Positions 1 through 64,000 of a stretch of 64,000 bases of DNA are shown here, piece by piece. The stretch's first letter is position 1. The number at the start of each line of letters is the position of its first letter. A program made the translations under genes and the position numbers. The DNA comes from Panorpa germanica (lineage: Eukaryota; Arthropoda; Insecta; Mecoptera; Panorpidae). The DNA lies in assembly GCA_963678705.1 (NCBI GenBank), contig OY783209.1:17360001-17424000 (forward strand), written 5' to 3'. The notes under the pieces were generated by a model, which searched no databases, was not told the origin of the DNA, and saw nothing but the letters and a program-made list of their open reading frames with translations.

Positions 1-485
1 TTCCGTATATTCTATATCCACACCTTTTATAATAGCTACTTTTGTGCACCAGTAAAATGGGATAAACGCTTCTTATCCATTGTTTTTCAGCAATGTTGAT
101 TTGGTAATTTCGTTAGCTAGTATTGCATTAGCATATTGAACGATTGCTCTATTTGTTCCCACTTTTTTAATTTCTTTTATATTAGATTTATTACTGATTT
201 TACAAATTATTTCTGCTAATTTAAGAGAACTAAAAAATGTATTTCCATCACTATTATTTTTAACTATCATTACTATATACGAGTCATATTTTGTTTCTGT
301 GTTGTATAAATTATTATATATTTTATTAACATTGTCACTATTGTTATTTAAGTTTTCTGCCATATCACTGGATGTGTTTTCTGTAGGAAATGATTTGTTA
401 GTCACAGAGTTGTTTTTATTGTTCGTATTTTTATCAGGAGGTTCAGTCTCCATATCCATATTGTTAATTAACCAGTGATAATTAA
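1..485 (-). pseudogene. LINE ORF1 (gag-like) N-terminal part, second tandem copy
   Basis: A reading frame starts with ATG at 459 and stays open to 73. Past that point the homologous peptide continues in another frame towards the left edge, so there is a frameshift near position 72. The protein is Asn-rich at first and then resembles the start of the ORF1 at 4272-4904: both have blocks of the form CKIS..., IKKV... and ILANEI/TLANKI, followed by AIIKGVD. The 5' flank at 441-535 also resembles the 5' flank of that copy (ACTGGTTA just before the start). It is therefore a second member of the same LINE family, same orientation, cut by the window edge. In such elements ORF1 encodes an RNA-binding chaperone-like protein. 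The assignment rests on similarity inside the window. Confidence 0.6.
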
Positions 486-539
486 ATAGAAGTTACTTCA
501 CTTCTTTGTAATTTTACTTAATAATAATCTAAATTATAA

Positions 540-1436
540 TTTAAATACAAATAAATCACGAAAAAATATTATAATTTGTAAAGAAAGATCACTATTTATT
601 TTATTGTCTTGTTTATTATAAACACGTGCGCTCACCAAGGAGTCTCGCTCTAAACTGGTGTTTAGATTATTTAATCTCAAGTCTTTATAGTTGGAGTATT
701 TTATCCAATAAGATTTTTTTAAGTTGCGTCGCATGATTTTTTTCCTGTTCTCAACATCATTGTTGTCACCAAAGCAATACATTATAGAGTAATGATCACT
801 TTCCACATTGTCTGTTAGTATCCGCCAAGAGTGTATGTATTTAACGATAGAAGAGGATACTATTGTTAAATCTAAGATACTATTTCTTTTCCTTGGGTTT
901 CTAACTTTAGTTGGATTACCATCATTTAATATTACTAAATTTTCATTCTCAATAAATGTTAGCAGCTCCCTACCTTCGTAATTTTGTCCTAGGGTGAAAG
1001 GGACTTGATGTGTTGAATTAAAGTCTCCAGCAAAAATTATGGGTACATCTATTTGATTTTTCATGAAAGACCAATTTGCGTTATTAATTTTGTGGTTTGG
1101 TTTGGCGTATGTGGATAATGTGCAGAATTTTTCTGATTTTAATGTACAATATATTGCTAAAATATCTAATGTGTTAAATGGATTTTGTAAGTGTATTCTT
1201 CGAAATTGGATTGATTTATAAATTAGTACTGCTACTCCTCCATGTGTATTATATTTATTTAGGTAATATCTATCATATCTTTTAATATAATATCCTTAAA
1301 TGTTAAAATTAAGGTTGGAAGTTAAAAAAGTCTCACTTAAGATACAAATATGTATGTTATTCATCCTAATTAAATGATTAAATTCTTCTTTTATGGAACG
1401 TATACCCCTGCAATTCCATTGTAAAATGTTAATCAT
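540..1436 (-). pseudogene. LINE ORF2 endonuclease domain (truncated)
   Basis: The ORF2 start is the ATG at 1436, giving an N-terminus of the ILQWNCRGIRS type that opens APE-like endonucleases of non-LTR retrotransposons. Further conserved blocks are SETF, HGGVAVLI, AGDFN (the catalytic D-x-N motif), a SILDLT block and a SDHYSI block (terminal His). An in-frame stop lies near 1293, after which the frame is open from 1064 to 534. The copy ends soon after the endonuclease; no reverse transcriptase follows before the next LINE begins near 535. The endonuclease would nick target DNA to prime reverse transcription. The I-group affiliation is an inference from the endonuclease style and the three-knuckle ORF1. 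Confidence 0.75.
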
Positions 1437-2074
1437 TTCTATGTATATTCTATGTATTGAATTTAGTCTCAAAGTATGTAATGTTAATGTTATTAATAAT
1501 TATCTTCAAGAGTTACATCACTGCAAACTCAACTCAAACTCAAGTGTTTTATTTTATGTTTTAAAGTAAAACACTGAGGTGTTTTTTAAGTCTAAATGTT
1601 TTGTATCAAAACGTTTTAAGTGATTAATAAAATTATCTTAAACACTTTGGTATTTAGTTTTAAAACATTTCATCTGTTTTACCAATAAATACACTTCAAA
1701 CGCTTTAGTTTTAAAACATTTCATCTGTTTTACCAATAAATACACTTTATTAACTGCTTTATAATAAAACATTTTTAATTTGTGAAACGTTTAGTATACA
1801 GTCAAACTTTTTGAAACTAATCAGGTATTAGGAATTAAAACATTTCTAGAAAAAAAAACGGTTATCTGTAAAACATTTTTATTGTAAAACACCTATTAAA
1901 CAGAATACTTAACATAAATGTAAAATATATCATTAAAAATTCAAATGGTGTATACAGGTATACTTTACACAAATTCAATATAAATACATAAGTTTGTAGA
2001 TGTGTAATTGTTTTGGAAGATTATTAAAAAAAAAGATTATAAGTTCTATATTACATGGATATTTTTACCCTATT

Positions 2075-2890
2075 TTAACCGATAAATTTACACCGTTCAT
2101 GATTAATTAAAGGAATGTATTGTTGATTATTGAGTTTGAAAGATGTGACAGGATGCGGAAAAATTAAATCTTCAATATTAACTATTTTTTGTTGTCGATT
2201 TTGAGTTTTTTGGTATGAATAACCATTAACTCGATCATAAAAAATTGTTTCAAGGAGAGTTACTACAAGCAAAATTTTGCCATTTAATATGCAAATGTCA
2301 TCAATTTCTGCAAATACAGGCATTGATTCTTCATCACACTCAAATAAAATTATGCTTTTAAAGCAATAACTTGTGCCGTGAATAATTATTTTTGTAGATC
2401 TCATGATATTGCATGTGTCCCTTTCTGTATTATTAATTAATCCATCAAACAAATGAGCATATGGTAAGTTTACTACAGGTACAGTTGGACCAGGACTAAT
2501 ATAATCACCGTCATATAAAAATGTTTTTGATGATTGTCCGGGTCCGGAGAAAAGTCGAGTACAAATGCGAGCTTGATAACGATAGCTCATAGTAGCCGGC
2601 ATATTTTTAAAATTACGTATAATTGCCACAAGTCCTTTAAAATAAGCATGTGCTGCTTCAAATCGAAAGCACCACTGCTGTCGAGCAGGTCCAAATAATC
2701 TTATATAATACGCAATATGCTCTAAATAGTGAAGTTTAGGAATACATCTATCAGGATATAATAAATTAAAACATATTTTAAAAGTTTAAATCATCCGAGA
2801 TAAAGAATCAACAGAACAGATTATTAAAATTTTCTCTGACGTTGTCGTTCATCATAAGGTTCTTCAAATTATCAATGAATGGAACAATAT
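2075..2890 (-). pseudogene. CACTA-type transposase C-terminal remnant
   Basis: One frame is open from 2629 to 2075, and the same frame reads upstream to at least 2760 without a stop. It gives a peptide with an HYLEHIAYYIRLFGP block, a WCFRFEA.HAYFK block and then NFKNMPATM. This FGP...W(C)xRFEAxHxxFK signature is familiar from the C-terminal region of large transposase proteins found in CACTA-like and related elements of animals and fungi. A related stretch in another frame (around 2795-2890, IPFIDNLKNLM-like) shows at least one frameshift or an intron. The downstream half matches the usual tail of these proteins (a GTSY...F..EIDDI.. pattern). No catalytic core is visible, so the copy is defective. 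Confidence 0.55.
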
Positions 2891-3051
2891 TTATCTCGTA
2901 TAACAATATTGATTTACGACATTTATATAGTAAAAGATATAATAAATTTTTACTATATATATACATACCTCGTCTGACAATATTATATATATATTTCTAT
3001 AATATATATATATATAAATAGTTATGTAAAGGAAACTATATTCAAATATAA

Positions 3052-3300
3052 GCCCCGTGGCTCAGCGTTTAGCGTCGTTGCCTCGTAATCGTGCGGCCTG
3101 AGATCGTATCTCGGCCGGATCCATATAAACTAAAAAAAACTGCTGCGACCCCCACCATTACCCGTACCGACCGCATCGAACCCGAGCGTACACACTGACC
3201 CCCCACCACACTCCATACACACAACCATGCCACTGGCGGCACTACGCCCAAACAAACCGTGCAAAAATATATACCCCAGCGAAAATAATATAAATCTATG
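3052..3300 (+). repeat. tRNA-derived SINE
   Basis: The first 70 bases have the layout of a tRNA: a GCCCCG start, a box A-like TGGCTCAGCG at 3058, and a box B-like segment around 3099-3113 with a GATC core instead of GTTCGA. This head is followed by a GC-rich non-tRNA body with CCCCC and CCGACCGC tracts, unlike the AT-rich surroundings. It is inserted after a (TA)n tract inside the CACTA-like element. A tRNA-like head fused to an unrelated body is the definition of a tRNA SINE, which uses an internal Pol III promoter. The 3' boundary is approximate, and clear target duplications were not found. The 85-codon antisense frame here is not considered a gene. Confidence 0.6.
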
Positions 3301-3488
3301 ACGATCTTTTGCAATTTTTCATACACATTTCATACACATTTTAAGTGATTTAATAAAAACACTTAAAGTGCAATTAAACGCTTAAAACGTTTCCATTGAA
3401 TAAAAAAACACCATAAAATGTTTAAAAAGTGACTACAAGCTTTTAAACACTTTATGTGTTTAAAAGTAAAACACTTGAGTTTGCAGTG

Positions 3489-4904
3489 CAAGTATATAGA
3501 CTATTGATATTTCTGGTTTGACTATTGCTTCTCAAATTATATCTTTCATTATCTCTACTCGTACGAATATCTATTTCATCCCGGTATCCTCTGTCAGTAG
3601 AAGTAGAGGAGTAGATGATTTGTGACTTGTTTTCCATAGATTGTTTTGAGTTTTCTATGTTGTTTGATTTTGAGAGATTCATTCTATCTATTAGCATAAT
3701 AACTTTTGATAACAGTTCATTCAGAAGATCACCGTCATCTGATTTGGCATTTGTATTTAATCTTCTTTTTTTATGTAGTGATGTTGAAGTCACATTTGTT
3801 TTGTTTATATACTAAGTTGTATCGTTTTGTTTGTTATTGGGAGTTGCTATTGTCTTTTTATTGTTTCTTCTTGTAAGCGGTTTAGGTTTGTAAACTGGTG
3901 TGTTGTACTGTGTATTATTGTCTATACTGAGTGTCGGAAAGTTATAATTAAAATTATTAAACAGCTCAAATCTGTTTTCAGTTCTCACTGAATATAGTGA
4001 ATCCCTATTTTCATTTTCTCCTATTTCTAGTCTTGCTTCCTGGTAACTTAAGTTATGTTGTGCCAAAATTTCCTTAATCTTATCTTGTTTTTTCCTTTCC
4101 GGGCAGTTTCTGTCAGTGACTTCATGAATGCCTTTGCAATTTAAGCATGTAACTGCTATATGCTATATTTCTGTTTTACAATCAGTACATATATGTTCCG
4201 CACTTGCACAGAACTTACATATTGGATTTTTTGCTCTACAGTGTTAGGGTGAGTGACCATATCGTAGACAATTATAACATTGTATGAATGGCATAATATA
4301 TGGAACACAAGTTTTTCTTACTTTCCAAATATACACGTATAGGTAACTGCAAACCATCAAAAAATACTTTTACAGTTGTACTTGGCACAAATTTTACTGT
4401 ATTTTCTATAACTGTTCTTCTATTTAAGCGCTGTACTCTCTTTACCTTAAAAGGTGTGCATTCTATATTATTCAATAATTCTTCTTCTGAACAATCCAGA
4501 TCCACACCTTTAATAATAGCCGCTTTAGTTGTCCAGAAATAAAGAATATAAGATTCATATTCGTTCTTTTTTAAAGTTGAGTCCAGAACAATTTTATTAG
4601 CTAAAGTAGCTGTAGCACACTGCACAATTACTTTGTTTTTTGCTACTTTTTTAATGTCTATGATATCTTTTTTTTCACTTATTTTACAAATTAGTTGAAC
4701 TAGTTTTAAACAACTAAGAGAATTATTTGAATCATTGTTTATGTTTTTTAAATCATTACCTTGGATGAGTTATTGCTATATTCAACATTATATAGATTTA
4801 TTGTTCTTGATTTTCCAGTATTATTGATTATATTTGGATCCTTTTCTATAGTATTAGCACATGTCATGTTATCATATGTAACTGGGGCTCCAGCCCCTTC
4901 CATA
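3489..4904 (-). pseudogene. LINE ORF1 (gag-like, three zinc knuckles)
   Basis: The start ATG is at 4904 and the frame reads about 50 codons before a break. It resumes after a frameshift in 4625-4272, then passes through a cysteine-rich region (4260-4090) with three CCHC-like knuckles: C-YNC-...-H, CKFC...C and CLNCKG-H...C. The PERKKQDKIKEIL...YQEARLEIG block at 4090-4000 is the usual follow-on in I/X-element ORF1 proteins. The C-terminal part lies in 4066-3812 and 3793-3489. At least three frameshifts or stops are present. The CACTA-like element abuts its 3' end at 3488. ORF1 proteins coat LINE RNA. Confidence 0.7.
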
Positions 4905-5016
4905 TTAATTTGTAACCAGTACTCTTAAGATATATATATATATACACTTCTTCACTCTACTCTATCTACTGGACGAATTTTGTTTTTTAATTAATTTGTA
5001 TATATATATAAATATA

Positions 5017-5800
5017 TGTGGGGGTGACAAATAATCCTATCATTGTTGACGTTTCCAATTGTGGGTCTACCTTACACCTTGGTGTGTGTTAGACAGATTA
5101 CCAGCTGTGGTTTTAGCTGTTCTGATCTTATTTCAATCCTTAAGTTGAGCCCCCATTACAATTTAGCTTATTAAAAATAAAGTTAACACATAACTTTTGT
5201 TTAATAATAGTTCATTTAATTATTTCTCAAAGAAAACAATTATATTACAAAAATGTTAATATATCAAAAATAGTTCACAATAATATTATCACTAGATTTT
5301 ATGCAATGCTTAGGTTTGAAGACCTTTCAATGATTGCATATCACAAAGTAATGCGTAGTAGTGTCTGCACAACGTTTGTAATGATAAAAATAACCTAACA
5401 TTTAACACTATACTTTTATGCACAAACTACACTATTTACGTCTAAACAATAACTAATATTACACCTAGCAATATAGTTAAACTGATTATAATTCTCAATG
5501 CCATTAACAACTAAACACATATTTTTCTGAATTTACCAATGACGCCATATTCACTGTGTAAATCTACGTATCAGCCATTTTTTAACAATAATGACTCCGT
5601 TGACCATGCATCATTGCATGTCGTGGCAAGCAACTCGTGTCAAAAGAACGGGGTTTACAAATCATTTCCAAAGCAGAGCTAGTAACATTTGAATATAACT
5701 TAATATTAGCAATGTTCCTAACCTATTTTATAGAGTTCTTTACTATATAATTACTATTTCTTACAAACTAATTATATCTAATCCTAAATTATATCCCACA
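5017..5800 (-). repeat. 3' LTR of the 5017-9454 element
   Basis: It is alignable over its full length with 8651-9454, beginning TGTGGGGGTGAC and ending ATCCCACA. Downstream of position 5355 it lacks about 20 bases present in the other LTR and has small substitutions elsewhere. The integrase reading frame runs about 40 bases into this LTR before its stop at 5761. Confidence 0.88.
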
Positions 5801-6760
5801 CTCGGCCTATCCTGACTCGTAACTGTCCTCAGTTGCCATGGTTTCATCATATCTGCTGATGTAGAAGTCCTTATTGGTCCTTCACACTCTCCTGCTTTCT
5901 CCACGTCATAACGATCATTTCCTTTAATTTTCGTTATTTTGTATGGTCCTAAAAATTTAGCTTTAACTTTAGCTCCTGTTGCAAATTGTGTACGTTGTAT
6001 AGCCACTAAACTGTTCAGTGTATACTTTCTTGGTGCTTTACATTTTCTATTGTAGCTAGTCCTGTTTTCTTGCTGAATATTTAGAATATTACCTTTAGCC
6101 TCTTCTCTTAGCTTCTCACGTTTATCTACAAACTCATTTTGTATTTCTTTTGTAATCAAATCTATTATTTTTATGTCTTGTTTGGTTTTCATTTTAACCT
6201 TAATCATCAATTCAAATGGTGTCCTTTTAATACCTCTTTGATAAGTACTGTTTAGCATTAACTGTAGTTTACTTACATGTAAATACCACTTACTAGGATC
6301 TGTTAGGGCTAACTTCGTTAACACAGGTACAATAATTCCATTTATTCCTTCCACCTGGCCATTACCCCTTGGTACTCCTGTAGTTATTAACACATGTTTA
6401 ATGTTTTCTGCAGTACAATAATATTTGAAATCTGTTGAAGCAAAAAGCTGTACCTCTGTCAGAAATTAACCTTCTTGGGTTTCCGAATACTTCTGCTATC
6501 ACTTTCAATTTCTGTAATACTTCATCAGTGCCTGATGATTTAGTAGGAAACAACCAAACAAATTTTGTAAAAGCATCTACTATAACGAGAATATGTTTAT
6601 ACTTTTTGCTTGTTGTTTGTAAAGGTCCTAAATGATCTATATGCCATGTGTCTAAAGGTAAACCTACCTTAGGTATAGAGTTTAAGTATCCTTCTACTTT
6701 ACCTACTTTTCTACTTGCTATTATACATTCTATGCAATTATCTATACAGTTTTTAATTTT
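5761..6760 (-). pseudogene. Ty3/gypsy integrase
   Basis: The catalytic core lies at about 6650-6390 with WHIDHLGP (first Asp), VDAFTKFVW, SDRGTAF (second Asp) and TGVPRGNGQVE (catalytic Glu), so all three D,D,E residues are readable. The C-terminal part, 6393-5761, includes the GPY-type block LGPYKITKIKGNDRY. Two frameshifts separate it from the upstream frame: one in an A-run at 6757-6763 just after the zinc-binding domain, and one in a T-run near 6440 after the second Asp. Integrase joins the cDNA ends to host DNA. This copy is disabled. Confidence 0.88.
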
Positions 6761-7715
6761 TTTCAGCTAAATCATTGATCCAAAATTCTCTGCTAATTAT
6801 TTCTTGACATTTATGCAATCCACAATGTCCTATGTCGTGTGCTTTACGTATTATTTCTGATTGCATGTTACTTGGTACTACTAACAGCTTTTGATTGTTT
6901 TTTAACCTGTATAATAATTCATTTTCTATTATATACTTCCCTGCATAGTTCTTTGCTTGTATCGTCTTCTTCGGCTTCGGAAAATGCTTGACTGCGTTTA
7001 CCTTATCCTTAGAGGGACGAAGAGTGCCTTGTTTAATTACATAACTTAGGTCGTTCATTTCCTGGGCTGCCTGTATGACATCCTTTTCTAACCCTTTATC
7101 CAGCTGCTCTTCAACATCTAGTCGATCTGCAGGTGGTAGTTTAAGTGGCTTAGAAAATATGGGAGTATCATTTTTCAATGTAATTGTCTTTTCACTTTCA
7201 GAGTTGAGTAACTCTTTTCGTTTGTCATTGTCTACTAACTCGTGTATTATATTAACAACATTTTTATCATTTATATGAGATAAGTCTAGTTCACTTTCTT
7301 TATCACCATTGTCTATTTTTAATGTCATTAATTGTTTAACTTCACTTTCATTTTCATCTTTTTTGTTATAAAGTTTATGAAATTTAACACCTGTGTTATC
7401 AATAATCACTCTAGCTTTAGCTATAATGTCCAAACCTATCACCATGTTCATATGCATCGCCTGTGATGGTAACACTTCAAAATAACTAGCGAAATGTTCT
7501 GAATCAATTTCAACGTCCAATCTTATTTTACCTAAAGAATTTACTCGAGAGTTTGACAAACCGCGCATTGTTATAACAGAGTCATATAATTTAACATTCT
7601 TTAATGTTTTAAAATAGTCTTCGCGCACTGCTAATAAATCACTACCAGTATCTATTAAAGCGTTTACATAACTGCTTTTATTAACACAAATTGATTTTAT
7701 TATTTCCACTCTCAT
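6753..7715 (-). pseudogene. Ty3/gypsy protease fused to RT remnants and integrase zinc domain
   Basis: The frame opens with an aspartic protease: ALIDTGSDL active site near residue 20 and the MVIGLDII block near residue 90. It then reaches the lead-in to reverse transcriptase (LPPADRLDVEEQLDKGLEKDVIQ). It jumps to the region around the end of RT (QGTLRPSKDKVNAVKHFPKPKK), then directly to the H2C2 zinc-binding domain of integrase (KAHDIGHCGLHKC). RT fingers, palm with YxDD, and RNase H are absent. Both junctions keep the reading frame, so 320 codons remain open. The deleted protein could cut polyprotein and bind DNA, but the element could not reverse transcribe itself. Confidence 0.88.
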
Positions 7716-7741
7716 AACATTATGCTCCGATTTAACAGTTT

Positions 7742-8388
7742 TTATTTTAGTTTTACAGTTTCAACTAACATGTCCATAATTACCACAAGTAAAACATTTG
7801 TAACCCTTGTCTTTATCTGGACACACTTTAGATGAGTGTGATAACGAACCACAATTAAAACATTTAATCTTCTCACCTGTTGTCTCAGTTTTTGTTTTGG
7901 TACCTGACCTTGATCTCCTATCATAGTCCTGACTATCCATTTTCATTTTTTCATATTGTTTAAGCTTACGTCTAAGTTGTGCAATATTTTCAGCTCCATA
8001 CAGTATTACTTTATTAGCTGTACTGTCACGAATACCTGCTTTGATATAATCTATAATAGCTGCTTTTTCGACATCTGCTTGTCGAGCTATGTCTAAAATA
8101 TCATAAACATATTGACGAAAAGTTTCCTCTGGATTCTTCAACCTTTGTTGAAGCATTTTGTGCACCTGTGCACAATTTAAACTCGTATCAAACTCATCGA
8201 TCAAATACGATTTAAATGTATCCCAGTTTATTATCCTGGTTTCAAAATTGACAAATTGTTTTGCGGTTTCAGTTAACAATCTCCTGGCATACAAATATCT
8301 GTATTTTGTATCTATTTCCGCCTGGTCACCGAAATCATCAAATTGTTTGATCCATAATTTGACATTTTTAAGTCCATCATATTTAGGT
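7742..8388 (-). pseudogene. Ty3/gypsy Gag with two CCHC knuckles
   Basis: The frame from 8385 down to 7761 encodes a capsid-like region (KLWIKQFDDF..., ARRLLTETAKQF, FETRIINWDTFKSYL, EETFRQYVYDI) followed by two zinc knuckles, CFNCGSLSHSSKVC and CFTCGNYGHVS; the last Cys is replaced by a stop. A stop at 8386-8388 interrupts it just upstream, removing the normal start. Gag packages element RNA into particles. It is followed by protease in another frame with only a small gap, the usual gag-pol arrangement. Confidence 0.85.
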
Positions 8389-8650
8389 TAAGCCAATTCT
8401 AAATATAAAATCGTATAATTAGTTTTATTGACTGTTTCATTGTTTACAGACCTGCTATTCTGTTCTCCAACTTTGCTATTATACGAGTTCATTCTCGTTA
8501 TTAATTCAGCACGATTTCCACGTTGACTTAGACTTGACTGAATAAACTAGGTTTCCTTATCTGTTGGTTAATAGTTCTGGTTCAAAAGTTAAGAATATTC
8601 TTGACTAAATAAACTTGGTTTTTCCTTTATCCCGGTTGACTGCCCCCAAG

Positions 8651-9454
8651 TGTGGGTGTAAATTGAATAATCCTATCATTGTTGACGTTTATAATTGTGG
8701 GTCTACCTTACACCTTGGTGTGTGTTAGACAGATTACCAGCTGTGGTTTTAGCTGTTCTGATCTTATTTCAATCCTTAAGTTGAGCCCCCATTACAATTT
8801 AGCTTATTAAAAATAAAGTTAACACATAACTGTTGTTTATTAATAGTTCATTTAATTATTTCTCAAAGAAAACAATTATGTTACAAAAATGTTAATATAT
8901 CGAAAATAGTTCACAATAATATTATCACTAGATTATATGCAATGCTTAGGTTTGAAGACCTTTCAATGATTGCATATCACAAAGTAATGCGTAGTATAAA
9001 TAGTACATAGTTTTTATTCACAACGTTTATAATGATAAAAATAACCTAACATTTAACACTATACTTTTATGCACAAACTACACTATTTACGTCTAAACAA
9101 TAACTAATATTACACCTAGCATTATAGTTAAACTGATTATAATTCTCAATGCCATTAACAACTAGTTAACACACATTTTTCTGAATTTACCAATGACGCC
9201 ATACACACTGTGTAAATCTACGTATCAGCCATTTTTTAACAATAATCACTCCGTTGACCATGCATCATTGCATGTCGTGGCAAGCAACTCGTGTCAAAAG
9301 AACGGGGTTCACAAATCATTTCCAAAGCAGAGCTACTTACATTTGAATATAACTTAATATTAGCAATGTTCCAAACCTATTTTATAGAGTTCTTTACTAT
9401 ATAATTACTATTTCTTACAAACTAATTATATCTAATCCTAAATTATATCCTACA
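8651..9454 (-). repeat. 5' LTR of the 5017-9454 element
   Basis: This is the upstream LTR for the minus-strand element and the partner of 5017-5800. It starts TGTGGGTGTAAAT in plus-strand reading and ends CCTACA before a TA-rich flank. Gag lies just beyond its inner edge. No confident tRNA primer assignment was possible; the minus-strand bases next to the LTR read CTTGGGGGCAGTC. Confidence 0.87.
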
Positions 9455-10284
9455 TATATATATACAAAATACGTCTATCACGTATCGAATGACTACGCGA
9501 TGCACATATACATTAACACATACTAATTGACTAAAGAAATATTTTTTTTTTCAAAATTATTCTTTTTTATCAAAATAAATTTTATCAATATAAATAAATA
9601 AATTGAATATTTGTAACAAAGATTTTTGGGGACATGACATATGTATGTTTGGAAATAGGAGCATCTGTACTTATAAATCTATAAATGGATTTACTAATTT
9701 AAGAGAATAGGGGCAAGATGATAAAAATAAATATTTATATTTATTATTATTTTGGAATCTAAAAAAATATATATTTAGAAATCCAAAGAAACAAACCGAT
9801 GATAATAAAGACTTTTTCACCAAAATGTTGATTCATGTTAAAACTGCGAAATTTGACTGAACACTGAAAGTTAAGTTACAGCAATTACTATTAATATTAA
9901 TATGAACATAAGATGCAATCTTTATTAAAATAATAATATAATTATATGTCTAATTATTAAGGTATTTAAACTACAAGTTTAAACCAAATTTTTCTTTCAA
10001 TAAGAAACTGTACAAAATGATTCGAGTATTAAATTAAGTTCTAAGCAAAAAATAGTACTTCCTTCCTTCCTTGTTTTGTTAAACTCGATGATTAAATGAT
10101 AACACACTATTAAACACAAATAATTAGCACTACGTAAAGCACTATTTAAATTAGCACATTAGCACTATTAAAATTAATTTAAAATATATTAATTAGCACT
10201 AATACACTGTATGCTAATGAAAACGCCACGATTACTAAATGAATACCAACCACCAAACAGATAGGTGGAAGTAAAGCCACACAC
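9455..10284. other. AT-rich spacer with a Helitron-like fragment
   Basis: No gene is seen. The stretch 9490-9600 (ATGCACATATACATTAAC.., ACTAATTGACTAAAGAAAT.., ATCAAAATAAA) resembles an internal segment of the about 790-bp repeat units at 15763-18822 (for example 18155-18225), so a fragment of that family lies here. Confidence 0.5.
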
Positions 10285-10697
10285 TTAGGGCCTTATTCTG
10301 TAACTTTTCAAAAAATCGACCTTATTTTTTCAGCGGTGGAAATATTTAATATTTTCACCGCTCGAATAAGGTCGCTGTATTCAAAATATCTAAAGTGGTA
10401 TTCTGTATGCAAAATGTTCCATCGCCCTTATAATATACACCGGTGGAACAGTATAAACTGGTATTCAATTTCATCACATCATTTTCATCAATTTTAAAAA
10501 TATTTGACCAATCACGACATTCAAAATATTCAAATATTTAAAAATTCAAACACTTGACAAGTACGAATACACGGTGTACACTTGTCAAAATTTTTTCAAG
10601 AAATATGTAGCTCACAAGAAAAGTAAAAACTTTAAATATACAATATAATTTATATGTTGATTTTTTGTCTGAGCATCCGTAGTTCAGACAAAATAAA

Positions 10698-10775
10698 GTT
10701 ATTTCTTCTAATCCATCATATTTAAAAGATATGTGGAAGGAATTAGCAGAATTGCTTAATTGTAGTGGATCGAAA
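10698..10775 (+). pseudogene. possible Myb/SANT-like protein trace of Harbinger element
   Basis: A short plus-strand peptide, LKDMWKELAELLN followed by CSG, resembles the middle of Myb/SANT-like (MADF-style) DNA-binding domains that Harbinger elements encode next to the transposase. It lies inside the inverted repeats and on the opposite strand to the transposase trace. It is only about 25 residues long, so the call is tentative. Confidence 0.3.
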
Positions 10776-11399
10776 TATTGTTAATACTCTTACAGCAACT
10801 ATACTGAAAGTAACACTGCTGATGTACAAGAAGTAAAAGCATCTTTAATTTTAGAGCCCCAGACATGTTATATTGTTTGAATAATCATCTATTTTATTTA
10901 CATAGTTTGTAATTATTTAATTTGGCTCTATGTTGTTTCTCAATGTCGTAAGGGTTCACTCTTATTTTAGTTCTCAAGCAATTAACAGCATAACATCAAA
11001 TTAAATAAATTATACAAATATGAATTATACTTTGTACTGTATTAATTGCCAATTCATTTACATGTTAGAATATGAAGTACAATAATTATAATACAAACCA
11101 GAGTTGTTCATTTATGTTGACTATAATATATTATACAAAGTATAATAAAATATGGAATACAAATATTGTAATTCCTTAAAATATATTTTACAAATTCATT
11201 TTATTAAAATAAGTAATTATTGTACCCGCTAAACACAGTTACATGTGTCAAAGGTTATCTAACATAACAAAATTTACTCATTATAATTAAATATTACTAG
11301 ATTTTGCTGAAGCAAAATATTACATGTAAGGTAACATCCATGTGCTGTGTTTTGTGTCTATCTTATTCTTTATTAAGCATATAAATTCTATGCTATTAT

Positions 11400-11720
11400 A
11401 ATTTTTAGATTCCAAATTCCATAGTCACGCATTGATCCTGGGTACCTTGCCTTTACTGCCAACAATATCAGATTTGAATCGCATACCTATAATGATAATG
11501 TGCTTCATTTATAATATAAAGCAACAACTGTACATCAATTATTATCTCCAAGCATATACTTACAGCTTTAAACTTTGTACTAACATTACTGCCAGGATAA
11601 GCAAATGCAAAATAATGCTGATCGTAAACCATTGACAAAACAATTCTAACGTGTACGCAGTCTATGACCCCTAAGATCTCTAGGAACTTCAAATTTTTCA
11701 TAGAAGCTAAATAAAGATTT
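11400..11720 (-). pseudogene. Harbinger transposase DDE fragment
   Basis: The frame 11701-11468 includes GVIDC.HVRI, the motif around the first catalytic Asp of Harbinger transposases; the usual D-G/C-T-H context has lost one residue. In another frame downstream (11470-11405) the peptide ARYPGSMRDYGIWN matches the family's ARxPGSxHDxxIW block with the second Asp. The two parts are out of frame and the rest is not recognisable. The protein would cut and rejoin the inverted repeat ends; this copy cannot. Confidence 0.7.
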
Positions 11721-12214
11721 ATAATAAATTATTGTCATTAAAAATTACCAATTATAAAACAATAAATTTGAAGAATAATTAACTTACCCTAATTCACTTG
11801 AAGCAATAATTGACTAACAAGATAACCTCACTTTCTATATACCCTCATATATTTATATTTATATATTCACATGTAAACATATAAATACTAACTTCTTTTC
11901 TACTTTTTTGTAGAATCGTCCAACTACAGCAAATATGAAATCATTTATAAACATATAATTATAAAATACACTTTCACTTGAATACTGTGTGTTAAAATTG
12001 TTTGACAGATATAAAAAATACAGCGATGAAACATTTTAAAGTCACCGTTAAAGGCGACCTTATAATTTGGTCGATTTTTTTCCAGCGACAAAAATAAAAT
12101 CGATGGAAATTTCTTACAGAATACCAAATAAAAAACCATCGATTTGGTGGCGTCATTTTACAGCGATGAAATCTTTTCACCGGTGGACATATGGTGTACA
12201 GAATAAGGCCCTTA

Positions 12215-14489
12215 ATATATTGATTAATTATTTGATTAGTGTGAGACACAATCTTTAGTAAAGCAGCTCCCTTTTATGTCTGTACTAAGTATCTAGGAAA
12301 CACTACCTGTTCCTATTTTATTATTTAAAATTCTTAATGCAAAAAAGATTCACTTTCTCTTAAAAGAAAGCTTCAACAAGTTTCGTATCCCATACAACAC
12401 AGTTCTGGTTTTTCTTAATATATTATCTATTTCCAATTCACTTTAATCTTTCAAATTTACTAAGGTAGTTAATGTTGTTCTGGTGCTTAGTAGAGTTAAT
12501 TAAACATTGTGCAATAACAAATCTTAAAAATTAAACTATTAGAAATCTAGTCAATATGTTTCCTACGAATAATATTAAACAATCCTTATGATCTAGTTCT
12601 GTTTCATTACAAATGCATGATAATTTCTTTGAGGATAGGTTTTAAATTATTGTGTAAATTAGAGTGAGTGCAAATGCAGATATAAAAGATAGTGCCTGTG
12701 GTAAGCAAACTTTAGCTAATTTAATACTAATAATATGTTGTCCTTATTCTGGTTTAATATTCCTCTTTGTTGCAGATCCTATTCCTTGTGTACTGGAAGA
12801 AATGAAGCATGAAGCGGCTTCTGAGACGACTATTAAATAATAAGTGCAATAAATATATTCATCGTCCAAGTATCTGCATGCTCCATAAGCTTTTACATTA
12901 AGTTATACCATTTCCATACGTGTAGTACTTATTTTTAATTATATTTAAAGTACGCGAGTTACAGACTATTAATAACTATTTAGTAAATAATTACTTTAGA
13001 TATATTAAAATAAGTAATATATATTTCTAGCTTCATTGTTTTACATTGCAGTACTTATATTTAGATTTTAATTAAGATAAATTCACTTAATTGTTATAGA
13101 TCCAGATCAAGAAGTTATTGATATAAAATAATATTTACATCATATTTATTTAGTAGTCATCATAGTTATTTCTTCTAAATAAAATTAAGTTCCACACAAT
13201 AACTATTACTATTATATAGTATTTTCAAAATCCATCATTAGTAAAAATTGTAAACTCATTTAATACTTGGTATTATATTTTTTTAATACGTGACAGTAAA
13301 TTTGTATTTGTTTTATGAAAATTTTTATTGTATATGGTGTACTTATCCACTTTGTTAGTCTTTATTTCTTAATTTTCCTCACATTGTTCATATCAGGTGT
13401 TAATATACTTGTCGGTAAAATGTCTTACTTTAAACATATTGGCATACAGTAATCAATTTTGTTTTTCAAATATACGGTTCTTTTAAAGCTGAAAAAAGAA
13501 ATTATAAAACCATATGGATACTACATAATATCAAATACGTACATACCCAAGTAAAGACAAAATGTAAGTTAACATACGATTACGTAATACTTTATATCTT
13601 TGTTATATTTACTTAATATAAAGGAAATGAACTCATTATGTACATCTACTATGAATGGTAAATTGAAATATTAAATAACTCTAATATTATGTTGACTCAA
13701 ATAACAAATAACTTTTAACGCATTTGAACATAAACAAAATAATACCAATAAAAATAACTTTAAATTAGAACCTTAAGTGTTTCTCAGAAATATTAACATT
13801 TCCTCGCGACCATTGTGACCTATTTAAGTAATGATTACCTAAACAAAAAAGTCAGCATAAATACATTTGTTTGAGACCATTCCAGTTAATCTCTAGAATA
13901 ACACCACAATAGCTGTACGTGTTATTTTGATTCAGTAATAGTCAATTTTTATCGCATACTATTGACATTGCCACAAATTAGATTTAAGAAACAAAAGTCG
14001 AAAAAGACACAAATGCACAAAGTGCAAAAGAAACAAAGAAAAGTGTTAATTCACGAAACAAGAAAGATTCAAAAACGAATCAAAAACCAACGAAACAAGT
14101 AAAAACTAAAGATTAACAAATAAATTAAAAATTAGTGTATTAAAATAATCAACCAACTAACAATTAATATTAATCATACATAAATATACAATAATCAAAA
14201 CTAACATGAAACAAGTGTAACTTAGCATTTGAATTTCATTAAATAAAATACAGTTTTTTTAAATATATGTTTTCATTCTAATACTAATGTCAACAAATAC
14301 TAACAACCTATAAACAACGACGACCACGATATATGAACTAGCACAACGTTCTTCAAACTACGACTCAATAAATTTATAAAGTAAATTTATCTACTAAAAT
14401 AAAAAAGTGATACGAAATTGGACAGAAGAACAAGGAGTAGGGAGGAGATAATCAACAGTCTTAAATATCGATTAAAAAAAATAAAAACT
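12215..14489. other. AT-rich region without recognised gene (except a candidate exon)
   Basis: Apart from the possible terminal exon at 12776-12840, nothing was recognised. The stretch 13975-14105 is strongly A/purine-rich on the plus strand and happens to stay open in a Lys/Gln/Arg-rich frame without a convincing start. Confidence 0.5.
12776..12840 (+). CDS. candidate terminal exon of an unknown gene
   Basis: A good acceptor with a polypyrimidine tract (TTCCTCTTTGTTGCAG at 12760-12775) precedes a short frame that reads PIPCVLEEMKHEAAS and five more residues before TAA at 12838. AATAAA follows at 12848-12853, eight bases after the stop. The codons are less AT-rich than the surroundings. The other two frames close early. 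If real, this is the last coding exon of a plus-strand gene whose other exons are upstream and unrecognised, possibly beyond the transposons. It may equally be chance. Confidence 0.3.
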
Positions 14490-15163
14490 ATGTATGTGCA
14501 TTGTGCATATTGGCCATAATTTCGAAAAAAAATTATCCTCAGTAGCGGCGCGAATTTGGGGATATGAAGACGAAAAAGGCTTTGTAACAGAGTTCAATTT
14601 TGAAATTTATAATGTAAAGGTTTCCTATAAACGTTTATTTATAGAAAGTAGGGAGAATAATTAGTACAAGCAAAATACATTGTTGCAACTGAAATTGACA
14701 ATTTTACTTTCGCAGTGGGGATAAATAAGAAGACTAATACTATATTGTAAATATAAAAATGAAAATTAGATTAGAAAAATTAATTGCCGTAGTATTAAAT
14801 TAGTAGTGCTTAAGCGCGCAGGGAACGGGGGCCCTTGAGGTGAATATGCTAAGAAGGGGTGGTGCTCGAGTTATTGCAGTGAAAGTGCTCTAGTGACCGA
14901 CGGTGCTTAGGGATGGAGCGATAGAAGGCTGCTGAGCGTGTGCCGCGGTAATGGAAAGGGCCGATGTGTAGCGGCAGTAAAGAAGAAATCCAGTAAAAGT
15001 GCGGGACACCGATCATGGGCGGGGCGGCAGACATTGTTAAATATATTTTTTTGCGAAAATTACTTAAAAGTAATATTTTGCTATAAGATAAATTCAACAG
15101 CTAACTTTAAATTTAATGATAAACATAATATACACGTCGCTGTGCGACGGGGAGCAGCGCTAG
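14490..15163 (+). mobile_element. Helitron-like non-autonomous element, plus orientation
   Basis: This is a diverged, internally deleted copy, in reverse orientation, of the long repeat at 18823-21251. Shared blocks include CAGTAGCGGCGCGAATTT (14547), GACCGACGGTGCT (14895) and ATGGGCGGGGC (15016). It ends at 15160-15163 with CTAG followed by T, preceded by the palindrome CGTCGC-TGT-GCGACG, which is the hairpin-plus-CTAG layout of Helitron 3' ends. No protein is encoded. Confidence 0.6.
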
Positions 15164-15700
15164 TTTTTAAACAAAACAGAAATAATTTGTACAGAGTTTT
15201 GGTAAAAAGTGGAGTGGTGCTGCCAACGAGTATGCAGGAACTACTAAAATATCCCAGGTGGCCAGTGTGTTTAGTCATAGACAGGATATAAAAGTTTAAG
15301 TTCAGTTAAGATACAGGGTTTAAAAGTTTAGGTAGTAATAATAATATTGAAATGTACATAGATAAAATGTAAATAAAATAAAGTAAGTAGGGCGAAAAAA
15401 GGACCGTGGTCTGAAGAAGCCCGTAAAGTTTTATTAAAAAAAATAATTTTAAATAAGGTCATTTTACTAATTAGTTTTGTGCCGCCTGTCTCTAAAGTGT
15501 ACATTCTAATCAGCTGTAACTGCACCAAGTATTCCGTCTGACATTTTCTTATAAACTCAATAATAGATTTAAAGCAAAACAAAACAACTATGATGATTAC
15601 AAAGTACTATTCAATAAAGATCAGTGCGCCAATAAAATTTGGCACCTAAGCAAAAGTGAAATTGTATTTTAAAGATACAAATACTTAAGAACAATATCAA

Positions 15701-15701
<1 letters not shown>
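15164..15701. other. spacer without recognised gene
   Basis: No coding signal or repeat was recognised. The 84-codon antisense frame at 15582-15328 looks like chance. Confidence 0.5.

Positions 15702-15762
<61 letters not shown>
15702..15762. repeat. (TA)n microsatellite
   Basis: About 60 bases of uninterrupted TA dinucleotides directly precede the first CTAG terminus of the array. Helitrons insert between A and T, so such tracts are natural targets. Confidence 0.95.
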
Positions 15763-15764
<2 letters not shown>

Positions 15765-17237
15765 TAGCTTTTACCCCCGTCGCAAGCGACGTCTGTCTTG
15801 TGTGTATGGCTTTAGTTTCATGTCAAATTTAATTTCCATTTTAAAATTCAAATATTTAACTTGTTCTATATAAATTTTACATACAAATATAAATAATTTT
15901 CGATTCGTAAATAAGTTACCAAGGTTAGCCTATATACAAAATTTCAAGTTTTTTGCACAATTCTTACTTTCGGCAAAAACTGCCCCCGTGCCCGCAAATA
16001 AAATTTTGAAATTTTGAATTTTCTTTTATTAATAATATACATAATTATTCTAGAACCCAGAATATGAACTTTCTCCAACGTTCCCTACCGGGCCCCCGAA
16101 TTTCTTCAACCCCCCACTTTTCAATTTTTAAATTTCTAATTTTTGAGATATGCCAGCATTGAATACCTTAATACACATGCAAAATTTCAACTTTTTATCT
16201 TTTACGAATTAACAGTAATACAGCAAAAAAGGGCTCACTTTTTTTTTCCAGTTTTTCCAAAATTACGGGTTTCCAGGAAATTCAGGGAAAAATCCGGGGA
16301 CGCCAAAAGTCTTAGAATTTTTTTCTCTACGAAATAGGAAATTATTAAAAACTTCCCTGGAGCCGTTTTCGAGATGCCATACAAAATTCGAACCAAACAT
16401 ATAAAGACATAAACATATAAGAATATAAATATACAGCTGGGACATTATAATATACTTGAGTTTACCCCCGTCGCAATGCGACGTCTTTTTGGCGTGTATC
16501 ATTTGAATCCAATAAAATAATACGTAATTAAATTTCATATTTCACTGTTCTATTTTTAAATTGAAATAATAAATAAACTCGCACAAATACATTGACACAT
16601 ATAAATTGACTAAAAAATATATTTATTTTATAAAAATAAAAAAAATTTTCAATTTATGCGTTTTTTGACCAACTTTTTTTCAAAATTTGGAATTTTTTTT
16701 TTCGATTCGTAAATAACTTACCAAGGTTAGGCTATATACAAAATTTCAACTTTCTAGCACAATTTTTACTCTCGAAAAATACAGCCCCCAAATAAAATTT
16801 TGAAATTTTGAATTTTTTTTCATTAATAATATACTTAATTATTTTAGAATTCAGAATATGAACTTTCTCCAAAGTTTCCTACCGGGCCCCCGAATTTCTT
16901 TAACCCCCCCTTTTTCAATTTTTGAATTTCTAATTTTTGAGAAATATCAGCCTTAAATAGCTTAATACACATGCAAAATTTCAACTTTCTATCTTTTACG
17001 ACTTAAAAGTAATACAGCAAAAAAGGGATCACTTTTTTTCCAGTTTTTCCAAAATTACGGGTTTCCAGGAAATTCAAGGAAAAATCCAGGGACGCCAAAA
17101 GTCTTAGAATTTTTTTCTCTACGAAATAGGAAATTTTTAAAAACTTCCCTGTAGCCGTTTTCGAGATGCCATACAAAATTTGAACCAAACATATAAGAAT
17201 ATAAGAAAACAAATATACACCTGGGACATTATAATAT
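15763..17237 (-). mobile_element. Helitron-like dimer A (two tandem units)
   Basis: Unit 1 starts at 15763 with ACTAGCTTTTACCCCCGTCG; unit 2 starts at 16454 with ACTTGAGTTTACCCCCGTCG. Read on the minus strand, each unit ends with a palindromic hairpin (ACGTCGC-GCGACG type), a short G-rich spacer and then CTAG (unit 1) or the altered CTCAAG (unit 2). Bodies share long blocks: ACCAAGGTTAG, CCCTACCGGGCCCCCGAATTT, CCAAAATTACGGGTTTCCAG, GCCGTTTTCGAGATGCCATAC and a final ACATTATAATATAC. The hairpin plus CTAG followed by T suggests non-autonomous Helitrons with 3' ends to the left. No conserved protein is present; antisense frames of 60-114 codons are repeat noise. Confidence 0.65.
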
Positions 17238-18822
17238 ACTAGCTTTTACCCCCGTCGCAAGCGACGTTTGTTTTTTGTGAGTGGCTTGAATTTCAAGTCA
17301 AAATTTAATTTTTAAATTGAAATAATAAATAAACTCGTCCTATATTGATTTAACATTTAATAACAATTAATTTTTCATATAAACTGACTAAGAAAATACA
17401 TTTTTTATATCAAAATAAAAAATATTTTAAATTTATGCGATATTTGAACAACTTTTTTTCAAAATTTAAGATTTTTTTTTCGATTCGTAAATAAGTTGCC
17501 AAGGTTAGCCTATATACAAAATTTCAAATTTCTAGCACAATTTTTACTCTCGGCAAATACTGCTCCCGTGCCCCCCAATAAAATTTTAAAATTTTGAATT
17601 TTTTTTTTATTAATAATATACATAATTATTCTAGAATCCAGAAAATGAATTTTCTCCAAAGTTCCCTACCGGGCCCCCAAATTTCTTTAACCCCCCCTTT
17701 TTCAATTTTTGAATTTCTAATTTTTGATAAATGTCAGCATTGAATACCTTAATACACATGCAAAATTTCAACTTTCTATATTTTATGAATTAAAAGTAAT
17801 GCAGCAAAAAAGGGATCACTTTCTATCCAGTTTTTCCAAAATTACGGGTTTCCAGGAAATTCAGGGAAAAATCCGGGGACGCCAAAAGTCTTAGAATTTT
17901 TTTCTCTACGAAATAGGAAATTTTTAAAAACTTCACTGGAGCCGTTTTCGAGATGCCATACAAAATTCGAACCAAACATATAAACACATAAACATATAAG
18001 AATATAAATATACACTTAAGACATTATAATATACTTGAGTTTACCCCCGTCGCAATGCGACGTCTTTTTGACGTGTATCATTTGAATCCAATAAAATAAT
18101 TCGTAATTAAATTTCATATTTAACTGTTCTATTTTTAAATTGAAATAATAAATAAACTCGCGCACATATACACACATATAAATTGACTAAAAAAATATTA
18201 TTTTTTTATCAAAATAAAAAATATTTTCAATTTATGCGTTATTTAACCAACTTTTTTTCAAAATTTGAAATTTTTTTTTTCGAGTCGTAAATAAGTTACC
18301 AAGGTTAGCCTATATACAAAATTTCAACTTTCTAGCACAATTTTTACTTTCGGAAAATACTGCCCCCGTGCCCCCAAATAAAATTTTGAAATTTTGAATT
18401 TTTTTTTATTAATAATATACTTAATTATTCTACAATCCAGAATATGAACTTTCTCCAAAGTTCCCTACCGGGCCCCCGAATTTTTTCAACCCCCCTTTTT
18501 CTATTTTTGAAATTCTAATTTTTGAGAAATGTCAGCATTAAATAGCTTAATATACATGCAAAATTTCAACTTTCTATCTTTTACGTCTTGAAAGTAATAC
18601 AGCAAAAAAGGGATCACTTTTTTTCCAGTTTTTCCAAAATTACGGGTTTCCAGGAAATTCAGGCAAAAATTCGGGGACGCCAAAAGTCTTAGAATTTTTT
18701 TCTCTACGAAATAGGAAATTTTTAAAAACTTCCCTGGAGCCGTTTTCGAGATGCCATACAAAATTCGAACCAAACATATAAGAATATAAGAATATAAATA
18801 TACACCTGGGACATTATAATAT
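17238..18822 (-). mobile_element. Helitron-like dimer B (two tandem units)
   Basis: Unit 3 (17238) begins CTAGCTTTTACCC like unit 1, and unit 4 (18033) begins CTTGAGTTTACCC like unit 2. Unit 4 and unit 2 also share the following block (GTATCATTTGAATCC, CTGTTCTATTTTTAAATTG), while units 1 and 3 share a different one (GGCTT..TTTCA.GTCAAA). The array therefore repeats as a dimer, not as single units. Unit spacings are 691, 784, 795 and 790 bases. Confidence 0.7.
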
Positions 18823-21251
18823 ACTAGCGCTTCGCCCCGTCGCAAAGCGACGTGTATTTAATATTTGTGAATAAATAAATTTATTTGCTAAATTGAAAAT
18901 AATGCAAAATATTATTTTTAAGTAATTTTCGTTATAATATATCTTTTTTAAACTTTTTTTTTTTATTTTGTTATAATTCTTTCATTTACAGTAATAAAGC
19001 ACTGTATTGAACAGTCTCCAGTGCCCCCGCCCATAAGCCATGGAGCGCCTTTTTCCTTCAGCACTCTGTATCGCTTCTTTCGTGAGCATCGTCGGTCCTT
19101 AGAGTACATTCACAGCGCACCCGCCTTAGCACTATAATTAAATAATCCTTCGTTTCCTTCTCTCTGTGTAAAATTATTATTTACCCTAATAAAGCGCAGT
19201 ATTGAAAAATGTCCACTGCCCCGCCCCGTAATACTAATCATCACCTCTTGGCTCCATGCTCTGTATCGTTCTCGCACTTTCAATTGTATTCCTCTGCACC
19301 TCTGCCACAATGCGCCCACTTGCAACACCACAGCCAACCTGAGAATCATCGCACATAACGGCACTGTTCTATCGCCCCTTTTACCGCAATCATTAAACAA
19401 TCTTGCGCTTTTACCTCCTGCGTACTAATACTCTTAACAATTAGTTTTCATAATTAATACTTTACTGGCAACCTACACACTAAATTTCATCCTTAGAAGT
19501 ATATTATATTTTAATAATTATTCGATAAGATAAATGCTTGATAAAATTAATTTTCACTCATTTCAATGTAAACCTACTAATTACATCAATTCATTTATGT
19601 TTTTAAGAAAGCCTAGCGGTTCGCTCCTAATCATCTCATCTCTAGCCCTTATCCTTCCCGTTATTGTACTTTCAATTTAATCCCCTGAACCGCCGCCCAC
19701 ATTTCCAGCACCAAAGCACATATTCTACAACACGGTTATCTTCCAGAGCCATTATAATCTATCGCTACTTCTTCTAAGACCACCGTTACTTGGTGTCCTG
19801 AACCCCGGCGCCACCCTCTCCTCCAATCAGGCACTACCAATTCAATATTACAGCAATTCATTTACATAATTAAAACTGCACTGTAATCTTACGTTCTAAT
19901 TTTTGTATTTATATTTACGATATAATATTGTCCTTCCCATTAATTCCCGCTCCTGAAATAAAATTGACAAATTTTAGGCATAACAATCTATTTTGCTCAT
20001 AACAATTCTCTCTACTTTTATAACCTTTATTACTACTATCTACTTTTATAAACGATCGAAATTTAAAATTGAGCTCTTTGGCAAAGCCTTTCCCGCCCCC
20101 ACTTCCCCAATTTCACGCCGCTACTAAGGTTAAACTTATTTTTCGCAAATATGCACATGCGTAGTTTCTATTTTTTTAATTTGATATTTGGGGCTGTTAA
20201 CTATTTCCCCCCTATACCTCTCACTCCTGTTCGATTTCACAGCACAACGAACGCACCAAAAATCAATTCAATTCTACTATTGAATGTAATTTGACTATCT
20301 AACTTATAGAGAACTATTGTGCTTCTATTTAATATTCTACATGCAAAATATCATCGTTGTACCTCTATTTTGTTCTAATACTCGGTTTATCACTCCCCAC
20401 TCTAGTGTTACACTTAAGAAAAGGATTTTTTTTTTATATTTTCGTTATTAATTTGTCAATCTATATCTGCATACTAAATTTTAGCTTTGTATTTATATTT
20501 AGCATTATTACCCCCCCACATACCTGCGCTACTGAACAAGTTTCTCAAATTTTAACACAGGGATCTATTTTATTTATATCTAAGAACATATAATCTAAAC
20601 TATAGCCTTTTATTTCTATATATTTCATATTTCTGGTTTTTGGCCCACAGCGCCCGCCGCCTCTGGAAAGTTGCAGTTTTCTATAGTTTGTCTTTAACGA
20701 CACTCTATATAGAGCCCACGTTCCAAATATCAACGTTCTAGCTCTGTTGCAACATTGCCCCCAAAAAATCACGCCGCTACTGAATTAATATTTTGGTAAT
20801 CCAATTATTGGCAACATTCGCAATTAGTGTCTCAATACATGCCCTAAGTTTTATTACTACTTTTTCAATATTTCTGGCTTTTACTAACTCAACTCCCGCC
20901 GCCACTGGAAATTTGGGGCTCTTTATTTTTTTTCATTAATAACACTCTAGAGCGAGCCTACATATTAAATTTGAACGTCCTAACTCTATTCTAACATTGC
21001 CCCCGGAAATTCGCGCCGCTACTGAACTTAAATTTTAAATGTCCAACTATTGGCAAATGTGCACAATTATGATCTCAATACACATACCAAATTTCAGTTT
21101 CCTATCTTTTCTTGTTCGTCAGATATTTGCAAAAGTATTTTTTCAAATTTTCCAGTTTTTCCAGAATAATTTTTTCCAGGGAAATTCAGGGAAAAATTCA
21201 GGGACGTAGAAAGTCTTAGAAATTCGTCCTTTACATAATATCAAAATTTAA
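18823..21251 (-). mobile_element. long Helitron-like non-autonomous element, copy 1 (right end lost)
   Basis: Its left terminus is CTAGCGCTTCGCCCCGTCGCAAAGCGACG. Read on the minus strand this is a hairpin (CGTCGC-TTT-GCGACG), spacer GGGCGAAGCG and CTAG followed by T. The interior is about 2.4 kb without homology to known proteins and has internal repeats (compare 18990-19030 with 19180-19225). Its right part, around 21140-21220, matches the ends of the about 790-bp units (CCAGTTTTTCCAGAATAA, CAGGGAAAAATTCAGGGACG). It breaks off at 21251, whereas copy 2 continues to the expected end near 29645. Bases 18864-21251 recur at 27198-29585. Confidence 0.7.
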
Positions 21252-21538
21252 TTTTACTTAAATAATATTTGTTTGAACTAATATTCACTGTGCGATACAG
21301 CTTATGCCTAGTCTCAAATGGTGAGTCAGCCAATTACTATCTGCGCGATGCAGATTATACATGAACTTGAACTCTAAAAGTGGTGAGCCAATTACTAACT
21401 GCGCGATGCAGTTTATACATGAACTAATTAGATTAAGATTAACATATTACTTATATACTATTTTATTATCTCTAGAGTGCATGGTCAGCAAAGATACTGA
21501 AGAGACATTGTTAGTTTGTGTCGTATTGAATGTGTTAT

Positions 21539-21571
<33 letters not shown>
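21252..21571. repeat. spacer with a 62-bp tandem repeat and (TA)n
   Basis: Two copies of a unit containing GGTGAG..AGCCAATTACTA, CTGCGCGATGCAG and TTATACATGAACT start at 21320 and 21382. A TA tract (21544-21571) leads into the Helitron 5' end. This segment has no counterpart at the other copy of the 2388-bp repeat. Confidence 0.75.
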
Positions 21572-21574
<3 letters not shown>

Positions 21575-22355
21575 ATATATATAAAAATCAATTGCTGTTC
21601 GTTAGTCTCGCTAAAACTCAAGAACGGCTGAACGGATTTATCTTATCTTGGTCTTGAATTATTCGTGGAGGTCTCGGGAAGGTTTAAAAGGTGAGAAAAA
21701 TTCGAATAATTGCCGGGAAAATCCTCAAAACAGCATTTTTCTATTTCCCATACAAACGTTTTCTAAATAAAATGGAGAGTCAATTTGTAATTTATTACCG
21801 CTGCATAAAGTTCAAATTCGCGTGCGCGTTGGAGGACCTAATATCGCGTTCTGAAACTCAACAAAAGTGAAAGTGAATCGCGAACGCGACAAAATTGCAT
21901 AGTCTCAAAATACATAGTACATAAATAAACACAATTTTAGCTAACTTCAGTTGTTACTCTGTCCGATTATTTTTTTATTTTAGCTAACTTAAGTTGTTAC
22001 TCTGTCCGATTATTTTTTTAATAAGACTATATAGAAATCGAAAGATAAATCAATAATAATAAAGACAAATTAAATTATAAATCTTAAGTTAAATTTTGAA
22101 CGCAATCTCAATATGTATTTGACATTAGATTTGACAACCAACTGATATGTCATTCCATCCTGTCGCATTTCAGAGCACGGAAAAAATTATATTATCGTTA
22201 TATCTATCTTTGTGGCTACGTGCGCGAGAACTTTCTTTACTTTGGTGATCCTTTGTGATAGTGACATTCCAAGTAATGTGTTCTTTTTTGTGATAGTGAC
22301 ACTTTACTGCTAAATGAGCGGGAAATTTTCTCACTTTGATTAATTACAATTTACG

Positions 22356-25300
22356 ATGCCGAGGAGAAGACGACCTAACTTAGGTCGTCGTAGTCAATCA
22401 AATGTGCGAAGAGCTACCTCACGTGCTAACCGCACTGATGACCAGAGACAGACAGATCAAGAAAATAGTCGTATTGCTATGTCAGAATTGCGTTCTTTGG
22501 TGAGTAACAATGTAGGAGATAGGCTTAGAATGCAACGAGTTCGTGCACATCAAACACAACAACAGCAAGCTAGACATAATGAAATTGAGCGAATCCGCAG
22601 ACGCAGTGCTCCTGTGATTCTTGAACGAGCTGCATTCCACTATGATCCGGCAATTGATTATTGTGCCGACAAATCGGTAACAATTGGGGAAATGAAAACA
22701 ATTTGTAAAAATTGTAAGGCGTTAAAATACACTGGTGAATCTACTGGATTATGTTGTGCTGAGGGCAAAGTAAAATTGCCACAATTGGTCCCACCACCAG
22801 ATCCTTTACGCTCTTTGGTTTCTGGGATTGGAAATGATTCTAAGCACTTCTTGACCAACATTCAGAAATATAACAACTGTTTCCAGATGACATCATTCGG
22901 TGCTACACGTATTATTCAAGACAATTTCATGCCCACTTTCAAGGTATTATATAAGAATATTTTTTTATATTATTCAAGTTTGTACTAAAATATATATATC
23001 GGAAATTATTAATGGACAAATTTTTAAAAATTACAGATTCAAGGACAAATTTATCACTTACTGGGAACTCTGTTACCACTAACTGATGCAGATCATCAAT
23101 TTTTACAAATTTATTTTATGGGCAATTCAGATGCGGAAATTAATAATCGTTGTGCTCACAATCCAACAGTGAAGAGAACCATTGTCCAACAATTACAAAT
23201 ATTTCTTCATCAGAATAACAATTTAGTAAACATGTTCAAAATAGCATTGGATCGGATGCCATCTGATAGCCATAATATTATTATTCGAGCTGACAAAACA
23301 CCTGCCGGTGAACAAACAAGGAGGTTCAATTCACCTACCATTGATGAAGTGGCTGTTGTCATTGTGGGCGAAAATTTACAATCTAGAGATATTGTGCTTC
23401 ATCGTCGGAATAGTGAGTTAAAACGTGTATCTGAAACACACAGGAGTTATGATGCACTACAATATCCTTTGATCTTCTGGCAAGGGGAAGATGGATACCA
23501 TTTTAATATCAAAATGGTAAATCAAGTAACAGGTAAATGAATTGAACAAGATTAAATAATATTTTTAAATTCAATACATCTAAGTAACAATTTAAACATT
23601 TATCATTTTTGATCGCAGGTGCTGAAACCAACAAAAAAGTTAGTGCTATGAATTTCTATTCATACAGACTCATGATCCGTCAAGGTGAAGTAAATCATAT
23701 TTTAATGTGTCAACGACTTTTTCATCAGTTTGCAGTTGACATGTATGTCAAAATTGAGACTGAACGATTGACATACATCCGTTTGAACCAACGACGGCTA
23801 CGGTCAGAGGAATACATCCATCTCCGCGATGCTATAAATGCTGATGGCAATGTGAATAATGTAGGAAGAATGACAATTTTGCCAGCTACTTATATAGGAA
23901 GCCCACGTCACATGCATGAATATGCTCAGGATGCTATGTCATATGTTAGGCATTATGGCCGCCCAGATTTATTTGTTACATTCACATGTAACCCAAAATG
24001 GTCCGAAATCGAGAAGGAATTACTACATAGCCAAACACCAGTTGATAGACATGACATAACTGCCAGAGTTTTTAAACAAAAATTAAAATCTCTCATGAAT
24101 TTTTTAATAAAGCATTGTGTGTATGGCCGAGTCCGTTGTTGGATGTACTCTGTAGAATGGCAAAAGCGTGGATTGCCACATGCGCACATTTTAGTCTGGT
24201 TAGTGGACAAAATAAGGCCAGATGAGATTGATTCTATAATTTCAGCTGAAATTCCAGATGAAATAGTTGACCCAAAATTGCATGCAGTAGTAACCAAACA
24301 CATGATACATGGACCTTGCGGACATTTTAACTACAATTCACCCTGTATGGTCGACGGTAGGTGTTCCAAACGATACCCAAGACACCTGCTTGCTGAAACC
24401 ATAACGGGAAATGATGGATACCCATTGTATCGTCGGCGATCAGTTGCGGACAGTGGGCGATCGGTAGTTGTGAAGGTAAGAGGACAAAATGTTGATGTAG
24501 ACAATCGTTGGATTGTGCCATACTCGCCAATATTGTCCAAAGCTTTTGAGACTCACATCAATGTGGAATATTGTAATTCTGTGAAGTCGATAAAGTACAT
24601 ATGTAAATATGTTAATAAAGGTAGTGATATGGCTGTCTTCGGTGTAACCAATGCAAATGATGAAATATCACAGTACCAGATGGGTCGCTATGTAAGTAGC
24701 AACGAAGCTATTTGGCGTATCTTTTCATTTGCGATCCATGAAAGACACCCTACAGTAGTCCATTTGGCAGTCCATTTAGAAAATGGTCAACGAGTTTATT
24801 TTAATGAATCTAACGCGGCAGACAGGGCGGCACATCCACCGTCGACAACATTAACAAGTTTCTTCACAGTTTGTCAAACTGATGATTTTGCTCGCACTTT
24901 GCTGTATGCTGACATGCCACGCTATTACACATGGAACGCATCATCGAAATCGTTTCAGCGTCGAAAACAAGGAACACCAGTTGAAGGACATACAAATGTA
25001 TTTGCTTCAGATGCTTTGGGTCGCATCTACACAGTACATCCAAATAACGATGAATGTTATTATTTGCGGTTGTTGTTGGTGAATGTTCGTGGTCCGACAT
25101 CGTTTAAACAACTGAGAACAGTTAATGGACAGCTGTGTGCGACTTACCGTGAGGCATGTCAACTATTACATTTACTTGAGAACGATTCGCACTGGGATGA
25201 TACGCTCAAGGATTCCGTAATATCTTCGTCGCCGCATCAAATTCGTACATTGTTTGCGATTATCATATCGACATGTTTCCCCTCGAATCCAAAAGATTTG

Positions 25301-26944
25301 TGGGTTAAGTATAGAGATGACATGTCTGAGGATGTTTTGTATCGTGTGCGCCGTCAAACTTTGAATCCTACACTACAAATGACTGAAGAAATTTACAATG
25401 ACACATTGATCATGATAGAAGATATGTGTTTATTGATGGCAAATAAAGTATTGTCGTGTTTGGGAATGACAGCACCCAATCGTCATATGCACGATGCATT
25501 AAACCACGAGTTGCAAAGAGAACATCAGTACGACATTGAAGCATTGGCCGAAACAGTTCGTACAAATGTTCCACAATTAAATCAACAACAAAGAATTGCG
25601 TACGACACTTTGATAGAAGCTGTGAACAGTGGATCTGGTGGAATTTATTTCCTTGATGCTCCCGGAGGAACCGGAAAAACGTTTTTAATTTCATTGCTTT
25701 TGGCGAGGATCAGATCGCGAAATGATGTTGCTCTAGCGTTGGCTTCATCTGGAATAGCTGCAACTCTGCTCGAAGGCGGGCGAACTGCACATTCTGCCTT
25801 GAAATTACCACTAAACATGCAAATCACCGAAACACCAATTTGCAACATCGCCAAAAATAGCGCAATGGCCAAGATCCTACAGGTATGCAAATTAATTGTT
25901 TGGGATGAATGCACAATGGCCCATAAGAGGTCACTGGAGGCACTGGACAGAACGTTGAAAGATCTTCGTGACAACCAAAATATTTTCGGTGGGGCCATGA
26001 TTCTGTTGTCAGGTGATTTTCGTCAGACTCTTCCAGTTATTCCCCGATCAACTGTTGCTGATGAACTAAATGCATGCCTAAAATCATCAAATTTGTGGCA
26101 GTACGTAAAGACACTCCACTTAACAACTAACATGCGAGTATTTTTGCAACAAGATGAAACTGCTAATGTGTTTGCGAAGCAGTTGTTAGACATTGGAAAT
26201 AATAAAGTTGCAGTGGACACCTCGACCGGATTCATCACATTACCTACAGATTTCTGTCACATCACAGACTCAAAAGTGGAGCTTATTCAGCGAGTTTTCC
26301 CAGATATAGCGCAAAAGTTCAATAACCATAATTGGCTGGGTGAACGAGCAATATTAGCAGCGAAAAATAATGATGTAGAGGATCTTAATGCGACCATTCA
26401 GAATTTTCTTCCAGGACAGTTGGTTTCCTTCAAATCAGTCGACACCGTAATGAACCAGGATGACGTAATCAACTATCCCACTGAGTTTTTAAATTCACTG
26501 GAATTGCCTGGATTACCACCTCACAATTTGCAGTTAAAAGTAGGATCAGTTGTCATCATGCTGCGTAACATTAATCAACCTCGACTATGCAATGGAACAA
26601 GACTGGCTGTGAAAAGACTGATGAATAACGTCATTGAGGCGACAATCATAAAAGGAAAATACAAAGGAGAGGATGTCTTGATCCCGCGGATACCGATGAT
26701 TCCAACGGACTTACCATTCGATTTTAAACGCTTACAATTTCCAGTACGTCTGGCCTTTGCGATGACCATAAATAAATCGCAAGGACAGTCTTTAGAAGTT
26801 TGTGGAATCAACTTGGAGTTTCCCTGTTTCGCGCATGGACAATTATACGTCGCGTGTTCGCGCGTCGGAAAACCGTCTTCTTTGTTTATTTACGCACCAC
26901 AAAACAAAACAAAAAATATAGTTTATGAGAAAGCTTTAAATTAA
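22356..26944 (+). CDS. Helitron Rep-helicase transposase (three exons)
   Basis: Predicted exons are 22356-22943, 23037-23532 and 23619-26944, joined by GT-AG introns of 93 and 86 bases; both splices keep the frame and give 1469 aa. The N-terminus is Arg-rich, followed by a Cys-rich stretch (CKNCKALKYTGE..CC, about residues 117-134). The Rep nuclease shows the two-His motif GLPHAHILVW (about 547-556) and the two-Tyr motif YICKYVNKG (Tyr about 688 and 692). The Pif1-like SF1 helicase shows Walker A GGTGKT (about 1044-1049), Walker B VWDE (about 1122-1125), a GDFRQTLPV motif and INKSQGQ..YVACSR near the C-terminus. It nicks and rejoins ssDNA ends and unwinds DNA during rolling-circle transposition. 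All key motifs are intact. Confidence 0.93.
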
Positions 26945-27168
26945 TTAACAGACTGTATTTTCACAGTGTGTGTCTGTGAATATCAAATTTAAACCTTATA
27001 AATAGCCAGTATTTCAGGAAAACTCTGATTTCTAAGTAAGCAACATGATGTATCGAAAATAATAATAAAACTTCATGCTTTATTCAATAAATGCTTTTTC
27101 ATTAATAATTATTTTGTTTGTTTTAAAATCATTTTATACAAAAGATTAGGTCTTTTATTTATCGATGA

Positions 27169-27197
27169 GGCAGTACGAAGTCTGCCGGGTCAGCTAG
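27169..27197 (+). other. Helitron 3' terminal hairpin and CTAG
   Basis: The stem GGCAG/CTGCC with an 8-base loop is followed by GGGTCAG and the terminal CTAG. This is the termination signal recognised in canonical Helitrons. The same structure is at 43973-44001 in the inverted copy. Confidence 0.9.
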
Positions 27198-29645
27198 TTT
27201 GTGAATAAATAAATTTATTTGCTAAATTGAAAATAATGCAAAATATTATTTTTAAGTAATTTTCGTTATAATATATCTTTTTTAAACTTTTTTTTTTTAT
27301 TTTGTTATAATTCTTTCATTTACAGTAATAAAGCACTGTATTGACCAGTCTCCAGTGCCCCCGCCCATAAGCCATGGAGCGCCTTTTTCCTTCAGCACTC
27401 TGTATCGCTTCTTTCGTGAGCATCGTCGGTCCTTAGAGTACATTCACAGCGCACCCGCCTTAGCACTATAATTAAATAATCCTTCGTTTCCTTCTCTCTG
27501 TGTAAAATTATTATTTACCCTAATAAAGCGCAGTATTGAAAAATGTCCACTGCCCCGCCCCGTAATACTAATCATCACCTCTTGGCTCCATGCTCTGTAT
27601 CGTTCTCGCACTTTCAATTGTATTCCTCTGCACCTCTGCCACAATGCGCCCACTTGCAACACCACAGCCAACCTGAGAATCATCGCACATAACGGCACTG
27701 TTCTATCGCCCCTTTTACCGCAATCATTAAACAATCTTGCGCTTTTACCTCCTGCGTACTAATACTCTTAACAATTAGTTTTCATAATTAATACTTTACT
27801 GGCAACCTACACACTAAATTTCATCCTTAGAAGTATATTATATTTTAATAATTATTCGATAAGATAAATGCTTGATAAAATTAATTTTCACTCATTTCAA
27901 TGTAAACCTACTAATTACATCAATTCATTTATGTTTTTAAGAAAGTCTAGCGGTTCGCTCCTAATCATCTCATCTCTAGCCCTTATCCTTCCCGTTATTG
28001 TACTTTCAATTTAATCCCCTGAACCGCCGCCCACATTTCCAGCACCAAAGCACATATTCTACAACACGGTTATCTTCCAGAGCCATTATAATCTATCGCT
28101 ACTTCTTCTAAGACCACCGTTACTTGGTGTCCTGAACCCCGGCGCCACCCTCTCCTCCAATCAGGCACTACCAATTCAATATTACAGCAATTCATTTACA
28201 TAATTAAAACTGCACTGTAATCTTACGTTCTAATTTTTGTATTTATATTTACGATATAATATTGTCCTTCCCATTAATTCCCGCTCCTGAAATAAAATTG
28301 ACAAATTTTAGGCATAACAATCTATTTTGCTCATAACAATTCTCTCTACTTTTATAACCTTTATTACTACTATCTACTTTTATAAACGATCGAAATTTAA
28401 AATTGAGCTCTTTGGCAAAGCCTTTCCCGCCCCCACTTCCCCAATTTCACGCCGCTACTAAGGTTAAACTTATTTTTCGCAAATATGCACATGCGTAGTT
28501 TCTATTTTTTTAATTTGATATTTGGGGCTGTTAACTATTTCCCCCCTATACCTCTCACTCCTGTTCGATTTCACAGCACAACGAACGCACCAAAAATCAA
28601 TTCAATTCTACTATTGAATGTAATTTGACTATCTAACTTATAGAGAACTATTGTGCTTCTATTTAATATTCTACATGCAAAATATCATCGTTGTACCTCT
28701 ATTTTGTTCTAATACTCGGTTTATCACTCCCCACTCTAGTGTTACACTTAAGAAAAGGATTTTTTTTTTATATTTTCGTTATTAATTTGTCAATCTATAT
28801 CTGCATACTAAATTTTAGCTTTGTATTTATATTTAGCATTATTACCCCCCCACATACCTGCGCTACTGAACAAGTTTCTCAAATTTTAACACAGGGATCT
28901 ATTTTATTTATATCTAAGAACATATAATCTAAACTATAGCCTTTTATTTCTATATATTTCATATTTCTGGTTTTTGGCCCACAGCGCCCGCCGCCTCTGG
29001 AAAGTTGCAGTTTTCTATAGTTTGTCTTTAACGACACTCTATATAGAGCCCACGTTCCAAATATCAACGTTCTAGCTCTGTTGCAACATTGCCCCCAAAA
29101 AATCACGCCGCTACTGAATTAATATTTTGGTAATCCAATTATTGGCAACATTCGCAATTAGTGTCTCAATACATGCCCTAAGTTTTATTACTACTTTTTC
29201 AATATTTCTGGCTTTTACTAACTCAACTCCCGCCGCCACTGGAAATTTGGGGCTCTTTATTTTTTTTCATTAATAACACTCTAGAGCGAGCCTACATATT
29301 AAATTTGAACGTCCTAACTCTATTCTAACATTGCCCCCGGAAATTCGCGCCGCTACTGAACTTAAATTTTAAATGTCCAACTATTGGCAAATGTGCACAA
29401 TTATGATCTCAATACACATACCAAATTTCAGTTTCCTATCTTTTCTTGTTCGTCAGATATTTGCAAAAGTATTTTTTCAAATTTTCCAGTTTTTCCAGAA
29501 TAATTTTTTCCAGGGAAATTCAGGGAAAAATTCAGGGACGTAGAAAGTCTTAGAAATTCGTCCTTTACATAATATCAAAATTTAAAAAACTTTGTAGGCG
29601 CCGTTTAGAAGATACCATACAGATTTTGTTACCGGAAATATATAT
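27198..29645 (-). mobile_element. long Helitron-like element, copy 2 (left end lost)
   Basis: It begins exactly at the base after the Helitron CTAG and matches 18864-21251 over 2388 bases with the same length. Two substitutions were noticed by eye (19011/27345 and 19612/27946). Unlike copy 1 it continues past 29585 through TTTGTAGGCGCCGTTTAGAAG and ATACCATAC, the normal end of the family, up to a TA-rich tract. No protein is encoded; the 96-codon frame at 27734-27444 is identical to 19400-19110 only because the DNA is duplicated. Confidence 0.85.
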
Positions 29646-29721
29646 ATATATATAAATATCTATGAGTTCTTATGAGTTTTCCATGTTAAATTGGAACATT
29701 ACGAACATTATAATAGTAAGA

Positions 29722-29723
<2 letters not shown>

Positions 29724-29772
<49 letters not shown>

Positions 29773-29775
29773 TGT
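29724..29775. repeat. (TA)n microsatellite
   Basis: A TA dinucleotide tract interrupted by two TG steps, continuing the TA-rich stretch that starts near 29640. Confidence 0.9.
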
Positions 29776-29794
29776 ATAATGTGGTGAGAAAAAT

Positions 29795-29935
29795 TCTTAG
29801 AAAATATTAGGAAATCATCTATGTAGTTTACTGCAAAATCATTAAGCTTACACTTTAGTAAATGTTACCTAGTATGCTTTGAAAAATAGCGGGTGATGTC
29901 TTTAAACCAAAAGGTAAACATATTCTGCAGTTTTT
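29795..29935 (-). pseudogene. Ty3/gypsy reverse transcriptase fragment with YIDD
   Basis: The minus strand gives LPFGLKTSPAIFQ, the usual [13 protein letters not shown] motif of gypsy RT. After a frameshift it gives NDFAVNYIDDFLIFSKNFSHH with the catalytic YIDD. Only about 45 residues of the palm survive. It abuts a different coding remnant on its 5' side and the TA tract on the other. Confidence 0.75.
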
Positions 29936-30890
29936 TTATATATACCCCTCGGGTGTTTTTCCTATGCTTTTAATTTGCGGTATTCTTGCTCTAAGTATAT
30001 TGTTCTCGTTTACCTTTTGATCCATTACCGATATCATATCCTTCTTCTTTGACGCCTGCATAACTCCGATTCTTACTTTATTAGTTGACCTAAATGCTTT
30101 CTTAGGCCAAGTTGCGTGGACTAAGTCAAGCGCCTCTACCAAGTATGCCTCCTGTCCTTTCCAGCTTAAATTTCGCTACTTTGTTTTCTATTTAAAGCGC
30201 ATTCTTGTTTTCTTCGGAAGTAATAGTTTGAGTTCCTGCATCTGTCGTTGTAACTTTTCTTTCTTTCCTTCCTGCTTTTAAGTAATTTCTTTTATTTTCT
30301 CAGTGTCAGTTTGCGTATCCATTTCTGCCGTGTCTTCTTTCATAGATAGTATTCCAAGTGCGTTTTGTGTCTCTTCTGCTTTTAGTTTATCGACATAAAG
30401 GTTTAGTCTGGCAGAGATGTCTCTTATTTCCCTTTATTTATTTAGGTTTTCTTTAACAATGTTCTCCAGTTTCGCCGTTATTCTAACAATCATTTGAATG
30501 AGATGCTAAATAACATTTAGTTCCACTTGCTCTATGCTTTTATCCTTTCCCGGATTTTCAATTCTTTTCCTCTTCTTTTCATTTTCTTTCATTTCGACGA
30601 TCCTCTCAGTAGATTTCTTTGTTTTACAGAACAGATCTGACATTGAGCTGCTCCAAACTGGCAATCTCATGATCTTCCTGAATCTCTAAAAAGCGTTCAT
30701 CTTCCTTTTTTCAGTACCTGAATTTCCCGCATCGGCCTGGTTACCTTCGTCTGCGTTCCACTGTTGCTTAAAAACTACCCAAGGGGAGCCTACTTCATCA
30801 CCCCCTCAAGTGCCTGTTCTAGCGATAGGACCTCTTGTCCCGTATTGTTAAATTCTTTATACGTGTACATTACAATTCTTCTTATAATTC
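29936..30890 (-). pseudogene. gag/ORF1-like coiled-coil remnant of a retroelement
   Basis: Minus-strand frames broken by several stops give a charged, coiled-coil-rich protein (ERIVEMKENEKK.., LNLYVDKLKAEETQ.., KEKLQRQMQELK..). The 68-codon end at 30142-29936 contains TWPKKAFRSTNKV and ISVMDQKVNENN. The composition and layout fit an ORF1/gag protein of a non-LTR or LTR element, but the family is not recognised. The rest, up to 31117, holds no recognised gene. Confidence 0.4.
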
Positions 30891-31117
30891 TGTAGATCCG
30901 CGAGAAGTATTTTATTAACCTGCAGCCCGCCGTCCAAGATGGTTATGTGTGACTCCGCTAAAGTTTGTAGAACATTATCGTACACAATTGACAATTGAAT
31001 TAGGAAAAAAATGAAATGTAGTAAGGTCTGGGCAACTAGTGGGCTATGTCATTCCCTACTTCTCGAAATGACCTTTCCAGAAAAATTCTCGTAGGGCTCA
31101 CTTACAGTTTTGTCTGG

Positions 31118-31308
31118 AATTAATTTTGTGTGTTCAAAATTAATTAAAATAAAAAATTAATTTTATATTTGTATGCTAAGCTTTTATTATTTTATTTACT
31201 AGTACAGCAAGTTTATATTTTACTAGTACTGTTTATATTTTTATAATATATATTGTTTGGTTTTCTTGTCCGGTGACTAGATATTGGTGAATGGGTATGA
31301 AATTAACT
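31118..31308 (-). repeat. 3' LTR of the 31118-38929 element
   Basis: It matches 38741-38929, sharing AATTAATTTTATATTTG, TAAGCTTTTATTATTTTATTT, TTTTCTTGTCC and TGACTAGATATTGGTG. A polypurine run lies directly outside its right edge. Confidence 0.85.
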
Positions 31309-31839
31309 CCTCCATCCATACTTGAAAACTTATGATAGGAAATTTTAATTCTAATTTTTATTATAATATGCTTGTATAATAATGGTTATTCATTTAAAGA
31401 ATTGTTAGGGTAATGTAAAGGTTTAATATTTCATCGTATATCGTTGTCTATAACTGAGAGGATGTTTCTGCTTCAGCATTAACAACAAGGGGGTTTTTGT
31501 TTATTAATTCTTTGACATGTCTAAATATGTGTTTGCCTGTTTGTAAGTTCTTTAAAGTAGCCCTTCCATATAGGGTTATTTCTGTTGTTTTCTGTGTTAT
31601 TTCTGTTTGTATTTTTGTGGTCCTAAATACATAATTATTTTTCCTTTCCTAGATGATCCTCGTATATATACGGTAACGTACGGTGTACGTACGGTTGGTG
31701 CTACTTTTTTATTTAATCGCTCTATATATTTTTCCTATTCTAATCTTATTTTCTCAGCTATTTGTTCCTGTAGTAGTTTTAATGCTTCCTGATGTTCATT
31801 GATGTTTTCGGTAGCTAATATTCTTTGTTCTTCAAAATC

Positions 31840-32220
31840 TGTGATATCTTTATTACTGCGAGTGATAGCATTGATTCGTATTCTAAAGAGTGCGTCAGAA
31901 ACCTTGTTATCTTTACTTGGCTTATAGTATATATCGAAATCGTAGTCAAATAATTTTACTTGATATCTTTCGAGTTTACTTGAACTGTCGTTATGAGTTT
32001 CCAGTCACGCTAATGGTTGGTGATCTGTAAATAGCTTGAACTTTCTTCCGTAAAGATAATGTCGGAAATGTTTTACTGCCTAAACTATGGATAGTAGTTT
32101 CTTTTCGATTTTTTTCTGCTGGATTTAACGTGCGTGATGCATATGCTATAAGATGATTATTTTGAGATTGTACTGCTCCATTGGCTTAGTTAATGGCATC
32201 TGTTGTTAAAGAGAATTTCT
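31840..32220 (-). pseudogene. Ty3/gypsy RNase H domain
   Basis: Across several frames the minus strand reads LTTDAIN (first catalytic Asp), GAVQSQ, HLIAYASRTLN, TIHS-like, and LYGRKFKLFTDHQPLAWL (later catalytic Asp), the normal series of gypsy RNase H. It is the direct continuation of the RT at 34546-35540; the LINE between them splits the pol gene. Stops and frameshifts make it inactive. Confidence 0.75.
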
Positions 32221-34536
32221 TTATTTTTTATTTTTTTATTTATTGGGCTTTGGCTTATTCAGCCTTCTTGCCATTCTAAAATACAAATAAATATTACATT
32301 CTATGATATATAAAAATTACTTAAAACTATACATATATAACTACTATATATAAACTAATATATTTACATCACCATTTGTTACATCTAAGTTAAAGTTCAT
32401 TGAAGATTCTCTATACATGTTATATGTCAATTTTATTGTCAATTATAAACTCAATCACACATTTTGAAGTGGCACTATTTATATCATATATTAGACTTAA
32501 TACGTTTACTGGCATCATGGTTTGTTTACATAAATTACTCCATAAGTGGTCGACTTCCTGTTTTTTGAATTTACATTCTAGTACCATGTGGTCTATAGTA
32601 CCTTCCTCTCCACAGATGCAATTGGAAGATTGTATTACTTTTATTTGTGCTAGATGTGATGGGACTTTACAATGACCTGATCTTAGTCGGCATATTGTAT
32701 AAATGAATTTTCTAGATAAATTTTTATTGATCCACATGAAATCTTTAATTTTATTGTTGATAAGGTAGATGTTTTGCCTGTGGTTTGACTTGCCCCTTTG
32801 TATATTATTTGCCAGTCTATATATGCCTTTTCCTTGATAATAATTTGCATTTCATATAAGGAAGATTTTATATCTATTAATTTACCGTCAGTACATGCTT
32901 CTTTTGCTAACTTATCTGCAGTTTCATTGCCTAAAATTCTAGAATGACCTGGTACCCATAAAAATTTTATATTCACTCCACTCTTTTTTAGTTTACAATA
33001 TATTGCTTTTATTTTACAAATTTTATTATTATTATTGTTTTTGAAGTTGTTATTATTTATAGCTGCTAATACACTATATGCATCTGTTACTATTAATATG
33101 TTAGACTTTTTAGTGTTTTTAATTATCTTCTTTGTCTTCAATATAGCTATAAGTTCAGCATTGAATGAACTTGATATATTATTTAACTTAAACTTATATT
33201 GCTTGTTTGTTGTAGAGTTGTATAAGCCCGCACCTCCTTTTTTAAATTTATAATTTACGGAACCATCTGTATACCATATGTCCCATTTTATGTTTTCAGT
33301 GCATATAAAATTCATATATCGTTGATATATTATAGTGTTGTTGTCTTTCTTGTTGAAATATTTAATTTCCGCATCTATTTTAATAGTTTTTAGTTCATAT
33401 GAAGATTTAAAGTAGGGCATGATCTCAAAACTTTCTATAGGTATAGTTTTGTAGTGATTGTAGCTTATTAAAAAAAGAGGTTGGTTTTTGTTTATCCAAT
33501 ATGGCTTAAGGTATACATTTTGAAGTTCTTCTATTCTAGATATGATATTTTCGTACTTACTTTGGATTATTTTGATAAAGAAATTGTCACTTAATATAGA
33601 ATCTGTATAGGAGTAGAACCAATTGCACCTATTATTATTCTTAGTCCTTTGTTTTGTACTGTGTCTAATTTTTTAAGTCTTGTATTATTTGCGGTACAAA
33701 CTAATGTACTGGAGTAGTCAAAATGGGGTCTGACAATGGCTTTATAAATACTGAGTAGAGTTAGAGGATGACTTCCCCAGCTGCTTCCAGCTAGACATCT
33801 TATTACATTTATTCCTTTGTGACATTTTGCTATAATTGAGTTAATTTCTTTGCACCATGTGCTTTTTGATTCAAACCAAACACACAGGAATGTAACGTTA
33901 CTTGTAACAGTTAAACATTTATTTTTCATAATAATTCTTGGACTTCGATCTAAGTTGTGTCTGGTAAAAATTATTACTTTGCTTTTATTAGTGGATACCT
34001 CTAGATTTAAATTACTTAAGGTAGATTCTAGCATCTTGATTTTCTTTTAAAGTCTTTTTTGCGATATGTTAAGTGAATAGCCCTTGCTGTAGATTACTAT
34101 ATCATCGGCATATAGTAAGATTTGCGTAGAATTATCCGCCAGTTTGATGATGTCTTTTGTGTATATATTGAACAGTAGAGGAGATAATATTGAGCCTTGC
34201 GGCACTCCTTGAGGGTTCACGTAAGGACCTAATAATTTGTTGTTGTGTCTTAAAAAAAACTTCTCTTAGTTGGTAATAATTTAAAATCCATTTTATAATT
34301 TTTGTAGATATACCAATCTCTGTCAGTTTGTTTTTTAGATTTATAAGATTTACATTATCATACGCGGATTTGATGTCTAGAAAAGCTGCGACCATGTAAT
34401 GATTGTTACTATATACTTTCTGTATGCCCAAGTTTAATATATTTAAGCTATGTTGGGTGCTTTTTCCTTTTCTGTAGGCATATTGAAGGTCAGGCAGTTT
34501 TTGATGATGTTCCAGATACCAGAATTTCTTTATAAT
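32221..34536 (-). mobile_element. RNase H-encoding LINE (I-like), 5'-truncated
   Basis: The insertion splits gypsy pol exactly between RT and RNase H. Its 3' end, on the left, is an A-rich AATAAATAAAAAAATAAA tail. It retains most of ORF2 from inside the RT to the C-terminus. The order RT, RNase H, CCHC-like C-terminus is typical of the I group. Confidence 0.85.
32420..34536 (-). pseudogene. LINE ORF2: RT, RNase H and C-terminal zinc motif
   Basis: The frame 34536-34132 carries YAYRKGKSTQHSL and AAFLDIKSAYDNV (first catalytic Asp). After frameshifts, QGSILSPLLFNIYT and LLYADDIVIYS (YADD) lie at about 34220-34090. The thumb region is at 34034-33591. RNase H is at 33420-32870 with WYTDGS, FNAELIAI, VTDA and GHSRILGNETADKLA; all four catalytic acidic residues are visible. 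The C-terminal frame 32737-32420 has a C.CGEEGTIDHMVLEC motif. Each domain is well kept but at least three frameshifts separate them, so the copy is recent yet dead. Confidence 0.85.
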
Positions 34537-34545
34537 CTCTGGTCT

Positions 34546-35540
34546 TTTAAGAACTGGTTTATTCATTAATTGTTTCTTTAAGGTTTCGTATGTTTTGATG
34601 TATCCAGGGGTTAGGTGGTTCTAAACTCATTTGTTGCGACATGCTGTAAGTGGTTAAGCTATTTTAGGATATTTAATTTCTATGAATTTTCTATAAAATC
34701 CTGTTAATCAGAGGGATTATAGGGAAGTTTTTACCTGCTTCAATTTTCCGTGGAGTTGGTTTCGCTCCATTTTCTGTTATAATATGACCTAAGAATTAGG
34801 CTTTTTTCTTTAGGTATTCACATTTGCCTTTTTGAAGTTCTAAATTGCGTTTACGTAACCTTTGAGGACTAGTTCAAAGTGGTGCAGGTGTTGTTGCAGG
34901 CTTGTTCCAAATATGATTTTGTCGTCGAGATAAACTGGACAAATTTTTTCTACTAATCTAGTTAATACATGATTCATTAATCGTTGGAAGATGGCAGGGG
35001 CGTTCTTTAATCCAAAAGGCATTCTTAAAAACTCATAGTGACCATGAGTTGTAGAGAATGCTGTTTTCTCGATACTTTCTGGTTCTACTTTTATTTGGTG
35101 AAAACCTGAGTGTAAGTCGAGTAATGTAAAATAATTTGCTCTTCCTAGACTGTGTAATATATCATGCATTTTAGGGATAAGGAACGTCTCTAGCAATAGA
35201 TCTTGAAATAGAAGAATCCTCTGTAGTTATGTCGTTGAGCTTTCTTTAGTAAATTGCAGTTCTGAACTTTTTTATTTTAGATTGGTCATCTTTTTTTGTG
35301 ACTATTAGTACGGGATGATTTAGGGCGAATATGATATTCGCATAACACCTTTTTCAAATAATGTTTGAACATGTCTATCTACTTCTTGTTGTGTTGTTTC
35401 GGGTAAGTTGTTATGTTTTCAGTTCTATCATCTGGCCTGATTGAAAATCCTCGTAATTTTCTTTATTTTCATAACATTCTTTATAATATTTATTTTGGAT
35501 TACTTCTTCTGCATTACATTTTGGTTGTGGTAGTGTCATG
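34546..35540 (-). pseudogene. Ty3/gypsy reverse transcriptase
   Basis: The clean part, 35196-34840, reads [28 protein letters not shown] (first catalytic Asp), [17 protein letters not shown] and [11 protein letters not shown]; the active site is YLDD where YVDD or YIDD is usual. N-terminal blocks in other frames (QEVDRHVQTLFEKGV, VLIVTKKDD) reach to about 35410. C-terminal blocks (VILQKMERNQ region, then KPVLKRPE) run up to the LINE junction near 34546. RT copies the RNA genome into DNA. Several frameshifts disable it. Confidence 0.85.
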
Positions 35541-36010
35541 TGATGCAGACATGTCATTTCTCATGTGTCCATGGGTTCATGTGGACGTATGTATGTTTTT
35601 TTGCCATGGTGATAGTCATTTGTTTTTCATTGAATAAACTTGCTTTTCCACGCATAAAAAAGTTAGTACATTTTAAAAATATTTAATAGATTATATTATT
35701 TTAATGAAATATCATAAATTATTAAGAAAGAGTTAGAAATTGATTTAAATAAAAAAAAAGGAAAATAATAATAGGAAAAATACTTTAAGTGTAGACTTCG
35801 TCGAAGTGACTTATAAAATGACATTAACTGAATACATATATTTTTCACAAATTATTTGAAATTATCGGTTGATAATGTTATGGCAATTCAAATTAATGGA
35901 AACAAGATGCTAGTAAAAATTGAAGATATTATTGAAATGACTAATGGGAAAATAATTTAGGTATGGATGAAAATAGTTATAATGTGCATATATGAAGAGC
36001 AGATAAATTT

Positions 36011-36490
36011 ACAATAGTAAGAATGCACAATATAAAATATGAAATTTATGATATTGCGCTTCAAAACGCACTACTAGATTATGGTACGCATATTGATATC
36101 AAGAAAGAAACATGGGTTAAAGATATGCCTTTTCCAGTGTATAATGGAATAAGATCAATAAAGATGATTTTGAAGAAATAAATCCCATCGCATTCCACCC
36201 TTTTTCAAAAAAATACGCAAAATGAAACAAAAGCAAACAGTGCGAATAAAATCATTTCAACAACTATTAATGATGATACTTTTGTGATTGTAAATAATAA
36301 TGAGAATTTGTCCAAAATTCCAGCTGCACATAAGGAATATGAGAGAAAAATTGTAGAATCATCGTCAAGTGAAGGTAGTTTGACAAATTCTAAGATTGAA
36401 GATAGCTCAAATAATTCAAACGCATCCAAAATGGAAATAGTATGGGAAAAGAAACAGCAAACTACCAAAGAAACAAATGAAAATGATTGA
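36011..36490 (+). pseudogene. gag/ORF1-like fragment
   Basis: Frame 36011-36181 reads RMHNIKYEIYDIALQ.., LLDYGTHIDIKKETW.. and PFPVYNGIRSIKM. This pattern (hydrophobic start, DYGxxxxIxxE.W, then VxNGIRxxxM) is familiar from RNA-binding segments in gag/ORF1 proteins of arthropod retroelements. A Ser/Asn-rich low-complexity tail follows in 36284-36490. The family is not identified with certainty. Confidence 0.4.
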
Positions 36491-36562
36491 ATGATGCTGG
36501 AAGATGTTGCTATGAATAACTCGGAAAAAGTTTTATTGATATTTAACGATGCAAACAATCTA

Positions 36563-37245
36563 AAGAAAACCACATACGGTCAACTTAATTCTAAAACTAA
36601 TAAATTAGCCATATGAATACTAAGCATAATAAGAAGCAAAGAGATTCCTGCTAACCAATATGGTGATTGCGCTTCTAATGATTTGGAAATCAAGGGCCGC
36701 TTATCTTCTTCTTGATCCAAGCTTCCCTTTAGGGAGAGTTAAACACATATTAACAGAATCACAACCAGCTCTCATTATATATGAAGAAAACGATGTTACC
36801 ATTTGAAGGAAACACTGTATATCGTATAAACAACTTTTACCACAAGGAGAATGTCTATGCCATGCTCTAGCATTATTAGCAATGGCTAATGCCAGATATC
36901 AAAGCAATAGATTACACAAATCTATTGGATAAAGTATGGGAAACTTTAATTAAGAAAACATTCAGCTTCGTAGTTAAGGATCAAAATGACGTCACAATAG
37001 GCGTAGCACTAAACTATGACGCCAGAGATGAAACAAAAGTTAGACAATTTGCAAGAATCTTTACAATAAACACAAGCCCGTTAACACAACAACGTGGCAC
37101 GGATGTCTATGGTTAAACAGTGGTGACAGAACTACCACGTGAATCTGAACACAACTCCTGATGGCAGCAAACCATTCGGAAGAGCTATTGTTTCGTGGAA
37201 GCATTATGAAAACGTTCATATTGTATATATAATTATAAATAATTT
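36563..37245 (+). pseudogene. ebony: ebony-like (N-beta-alanyl-dopamine synthase) retrocopy fragments
   Basis: Three patches resemble parts of insect Ebony, the NRPS-like enzyme that joins beta-alanine to dopamine or histamine. First, 36563-36806 resembles the early adenylation domain, ending WKSRAAYLLLDPSFPLGRVK. Second, 36889-37116 resembles the C-terminal amine-selecting domain: DKVWETLI..FSFVVKDQNDVTIGVALNYDARDE, then NTSPLTQQ. Third, 37137-37240 resembles the last residues (PDGSKPFG.AIVSWK). The central enzyme is missing, deletions join distant parts, and frameshifts and stops are present. There are no introns at the joins. The assignment rests on recognition of family motifs, not a search. 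Confidence 0.65.
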
Positions 37246-37319
37246 TTTTAAGAAATATTTTAGATGTATAAATTTTGTTTTGGAAAAATAAAGTGTTAGT
37301 GAATATACTAAAGAAAAAA

Positions 37320-38237
37320 TTGTATTGTTGTTGTACTGGTCGTTGTGTGGTTTGATAATTTGGTTTGGGATACCAAGTATTTTGATTCATCGATGGTGAC
37401 CGTTAAATCTGTTGTGTATGTGGGGCTTGCGATGTTAGACGTGGAATTGTTTGTGTTTATTGCGGACGTAACTGGTTAACGAATGGTTTTGGTTTCAAGG
37501 TAATTTTCTTGTCTTACTGGTGGAGTAGAGCTCTTGTACACGATTTGGTTTTTATTAACCGTAGTACGTATATTAGCATTACATTGTCTGTTGTAAATGA
37601 CGTTTTCTTTAAATAATACTATTTTCTATGCATCTTCTAACATTTTAGGGTATAAAACTCGAATTTGTTTTCCTATACTTTCTTTTCATCCTATTATAAA
37701 TCCTTTTTTTTTAGCTTGAAAGACAGTTTTTTCTACTTCGTATTGTTGTATGCGAGCTAAGAGTACTGCTTGGTGTTCTAAACATCTATTATTGTAACTA
37801 ATAGGAGTTTCTGTTTCCAGTTGGTATAAGTTGACTGATTCACATATCATTGTTATCTCCAAAGGTTTATATTAATATTTTCTTTAATTCTTCCAAGGAA
37901 TTTATACCTTTCCCCTGAGTACTGTATCTGCTTGATAGGTTAGTTTTGTTAAAATTATTTCTGTGATGTAGTTTTGTAAAATTAAATCTTTGTCTGCGAA
38001 TAGGCTTAGAATTATTTCGACTTGCCTTATTAAATCCGGGAGTTTGGCTGGGGTACCATCAAATTTTTGAATTGTATATAAATATGAATTATTAAATCGT
38101 AGAGAGGCATCTCGTGATGCTCGCAAACGTTCACGTTGTTTATTGATTAAATTATTTTGTCTTTGTATACGTTCGGCTTCTGCTGTTATTCTTTCCTGCA
38201 TTTATTGTATTTGTGCGATAATTGTTGCGTCAACCAT
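37320..38237 (-). pseudogene. Ty3/gypsy Gag
   Basis: The likely start is the ATG at 38237, with a stop 11 codons later. The frame 38201-37902 then encodes a coiled start (ERITAEAERIQRQNNLINKQRERL) and a capsid-type region, YTIQKFDGTPAKLPDLIRQVEIIL..ITEIILTKLTYQADTVLRG. In other frames the region continues (LEELKKIL.., NLYQLETETPISYNNRCL) down to about 37640, and a Gln/Asn-rich tail lies near 37390-37330. This is the position and style expected for Gag upstream of pol. Many breaks are present. Confidence 0.7.
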
Positions 38238-38500
38238 GTTGTATGATGTTTATATTTACCCATGTGCTTTACGTTGCTGTTTGTTTATTGTGATATTCCT
38301 CTAATGCGGGATACGGGATAATAATATAGTTTTCGTTGAAATCTGCGTCTCTATAGTGGACTGATGCTTATTGTGTTGATCTATGAGGATTATCAATCTG
38401 CTATAGATGGACCTCCAGTTCAATCATTGTCTTGTGGACTGTGCGTTTCGAAGATTCGTTTTGTTTTGTTGTATGGAAGTGAAGGACGTTACCTTCTTTC

Positions 38501-38699
38501 CAGTGGCGAAGCGTGTCTTGTCGGGGCCCTGTATAAAAAATTTGCTTGGAGGTCCTTATATGGGGGTAAAGATTTTTCATAAAAGAAAAAAAACCTTCCT
38601 TACACACTTTGGGGGCCCCCGTGGCCCGGGGGCCCCATATAATTGATACGGCAGATATAATTGATACGGCCGTATATAATTGATACGGCTACGCCCCTG
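38501..38699. mobile_element. 199-bp hAT-type MITE with 8-bp target duplication
   Basis: The ends are CAGTGGCGAAGCG and, reversed, CAGGGGCGTAGCC, imperfect inverted repeats of hAT style. The 8-bp direct repeat CTTCTTTC flanks it perfectly at 38493-38500 and 38700-38707. The interior is GC-rich (GGGGGCCCCCGTGGCCCGGG at 38609-38629) and has three copies of ATAATTGATACGGC near its right end. No protein is encoded, so it needs a transposase in trans. Confidence 0.9.
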
Positions 38700-38718
38700 C
38701 TTCTTTCGAATAACGTTG

Positions 38719-38740
38719 CACAATCCTACCAACTGCGCCA
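38719..38740 (-). other. primer binding site of the second gypsy element
   Basis: On the minus strand the bases next to the 5' LTR read TGGCGCAGTTGGTAGGAT, starting TGG as expected for pairing with the CCA end of a tRNA. It resembles primer sites described for the gypsy/17.6 group (serine tRNA has been proposed for these); that match is from memory. Confidence 0.6.
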
Positions 38741-38929
38741 ATTAATTTTGTGGGCTCAAAATTAATTAAAATAAAAAATTAATTTTATATTTGTTAGCTA
38801 AGCTTTTATTATTTTATTTGCTAGTACAGCAATAATATTAGCAGTATGACTGCTTATGTTTTTATTATATTTATGGTTTTGTTTTCTTGTCCAGTGACTA
38901 GATATTGGTGTATGTGTGTGAAATTAACT
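38741..38929 (-). repeat. 5' LTR of the 31118-38929 element
   Basis: Partner of 31118-31308, with small indels (for example GTATGCTAAGC against GTTAGCTAAGC). Its outer edge is AATTAACT at 38929, and its inner edge adjoins the primer binding site. Confidence 0.85.
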
Positions 38930-39349
38930 CTAGTGGGTTATATTCTGGTATATATTCGTGTTTGGGTTGAAATCCGTGTACTTACTCTCTACGTTAACTT
39001 TTGGCTTTTCATTGAACTCTTTAACTTAATAATAAATTGAAATGCATTCGTTGTCGCAAAAATTTACAAGTGACTGTGCACAGGGCAGTGTTATTTTTAC
39101 ATAGTACAGTTTCTAGCTATATGTGAATTCTTCATAAAAATTGGTCGTCATATGTAAGACCTAACATCTAAAGAGACGAGAGAAAAGTGTAAATTTTTTT
39201 AAGTGTACTCCCTTCACCCTTCCTTCTTTTCAGATGTTAAGTCGCCGAGAATTTTAGTTCATGTAAGATATAATATCCCAACAGGGGTCGCTTAAAGCGG
39301 CTTATCCCATGTAAAAGAGTTTTACTCTTAGTGACAATATTCTGATATA
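38930..39349. other. spacer without recognised gene
   Basis: No coding or repeat signature was recognised in this stretch to the right of the gypsy 5' LTR. Confidence 0.5.
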
Positions 39350-39725
39350 ATATATATTCAGCTCCACGGTTCATAATCCGCACCGTCCTTCTCATACAGG
39401 CTCTGTCTTCCATCAGGAGTATTCTGTATGGCCTCTTAGCTCATTGACCCCTAGACACCCTTCCCCCACCTCGTTATAATGCACTACCAATTTGATACTA
39501 CTGCAATTCATTTAAATAATTATTACTGCACTTACATACTATGGTTTTTATATTTATATCTATAATATGACTATTAGTCTTCTCATTAATCCCCGGCACT
39601 AGCGATCTATTATGCTCGTACCCAATATTTTCTCTAGCTTTTTTTAATATTCACAATTAGTGTCTCAATACATATCCCAAGGTTTAATTTTTTTTTTTCA
39701 TTATTTCTAGCTGTTACTGTTTTTC
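39350..39725 (-). mobile_element. fragment of the long Helitron-like element
   Basis: It is similar to the interior of the repeat at 19800-20860: GCACTACCAATT..ATACTA.TGCAATTCATTTA, TATTTATATCTATAATAT and ACAATTAGTGTCTCAATACAT occur in the same order. Several hundred bases are missing between blocks. It is older than the two near-identical copies. Confidence 0.65.
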
Positions 39726-40129
39726 AAGAATAAATTAGTGTTACTAATTTAATTCACTCTTTATAACTAATACTTACGACGGTAAAGCTCATCAAACCAA
39801 TTGATAGAAAATTTTGGGTCTCTTACTATTTTATACCCACTTCTTCGTAATGATGTTAGAAAACGGGATGAGGATATCAAGGCACGATAAAGCTCGCTGC
39901 TATTAAAGGTGTTTCAAAATTCTTAAAAATGATTTTCTTTTTACAAACTGAGTAAAAAGATGTTGAATTTTATTCGTGCTGGGAAGAATCAATGTTTTAC
40001 CCTTTGATTAGAATTGATTTAATATTTAATTAGATTGAGCAATTTAGATTGAATTGTTAATTAGACCTTCCAGAGTAAATAATATGAATCTTTTTGGTGT
40101 GTTAGTTCAATTTAGTATATTAGTTGACG
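39726..40129. other. spacer without recognised gene
   Basis: Nothing recognised; possibly decayed LINE sequence adjoining the Jockey copy. Confidence 0.4.
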
Positions 40130-41085
40130 TGTAATTCTGTTTAGTTCTGATTTATCTTGAATGTTTTTTGTCCTCTGCAACTTTCTTTTAGCTTTTCGTT
40201 TTCCTTTGACTAGCTCCAAAATTTCATTAGGATAGCAGTTGTTTTTTGTTTTCCTTTTCATGTGGGGTGTATGTCTCAATACTACTTGCTGTATATCAAT
40301 AACTAATTTTCCCGCTTTGACATCAATTTGGTCCGAATTATTTAGTAGTACAATTAATGCGATTTTATTTTTAATTTTTGCTCTAAATTTGCCCCAGTCA
40401 GTCTATTTATTTGCTAGCATGGCTGGTTGCTTCTTCTTGACAGTTCTCTCACTGAGTGTTACAGTTAATGGTAAGTGGTCCGATGAAAGATCCGCGTTAT
40501 CTTCGATAATTATATAATTCGTGGAATTTTTTTTCAGTATATAGAAGTCAGACTTCTTTCCTCTATCAGTAGGACAGTAGACACACTGGTTTTCTCTCAC
40601 TGCTTCAAGTAGATCTTTGCCTTTTGATGTTGTAATTCTTAAATCCCAGAATGTGTGTTTAGCAATAACTACACCAACTATAAATTTTTTACACAGTGTT
40701 TGCAGAAATTTCAGTAAGTCTGGTATTTGCAAGTTATGTTGTGGGGGGAAATATATTGCTGCTACTGTTATTGTATAGTTTTTGCTTGTTATTTTTATAG
40801 TTTTGGCTTAAATTTCTTTGGTTTCATATTTTTTAAATTCATGATGTGAGTTGTTGTCCCGAATTATCACAGCAGATCTTCCTCTGGCTTTGTTTTACGT
40901 ATGAATTGTGTGGTAAATGTCATACCCTTTCATTTTTGCGTATGATTCTCTTTGGTCGTTTAAACATATTTTTAACTCAAACAAATCTTTTCAGTCCGTT
41001 CGCGTTCCACGCAGTTATTCTTAATACATCATCGCCTTCTTTTATTCTGTTTTTTTTCAGCTTTTCTGATGCTTAATTCAGCTTT
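40130..41085 (-). pseudogene. Jockey-type LINE ORF2 endonuclease part
   Basis: It starts near 41080 with LRITAWNANGL, the hallmark start of Jockey-group ORF2 endonucleases. It continues with YDIYHTIHT.NKARGRSAVIIRD and then the frame 40732-40403: FWDLRITTSKGKDLLEAV, DFYIL and SSDHLPLTVTL with the terminal Ser-Asp-His. The GDFN motif region is degraded (VGVVIAKHTFW). No reverse transcriptase follows to the left, so the copy is truncated. Stops interrupt the N-terminal part. Confidence 0.75.
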
Positions 41086-42172
41086 ACTTACTCTAATAGA
41101 AATATGTTCCATTTTTCTGTACAATTCCATCAACTTTTTAAGTATTATTTGCATAGTTTCGCATCAGTGGATCCGGTTGGTTTGTCTGCTCTAATTCGCG
41201 AACAATAATTATTATTGCGGCTTGAGCGAAAGATGTTTCTGCAAATACTCTCACTGTTTTTATCTCTGCAAAGTTATTTTTATTTCTTTCATTATTTACA
41301 GTTGGACTGTTGTTTCTTTTGTTGTTATAGTCCTTTGTTCCACTTCTTTTTTACATTTCTACTGCAATAATTCATTCTTTACAGATTGCTGGATATTCCA
41401 CGTTACAGTTTATGCATTTCGGTACTTCTTCTATGCTTTTGTTGCAGTCTGCTGCTATATGGACAGCAGCACATTTCACGCATCTTGGTTGCCTATTACA
41501 ATATTTGTGTGTGTACAAATCTTTGACATCTTTTATATTAAGAGACTTGCTTAGATTTTCCTATTATCTCCATTCTCACTGTCAACCCTAACATTTCTCC
41601 AATGTTCATTATTTTGTTTATGTCCTCTTTATTGCCGAAAGTTATCACAAAAAGAGGTTGTGGCATTCTTGTAGTTATCTAAAGAATTATTGCCGCTTCT
41701 ATTACTTTTATACTCTTTTCATTTAGATAATTTATAATGTCTTCTTGTGCACAATCGGAATAAAGTCCGCGAGCCATAACGCTTATTGGTCGTGTCTGCT
41801 TGTTTTCAGAGGTAAATCATTTCAGCTCCATGGTTTCCAATACCTTTACAAGATTTCTTATTAAAAATTTCTTAATTACATTTTTCTACTGTTACTGGTG
41901 ATATATGATGTTCTCTTTGACTCAGATTAACTGCTTCCGGCATTGGTGGAGGTTGTTGTGGCGAGATAATAGGTGAGCTTTTCACTTTTTTTTCAGCATA
42001 CTCTTTCTTTTCTTGAGTATCCATTCCGTCTCCTTTTTCAGTTCTTCTTCATCAGTTTTATATGTTGGTTAATTTTGAATTGAAGTGTCATTTGGACTAG
42101 GATTCCTGTGATTTTCCAAGTCATCTACTTTTTTCGAAAGCAGTGTATCAAAGTCTACAGACTGCGCCATAG
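41086..42172 (-). pseudogene. Jockey-type LINE ORF1 (gag-like)
   Basis: The likely ATG is at 42172 (MAQSVDFDTLLSKKVDDLE). Further on, RPISVMARGLYSDC..EDIINYLNEKSIKVIEAA, PLFVITF, GLTVRMEIIGKS and C.RCQRF.HTQ match the PRE_C2HC domain and first zinc knuckle of Jockey ORF1. The remaining knuckles are frame-shifted. Such proteins direct the element RNA; in Jockey-related telomeric LINEs they also target chromosome ends. Confidence 0.7.
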
Positions 42173-43972
42173 AGTTTTCTCATTTTCTGCCTTGAGCTAA
42201 CATTCTGTTAACTCAAGACAGGTTAGGTTATTATAACACACGTTATAATTCATCTTTATAAGTGGTTCTATGATGGCCCTTATATGGTGGTTAAAAGAAC
42301 AAATGACCGGTATTGTACAAAGAAAAGCGATAAGTCGAAAATGGATTAAATTTAGCGTAGGAAGACAAAATTAAAAAACCAAATCTCTAAAGCAATCTAA
42401 AATTTTAGCTTTAGGTGGTAAGAATTTTAATACTTTTTTAATGTATATGTATAAGTTTTGGTATCTCTTTTTTTATTTCTTATACTATAGGGGGCATTCA
42501 TATTATTGACTTTTCAAATTTTTATAGAAAATCGTCATGTTTATCAACTCTGCGTTGCTGATTACAGACTAGATTTAATGTTCTGCCTCGTATGACTTTG
42601 TATCGATTTTCTACAAGGTTATATAAATCTTTTATGAGATTTATCGACAAGTAATGGAATAGATTTTTTTTTTAAATTTTTATGTCTTCTATTTTAACTA
42701 CATAGATATAGGATACTTCTAGTACTCTAAAGAGTCCTATGTTTTTCATTCGGGTTTTTCGTTGTGTGATTAAGTATTCAGGTATACTATGCTTCATAGT
42801 TCATAGGTGTTCCATATAAGCTATGAAATATTACGAACATTATTTTACTATTCGTAATTCTTTTATCAACTTAATATTATTTGAATCTATATTTTGTTTT
42901 TCTTCTACATTATTCTGACCGTATTTTGATTTCTGTCATTAACGATTTCTTGTTGTATTTCCGTTTTTACATTGTCTGTTTCATTATTCTTATTGTTGTG
43001 CCCGATTATTGTTTAACACAGTCTTTATGTTGGCGGCTTTATATGAAAATCCTGTAAGTTTTTCATTTCTTGTTAAAGAGTGTGGTTGTATTCCTCGTGA
43101 CTATGGATTTCGAGATCCATCATTTTGCATAGATAGTGATCTTGTATTAATAATTCTAAGCACTGATTCATTATTTCAGTGGTTTGTCGTCACAACTTCC
43201 ATCACGAGAATGTTGTTCATCCTGTCTATAAAAATTTTCAGTGCCGAGTTATCGCAAACTTTTTGTAGTGAGCTCAGAGTCGTAGGGTTATAATTATTAT
43301 TGTTTGGTATTGCCTAATCATTCAGTTTGTTAAGTGCTGTTAAACATCTAACATACAATGCAGTAACATTTTTGTTAGGCTTTTGTTTGAACTGTGAGTT
43401 TTTTTATAAACGAAACTTTTTGATGTTTACCACAGCTATTTATTAAAAGAGTTTTTAATATTTCTCTGATGAATTTAATTCATGTACAGATATTTTTGTT
43501 CTTTATTAAATTTGATGAGCTTCCAACGATATTGTTTTTTATACCCATAAGTAACAGGGCATTTGTTAATAAATGCATACGATCTTATATTCTGTATCAT
43601 TTTTGGTTATTGGCTAGTTTCTTACTTGTCTCACCATGGTACATATCTGGTGCTTTTTGTTGTTTTTTCATTGCGTTTCATCACATGTTTAATTACCTGC
43701 TCCTCGCAACATAAGGTAGAGAAGTTATCGTAGTAAATATTTTATATATTATGTCTTTAAACATTTTACGGTTTACATTACACATGTTATATCTTCATAT
43801 TGTTCCCGAGCTTTATGTAAATACTTTTAGTTGACACATTTGCTTTACGCTTCTAGTAGTATTGTAATATAGTAATTAAACAATGCACATGCAGGACATA
43901 ATCTTCCATATCTAAAAGTTTTGACGTAATATAATTACTTTTATTGTATAAATATATATAAATATATATATA
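42173..43972. other. AT-rich region without recognised gene
   Basis: Plus-strand frames of 80-95 codons at 43009-43293 and 43469-43714 are rich in Phe/Leu/Ile and look like chance. Minus-strand peptides near 43300-43120 (NILVMEVVTTNH.., RMNNIL) could be old retroelement gag but were not identified. Confidence 0.4.
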
Positions 43973-46900
43973 CTAGCTGACCCGGCAGACTTCGTACTGC
44001 CTCATCGATAAATAAAAGACCTAATCTTTTGTATAAAATGATTTTAAAACAAACAAAATAATTATTAATGAAAAAGCATTTATTGAATAAAGCATGAAGT
44101 TTTATTATTATTTTCGATACATCATGTTGCTTACTTAGAAATCAGAGTTTTCCTGAAATACTGGCTATTTATAAGGTTTAAATTTGATATTCACAGACAC
44201 ACACTGTGAAAATACAGTCTGTTAATTAATTTAAAGCTTTCTCATAAACTATATTTTTTGTTTTGTTTTGTGGTGCGTAAATAAACAAAGAAGACGGTTT
44301 TCCGACGCGCGAACACGCGACGTATAATTGTCCATGCGCGAAACAGGGAAACTCCAAGTTGATTCCACAAACTTCTAAAGACTGTCCTTGCGATTTATTT
44401 ATGGTCATCGCAAAGGCCAGACGTACTGGAAATTGTAAGCGTTTAAAATCGAATGGTAAGTCCGTTGGAATCATCGGTATCCGCGGGATCAAGACATCCT
44501 CTCCTTTGTATTTTCCTTTTATGATTGTCGCCTCAATGACGTTATTCATCAGTCTTTTCACAGCCAGTCTTGTTCCATTGCATAGTCGAGGTTGATTAAT
44601 GTTACGCAGCATGATGACAACTGATCCTACTTTTAACTGCAAATTGTGAGGTGGTAATCCAGGCAATTCCAGTGAATTTAAAAACTCAGTGGGATAGTTG
44701 ATTACGTCATCCTGGTTCATTACGGTGTCGACTGATTTGAAGGAAACCAACTGTCCTGGAAGAAAATTCTGAATGGTCGCATTAAGATCCTCTACATCAT
44801 TATTTTTCGCTGCTAATATTGCTCGTTCACCCAGCCAATTATGGTTATTGAACTTTTGCGCTATATCTGGGAAAACTCGCTGAATAAGCTCCACTTTTGA
44901 GTCTGTGATGTGACAGAAATCTGTAGGTAATGTGATGAATCCGGTCGAGGTGTCCACTGCAACTTTATTATTTCCAATGTCTAACAACTGCTTCGCAAAC
45001 ACATTAGCAGTTTCATCTTGTTGCAAAAATACTCGCATGTTAGTTGTTAAGTGGAGTGTCTTTACGTACTGCCACAAATTTGATGATTTTAGGCATGCAT
45101 TTAGTTCATCAGCAACAGTTGATCGGGGAATAACTGGAAGAGTCTGACGAAAATCACCTGACAACAGAATCATGGCCCCACCGAAAATATTTTGGTTGTC
45201 ACGAAGATCTTTCAACGTTCTGTCCAGTGCCTCCAGTGACCTCTTATGGGCCATTGTGCATTCATCCCAAACAATTAATTTGCATACCTGTAGGATCTTG
45301 GCCATTGCGCTATTTTTGGCGATGTTGCAAATTGGTGTTTCGGTGATTTGCATGTTTAGTGGTAATTTCAAGGCAGAATGTGCAGTTCGCCCGCCTTCGA
45401 GCAGAGTTGCAGCTATTCCAGATGAAGCCAACGCTAGAGCAACATCATTTCGCGATCTGATCCTCGCCAAAAGCAATGAAATTAAAAACGTTTTTCCGGT
45501 TCCTCCGGGAGCATCAAGGAAATAAATTCCACCAGATCCACTGTTCACAGCTTCTATCAAAGTGTCGTACGCAATTCTTTGTTGTTGATTTAATTGTGGA
45601 ACATTTGTACGAACTGTTTCGGCCAATGCTTCAATGTCGTACTGATGTTCTCTTTGCAACTCGTGGTTTAATGCATCGTGCATATGACGATTGGGTGCTG
45701 TCATTCCCAAACACGACAATACTTTATTTGCCATCAATAAACACATATCTTCTATCATGATCAATGTGTCATTGTAAATTTCTTCAGTCATTTGTAGTGT
45801 AGGATTCAAAGTTTGACGGCGCACACGATACAAAACATCCTCAGACATGTCATCTCTATACTTAACCCACAAATCTTTTGGATTCGAGGGGAAACATGTC
45901 GATATGATAATCGCAAACAATGTACGAATTTGATGCGGCGACGAAGATATTACGGAATCCTTGAGCGTATCATCCCAGTGCGAATCGTTCTCAAGTAAAT
46001 GTAATAGTTGACATGCCTCACGGTAAGTCGCACACAGCTGTCCATTAACTGTTCTCAGTTGTTTAAACGATGTCGGACCACGAACATTCACCAACAACAA
46101 CCGCAAATAATAACATTCATCGTTATTTGGATGTACTGTGTAGATGCGACCCAAAGCATCTGAAGCAAATACATTTGTATGTCCTTCAACTGGTGTTCCT
46201 TGTTTTCGACGCTGAAACGATTTCGATGATGCGTTCCATGTGTAATAGCGTGGCATGTCAGCATACAGCAAAGTGCGAGCAAAATCATCAGTTTGACAAA
46301 CTGTGAAGAAACTTGTTAATGTTGTCGACGGTGGATGTGCCGCCCTGTCTGCCGCGTTAGATTCATTAAAATAAACTCGTTGACCATTTTCTAAATGGAC
46401 TGCCAAATGGACTACTGTAGGGTGTCTTTCATGGATCGCAAATGAAAAGATACGCCAAATAGCTTCGTTGCTACTTACATAGCGACCCATCTGGTACTGT
46501 GATATTTCATCATTTGCATTGGTTACACCGAAGACAGCCATATCACTACCTTTATTAACATATTTACATATGTACTTTATCGACTTCACAGAATTACAAT
46601 ATTCCACATTGATGTGAGTCTCAAAAGCTTTGGACAATATTGGCGAGTATGGCACAATCCAACGATTGTCTACATCAACATTTTGTCCTCTTACCTTCAC
46701 AACTACCGATCGCCCACTGTCCGCAACTGATCGCCGACGATACAATGGGTATCCATCATTTCCCGTTATGGTTTCAGCAAGCAGGTGTCTTGGGTATCGT
46801 TTGGAACACCTACCGTCGACCATACAGGGTGAATTGTAGTTAAAATGTCCGCAAGGTCCATGTATCATGTGTTTGGTTACTACTGCATGCAATTTTGGGT

Positions 46901-49598
46901 CAACTATTTCATCTGGAATTTCAGCTGAAATTATAGAATCAATCTCATCTGGCCTTATTTTGTCCACTAACCAGACTAAAATGTGCGCATGTGGCAATCC
47001 ACGCTTTTGCCATTCTACAGAGTACATCCAACAACGGACTCGGCCATACACACAATGCTTTATTAAAAAATTCATGAGAGATTTTAATTTTTGTTTAAAA
47101 ACTCTGGCAGTTATGTCATGTCTATCAACTGGTGTTTGGCTATGTAGTAATTCCTTCTCGATTTCGGACCATTTTGGGTTACATGTGAATGTAACAAATA
47201 AATCTGGGCGGCCATAATGCCTAACATATGACATAGCATCCTGAGCATATTCATGCATGTGACGTGGGCTTCCTATATAAGTAGCTGGCAAAATTGTCAT
47301 TCTTCCTACATTATTCACATTGCCATCAGCATTTATAGCATCGCGGAGATGGATGTATTCCTCTGACCGTAGCCGTCGTTGGTTCAAACGGATGTATGTC
47401 AATCGTTCAGTCTCAATTTTGACATACATGTCAACTGCAAACTGATGAAAAAGTCGTTGACACATTAAAATATGATTTACTTCACCTTGACGGATCATGA
47501 GTCTGTATGAATAGAAATTCATAGCACTAACTTTTTTGTTGGTTTCAGCACCTGCGATCAAAAATGATAAATGTTTAAATTGTTACTTAGATGTATTGAA
47601 TTTAAAAATATTATTTAATCTTGTTCAATTCATTTACCTGTTACTTGATTTACCATTTTGATATTAAAATGGTATCCATCTTCCCCTTGCCAGAAGATCA
47701 AAGGATATTGTAGTGCATCATAACTCCTGTGTGTTTCAGATACACGTTTTAACTCACTATTCCGACGATGAAGCACAATATCTCTAGATTGTAAATTTTC
47801 GCCCACAATGACAACAGCCACTTCATCAATGGTAGGTGAATTGAACCTCCTTGTTTGTTCACCGGCAGGTGTTTTGTCAGCTCGAATAATAATATTATGG
47901 CTATCAGATGGCATCCGATCCAATGCTATTTTGAACATGTTTACTAAATTGTTATTCTGATGAAGAAATATTTGTAATTGTTGGACAATGGTTCTCTTCA
48001 CTGTTGGATTGTGAGCACAACGATTATTAATTTCCGCATCTGAATTGCCCATAAAATAAATTTGTAAAAATTGATGATCTGCATCAGTTAGTGGTAACAG
48101 AGTTCCCAGTAAGTGATAAATTTGTCCTTGAATCTGTAATTTTTAAAAATTTGTCCATTAATAATTTCCGATATATATATTTTAGTACAAACTTGAATAA
48201 TATAAAAAAATATTCTTATATAATACCTTGAAAGTGGGCATGAAATTGTCTTGAATAATATGTGTAGCACCGAATGATGTCATCTGGAAACAGTTGTTAT
48301 ATTTCTGAATGTTGGTCAAGAAGTGCTTAGAATCATTTCCAATCCCAGAAACCAAAGAGCGTAAAGGATCTGGTGGTGGGACCAATTGTGGCAATTTTAC
48401 TTTGCCCTCAGCACAACATAATCCAGTAGATTCACCAGTGTATTTTAACGCCTTACAATTTTTACAAATTGTTTTCATTTCCCCAATTGTTACCGATTTG
48501 TCGGCACAATAATCAATTGCCGGATCATAGTGGAATGCAGCTCGTTCAAGAATCACAGGAGCACTGCGTCTGCGGATTCGCTCAATTTCATTATGTCTAG
48601 CTTGCTGTTGTTGTGTTTGATGTGCACGAACTCGTTGCATTCTAAGCCTATCTCCTACATTGTCACTCACCAAAGAACGCAATTCTGACATAGCAATACG
48701 ACTATTTTCTTGATCTGTCTGTCTCTGGTCATCAGTGCGGTTAGCACGTGAGGTAGCTCTTCGCACATTTGATTGACTACGACGACCTAAGTTAGGTCGT
48801 CTTCTCCTCGGCATCGTAAATTGTAATTAATCAAAGTGAGAAAATTTCCCGCTCATTTAGCAGTAAAGTGTCACTATCACAAAAAAGAACACATTACTTG
48901 GAATGTCACTATCACAAAGGATCACCAAAGTAAAGAAAGTTCTCGCGCACGTAGCCACAAAGATAGATATAACGATAATATAATTTTTTCCGTGCTCTGA
49001 AATGCGACAGGATGGAATGACATATCAGTTGGTTGTCAAATCTAATGTCAAATACATATTGAGATTGCGTTCAAAATTTAACTTAAGATTTATAATTTAA
49101 TTTGTCTTTATTATTATTGATTTATCTTTCGATTTCTATATAGTCTTATTAAAAAAATAATCGGACAGAGTAACAACTTAAGTTAGCTAAAATAAAAAAA
49201 TAATCGGACAGAGTAACAACTGAAGTTAGCTAAAATTGTGTTTATTTATGTACTATGTATTTTGAGACTATGCAATTTTGTCGCGTTCGCGATTCACTTT
49301 CACTTTTGTTGAGTTTCAGAACGCGATATTAGGTCCTCCAACGCGCACGCGAATTTGAACTTTATGCAGCGGTAATAAATTACAAATTGACTCTCCATTT
49401 TATTTAGAAAACGTTTGTATGGGAAATAGAAAAATGCTGTTTTGAGGATTTTCCCGGCAATTATTCGAATTTTTCTCACCTTTTAAACCTTCCCGAGACC
49501 TCCACGAATAATTCAAGACCAAGATAAGATAAATCCGTTCAGCCGTTCTTGAGTTTTAGCGAGACTAACGAACAGCAATTGATTTTTATATATATAGA
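43973..49598 (-). mobile_element. autonomous Helitron, copy 2 (inverted)
   Basis: The same 5626-bp element as 21572-27197 on the opposite strand: 5' TC at 49598, 3' CTAG at 43973, inserted between A and T in TA-rich DNA. The terminal hairpin lies at 43984-44001. Only isolated base differences from copy 1 were seen, including two that change residues 51 (Asn to Asp) and 185 (Arg to His) in the first exon. Its 5' end faces the troponin C promoter. Confidence 0.95.
44226..48814 (-). CDS. Helitron Rep-helicase transposase (three exons), copy 2
   Basis: Exons are 48814-48227, 48133-47638 and 47551-44226, with the same GT-AG introns as copy 1. The third-exon protein (Rep nuclease plus Pif1-like helicase) is identical to copy 1 over its whole length, so all catalytic motifs are intact: HAH, the two-Tyr motif, GGTGKT, WDE and the C-terminal helicase motifs. 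Two residues differ in exon 1. Antisense frames of 60-117 codons in this interval are shadows. Identity of two 1469-aa frames argues for very recent amplification. Confidence 0.93.
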
Positions 49599-50380
49599 TA
49601 TATCATATTTTTAAAATCAGAGGAAACATTCTACACTGATGAAAACATTTTATATTTAAGGGAGTCACTAGACATCTTGATTGAGGTCTTTTCTGATTTA
49701 TGCAGATTATTGCAAAGAGGTTTATGATTTTTTTCAAATAGTTTTTTTTAAGTCTACAGAGACTACTTAAACATTACAATCTAATACTCAATTTCAACAT
49801 GTTAACAACGCAAAATAATTATATCTAAACTGCCACCTCGGCAATTGATGGTTTATTGGTAGTTATTAAATTGATTGTGCATATTGATTTTTTTACACAA
49901 AAAAAGTAATTTTATATAGTGTTTTATGCATTTATTACATTTTAGTCTTGTTTTCACTTTTATGATTTTATATATTTTATTTTATAGAATCAATATATGA
50001 CCATTCAGGCTATTTTCTTTTGAAGCGTAGTTTTCGTACACAAGTAACTAATTCACTACAGAATGAAATATAGCCAGTTTTTAAACGTCATAGTTCCTTT
50101 CAGTTTCACAACATACCACCGGTAATTGATTATATTTTTGCAGTATACACTTTATAATTGTTTAACAACTAAGAATTTAAGAAAAGGCAGTATTTCAGTG
50201 TGAGAGAGAGAGGATGTATCTGATAGCTTGCCAAGCTTACAAATATTTAGTACATTACGAGAAAATTAGGCCATCTATATATAAGGAAGCCATCTTCTGG
50301 TTAATTATCTAGTGTACGGATAGAAAATCAACGAAATCATCTGTGATCCATACTCATCTTTTAAATTGAGCTGCTAAAAT
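49599..50380. other. upstream region and 5' UTR of troponin C
   Basis: It contains the TATA-like box at 50276-50285 and the non-coding start of the troponin C transcript. No other gene was seen. The interval between the Helitron end and the TATA-like box is about 680 bases, so part of the original upstream regulatory DNA may lie beyond the Helitron. Confidence 0.5.
50276..50285 (+). promoter_or_regulatory. TATA-like box of troponin C
   Basis: TATATATAAG lies about 100 bases upstream of the initiation codon, in a sensible position for a start site near 50305-50312 (ATCTAGTG). The transcription start is inferred only. Confidence 0.45.
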
Positions 50381-53300
50381 ATGGTAAGTTCCATTTTTAT
50401 TCAAATATTTAAAATAAATTAAAGAGAAATATTGAAGTAAATATTAATTGCGATAAACATAACAAATTTAAAACATTTCTGTAACAAATACGTTAAGAGA
50501 TTATTTATACGTAAATAGTTCTAATGATCGGATTTGTCAGGTGTGCAATACACGGAAAATTTAGACTAGATAAACATAACTTGATAGTTTGTCTAAATTA
50601 GTATGACTTCAGAAGCACTGATCAAATGCGCTTACGCTCAACACCAGACTGTCTTCGGCTTTGATTTAAATATTTAATGTGCTCGCATAATTACTACATT
50701 ATAAGAGAGCAATGTAGTTCACATAAGGCAGCTATGCTATATTATAAAAACAACATAGTAGACACTAATCGGGTATACAACTCAATTTATGAAATCGGTC
50801 AAGGTCAAATAAATCATATTAAAAAAATTACTACTATGCGAGGTTACACATATTTTGCTAAAAGTGAAATTGAAACACTTAAATTAATAATATTAGGCGT
50901 AGTTAGTCTGTGCTGTTGGCATAGGCAGTAGTATAACCCTACCTTAATAACGATGAGGGTATAAAAAAGTTATACGCAGACACAGTAAGCCAAGAATGGC
51001 TAGTATTATAGTTCGTCGAGGGTAACGACTGTATAAATATTGTATATACTAGCGGTGATTGTAATATCAAGTTAATTGATAATAGATTTAAATTGCTATC
51101 GGCACGGGATGCCATTATTACCAGAATGGCAAAACTTCAATTGAAAGATTTAGTGTAATAGAGGGTTAAGCAGATTTTACTGGCATAAATAAAGAGCTTA
51201 TCAGACACCAGAAAGATACTACATGATCTTCAAGTCAGATCAACGCGTCAAAAGAACTAAAATCGACCTGAAGTTTTGAAAAATAAGAACCCTGTTCGAC
51301 TTCACTTGACTGTCACAAAAACTGTCTGCAATCTGTCAATGCTAGAGTCAGGACTCGAGCTCGCTCTAACACAATGCCTAAAATACGCATAATGCTTAAG
51401 TCTTAAGAAAGATTTTACACAATGTTTGCAGTTTTCTACTTCGTTTATCGACATTCGTTTAGTATAGTGCCATTAACCAGGCTAACTATGCTACAATATC
51501 ATGTGCTTTATCACTTTATGACATATGCACGATTAAGTAATGCTACAGTTGCAATGATTAAGGGAGGGGTTAGGGTTTCAGCGTAAAAAAAACCACTTTT
51601 TTGCGGTTTTTTTTCTCAAGTATAGATTGAGCAATTTTCTTTGAACCTTTTTTACATTATTGAGCATACTTTTGACTATGTTGTATAGTTTTATCATGCA
51701 GCAATATTGAAGCATAAGCCGGTAACAGAGCTTCTTCCAGAAGGTCTTGGGAAAAAAGCAATTTGCGGTGTTCACAATAACTCGGCCGGAAATTATTTGA
51801 AAATGAAAAACCGTTAAAATTTAGTTAAATTATAATCAAATCCTAACCCCTACGGCCTCTGATAATTTTTTCTTTCATTTAAAAATTTTTGGTGGCCATC
51901 TAAAGTGAAACTGTTATTTTCCACAAAAAATTTTGTGGGTGGGAAACACCCTTAATGTAAAAAAATTGTTTTTATCTAAACGTTTGGTTGAGGTATTTTA
52001 TATGTAGAAAATGTGTACGAAGTTTGAAATAAATCGGTCAATTAGTTTTTAAATTGTCGTGAACACGGACTTTGAAAAAGTAGTTTTTAGAAAAATGCGT
52101 CTACAGTTTTTTCATTGTATTGTATAGTATACAGGGTGTATTGTCAATACAGACAATACCTTTAGACAATAACTTCAAGAATATTGCTTAGATTGGCTTA
52201 AAATTTTAAGGACATATTCTTTAAATGTTAAACAATAAGACAAGACAAAAAAAAAATTGGATTTTTTGAAAGTGACAACCCTAACCCCTCCCTTAAGCTA
52301 GCAGCGAAAAGTCAGTGTAGGATGGTATTATAAAACCAAACATAGTCTATGCTCTGACCTTGTTTTTTTTCGTGAAGAGTCTTAGCGATTTATACACTTG
52401 ATAACATATTAGAAGTATTTCAGAATACCAGACTGGAGATGGTCATGATATATGATGAGATAAAGACCTATACATCTAAACAGTGCCTATTAGTAACAGT
52501 TGAAGTTGCAATCGCCTAGCGTTTTTTGCATGAGATTGAAAGAATGATAAGTTACTTAAAAAGGAATTTAAAAAAATTGCCATAAGCGATACATTACTCT
52601 TGTTTAGTGATATTTTTACAGAACATATCAATAGGATGCAACAAGTAACTGAACGGTTTAACTGCCTTGCTATGTGAACTGTGTTAGATATTAATTGTAG
52701 TATGATATAAATTTAGTAAAGACCACAAATTACACAAAAATAGATGCATAATTTTGAGCAAAGTTCACTTCCTAGTATTTTAGTGGTGAGGAGAATTCCA
52801 TTAAAGGTAGAAGGTGATTACAGTTAGCAGCTAGTAGGTATGCAAGACACTAACCACTATTTAATTATAAAATAAAAGAAAAATAATTAAAATTAGTTCA
52901 ATTTAAAAAAGATAGATGGTTTTTAAATTATATTTATTTTTAAAAAATATAATTTATATATATATTATAATTTAATAATATATATATATATATATGTGGA
53001 AAACGAGAGTACAATGCCACCTCTGATGTGGAAAACGAGAACTATCCAATTTCTTAAGAGATAACAATTTCTTAAGAGATAACTGATGTGGAAAACAATA
53101 ACCAATCCGCTAATCTAATGTGGAATCAAGGTACTCTTGTTTAATTTAGGGCAATGTCAATTCAATTAATATTCAACTATGTAATATCTTAGTTAGTTTG
53201 TCAGGATGATAAAGAATCACATAATTGGTTTAATACATTTATTGAATAAAATAATAACGATGATAATAATAATGATAATAATAATGCTAATACAATAAGG

Positions 53301-56300
53301 TTACAATATAAACGTTGATGTTTACTTTACAAATACAGAACAATGAATACACAAACAACCTTAAATTCTAGTAAATATATACTCAGTTCTACATTAGTTT
53401 TCAGCTAGAGTTAATAGGTTTATTTATTGTTTCTAAGAACACGTTTCTTTTAATTTCAATAAGCACACACCCTCATGTATTCAATCAGTGGTTTAAAGTT
53501 TCACATATTATAATTGCTTTAACCTGTCACTTGGTTTCTGTTTAAATATATACCCTCATTAATCACACTATTTTACGACTTTTCTAGCTCGGGTGTTATA
53601 GTTACGCCTACTTTGTACGCTTGATGTATTTTTACGATCCTACATATATATATTTATATAAATTATAATATGTAATACCAAATATAATATGTATTATAAT
53701 ATAAATGTTAATCGTGGGTTACTCATCTTGTTTAACGACGAGTCTCAAGTGTGAAAAGAAATTCTTCCTGATAGCACGTAGGTTATTTCATTTCTTTTAT
53801 TTATAGTTCATTTATTTATACTTGATTTCATCATCTACAAAAAGTACTTTAATAAAAATGTTGTCCTATATTTATGGTAAGAAAACATTTCAAATAGCAG
53901 CAGCTTACCTTCTGGCGGAAATAAAGACGGATTGTTATTCAATTTTGTTGCAATTCTATTAAAATCTAAGATAAGGTCTTCATCTGGAAAATGTTTTTAA
54001 AACTACAATTCATTTTCGGTAAAATTCTTAACTACTTGAGTGGGCATATGTTGGTTTGTTAATAAATTTAATCCATGCATCAAACGTGTTATGTTTATCC
54101 ATTTTAGTTGGATAAGGCAAGCAAAATTTTGATACCCCCCTCACTGATTTACGAACGAACATAACGCCGGCATTTTGCTATTCCGACAAAAAACTGATAG
54201 CAAAAATCTTTATTAATGATTTTTATATTATTATAAAGATATAGTATAAAACAACACTCACCAAAGAAGAATATCTCACTTTATAATATTAATTACCAAA
54301 TGTGTAAATTACCTTTATATATAATATAATATTTTTTACAATAAATTGATACAAATTGTCACTGTTAGATAATAAACAAATAAATGAACACATTTAAATG
54401 CAAAAAAATCTAATGTCAAAAATATGAGTTTTTAGACCGAGAGGTCATTCGTAATGCTTTACAACTAATAGAATAAGTTAGATTGCTTTCCACTTATCAC
54501 TGGTAATGTGTCCATACCCCTCAAAATGTGAATCGTCTATTTAATATGAGGTTTATGGTAATGACCTTAGCTAATTATACAGTTTTAGGTAAATGTTATG
54601 CAAAAAGCAATGTGCATTTTAACTTATTTGGTATGATCAAATATATGTTATAAATTAATAAAGCCAATATGTTTGTATAGCAATTAAGAAAATTGAACAA
54701 CAAACCTTCAATAAGAGAAGAGACCGTAAAACAAAAATATATAAAATAATTCCCTCTCTTTTAACTTTAACTGAGAAATTGGTATGGACATTAATAAATT
54801 AGCTATACTTAAAGCCATATATTATTAACATGATAGTCACGTGGCTTCATATCTATCACCAGCCTGGAGAATTATCCACTGTACACTGTAAAGGCCGCTG
54901 CATACGAGACTTGTTTTAAGGGTAAGAACACATCTCGTATGCATTAGGATTAAACCACATACAAGATGTAATTCACAGTTGAGTAACTGTTGAAATACGC
55001 TTTGAGCTATATAGGTATATCAAGCAGTATAATTTAAACGTAAACATATGTGTACTAAACTAATAGAATAAAAATACTAAAATAATATAAATAAATAATA
55101 TAATAAAGTATTTAATTACAGAATGATCTTGATAAGGACCAGCTTAAAGGTTTGTTGTTCAATTAACGATATTAAGTTGAAGAAGTTATAATCGTGTCTC
55201 AAATTGTACATTATTATTTTAGTGCTACAAAATGCATTTGATGCTTTTGACCAAGAAAAGAATGGATACATTAGAGCAGAAATGATTGGTACAATTCTAG
55301 AGATGTTAGGTCATCAGCTTGACGAAGATACTCTTCAGGATATCATTAACGAAGTAGATGAAGATGGTGAGATTAATAGAACTGCATTGTTTTTTATTAC
55401 ATCTTCTATTTTATATTAATATGTAATACGTATTTTAAAAAGATTAGTAAAAACTGTCTGGCCAGTCGAAGTATTATTTATAGGGTTTCGGGCGAAATTT
55501 CTTTAGAAATCATATTGAATTTTAGTACGCGTTTCCCGGGCGGAAAATAAATTCGATCTCTAAATTAATAATGGTTAATATCTAATAATCATTAAATAGA
55601 ATAATCATAATTATAATTCCTATATCAAATAAGACCTAAGTCACCTATATTATATAAAACTGTAACTCCACTTTCTAATTTGCTATAAGACTGTTTTGTT
55701 TTCAACTGCATGAGTATTGCAGATTTAAACAAATCCATTTCCGACAAATGGATTAATAATCAGTATACACAATAAATATAAACTATTATAATATAGCCAC
55801 ATTTTTTGCTCGTTCTTGCCGCTACAGCTATTTAACATAGCTATTTTACTATGTCCGCTTATTTACATATTTAGCATATATTAAGGCAAGTAATTGTCTG
55901 GCAATGTAATTTCAGATTTATTAGCTTGCCTAAAGCAAATTTCAAGGTTCATTTTTAAATTTCTATACAGAAATTATCTTACAGTACAATATTCGCATTT
56001 GTTATCTTGCCAAAAGCTAATTTCAAGGTTAATTTTCTAGCAGGGTATGTTTTGTTTTATATTGTATTATATTATACTCGTATAATACTGTATTGTAAAA
56101 GACAATCATCAAAAGTAGAATATTTTTTTAATTACCACTTTATTTTCTATTATATTTTTTGAGAAGTTTTACATCCAGAAAAATTTATGAAGTTTTACAT
56201 CCAATTTCCATAATTTGTAAAATTAAGCAGAGTGTAATTTAATGATATTATATTTTACAAGAATCCTGAGAAATTTGTTTTTAAATACCCCGTTTCTCGG

Positions 56301-56903
56301 AACAAAGTCGGAAAATAGCACCCACACCCTGTGGTATTATGTATGATATAATCATTATGTAATATGGCGGAATACATCGTCAGGTTAACCTCTGTGCTTC
56401 TATCGGAGAATAGTTTATTTTAATATTTTAGGATCTGGCCAATTGGAATTTGAAGAATTTGTTGAATTGGCATCACGATTCCTAGTTGAGGAAGATACTG
56501 AAGCAATGCAACACGAGTTAAGAGAAGCATTTAGATTATATGACAAAGAAGGTAATATGATAATATTCGTATCACAATGAAATAATAAATAATCCAACCT
56601 GTTACATTTTTAAGAATTAATGTAATTTTAATGATTTTCGATTGTTATTTCTGAATTCATAGGAAATGGATATATAACTACAGAAGTCTTAAGGGAAATC
56701 TTAAAAGAGCTCGATGATAAGATCACTGCTACGGACTTAGACATGATGATTGAGGAAATAGATTCTGATGGATCTGGAACTGTAGATTTTGAAGGTAAAC
56801 TTTTTTCTAAATATCTAAGAACAAATTAATAATAGTATTTAATAATAGTTATTAAAATATTATTATATTTTCAGAATTCATGGAGGTTATGACTGGAGAA
56901 TAA
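50381..56903 (+). CDS. TpnC: troponin C, six coding exons
   Basis: Exons: 50381-50383 (only ATG, then GTAAGT), 55122-55149, 55223-55366, 56432-56551, 56663-56794 and 56875-56903. All introns are GT-AG and all splices after the first are phase 1; the product is 151 aa, the usual troponin C length. Four EF-hand loops: I, residues 20-31 ([12 protein letters not shown]), and III, 96-107 ([12 protein letters not shown]), lack the Glu at position 12; II, 56-67 ([12 protein letters not shown]), and IV, 132-143 ([12 protein letters not shown]), are canonical. Calcium binding at sites II and IV is the common insect pattern. The protein senses calcium in the muscle thin filament with troponins I and T. 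The start is set by the single-codon exon, a layout shared with calmodulin-family genes. Which insect isoform it is cannot be decided. Confidence 0.93.
51558..52296. mobile_element. non-autonomous DNA transposon in troponin C intron 1
   Basis: The ends are a perfect inverted repeat, TTAAGGGAGGGGTTAGGGTT, at 51558-51577 and 52277-52296. The outermost TTAA or TTA/TA probably includes the target duplication. The 739-bp interior has no convincing protein; a short frame at 51775-51578 is not considered a gene. Superfamily is undecided (TTAA would suit piggyBac, TA a Tc1/mariner MITE). Confidence 0.65.
52976..53130. repeat. short interspersed direct repeats in intron 1
   Basis: After a TA tract, TGATGTGGAAAAC occurs at about 53019, 53084 and, slightly altered, just before each side (TGTGGAAAACGAGA at about 52995). 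AATTTCTTAAGAGATAAC occurs twice in tandem at about 53050 and 53069. The cluster looks like a small, locally amplified repeat. Confidence 0.6.
53240..53297. repeat. (AATAATGAT)-type microsatellite
   Basis: A run of AAT/GAT triplets (AATAATAACGATGATAATAATAATGATAATAATAATG) within intron 1 of troponin C. Confidence 0.8.
54899..54942. repeat. 10-bp inverted repeat (potential stem-loop)
   Basis: GCATACGAGA and TCTCGTATGC face each other across a 23-base A/G/T-rich spacer, about 180 bases upstream of exon 2 of troponin C. In RNA this could form a perfect 10-bp stem. Function is unknown. Confidence 0.5.
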
Positions 56904-57233
56904 ATTCATGGAAATAGAAAATTTACTTTTATTATGAACTATGTATTGTAATATTTCGGTTAAGAATAATTTTTATTTAAGTTCTATATCATTTAGTGTT
57001 TCCGTTGTAGGAAAAATATTTATTAACAATATACAATATTATGTTATATATTTTGTATTTGGTTTTTATTTAAACAAACACATACTAATAGATGAAGCAC
57101 GAAAAGAAAGTAAGTGCTCAAAATGTGACAACCGCATTTTCTCAAAAGACTTATTAACTCATATTTAAAAATATTAATATTTTTTTTTAATATTAATTTA
57201 TGTGCATCATCTTTCAAGAGTTATTAGCACTTA

Positions 57234-57239
57234 AATAAA
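57234..57239 (+). promoter_or_regulatory. candidate polyadenylation signal of troponin C
   Basis: The first AATAAA after the stop codon in the plus orientation lies 331 bases downstream of TAA at 56903, giving a 3' UTR of about 350 bases. The 75-codon frame at 56941-57168 within it is judged non-coding. Confidence 0.5.
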
Positions 57240-57394
57240 TAGCACATATATACATTTTTAAACATTTACAATACATAATTTACAACTTCTACAGTCGAGT
57301 ATGAGTATTTAAAAGAGAGAGATTAAATTAGATTAGTTTTTCAGATTCTCCCTGATTTCGAATTTTTAATTCTGTTCTTTACGGACAGACGGAC

Positions 57395-58113
57395 GGATAA
57401 ACTGCAGAGATCCATAAACAAAATTAGCAGCTGGACTGATTAAACAAGTCAAATCACATCAACTTCAATAACAAAAAGGTATAGAACCTGCCAGTTAATC
57501 TTAATGCAAAGATTGTACCGTATGTTAACACAGCAAAGTATCTTGGCATGACATTAGACGCAAAAGTAAGGTGGAAAACTCATATTGAGAAGAAATAGGA
57601 AGAGCTCGATATTAAAAATAGGAAAATGTACTGGATAATAAGTAGGAAATTACAGTTATCTATACACAATAAACTGTTTCTATATAAGCAAATCATCAAT
57701 GCAGCTTGGTTATATGGTATCCAACTATGTGGATGCTCTAAGAAAACTAACATAGAATTTATACAACGTTTTTAATATAAAGTACTGAGAACTACAGTAA
57801 ACACTACACTATTCAAAATAGTGATCTTCACCGGCATCTCCAGATAGAGACCATCGCCGAACAAATAAAAGAAATGCTTCCAAGTATCATGGCATACTGC
57901 ACTGTCATTGAAATGACAAGGTTATTGACAAGGAATGACGAAGAGTTAACTAGAAAACTTAAGAGGAAGAAACCTTTCAAACAATTATATAAGTAGTGTA
58001 AAAACAAAAATATAAATTGTATAAATTACTTAATATCGTATGTTCTGTATATGCTATGTCCTGCTTATGGATATATTGCTAGTCGTAATTACGAAAATAA
58101 ATATTTAAAAAAA
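57395..58113 (+). pseudogene. Jockey LINE ORF2 3' fragment with A-rich tail
   Basis: The plus strand, in shifting frames, reads LQRSINKISSWTD, TAKYLGMTLDAKVRWKTHI, RKMYWIISRKLQLSIHNKLFLYKQIINAAWLYGIQLCG and SDLHRHLQIETIAEQIKEM. These are the thumb and C-terminal segments of Jockey reverse transcriptase. A 3' UTR with AATAAATATTTAAAAAAAA follows. The RT active site is absent, consistent with 5' truncation during target-primed reverse transcription. It lies just downstream of troponin C. Confidence 0.75.
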
Positions 58114-58119
58114 ATACTA

Positions 58120-58800
58120 ACAGGTAAATATGCTTATATAAACACTTAAAAAAAAAAAAATTCTCATCTTTATTTAATAAAATATTTAACATGCGTATAG
58201 GGGATAGTACACATAACAATATTTTAAATTCAAAATATTAAAAAAATTGTTATAGATTCGGAAGTATAGGTCTTTGAAAAGTGTCGTGTATTTCATAGGC
58301 TCAGGTAAATATGGTTATAAAATTAATTCAAAAAAGGCATATCTCATTTTTATTTTCATAAAATATTTCTCATTTGTATAGAGTATAATATACAAAACAA
58401 TATTTTTAATTCAAAACAATAAAAAAATAAAATAGATTTTGAAATACAGGTCTTTAGACATAGTGCTCCATTTATATATGCAGACAAATAAACACCTTGA
58501 AATAACAAATTTCATACCATACTTCAATGACAATATTTGGTAAATTTATTATAAGTATAATATGCGTATTTTCAATTTTATTTCAAACCAATAAAGAAAT
58601 TTATAAAATTCGAAGATACGTGTCTTTGAAGTTAGTGGTTCATTTATATATGCATATAAATGAGGTTAAACAACTTTTAAGTAACAAATTTCCCACCATA
58701 CTTCAATGACAATATTTGGCATGTGTATAGCGTATAGTATGCGCATTTATAATTTAACTTCAAAACAATAAAGAAATATATAAGATTATATAGAATTAGT
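58120..58800. repeat. degenerate tandem repeat, period about 175-180 bp
   Basis: Three to four diverged units share AGGTCTTTG/TGTCTTTG (58268, 58448, 58619), CATTTATATATGCA, ACCATACTTCAATGACAATATTTGG (twice, near 58515 and 58697) and CAAAACAATAAA. Distances between the first anchors are about 180 and 171 bases. Small satellite-like array without coding capacity. Confidence 0.65.
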
Positions 58801-58804
58801 TTTT

Positions 58805-59080
58805 TATTTACAAAGAATATTACAACTAAGCTGTAGAGCAAGTGAAATTGAAACGAGGTTAAAGAAAATAGAAGCTAGGCAAATAACGAGTAAAGGATGT
58901 GCAGCGTGTGCATACCGGAGATAGCAACGTTGGAGCACATTAAGTTTTCATGTGAGAAAAAGGTAAAAAACGAAAAAAATATTGTGCAATTATTAAAGGG
59001 GGCAGTGAAGTGACGAAGTGGTGTAACCAGCCTACACCTATTGCTAAGCAAAATCTAGTCTAATCGTGGGAGTCCAGTAT
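58805..59080 (+). pseudogene. LINE ORF2 C-terminal zinc-motif fragment
   Basis: The plus strand reads MCSVCIPEIATLEHIKFSCEKK, a C-x2-C-x8-H-x4-C motif typical of the extreme C-terminus of RNase H-type or R1-type LINE ORF2 proteins, followed by KNIVQLLKGAVK. Only this tail survives. The family cannot be told from so short a stretch. Confidence 0.45.
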
Positions 59081-59349
59081 GAATTGTGTTCCCATCATCC
59101 CTTAAACACAAGAATAATAAATAAGATAAAATGACACAGGACACCACGGGTTGCCCATAAAGTATAAGTGCATTGACTTGCATATTGCATTGACAGACGG
59201 ACCCATACCCGATTCACATTAAGTTTAGATTTATGAATTCTGAGAAACACAACAGGACGCTGTCCTGTATATAAAAAAAATATAAAAGAGCAGGAAAGAA
59301 ATAATTTAAACAATATTAAATTTAAACATTCCTTAAATTTGAAGCCAAC

Positions 59350-59520
59350 AAATCAGCCAATAAGAAAGCTGAAACCAAAGTAGGCGTACGTGGAAAGAGG
59401 TATAAAAACAAGAACCAACGGAATACATGGTCAATCTTATTTCAAAATTCAGATCAGTCGTATTATCAAGTTCAATTTCAAACAAGTTCAAACAAGTTCA
59501 AGTTCAAACTAGTAAATTTA
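59350..59520 (+). promoter_or_regulatory. promoter-like sequence with CCAAT and TATA boxes
   Basis: CAGCCAATAAG (59352-59362) is followed by GGTATAAAAAC (TATA at 59401-59407), then TCAATC 30 bases later and GATCAGTCG at 59452. Several CAAGTTCAA repeats fill 59467-59511. The layout is that of a Pol II promoter and 5' leader, either of an unrecognised gene or of a solo LTR. No reading frame follows closely, and LTR ends were not identified. Confidence 0.4.
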
Positions 59521-60129
59521 AAAGTAATTTAACAATTTAAAAAATTAAAACATTTCTAACTCTTCGGCTTGTCTCGGAGGGGCCAGATAAATATATGTTG
59601 TTTCTTTTATAACTCTATATTTTTTATGTAATTTTAATATTCTTGTCTTTTTTTGTTTAATTATATTTCATTTATCAGTTGTTTTTTTTAATGTGTGGTT
59701 TTTACTTTCATGTTAGTAATATACTTTGATTATACCAGATACCAGAAATATTATAAAAACTGTGGTCATGGTAGTTAAAAACATCTTAAGGTGTTTCAAT
59801 TTTCGAAAAAAAAAATTTTTTTTCTAATTTCTAAACAAAATGAGATAAATTTTTTTTTCTTTTTTTCTTGTGTAGTCATGAGCAGGACGACTTTCTGGTG
59901 CCGGCTTATCGTTGAATTTTGAGACACCCTGTATATAGTAAAAAATAAAGTAAATTTGCGATAAACAAAGTAGTTTAAATGCAGAGTAATTTTAATAAAA
60001 TGACTTCGGGGAATAAAGATATCGTTTGAGTAAAAATAGTAATTTAAAATAATTCCGATAAAGTAAAAGTATAAAAATATAAGTTGAGGTTTAAAATTAA
60101 TAAAAACTAAAATTTAAGTTAACCCTCAC

Positions 60130-60230
60130 TAAGCACTAGAGGGGGGTGGGGGGTTATAGTAGATGGCGGAGATAGAGAAAAGGAACGAGGAAAGAGAAGG
60201 AATGGCAGAGTAGCAGGAGATGCAAATCAT
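60130..60230 (+). repeat. purine-rich tract with G runs
   Basis: AGAGGGGGGTGGGGGGTT at about 60137-60154 leads into about 80 bases of GA-rich sequence (GGAGATAGAGAAAAGGAACGAGG). It contrasts with the AT-rich surroundings. Nothing indicates a gene. Confidence 0.6.
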
Positions 60231-60289
60231 AAGCAGTAGCAGTTACTTTTTTTTTTCTTTTGCAAGGAGTGAGAAATTTAAATGTAATA

Positions 60290-62000
60290 AGGATCAAAAA
60301 TTAATGAAGCACAATGATATGTAATTTATAGAGTTAAAGCAGAAGACTGTAGTGCCCAATGGTGAAAACATTAAAATAAATATGAAAATATATATAAGTT
60401 CAACAGATTTTTGCAGTTCTAGTCCACTATTTCTAAAATAATTATTACGAAACACACTTGTGCGCTTTGTAGTAGCAGAATCAATTTCTTCATTCTGGTG
60501 GTTCATCAATCGCTTCATTCTTCCTGACTTCTTCGTCTACGGTGGGCATCTTTAGATTACGGTGTAAATTATCCGTATGTACCAGAACGCATTTGTAATG
60601 CTCCGTAGTACTTTGTTTTGGAAAGTTCGAATTTTTGTTAAATTTTTTCCTTGGAACATCCCCAGAGTTTGATACCATAAGTGCATATGGGTTTCAGTAT
60701 TTGCTTATACAATAACAGTTTGTTATGCACCGTAAGCTGAAAATGTTTTACAATTACACTTACATTTAGCCACATTTATTACAATTAACCAGTTTTGCTG
60801 AATTTAATATTAAGATGTATTTTTTTTATCTTAACATGCTCCTTCTACTTGAGTTTTGCGTCTAACGTCGTGCCAAGATATCTCGCTGTGTTGAGATAAG
60901 GTATTTCTTGGTAGTTGATAGTAACTGTGAGAGGAGTAATTATTCGATTTGTAAAAATTATGTGCATGGATTTGAATTCATTCAGCTAAATTCGCCATAT
61001 TTTTGTCTATTTGCAAACCTCGCCTTCCTTATTATTACAACAACCATTATCGCAGTGTCGTGTGCGGATGTGGCTATTCTAGTATTCTCTGGTTGTGGTA
61101 CATAACTGGCCAAAGGACGCTGCCTTACGGCACTCTTGTTATAATCTGTTTGATATCTGAGTACTCATTTGTTTGTTGTTAACCATCCAACATCCGTCTT
61201 CCCTTTTAATTGATGGTTTTTGATTTTCGGTCTCTTAATTGCTTTACCTATTTTCCACAATGAGTATTCTGTGTCTTTTTCTGCAGAGAGGTCGCTCAGG
61301 TATCTACCAAAGTTAGCATTCTTAAATTCTTTCAACAATTCCTCTAACTTGTTTGCTAACGCATTCAGAGTGATTTCAGGCTCGACAATCCTTTAGTAAT
61401 AAAGAAATTAATTACGTCTGAAATGTTATCACAATCTTTTGGTCAGTACGTTGGCATTCTTGTGGATAAGAAGTCACACTTTTGTTCATATTCAGCCCGG
61501 TAGATCGCCTTTGCTTTGGCCGTGTTAATCGAGAACCCCTGAAAGTATTTTTAGCGTTGAAATCTCCACCAATAATAAATGTGTTGCCTAATGATTTGAG
61601 CCGGTTTAAGAAGTTTTATTTTTTTGGTTATAACTCGCTGGACATTATACTTGGTGATATTTTGTACCTTTGGTTTTGCATATGCACTGACACTATTGTT
61701 ACTTTCATTTCCATGTTTCAATGTTTACTTCAGCGTTATGTTTGATTTTTTCATGAGTTGTTATGGCGGTTCCTCCCCTCGCTTTATTTGAAGGATGAAT
61801 TAACTTGTATATGTTTATGCTTTTAAGCTTGTAATACGACTCTCGTGTAAAATGTGTTTCCAACACAAGGCATATATCAGTTCTCTGTAAGCGCATATGA
61901 ATAGCTCTAGTTCATGAATGCGAACCTGTAGTTCGTTTGCATTCCAGGCAGCTATTGTTACAATAATATTAATTTATATTTCTTTGTCGCATTGTTTTCA
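60290..62000 (-). pseudogene. Jockey LINE ORF2, internally deleted
   Basis: It begins near 61970 with AAWNAN.L, then ICLVLETHFTRESYYKLKSINIYKLIHPSNKARGGTAI in frame 61896-61705 (endonuclease). Endonuclease blocks continue to about 61400. KREDGCWMVNN (about 61200) marks the pre-RT linker. The RT palm is missing, and thumb motifs resume at about 60970-60600 (PYLNTARYLGTTLDAKLK, HNKLLLYKQILKPICTYGIKLWG). The C-terminal LHRNLKMPTVDEEVRK is at 60590-60520. Many frameshifts are present. Confidence 0.75.
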
Positions 62001-63671
62001 ATGCAGTTTGTAAACTCTGGATTTTTTCAAATACTTGTTTGTTGACAATTTGCTGTTCATTCATGTTGTTTTATCTTCTCCTCCGCTGACAATTTTGCTA
62101 TATAGCTTTTTCTGGCATTTCGCTGCTTATTCTAGAATCAGAACAATTGTCCTTTTCTTGCGTATATCTGGGTTGTGTCTGTAGCTTCGGCTTTAAAAGT
62201 TGTCTATTCTATTTTAAAGTCTAATACATGGGCTGAAAAGTTCCGGCCCTAACAAAGAAAACACAGTTTTTTTGGTTCAGAATTAGCTTTATTCATCAAC
62301 GTAATCTCCATCAAGAGCAACGCAATCATTCCAGCGCCGCTCTAACATTATAATACCACTTTTGTAGAACGATTTATCTTTTGCCTCAAAATAGGCCTTA
62401 GTTTCAGCGATAACCTCTTCATTCGTGCAAAATTTCTTACCGGCGAGCATTTTTTTAGGTCTGCGAACAGGTAGTAGTCGCTGGGAGCCAAATCTCGCTA
62501 TGTCCACTACACATCCTCTGTAGCTATCTAGATGATTTCCTTTACAGTTATTGCATATGGGCGTTGTATTTTTGCTAACTGTGCAGATCATGGAATTGTG
62601 TTTACCTCAGACATCGTGGATCTTTCTTGCAGTAGCTTTGTGTATGGTTATATTCTTGATATATCTAACATTGTGAAATATCACTAGTGTTATTTTTACG
62701 GATTGGTTTTGTTTTAAAAACTATGTTAAGAATGGCTCTAATAATGTAAATTATTTCTATATTCTCTTTGTTGTCAAATGTAAGCATAAAATGTGGTACT
62801 CCTCGCTTTGCAGTCTCTTCTTCACTATTTTTCTGGATTCTTGTTTTTTTTTAATGATGTTTACTGCATCCAAGAAGTTTAGTCCCTTAGCTTTGAGATC
62901 TTCAATGATGTCATCTTCTTTACATGGCGGATTCCTTTCTTCCTTTGGCCATGACCTTAATTGTCTCTCGCTCTTATCTACATAAGTGTGCAACTGAAAT
63001 TTTCTCTCACTCAATTTATGCCCTAACGCTTTGTACACATTGGGATCAGGAGTATTATTTCACCATGCATTAGTACTCAGTGCCGTTACCTTGCATTCTT
63101 GCTCGGTTATATTTTTTAGAATTTCGTAGAGTTTCTAATACTTCTTTATACTCGCTATAATAATAGGTGGCGGACGAATACTTGAATTCATTAGTTTCTC
63201 ATTACCTTGGTGATTATTTTCACGTTCGTTTTTAGCTTGTGCTTGGTTTCTATTTACATCTTTTTCATGTAGATGCAAGGTGATGTATTTGGTTTGCGTT
63301 TTTTTGTTATTTTTTTACGATCCAATCAGTCTCCTTATTTAGTTCTTCTTCATCTGTCTCCTATTTAACCGTTTCAGACCGACTTCTTTCCTTTTGTTCT
63401 AATTGCCGTAATTAATTTTGTTTTTTCTTTCTTTTTCCCTTTTCAGTGCAGTATATAACTGTTTCTCTTTTTTGGTTTTTAATCAATTGTCTTCTATTTT
63501 GGATGCTTCTGAGGATATTATAGATGTCATTGGGTGACTTTCTAGTTTCATCTGTTCCTTTGTTTTCGCTTGGCTTTGCTTCAGCGGAGTTCTCTGTATT
63601 TTACTTGCTTTAGTAAAGGAGTAAAACGTGTCATTCGTATGAGTACGGTCCTTAGGAGGACGCTTGCTCAC
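62001..63671 (-). pseudogene. Jockey LINE ORF1 (gag-like), split by mariner
   Basis: The likely start is the ATG at 63671. The frame 63038-62757 carries the PRE_C2HC-type region (FQLHTYVDKSERQLR.., IIEDLKAKGLNFLDAVNI). A zinc knuckle, CNNCKGNHLDSYRGC, lies at about 62560-62515. A mariner fragment then intervenes (62227-62510), after which the C-terminal tail continues (about 62200-62000, VFEKIQSLQTALK) up to the start of ORF2. This is the same family type as 41086-42172. Confidence 0.65.
62227..62510 (-). mobile_element. 5'-truncated mariner element
   Basis: The minus strand encodes the C-terminal part of a mariner-type transposase: LAPSDYYLF (the DD34D third Asp), then after a frameshift in a run of seven A residues, KKMLAGKKFCTNEEVIAE and YKSGIIMLERRWNDCVALDGDYV. 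The stop and a short 3' UTR lead to the terminal repeat CATGGGCTGAAAAGTTCCGG at 62227, next to TA. The other end and most of the transposase are missing. It sits within Jockey ORF1. Confidence 0.8.
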
Positions 63672-64000
63672 TCACCACACATACCGGTTTTTGATCCACA
63701 AATTAATTAAATTTAAAATTATATCTTTTACGCATCAGTAGTAACAAGATTCCTATTACTGGTAAATACAATTAAAATATCTATAATCGAATCTATTGTT
63801 GCACAATATAATACAATATTTTTGCAAAAAACAATAGAAAATATTGAATTTTTTCATTTCCAAACCTATTGCAATATATCCCTTACAATTTACATACTAG
63901 AGGAGAATAAATACCATCAGTAGATGTAGAATTAATTCTTGCGTCTATTGATACTACTTGTTATTTGCACTCTTGTACGGCTGATTTTATAATATTATTT
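63672..64000. other. AT-rich end of window
   Basis: This is the upstream side of the Jockey ORF1 start; no feature was recognised. Confidence 0.5.

What the first reader, a model, noticed from the sequence alone, without database searches (positions are those of the whole stretch)
18864..29585. 2388-bp direct duplication whose second copy begins exactly at the Helitron 3' terminus
18864-21251 and 27198-29585 have equal length with only two differences noticed. Copy 2 starts at the base immediately after CTAG; in copy 1 the same base follows an A (A|T), a legal Helitron target. Copy 1 keeps the left end of the parent element and copy 2 keeps its right end, so 320 bp plus a Helitron lie inside one parent element flanked by a huge duplication. 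Simple insertion does not predict this; replication slippage, template switching or one-ended Helitron integration could.
Basis: partly seen in the sequence, partly recalled or inferred. Interest (0 to 1): 0.85.

Follow-up and report, generated by a model that had tools for sequence, protein, structure and literature searches.

The report
Helitron bridging two sites 370-kb apart
A jumping gene (a Helitron) sits here with its two intact ends attached to DNA from two places about 370,000 bases apart on the same chromosome, flanked by a 2.4-kb duplicate of its landing site; the junctions suggest an insertion that went wrong and was finished by DNA copying that switched templates.

Summary
18864-21251 and 27198-29585 are 2388-bp direct repeats with 2 differences. 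The parent is a 2564-bp non-autonomous Helitron on the minus strand; 26 of 26 other copies fetched run uninterrupted through both breakpoints. The repeats share 4 substitutions absent from those 26, so one was copied from the other.

The 320-bp spacer matches, 320 of 320, one other place among the 40 candidates scored: C6:17748105-17748424, 367 kb downstream, same orientation, an LTR-like end plus (TA)n, with no Helitron there. The repeat/spacer joint has 5-bp microhomology (0.9% of random joins). Both Helitron ends are exact: A|TC in 20 of 20 copies (window's included), CTAG|T in 20 of 20 others. Five of five other insertions with a clear empty site are simple.

Best reading: a Helitron insertion completed by microhomology template switching, giving a 2.4-kb target duplication and carrying 320 bp of donor 5' flank. 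Main rival: recombination between two ordinary insertions, then a large deletion. One case; no reads.

The parts
18824..18863 (-). Left part of the parent, a non-autonomous Helitron in reverse orientation: its 3' terminus (hairpin-like stretch + CTAG on the minus strand) up to the insertion point
   Evidence: 26 of 26 other copies match from CTAG inward, and 13 of 26 matches stop within 3 bp outside it; outside sequence differs in L003 and L004, is alike in L007; coordinates
18864..21251 (.). Target segment D, copy 1 (2388 bp), still attached to the parent's 3' end (uninterrupted A|T site at 18863|18864)
21247..21251 (.). 5-bp microhomology TTTAA shared by the end of copy 1 and the spacer source
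21252..21571 (+). Spacer X: 320 bp identical to C6:17748105-17748424 (LTR-like end plus (TA)n), 366,853 bp beyond copy 1, same orientation
21572..27197 (+). Helitron H, 5626 bp, 5' TC to 3' CTAG, both termini intact
23609..26944 (+). RepHel-type reading frame, 1111 aa (Helitron_like_N, PIF1)
27198..29585 (.). Target segment D, copy 2 (2388 bp), attached to Helitron H's 3' end (CTAG|T)
29586..29721 (-). Right part of the parent: its 5' end (TC on the minus strand)
   Evidence: 23 of 26 other copies reach the same end, 3 (L003, L005, L069) diverge before it; coordinates
43973..49598 (-). Second copy of Helitron H (2 differences in 5626 bp), different flanks

Best explanation
An insertion of Helitron H into a non-autonomous Helitron was completed by replicative repair with template switching. 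Inferred course: H lay at the (TA)n of the X locus, 367 kb away on the same chromosome. Its 3' end (CTAG) was joined to the T at an A|T site of the parent, while its 5' end stayed attached to the donor flank. The free 3'-OH at the other side of the target nick was extended over 2388 nt of the target, then switched, or was joined by end joining, at TTTAA to the donor flank 320 bp upstream of H. The product is L-D-X-H-D-R: a 2388-bp target duplication plus co-mobilised 5' flank. Shown: the sequence origins, the junctions, exact H termini, microhomology and shared private substitutions. Inferred: that H was at X, the order of steps, and that it was one event.
For: Both H termini are exactly those of ordinary copies (A|TC 20 of 20 fetched, of which one is this copy; CTAG|T 20 of 20 others). 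X has one identical source among 40 scored candidates, next best 97%. The X/H joint is A|TC in (TA)n, and several other 5' flanks are also TA runs, so such a target is usual. 5-bp microhomology, 0.9% of random joins. D copies share 4 substitutions not seen in 26 other copies and have one private change each. Short tracts (2388 and 320 bp) fit one local event. The source is in cis: a random source within +/-370 kb has P = 0.0016 (post hoc). H copies cluster here: 6 of 40 listed 3' ends, the two in the window included, lie in 16.78-17.85 Mb of C6, 0.09 expected (interval chosen after the fact).
Against: No H at X in this assembly, so the donor insertion must be on another haplotype or lost. One case only: five of five other insertions with a clear empty site are simple. 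A 5-bp match in AT-rich DNA is modest evidence. In the (TA)n run the X/H joint could also be a second template switch. The cis order and orientation are explained at least as well by ectopic recombination. No reads were available.
Confidence: 0.45

Rival explanations
1. Two ordinary Helitron insertions, one at X and one in the parent, on different chromosomes of a pair, recombined by unequal crossing over within H. That gives L-D...X-H-D-R...X, a 369.6-kb tandem duplication with H at the junction. A later 366.9-kb deletion with TTTAA microhomology removed nearly all of the first copy.
For: Predicts the cis position, same orientation, order (D before X), and the two uninterrupted sites that remain in the assembly. 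H copies are near identical and clustered here. Every step is an ordinary one.
Against: Needs four events, and a deletion that by chance leaves only 2708 of 369,561 bp (about 5e-5 for random breakpoints; selection for restored dosage would raise this). The D copies would come from two homologues yet differ at only 2 sites; the species' diversity is unknown, so this is weak.
Confidence: 0.27
2. A plain H insertion in the parent was later damaged at its 5' junction and repaired by template switching: from the empty homologue (L-D) to X by TTTAA, then from the (TA)n of X back to the 5' end of H. H was never at X.
For: Needs no donor H at X, which agrees with the empty X locus. The (TA)n of X offers short homology to the ATA that would stand before H's TC in the parent.
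Against: The switch had to land on the terminal TC although a longer TA run lies 2 nt inside H (TCTATATATATA), so loss of TC would be expected. Two switches needed.
Confidence: 0.15
3. Assembly error: haplotypes or repeat copies joined wrongly.
For: Near-identical repeats longer than 2 kb; no read data could be examined; two differences between copies would also fit two haplotypes.
Against: False joins do not predict a spacer from a locus 367 kb away with 5-bp microhomology together with an exact Helitron 3' end at a legal A|T site. No N in the window.
Confidence: 0.08

Closest known systems
Helitron rolling-circle transposons (Helraiser, PMC4778049, passages read)
   Same: RepHel protein, 5' TC and 3' CTAG ends; insertion at AT without target duplication is stated in PMC10095026 (passage)
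   Different: Here a 2388-bp target duplication and 320 bp of upstream flank accompany the element; the Helraiser passages describe capture of downstream (3') flank by read-through
FoSTeST and gap-filling models for Pack-TIRs (PMC8277862, passages read)
   Same: Transposition-coupled template switching, microhomology at breakpoints, bias to sources in cis; the authors add that template switching is commonly observed in Helitron-mediated duplication, citing a 2007 review that I did not see
   Different: Worked out for TIR transposons with filler inside the transposon; here the copied DNA lies between an intact element and a duplicate of its target
Imperfect maize Helitron circles (PMC10095026, passages read)
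   Same: Microhomology at Helitron joints; one circle holds 32 bp next to the intact left end, so upstream flank with a Helitron intermediate is not without precedent
   Different: Somatic circles with truncated right ends, not a genomic insertion with a target duplication
FoSTeS/MMBIR (MMBIR recalled; FoSTeS named in PMC8277862)
   Same: Templated copy from a distant locus, 5-bp microhomology
   Different: One joint is an exact transposon 3' end at a legal target, which template switching alone does not predict

Membership tests
Helitron (element H) | RepHel protein | tested here: met
   Helitron_like_N 9.4e-59, PIF1 1.5e-64; HUH catalytic residues not examined; frames upstream of the 1111-aa one are separate ORFs in both window copies
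Helitron (element H) | 5' TC and 3' CTRR termini | tested here: met
   20 of 20 fetched 5' ends TC after A, this copy included; 20 of 20 other 3' ends CTAG before T
Helitron (element H) | The family inserts at A|T without target duplication | tested here: met
   Five of five other copies with a clear empty site (L041, L042, L045; L032, L034); five more plus the second window copy could not be judged, one of them (L043) with only 67-69% counterparts
Simple Helitron insertion (this locus) | Flanks contiguous at one target, no duplication | tested here: not met
   5' flank from the X locus, 3' flank from the parent, 2388-bp duplication
Non-autonomous Helitron (parent) | TC and CTAG termini, no transposase | tested here: met
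   CTAG at 18824 in 26 of 26 other copies; TC end at 29721 in 23 of 26; coordinates; no ORF of 100 aa or more inside D
Helitron 3' transduction (read-through) | Downstream donor flank carried with the element | tested here: not met
   The foreign flank is upstream of H; the 3' end is exact
FoSTeS/MMBIR-type template switching | Distant templated segment with microhomology at the joint | tested here: met
   X from C6:17748105-17748424, TTTAA
One-ended transposition | One end exact, the other variable | tested here: inconclusive
   Both element termini are intact, but they stand on DNA of two loci

The most novel reading that the evidence does not exclude
Helitrons can integrate 3' end first while the 5' end stays on the donor, and the intermediate is resolved by template switching. 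This would yield kilobase-scale target duplications and 5'-flank transduction, a route of Helitron-driven sequence shuffling opposite in polarity to 3' read-through.
Probability: 0.38. Interest if true: 0.65.

Novelty: new variant of a known kind. Interest (0 to 1): 0.45.

Why it matters
If one-ended, the locus is a natural trapped intermediate of Helitron integration and bears on which end is joined to the target first, which to my knowledge (recalled) rests on models. It would also show a way for Helitrons to move upstream DNA and create kilobase direct repeats. If it arose by ectopic recombination instead, it shows young Helitron copies driving large rearrangements.

Tried and rejected
Replication slippage: rejected, because the spacer matches a locus 367 kb away. 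Two independent parent copies side by side: rejected, because the D copies share 4 substitutions absent from 26 others. LTR pair: rejected, because D is an inner part of a Helitron. Spacer as part of H: rejected, because H begins at TC in 20 of 20 copies. X beside another Helitron copy: none listed; two identical X places, the window's and the source, among 40 scored of 560 candidates. The source's right flank is itself a repeat with one identical place, the source (40 scored of 313). Comparing each 3' flank with 1.5 kb of upstream sequence in 11 copies gave matches in 2 of 11, the lines shown being TA runs; it would miss longer duplications. Literature: searches (two returned nothing; two listed 12 of 35 and 25 of 31) listed no title on a kilobase target duplication with a Helitron; I saw listings and the passages named, in an open-access library.

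Full report
Observation. The two 2388-bp segments differ at 2 positions. Other copies of the segment are common: 36 full-length matches including these two, a lower bound, since 40 of 2870 candidates were scored. I fetched 26 of the 34 others; 26 of 26 are contiguous from CTAG at the parent's left end through D to the first 60 bp of its right side. The parent ends in CTAG at 18824 and in TC (minus strand) at 29721 and is 2564 bp long without the 8334-bp insert. The right end is shared by 23 of the 26; L003, L005 and L069 diverge before it. It is a non-autonomous Helitron lying in reverse.

The two copies are one lineage. They share 4 substitutions (D positions 296, 645, 1072, 1190) seen in 0 of the 26 others (one has a gap at 296), and each has one private change (148 in copy 1, 749 in copy 2). 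That is about 4e-4 substitutions per site per copy, interval 0.5e-4 to 15e-4.

The spacer. Its 320 bases match C6:17748105-17748424 without a difference; the next best place has 97% (40 of 560 candidates scored). The identity extends 5 bases to the left, into the end of copy 1 (TTTAA), and then stops. Random joins between the parent and the source locus give 5 bp or more in 0.9% of cases. I read the source as the end of an LTR: a second copy of it, 95% alike in the same direction, lies about 6.9 kb upstream, and the stretch next to it looks like a primer-binding site (recalled, not tested). After it come (TA)n, poly-T and another repeat. No Helitron is there in this assembly. The source lies 366,853 bp beyond copy 1 in the same orientation.

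The Helitron. H is 5626 bp with a RepHel-type frame; the window's second copy differs at 2 positions. Its 5' end is A|TC in 20 of 20 fetched copies, this copy and the second window copy included, and its 3' end CTAG|T in 20 of 20 others (two of these, L080 and L081, have the same flank). So the window copy has both termini intact, the 5' end in the (TA)n belonging to the X locus and the 3' end at an A|T site of the parent.

Control. I joined the flanks of 10 other copies and of the second window copy (11 in all). L041, L042 and L045 have an uninterrupted counterpart over 210 bp among the sequences held (91%, 96%, 98%); L041 is inside another D-family element. Three more were sought genome-wide: L032 (up to 96%) and L034 (up to 95%) have clear counterparts, L043 only at 67-69%, which I do not count. 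L033, L038, L040 and the second window copy could not be judged because of TA runs; L046's only spanning match was to itself and it was not sought genome-wide. So 5 of 11 could be resolved and 5 of 5 are simple; this one is not.

Mechanism. Any account must yield L-D-X-H-D-R with a microhomology joint D/X and two exact Helitron joints. I favour a single event in which H's 3' end was joined to the target and the other side was completed by copying 2388 bp of target and switching to the donor flank. The short tracts favour one event. The chief rival, unequal crossing over between two plain insertions and then a 366.9-kb deletion, explains the cis order and orientation at least as well, but needs a deletion that leaves 0.7% of the duplication. 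Clustering of H on C6 (11 of 40 listed 3' ends, about 2 expected; 6 of 40 in 1.07 Mb, both window copies included) makes a nearby donor unsurprising under either. The list holds 40 scored of 78 candidates, all at 100%, and the interval was chosen after the fact, so the figure is rough.

Known systems. Helraiser work describes circles and 3' transduction by read-through (PMC4778049, passages). Transposition coupled with template switching is described for TIR elements, and the same paper says that template switching is commonly observed in Helitron-mediated duplication, citing a review I did not see (PMC8277862, passages). Maize circular intermediates with microhomology at imperfect joints, one with 32 bp next to the left end, are in PMC10095026 (passages). 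So the ingredients are known; the combination at one locus, an intact Helitron with a kilobase target duplication and 5' flank from a traceable source, I did not find in the listings, from a partial library.

Noticed in passing
window 15897-18863: Tandem array of roughly 795-bp units (81-96% alike) immediately left of the parent; the units carry a Helitron-like hairpin stretch, and some of them the CTAG as well
   Followed up: partly
G000 C5:17206829-17218070 (L031, L033, L076): Two H copies head to tail, separated by a 13-nt TA run after CTAG
   Followed up: partly
G000 C7:9856570 and C7:9876390 (L058, L057): Two D copies with 0 differences, 19.8 kb apart in the same orientation, perhaps a recent segmental duplication
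   Followed up: no
G000 C6:16.78-17.85 Mb: Six of 40 listed H 3' ends fall in about 1 Mb, as if the family jumps locally
   Followed up: partly
window 43973-49598: Second, nearly identical Helitron H in opposite orientation 17 kb from the first; together they form a long inverted repeat
   Followed up: partly
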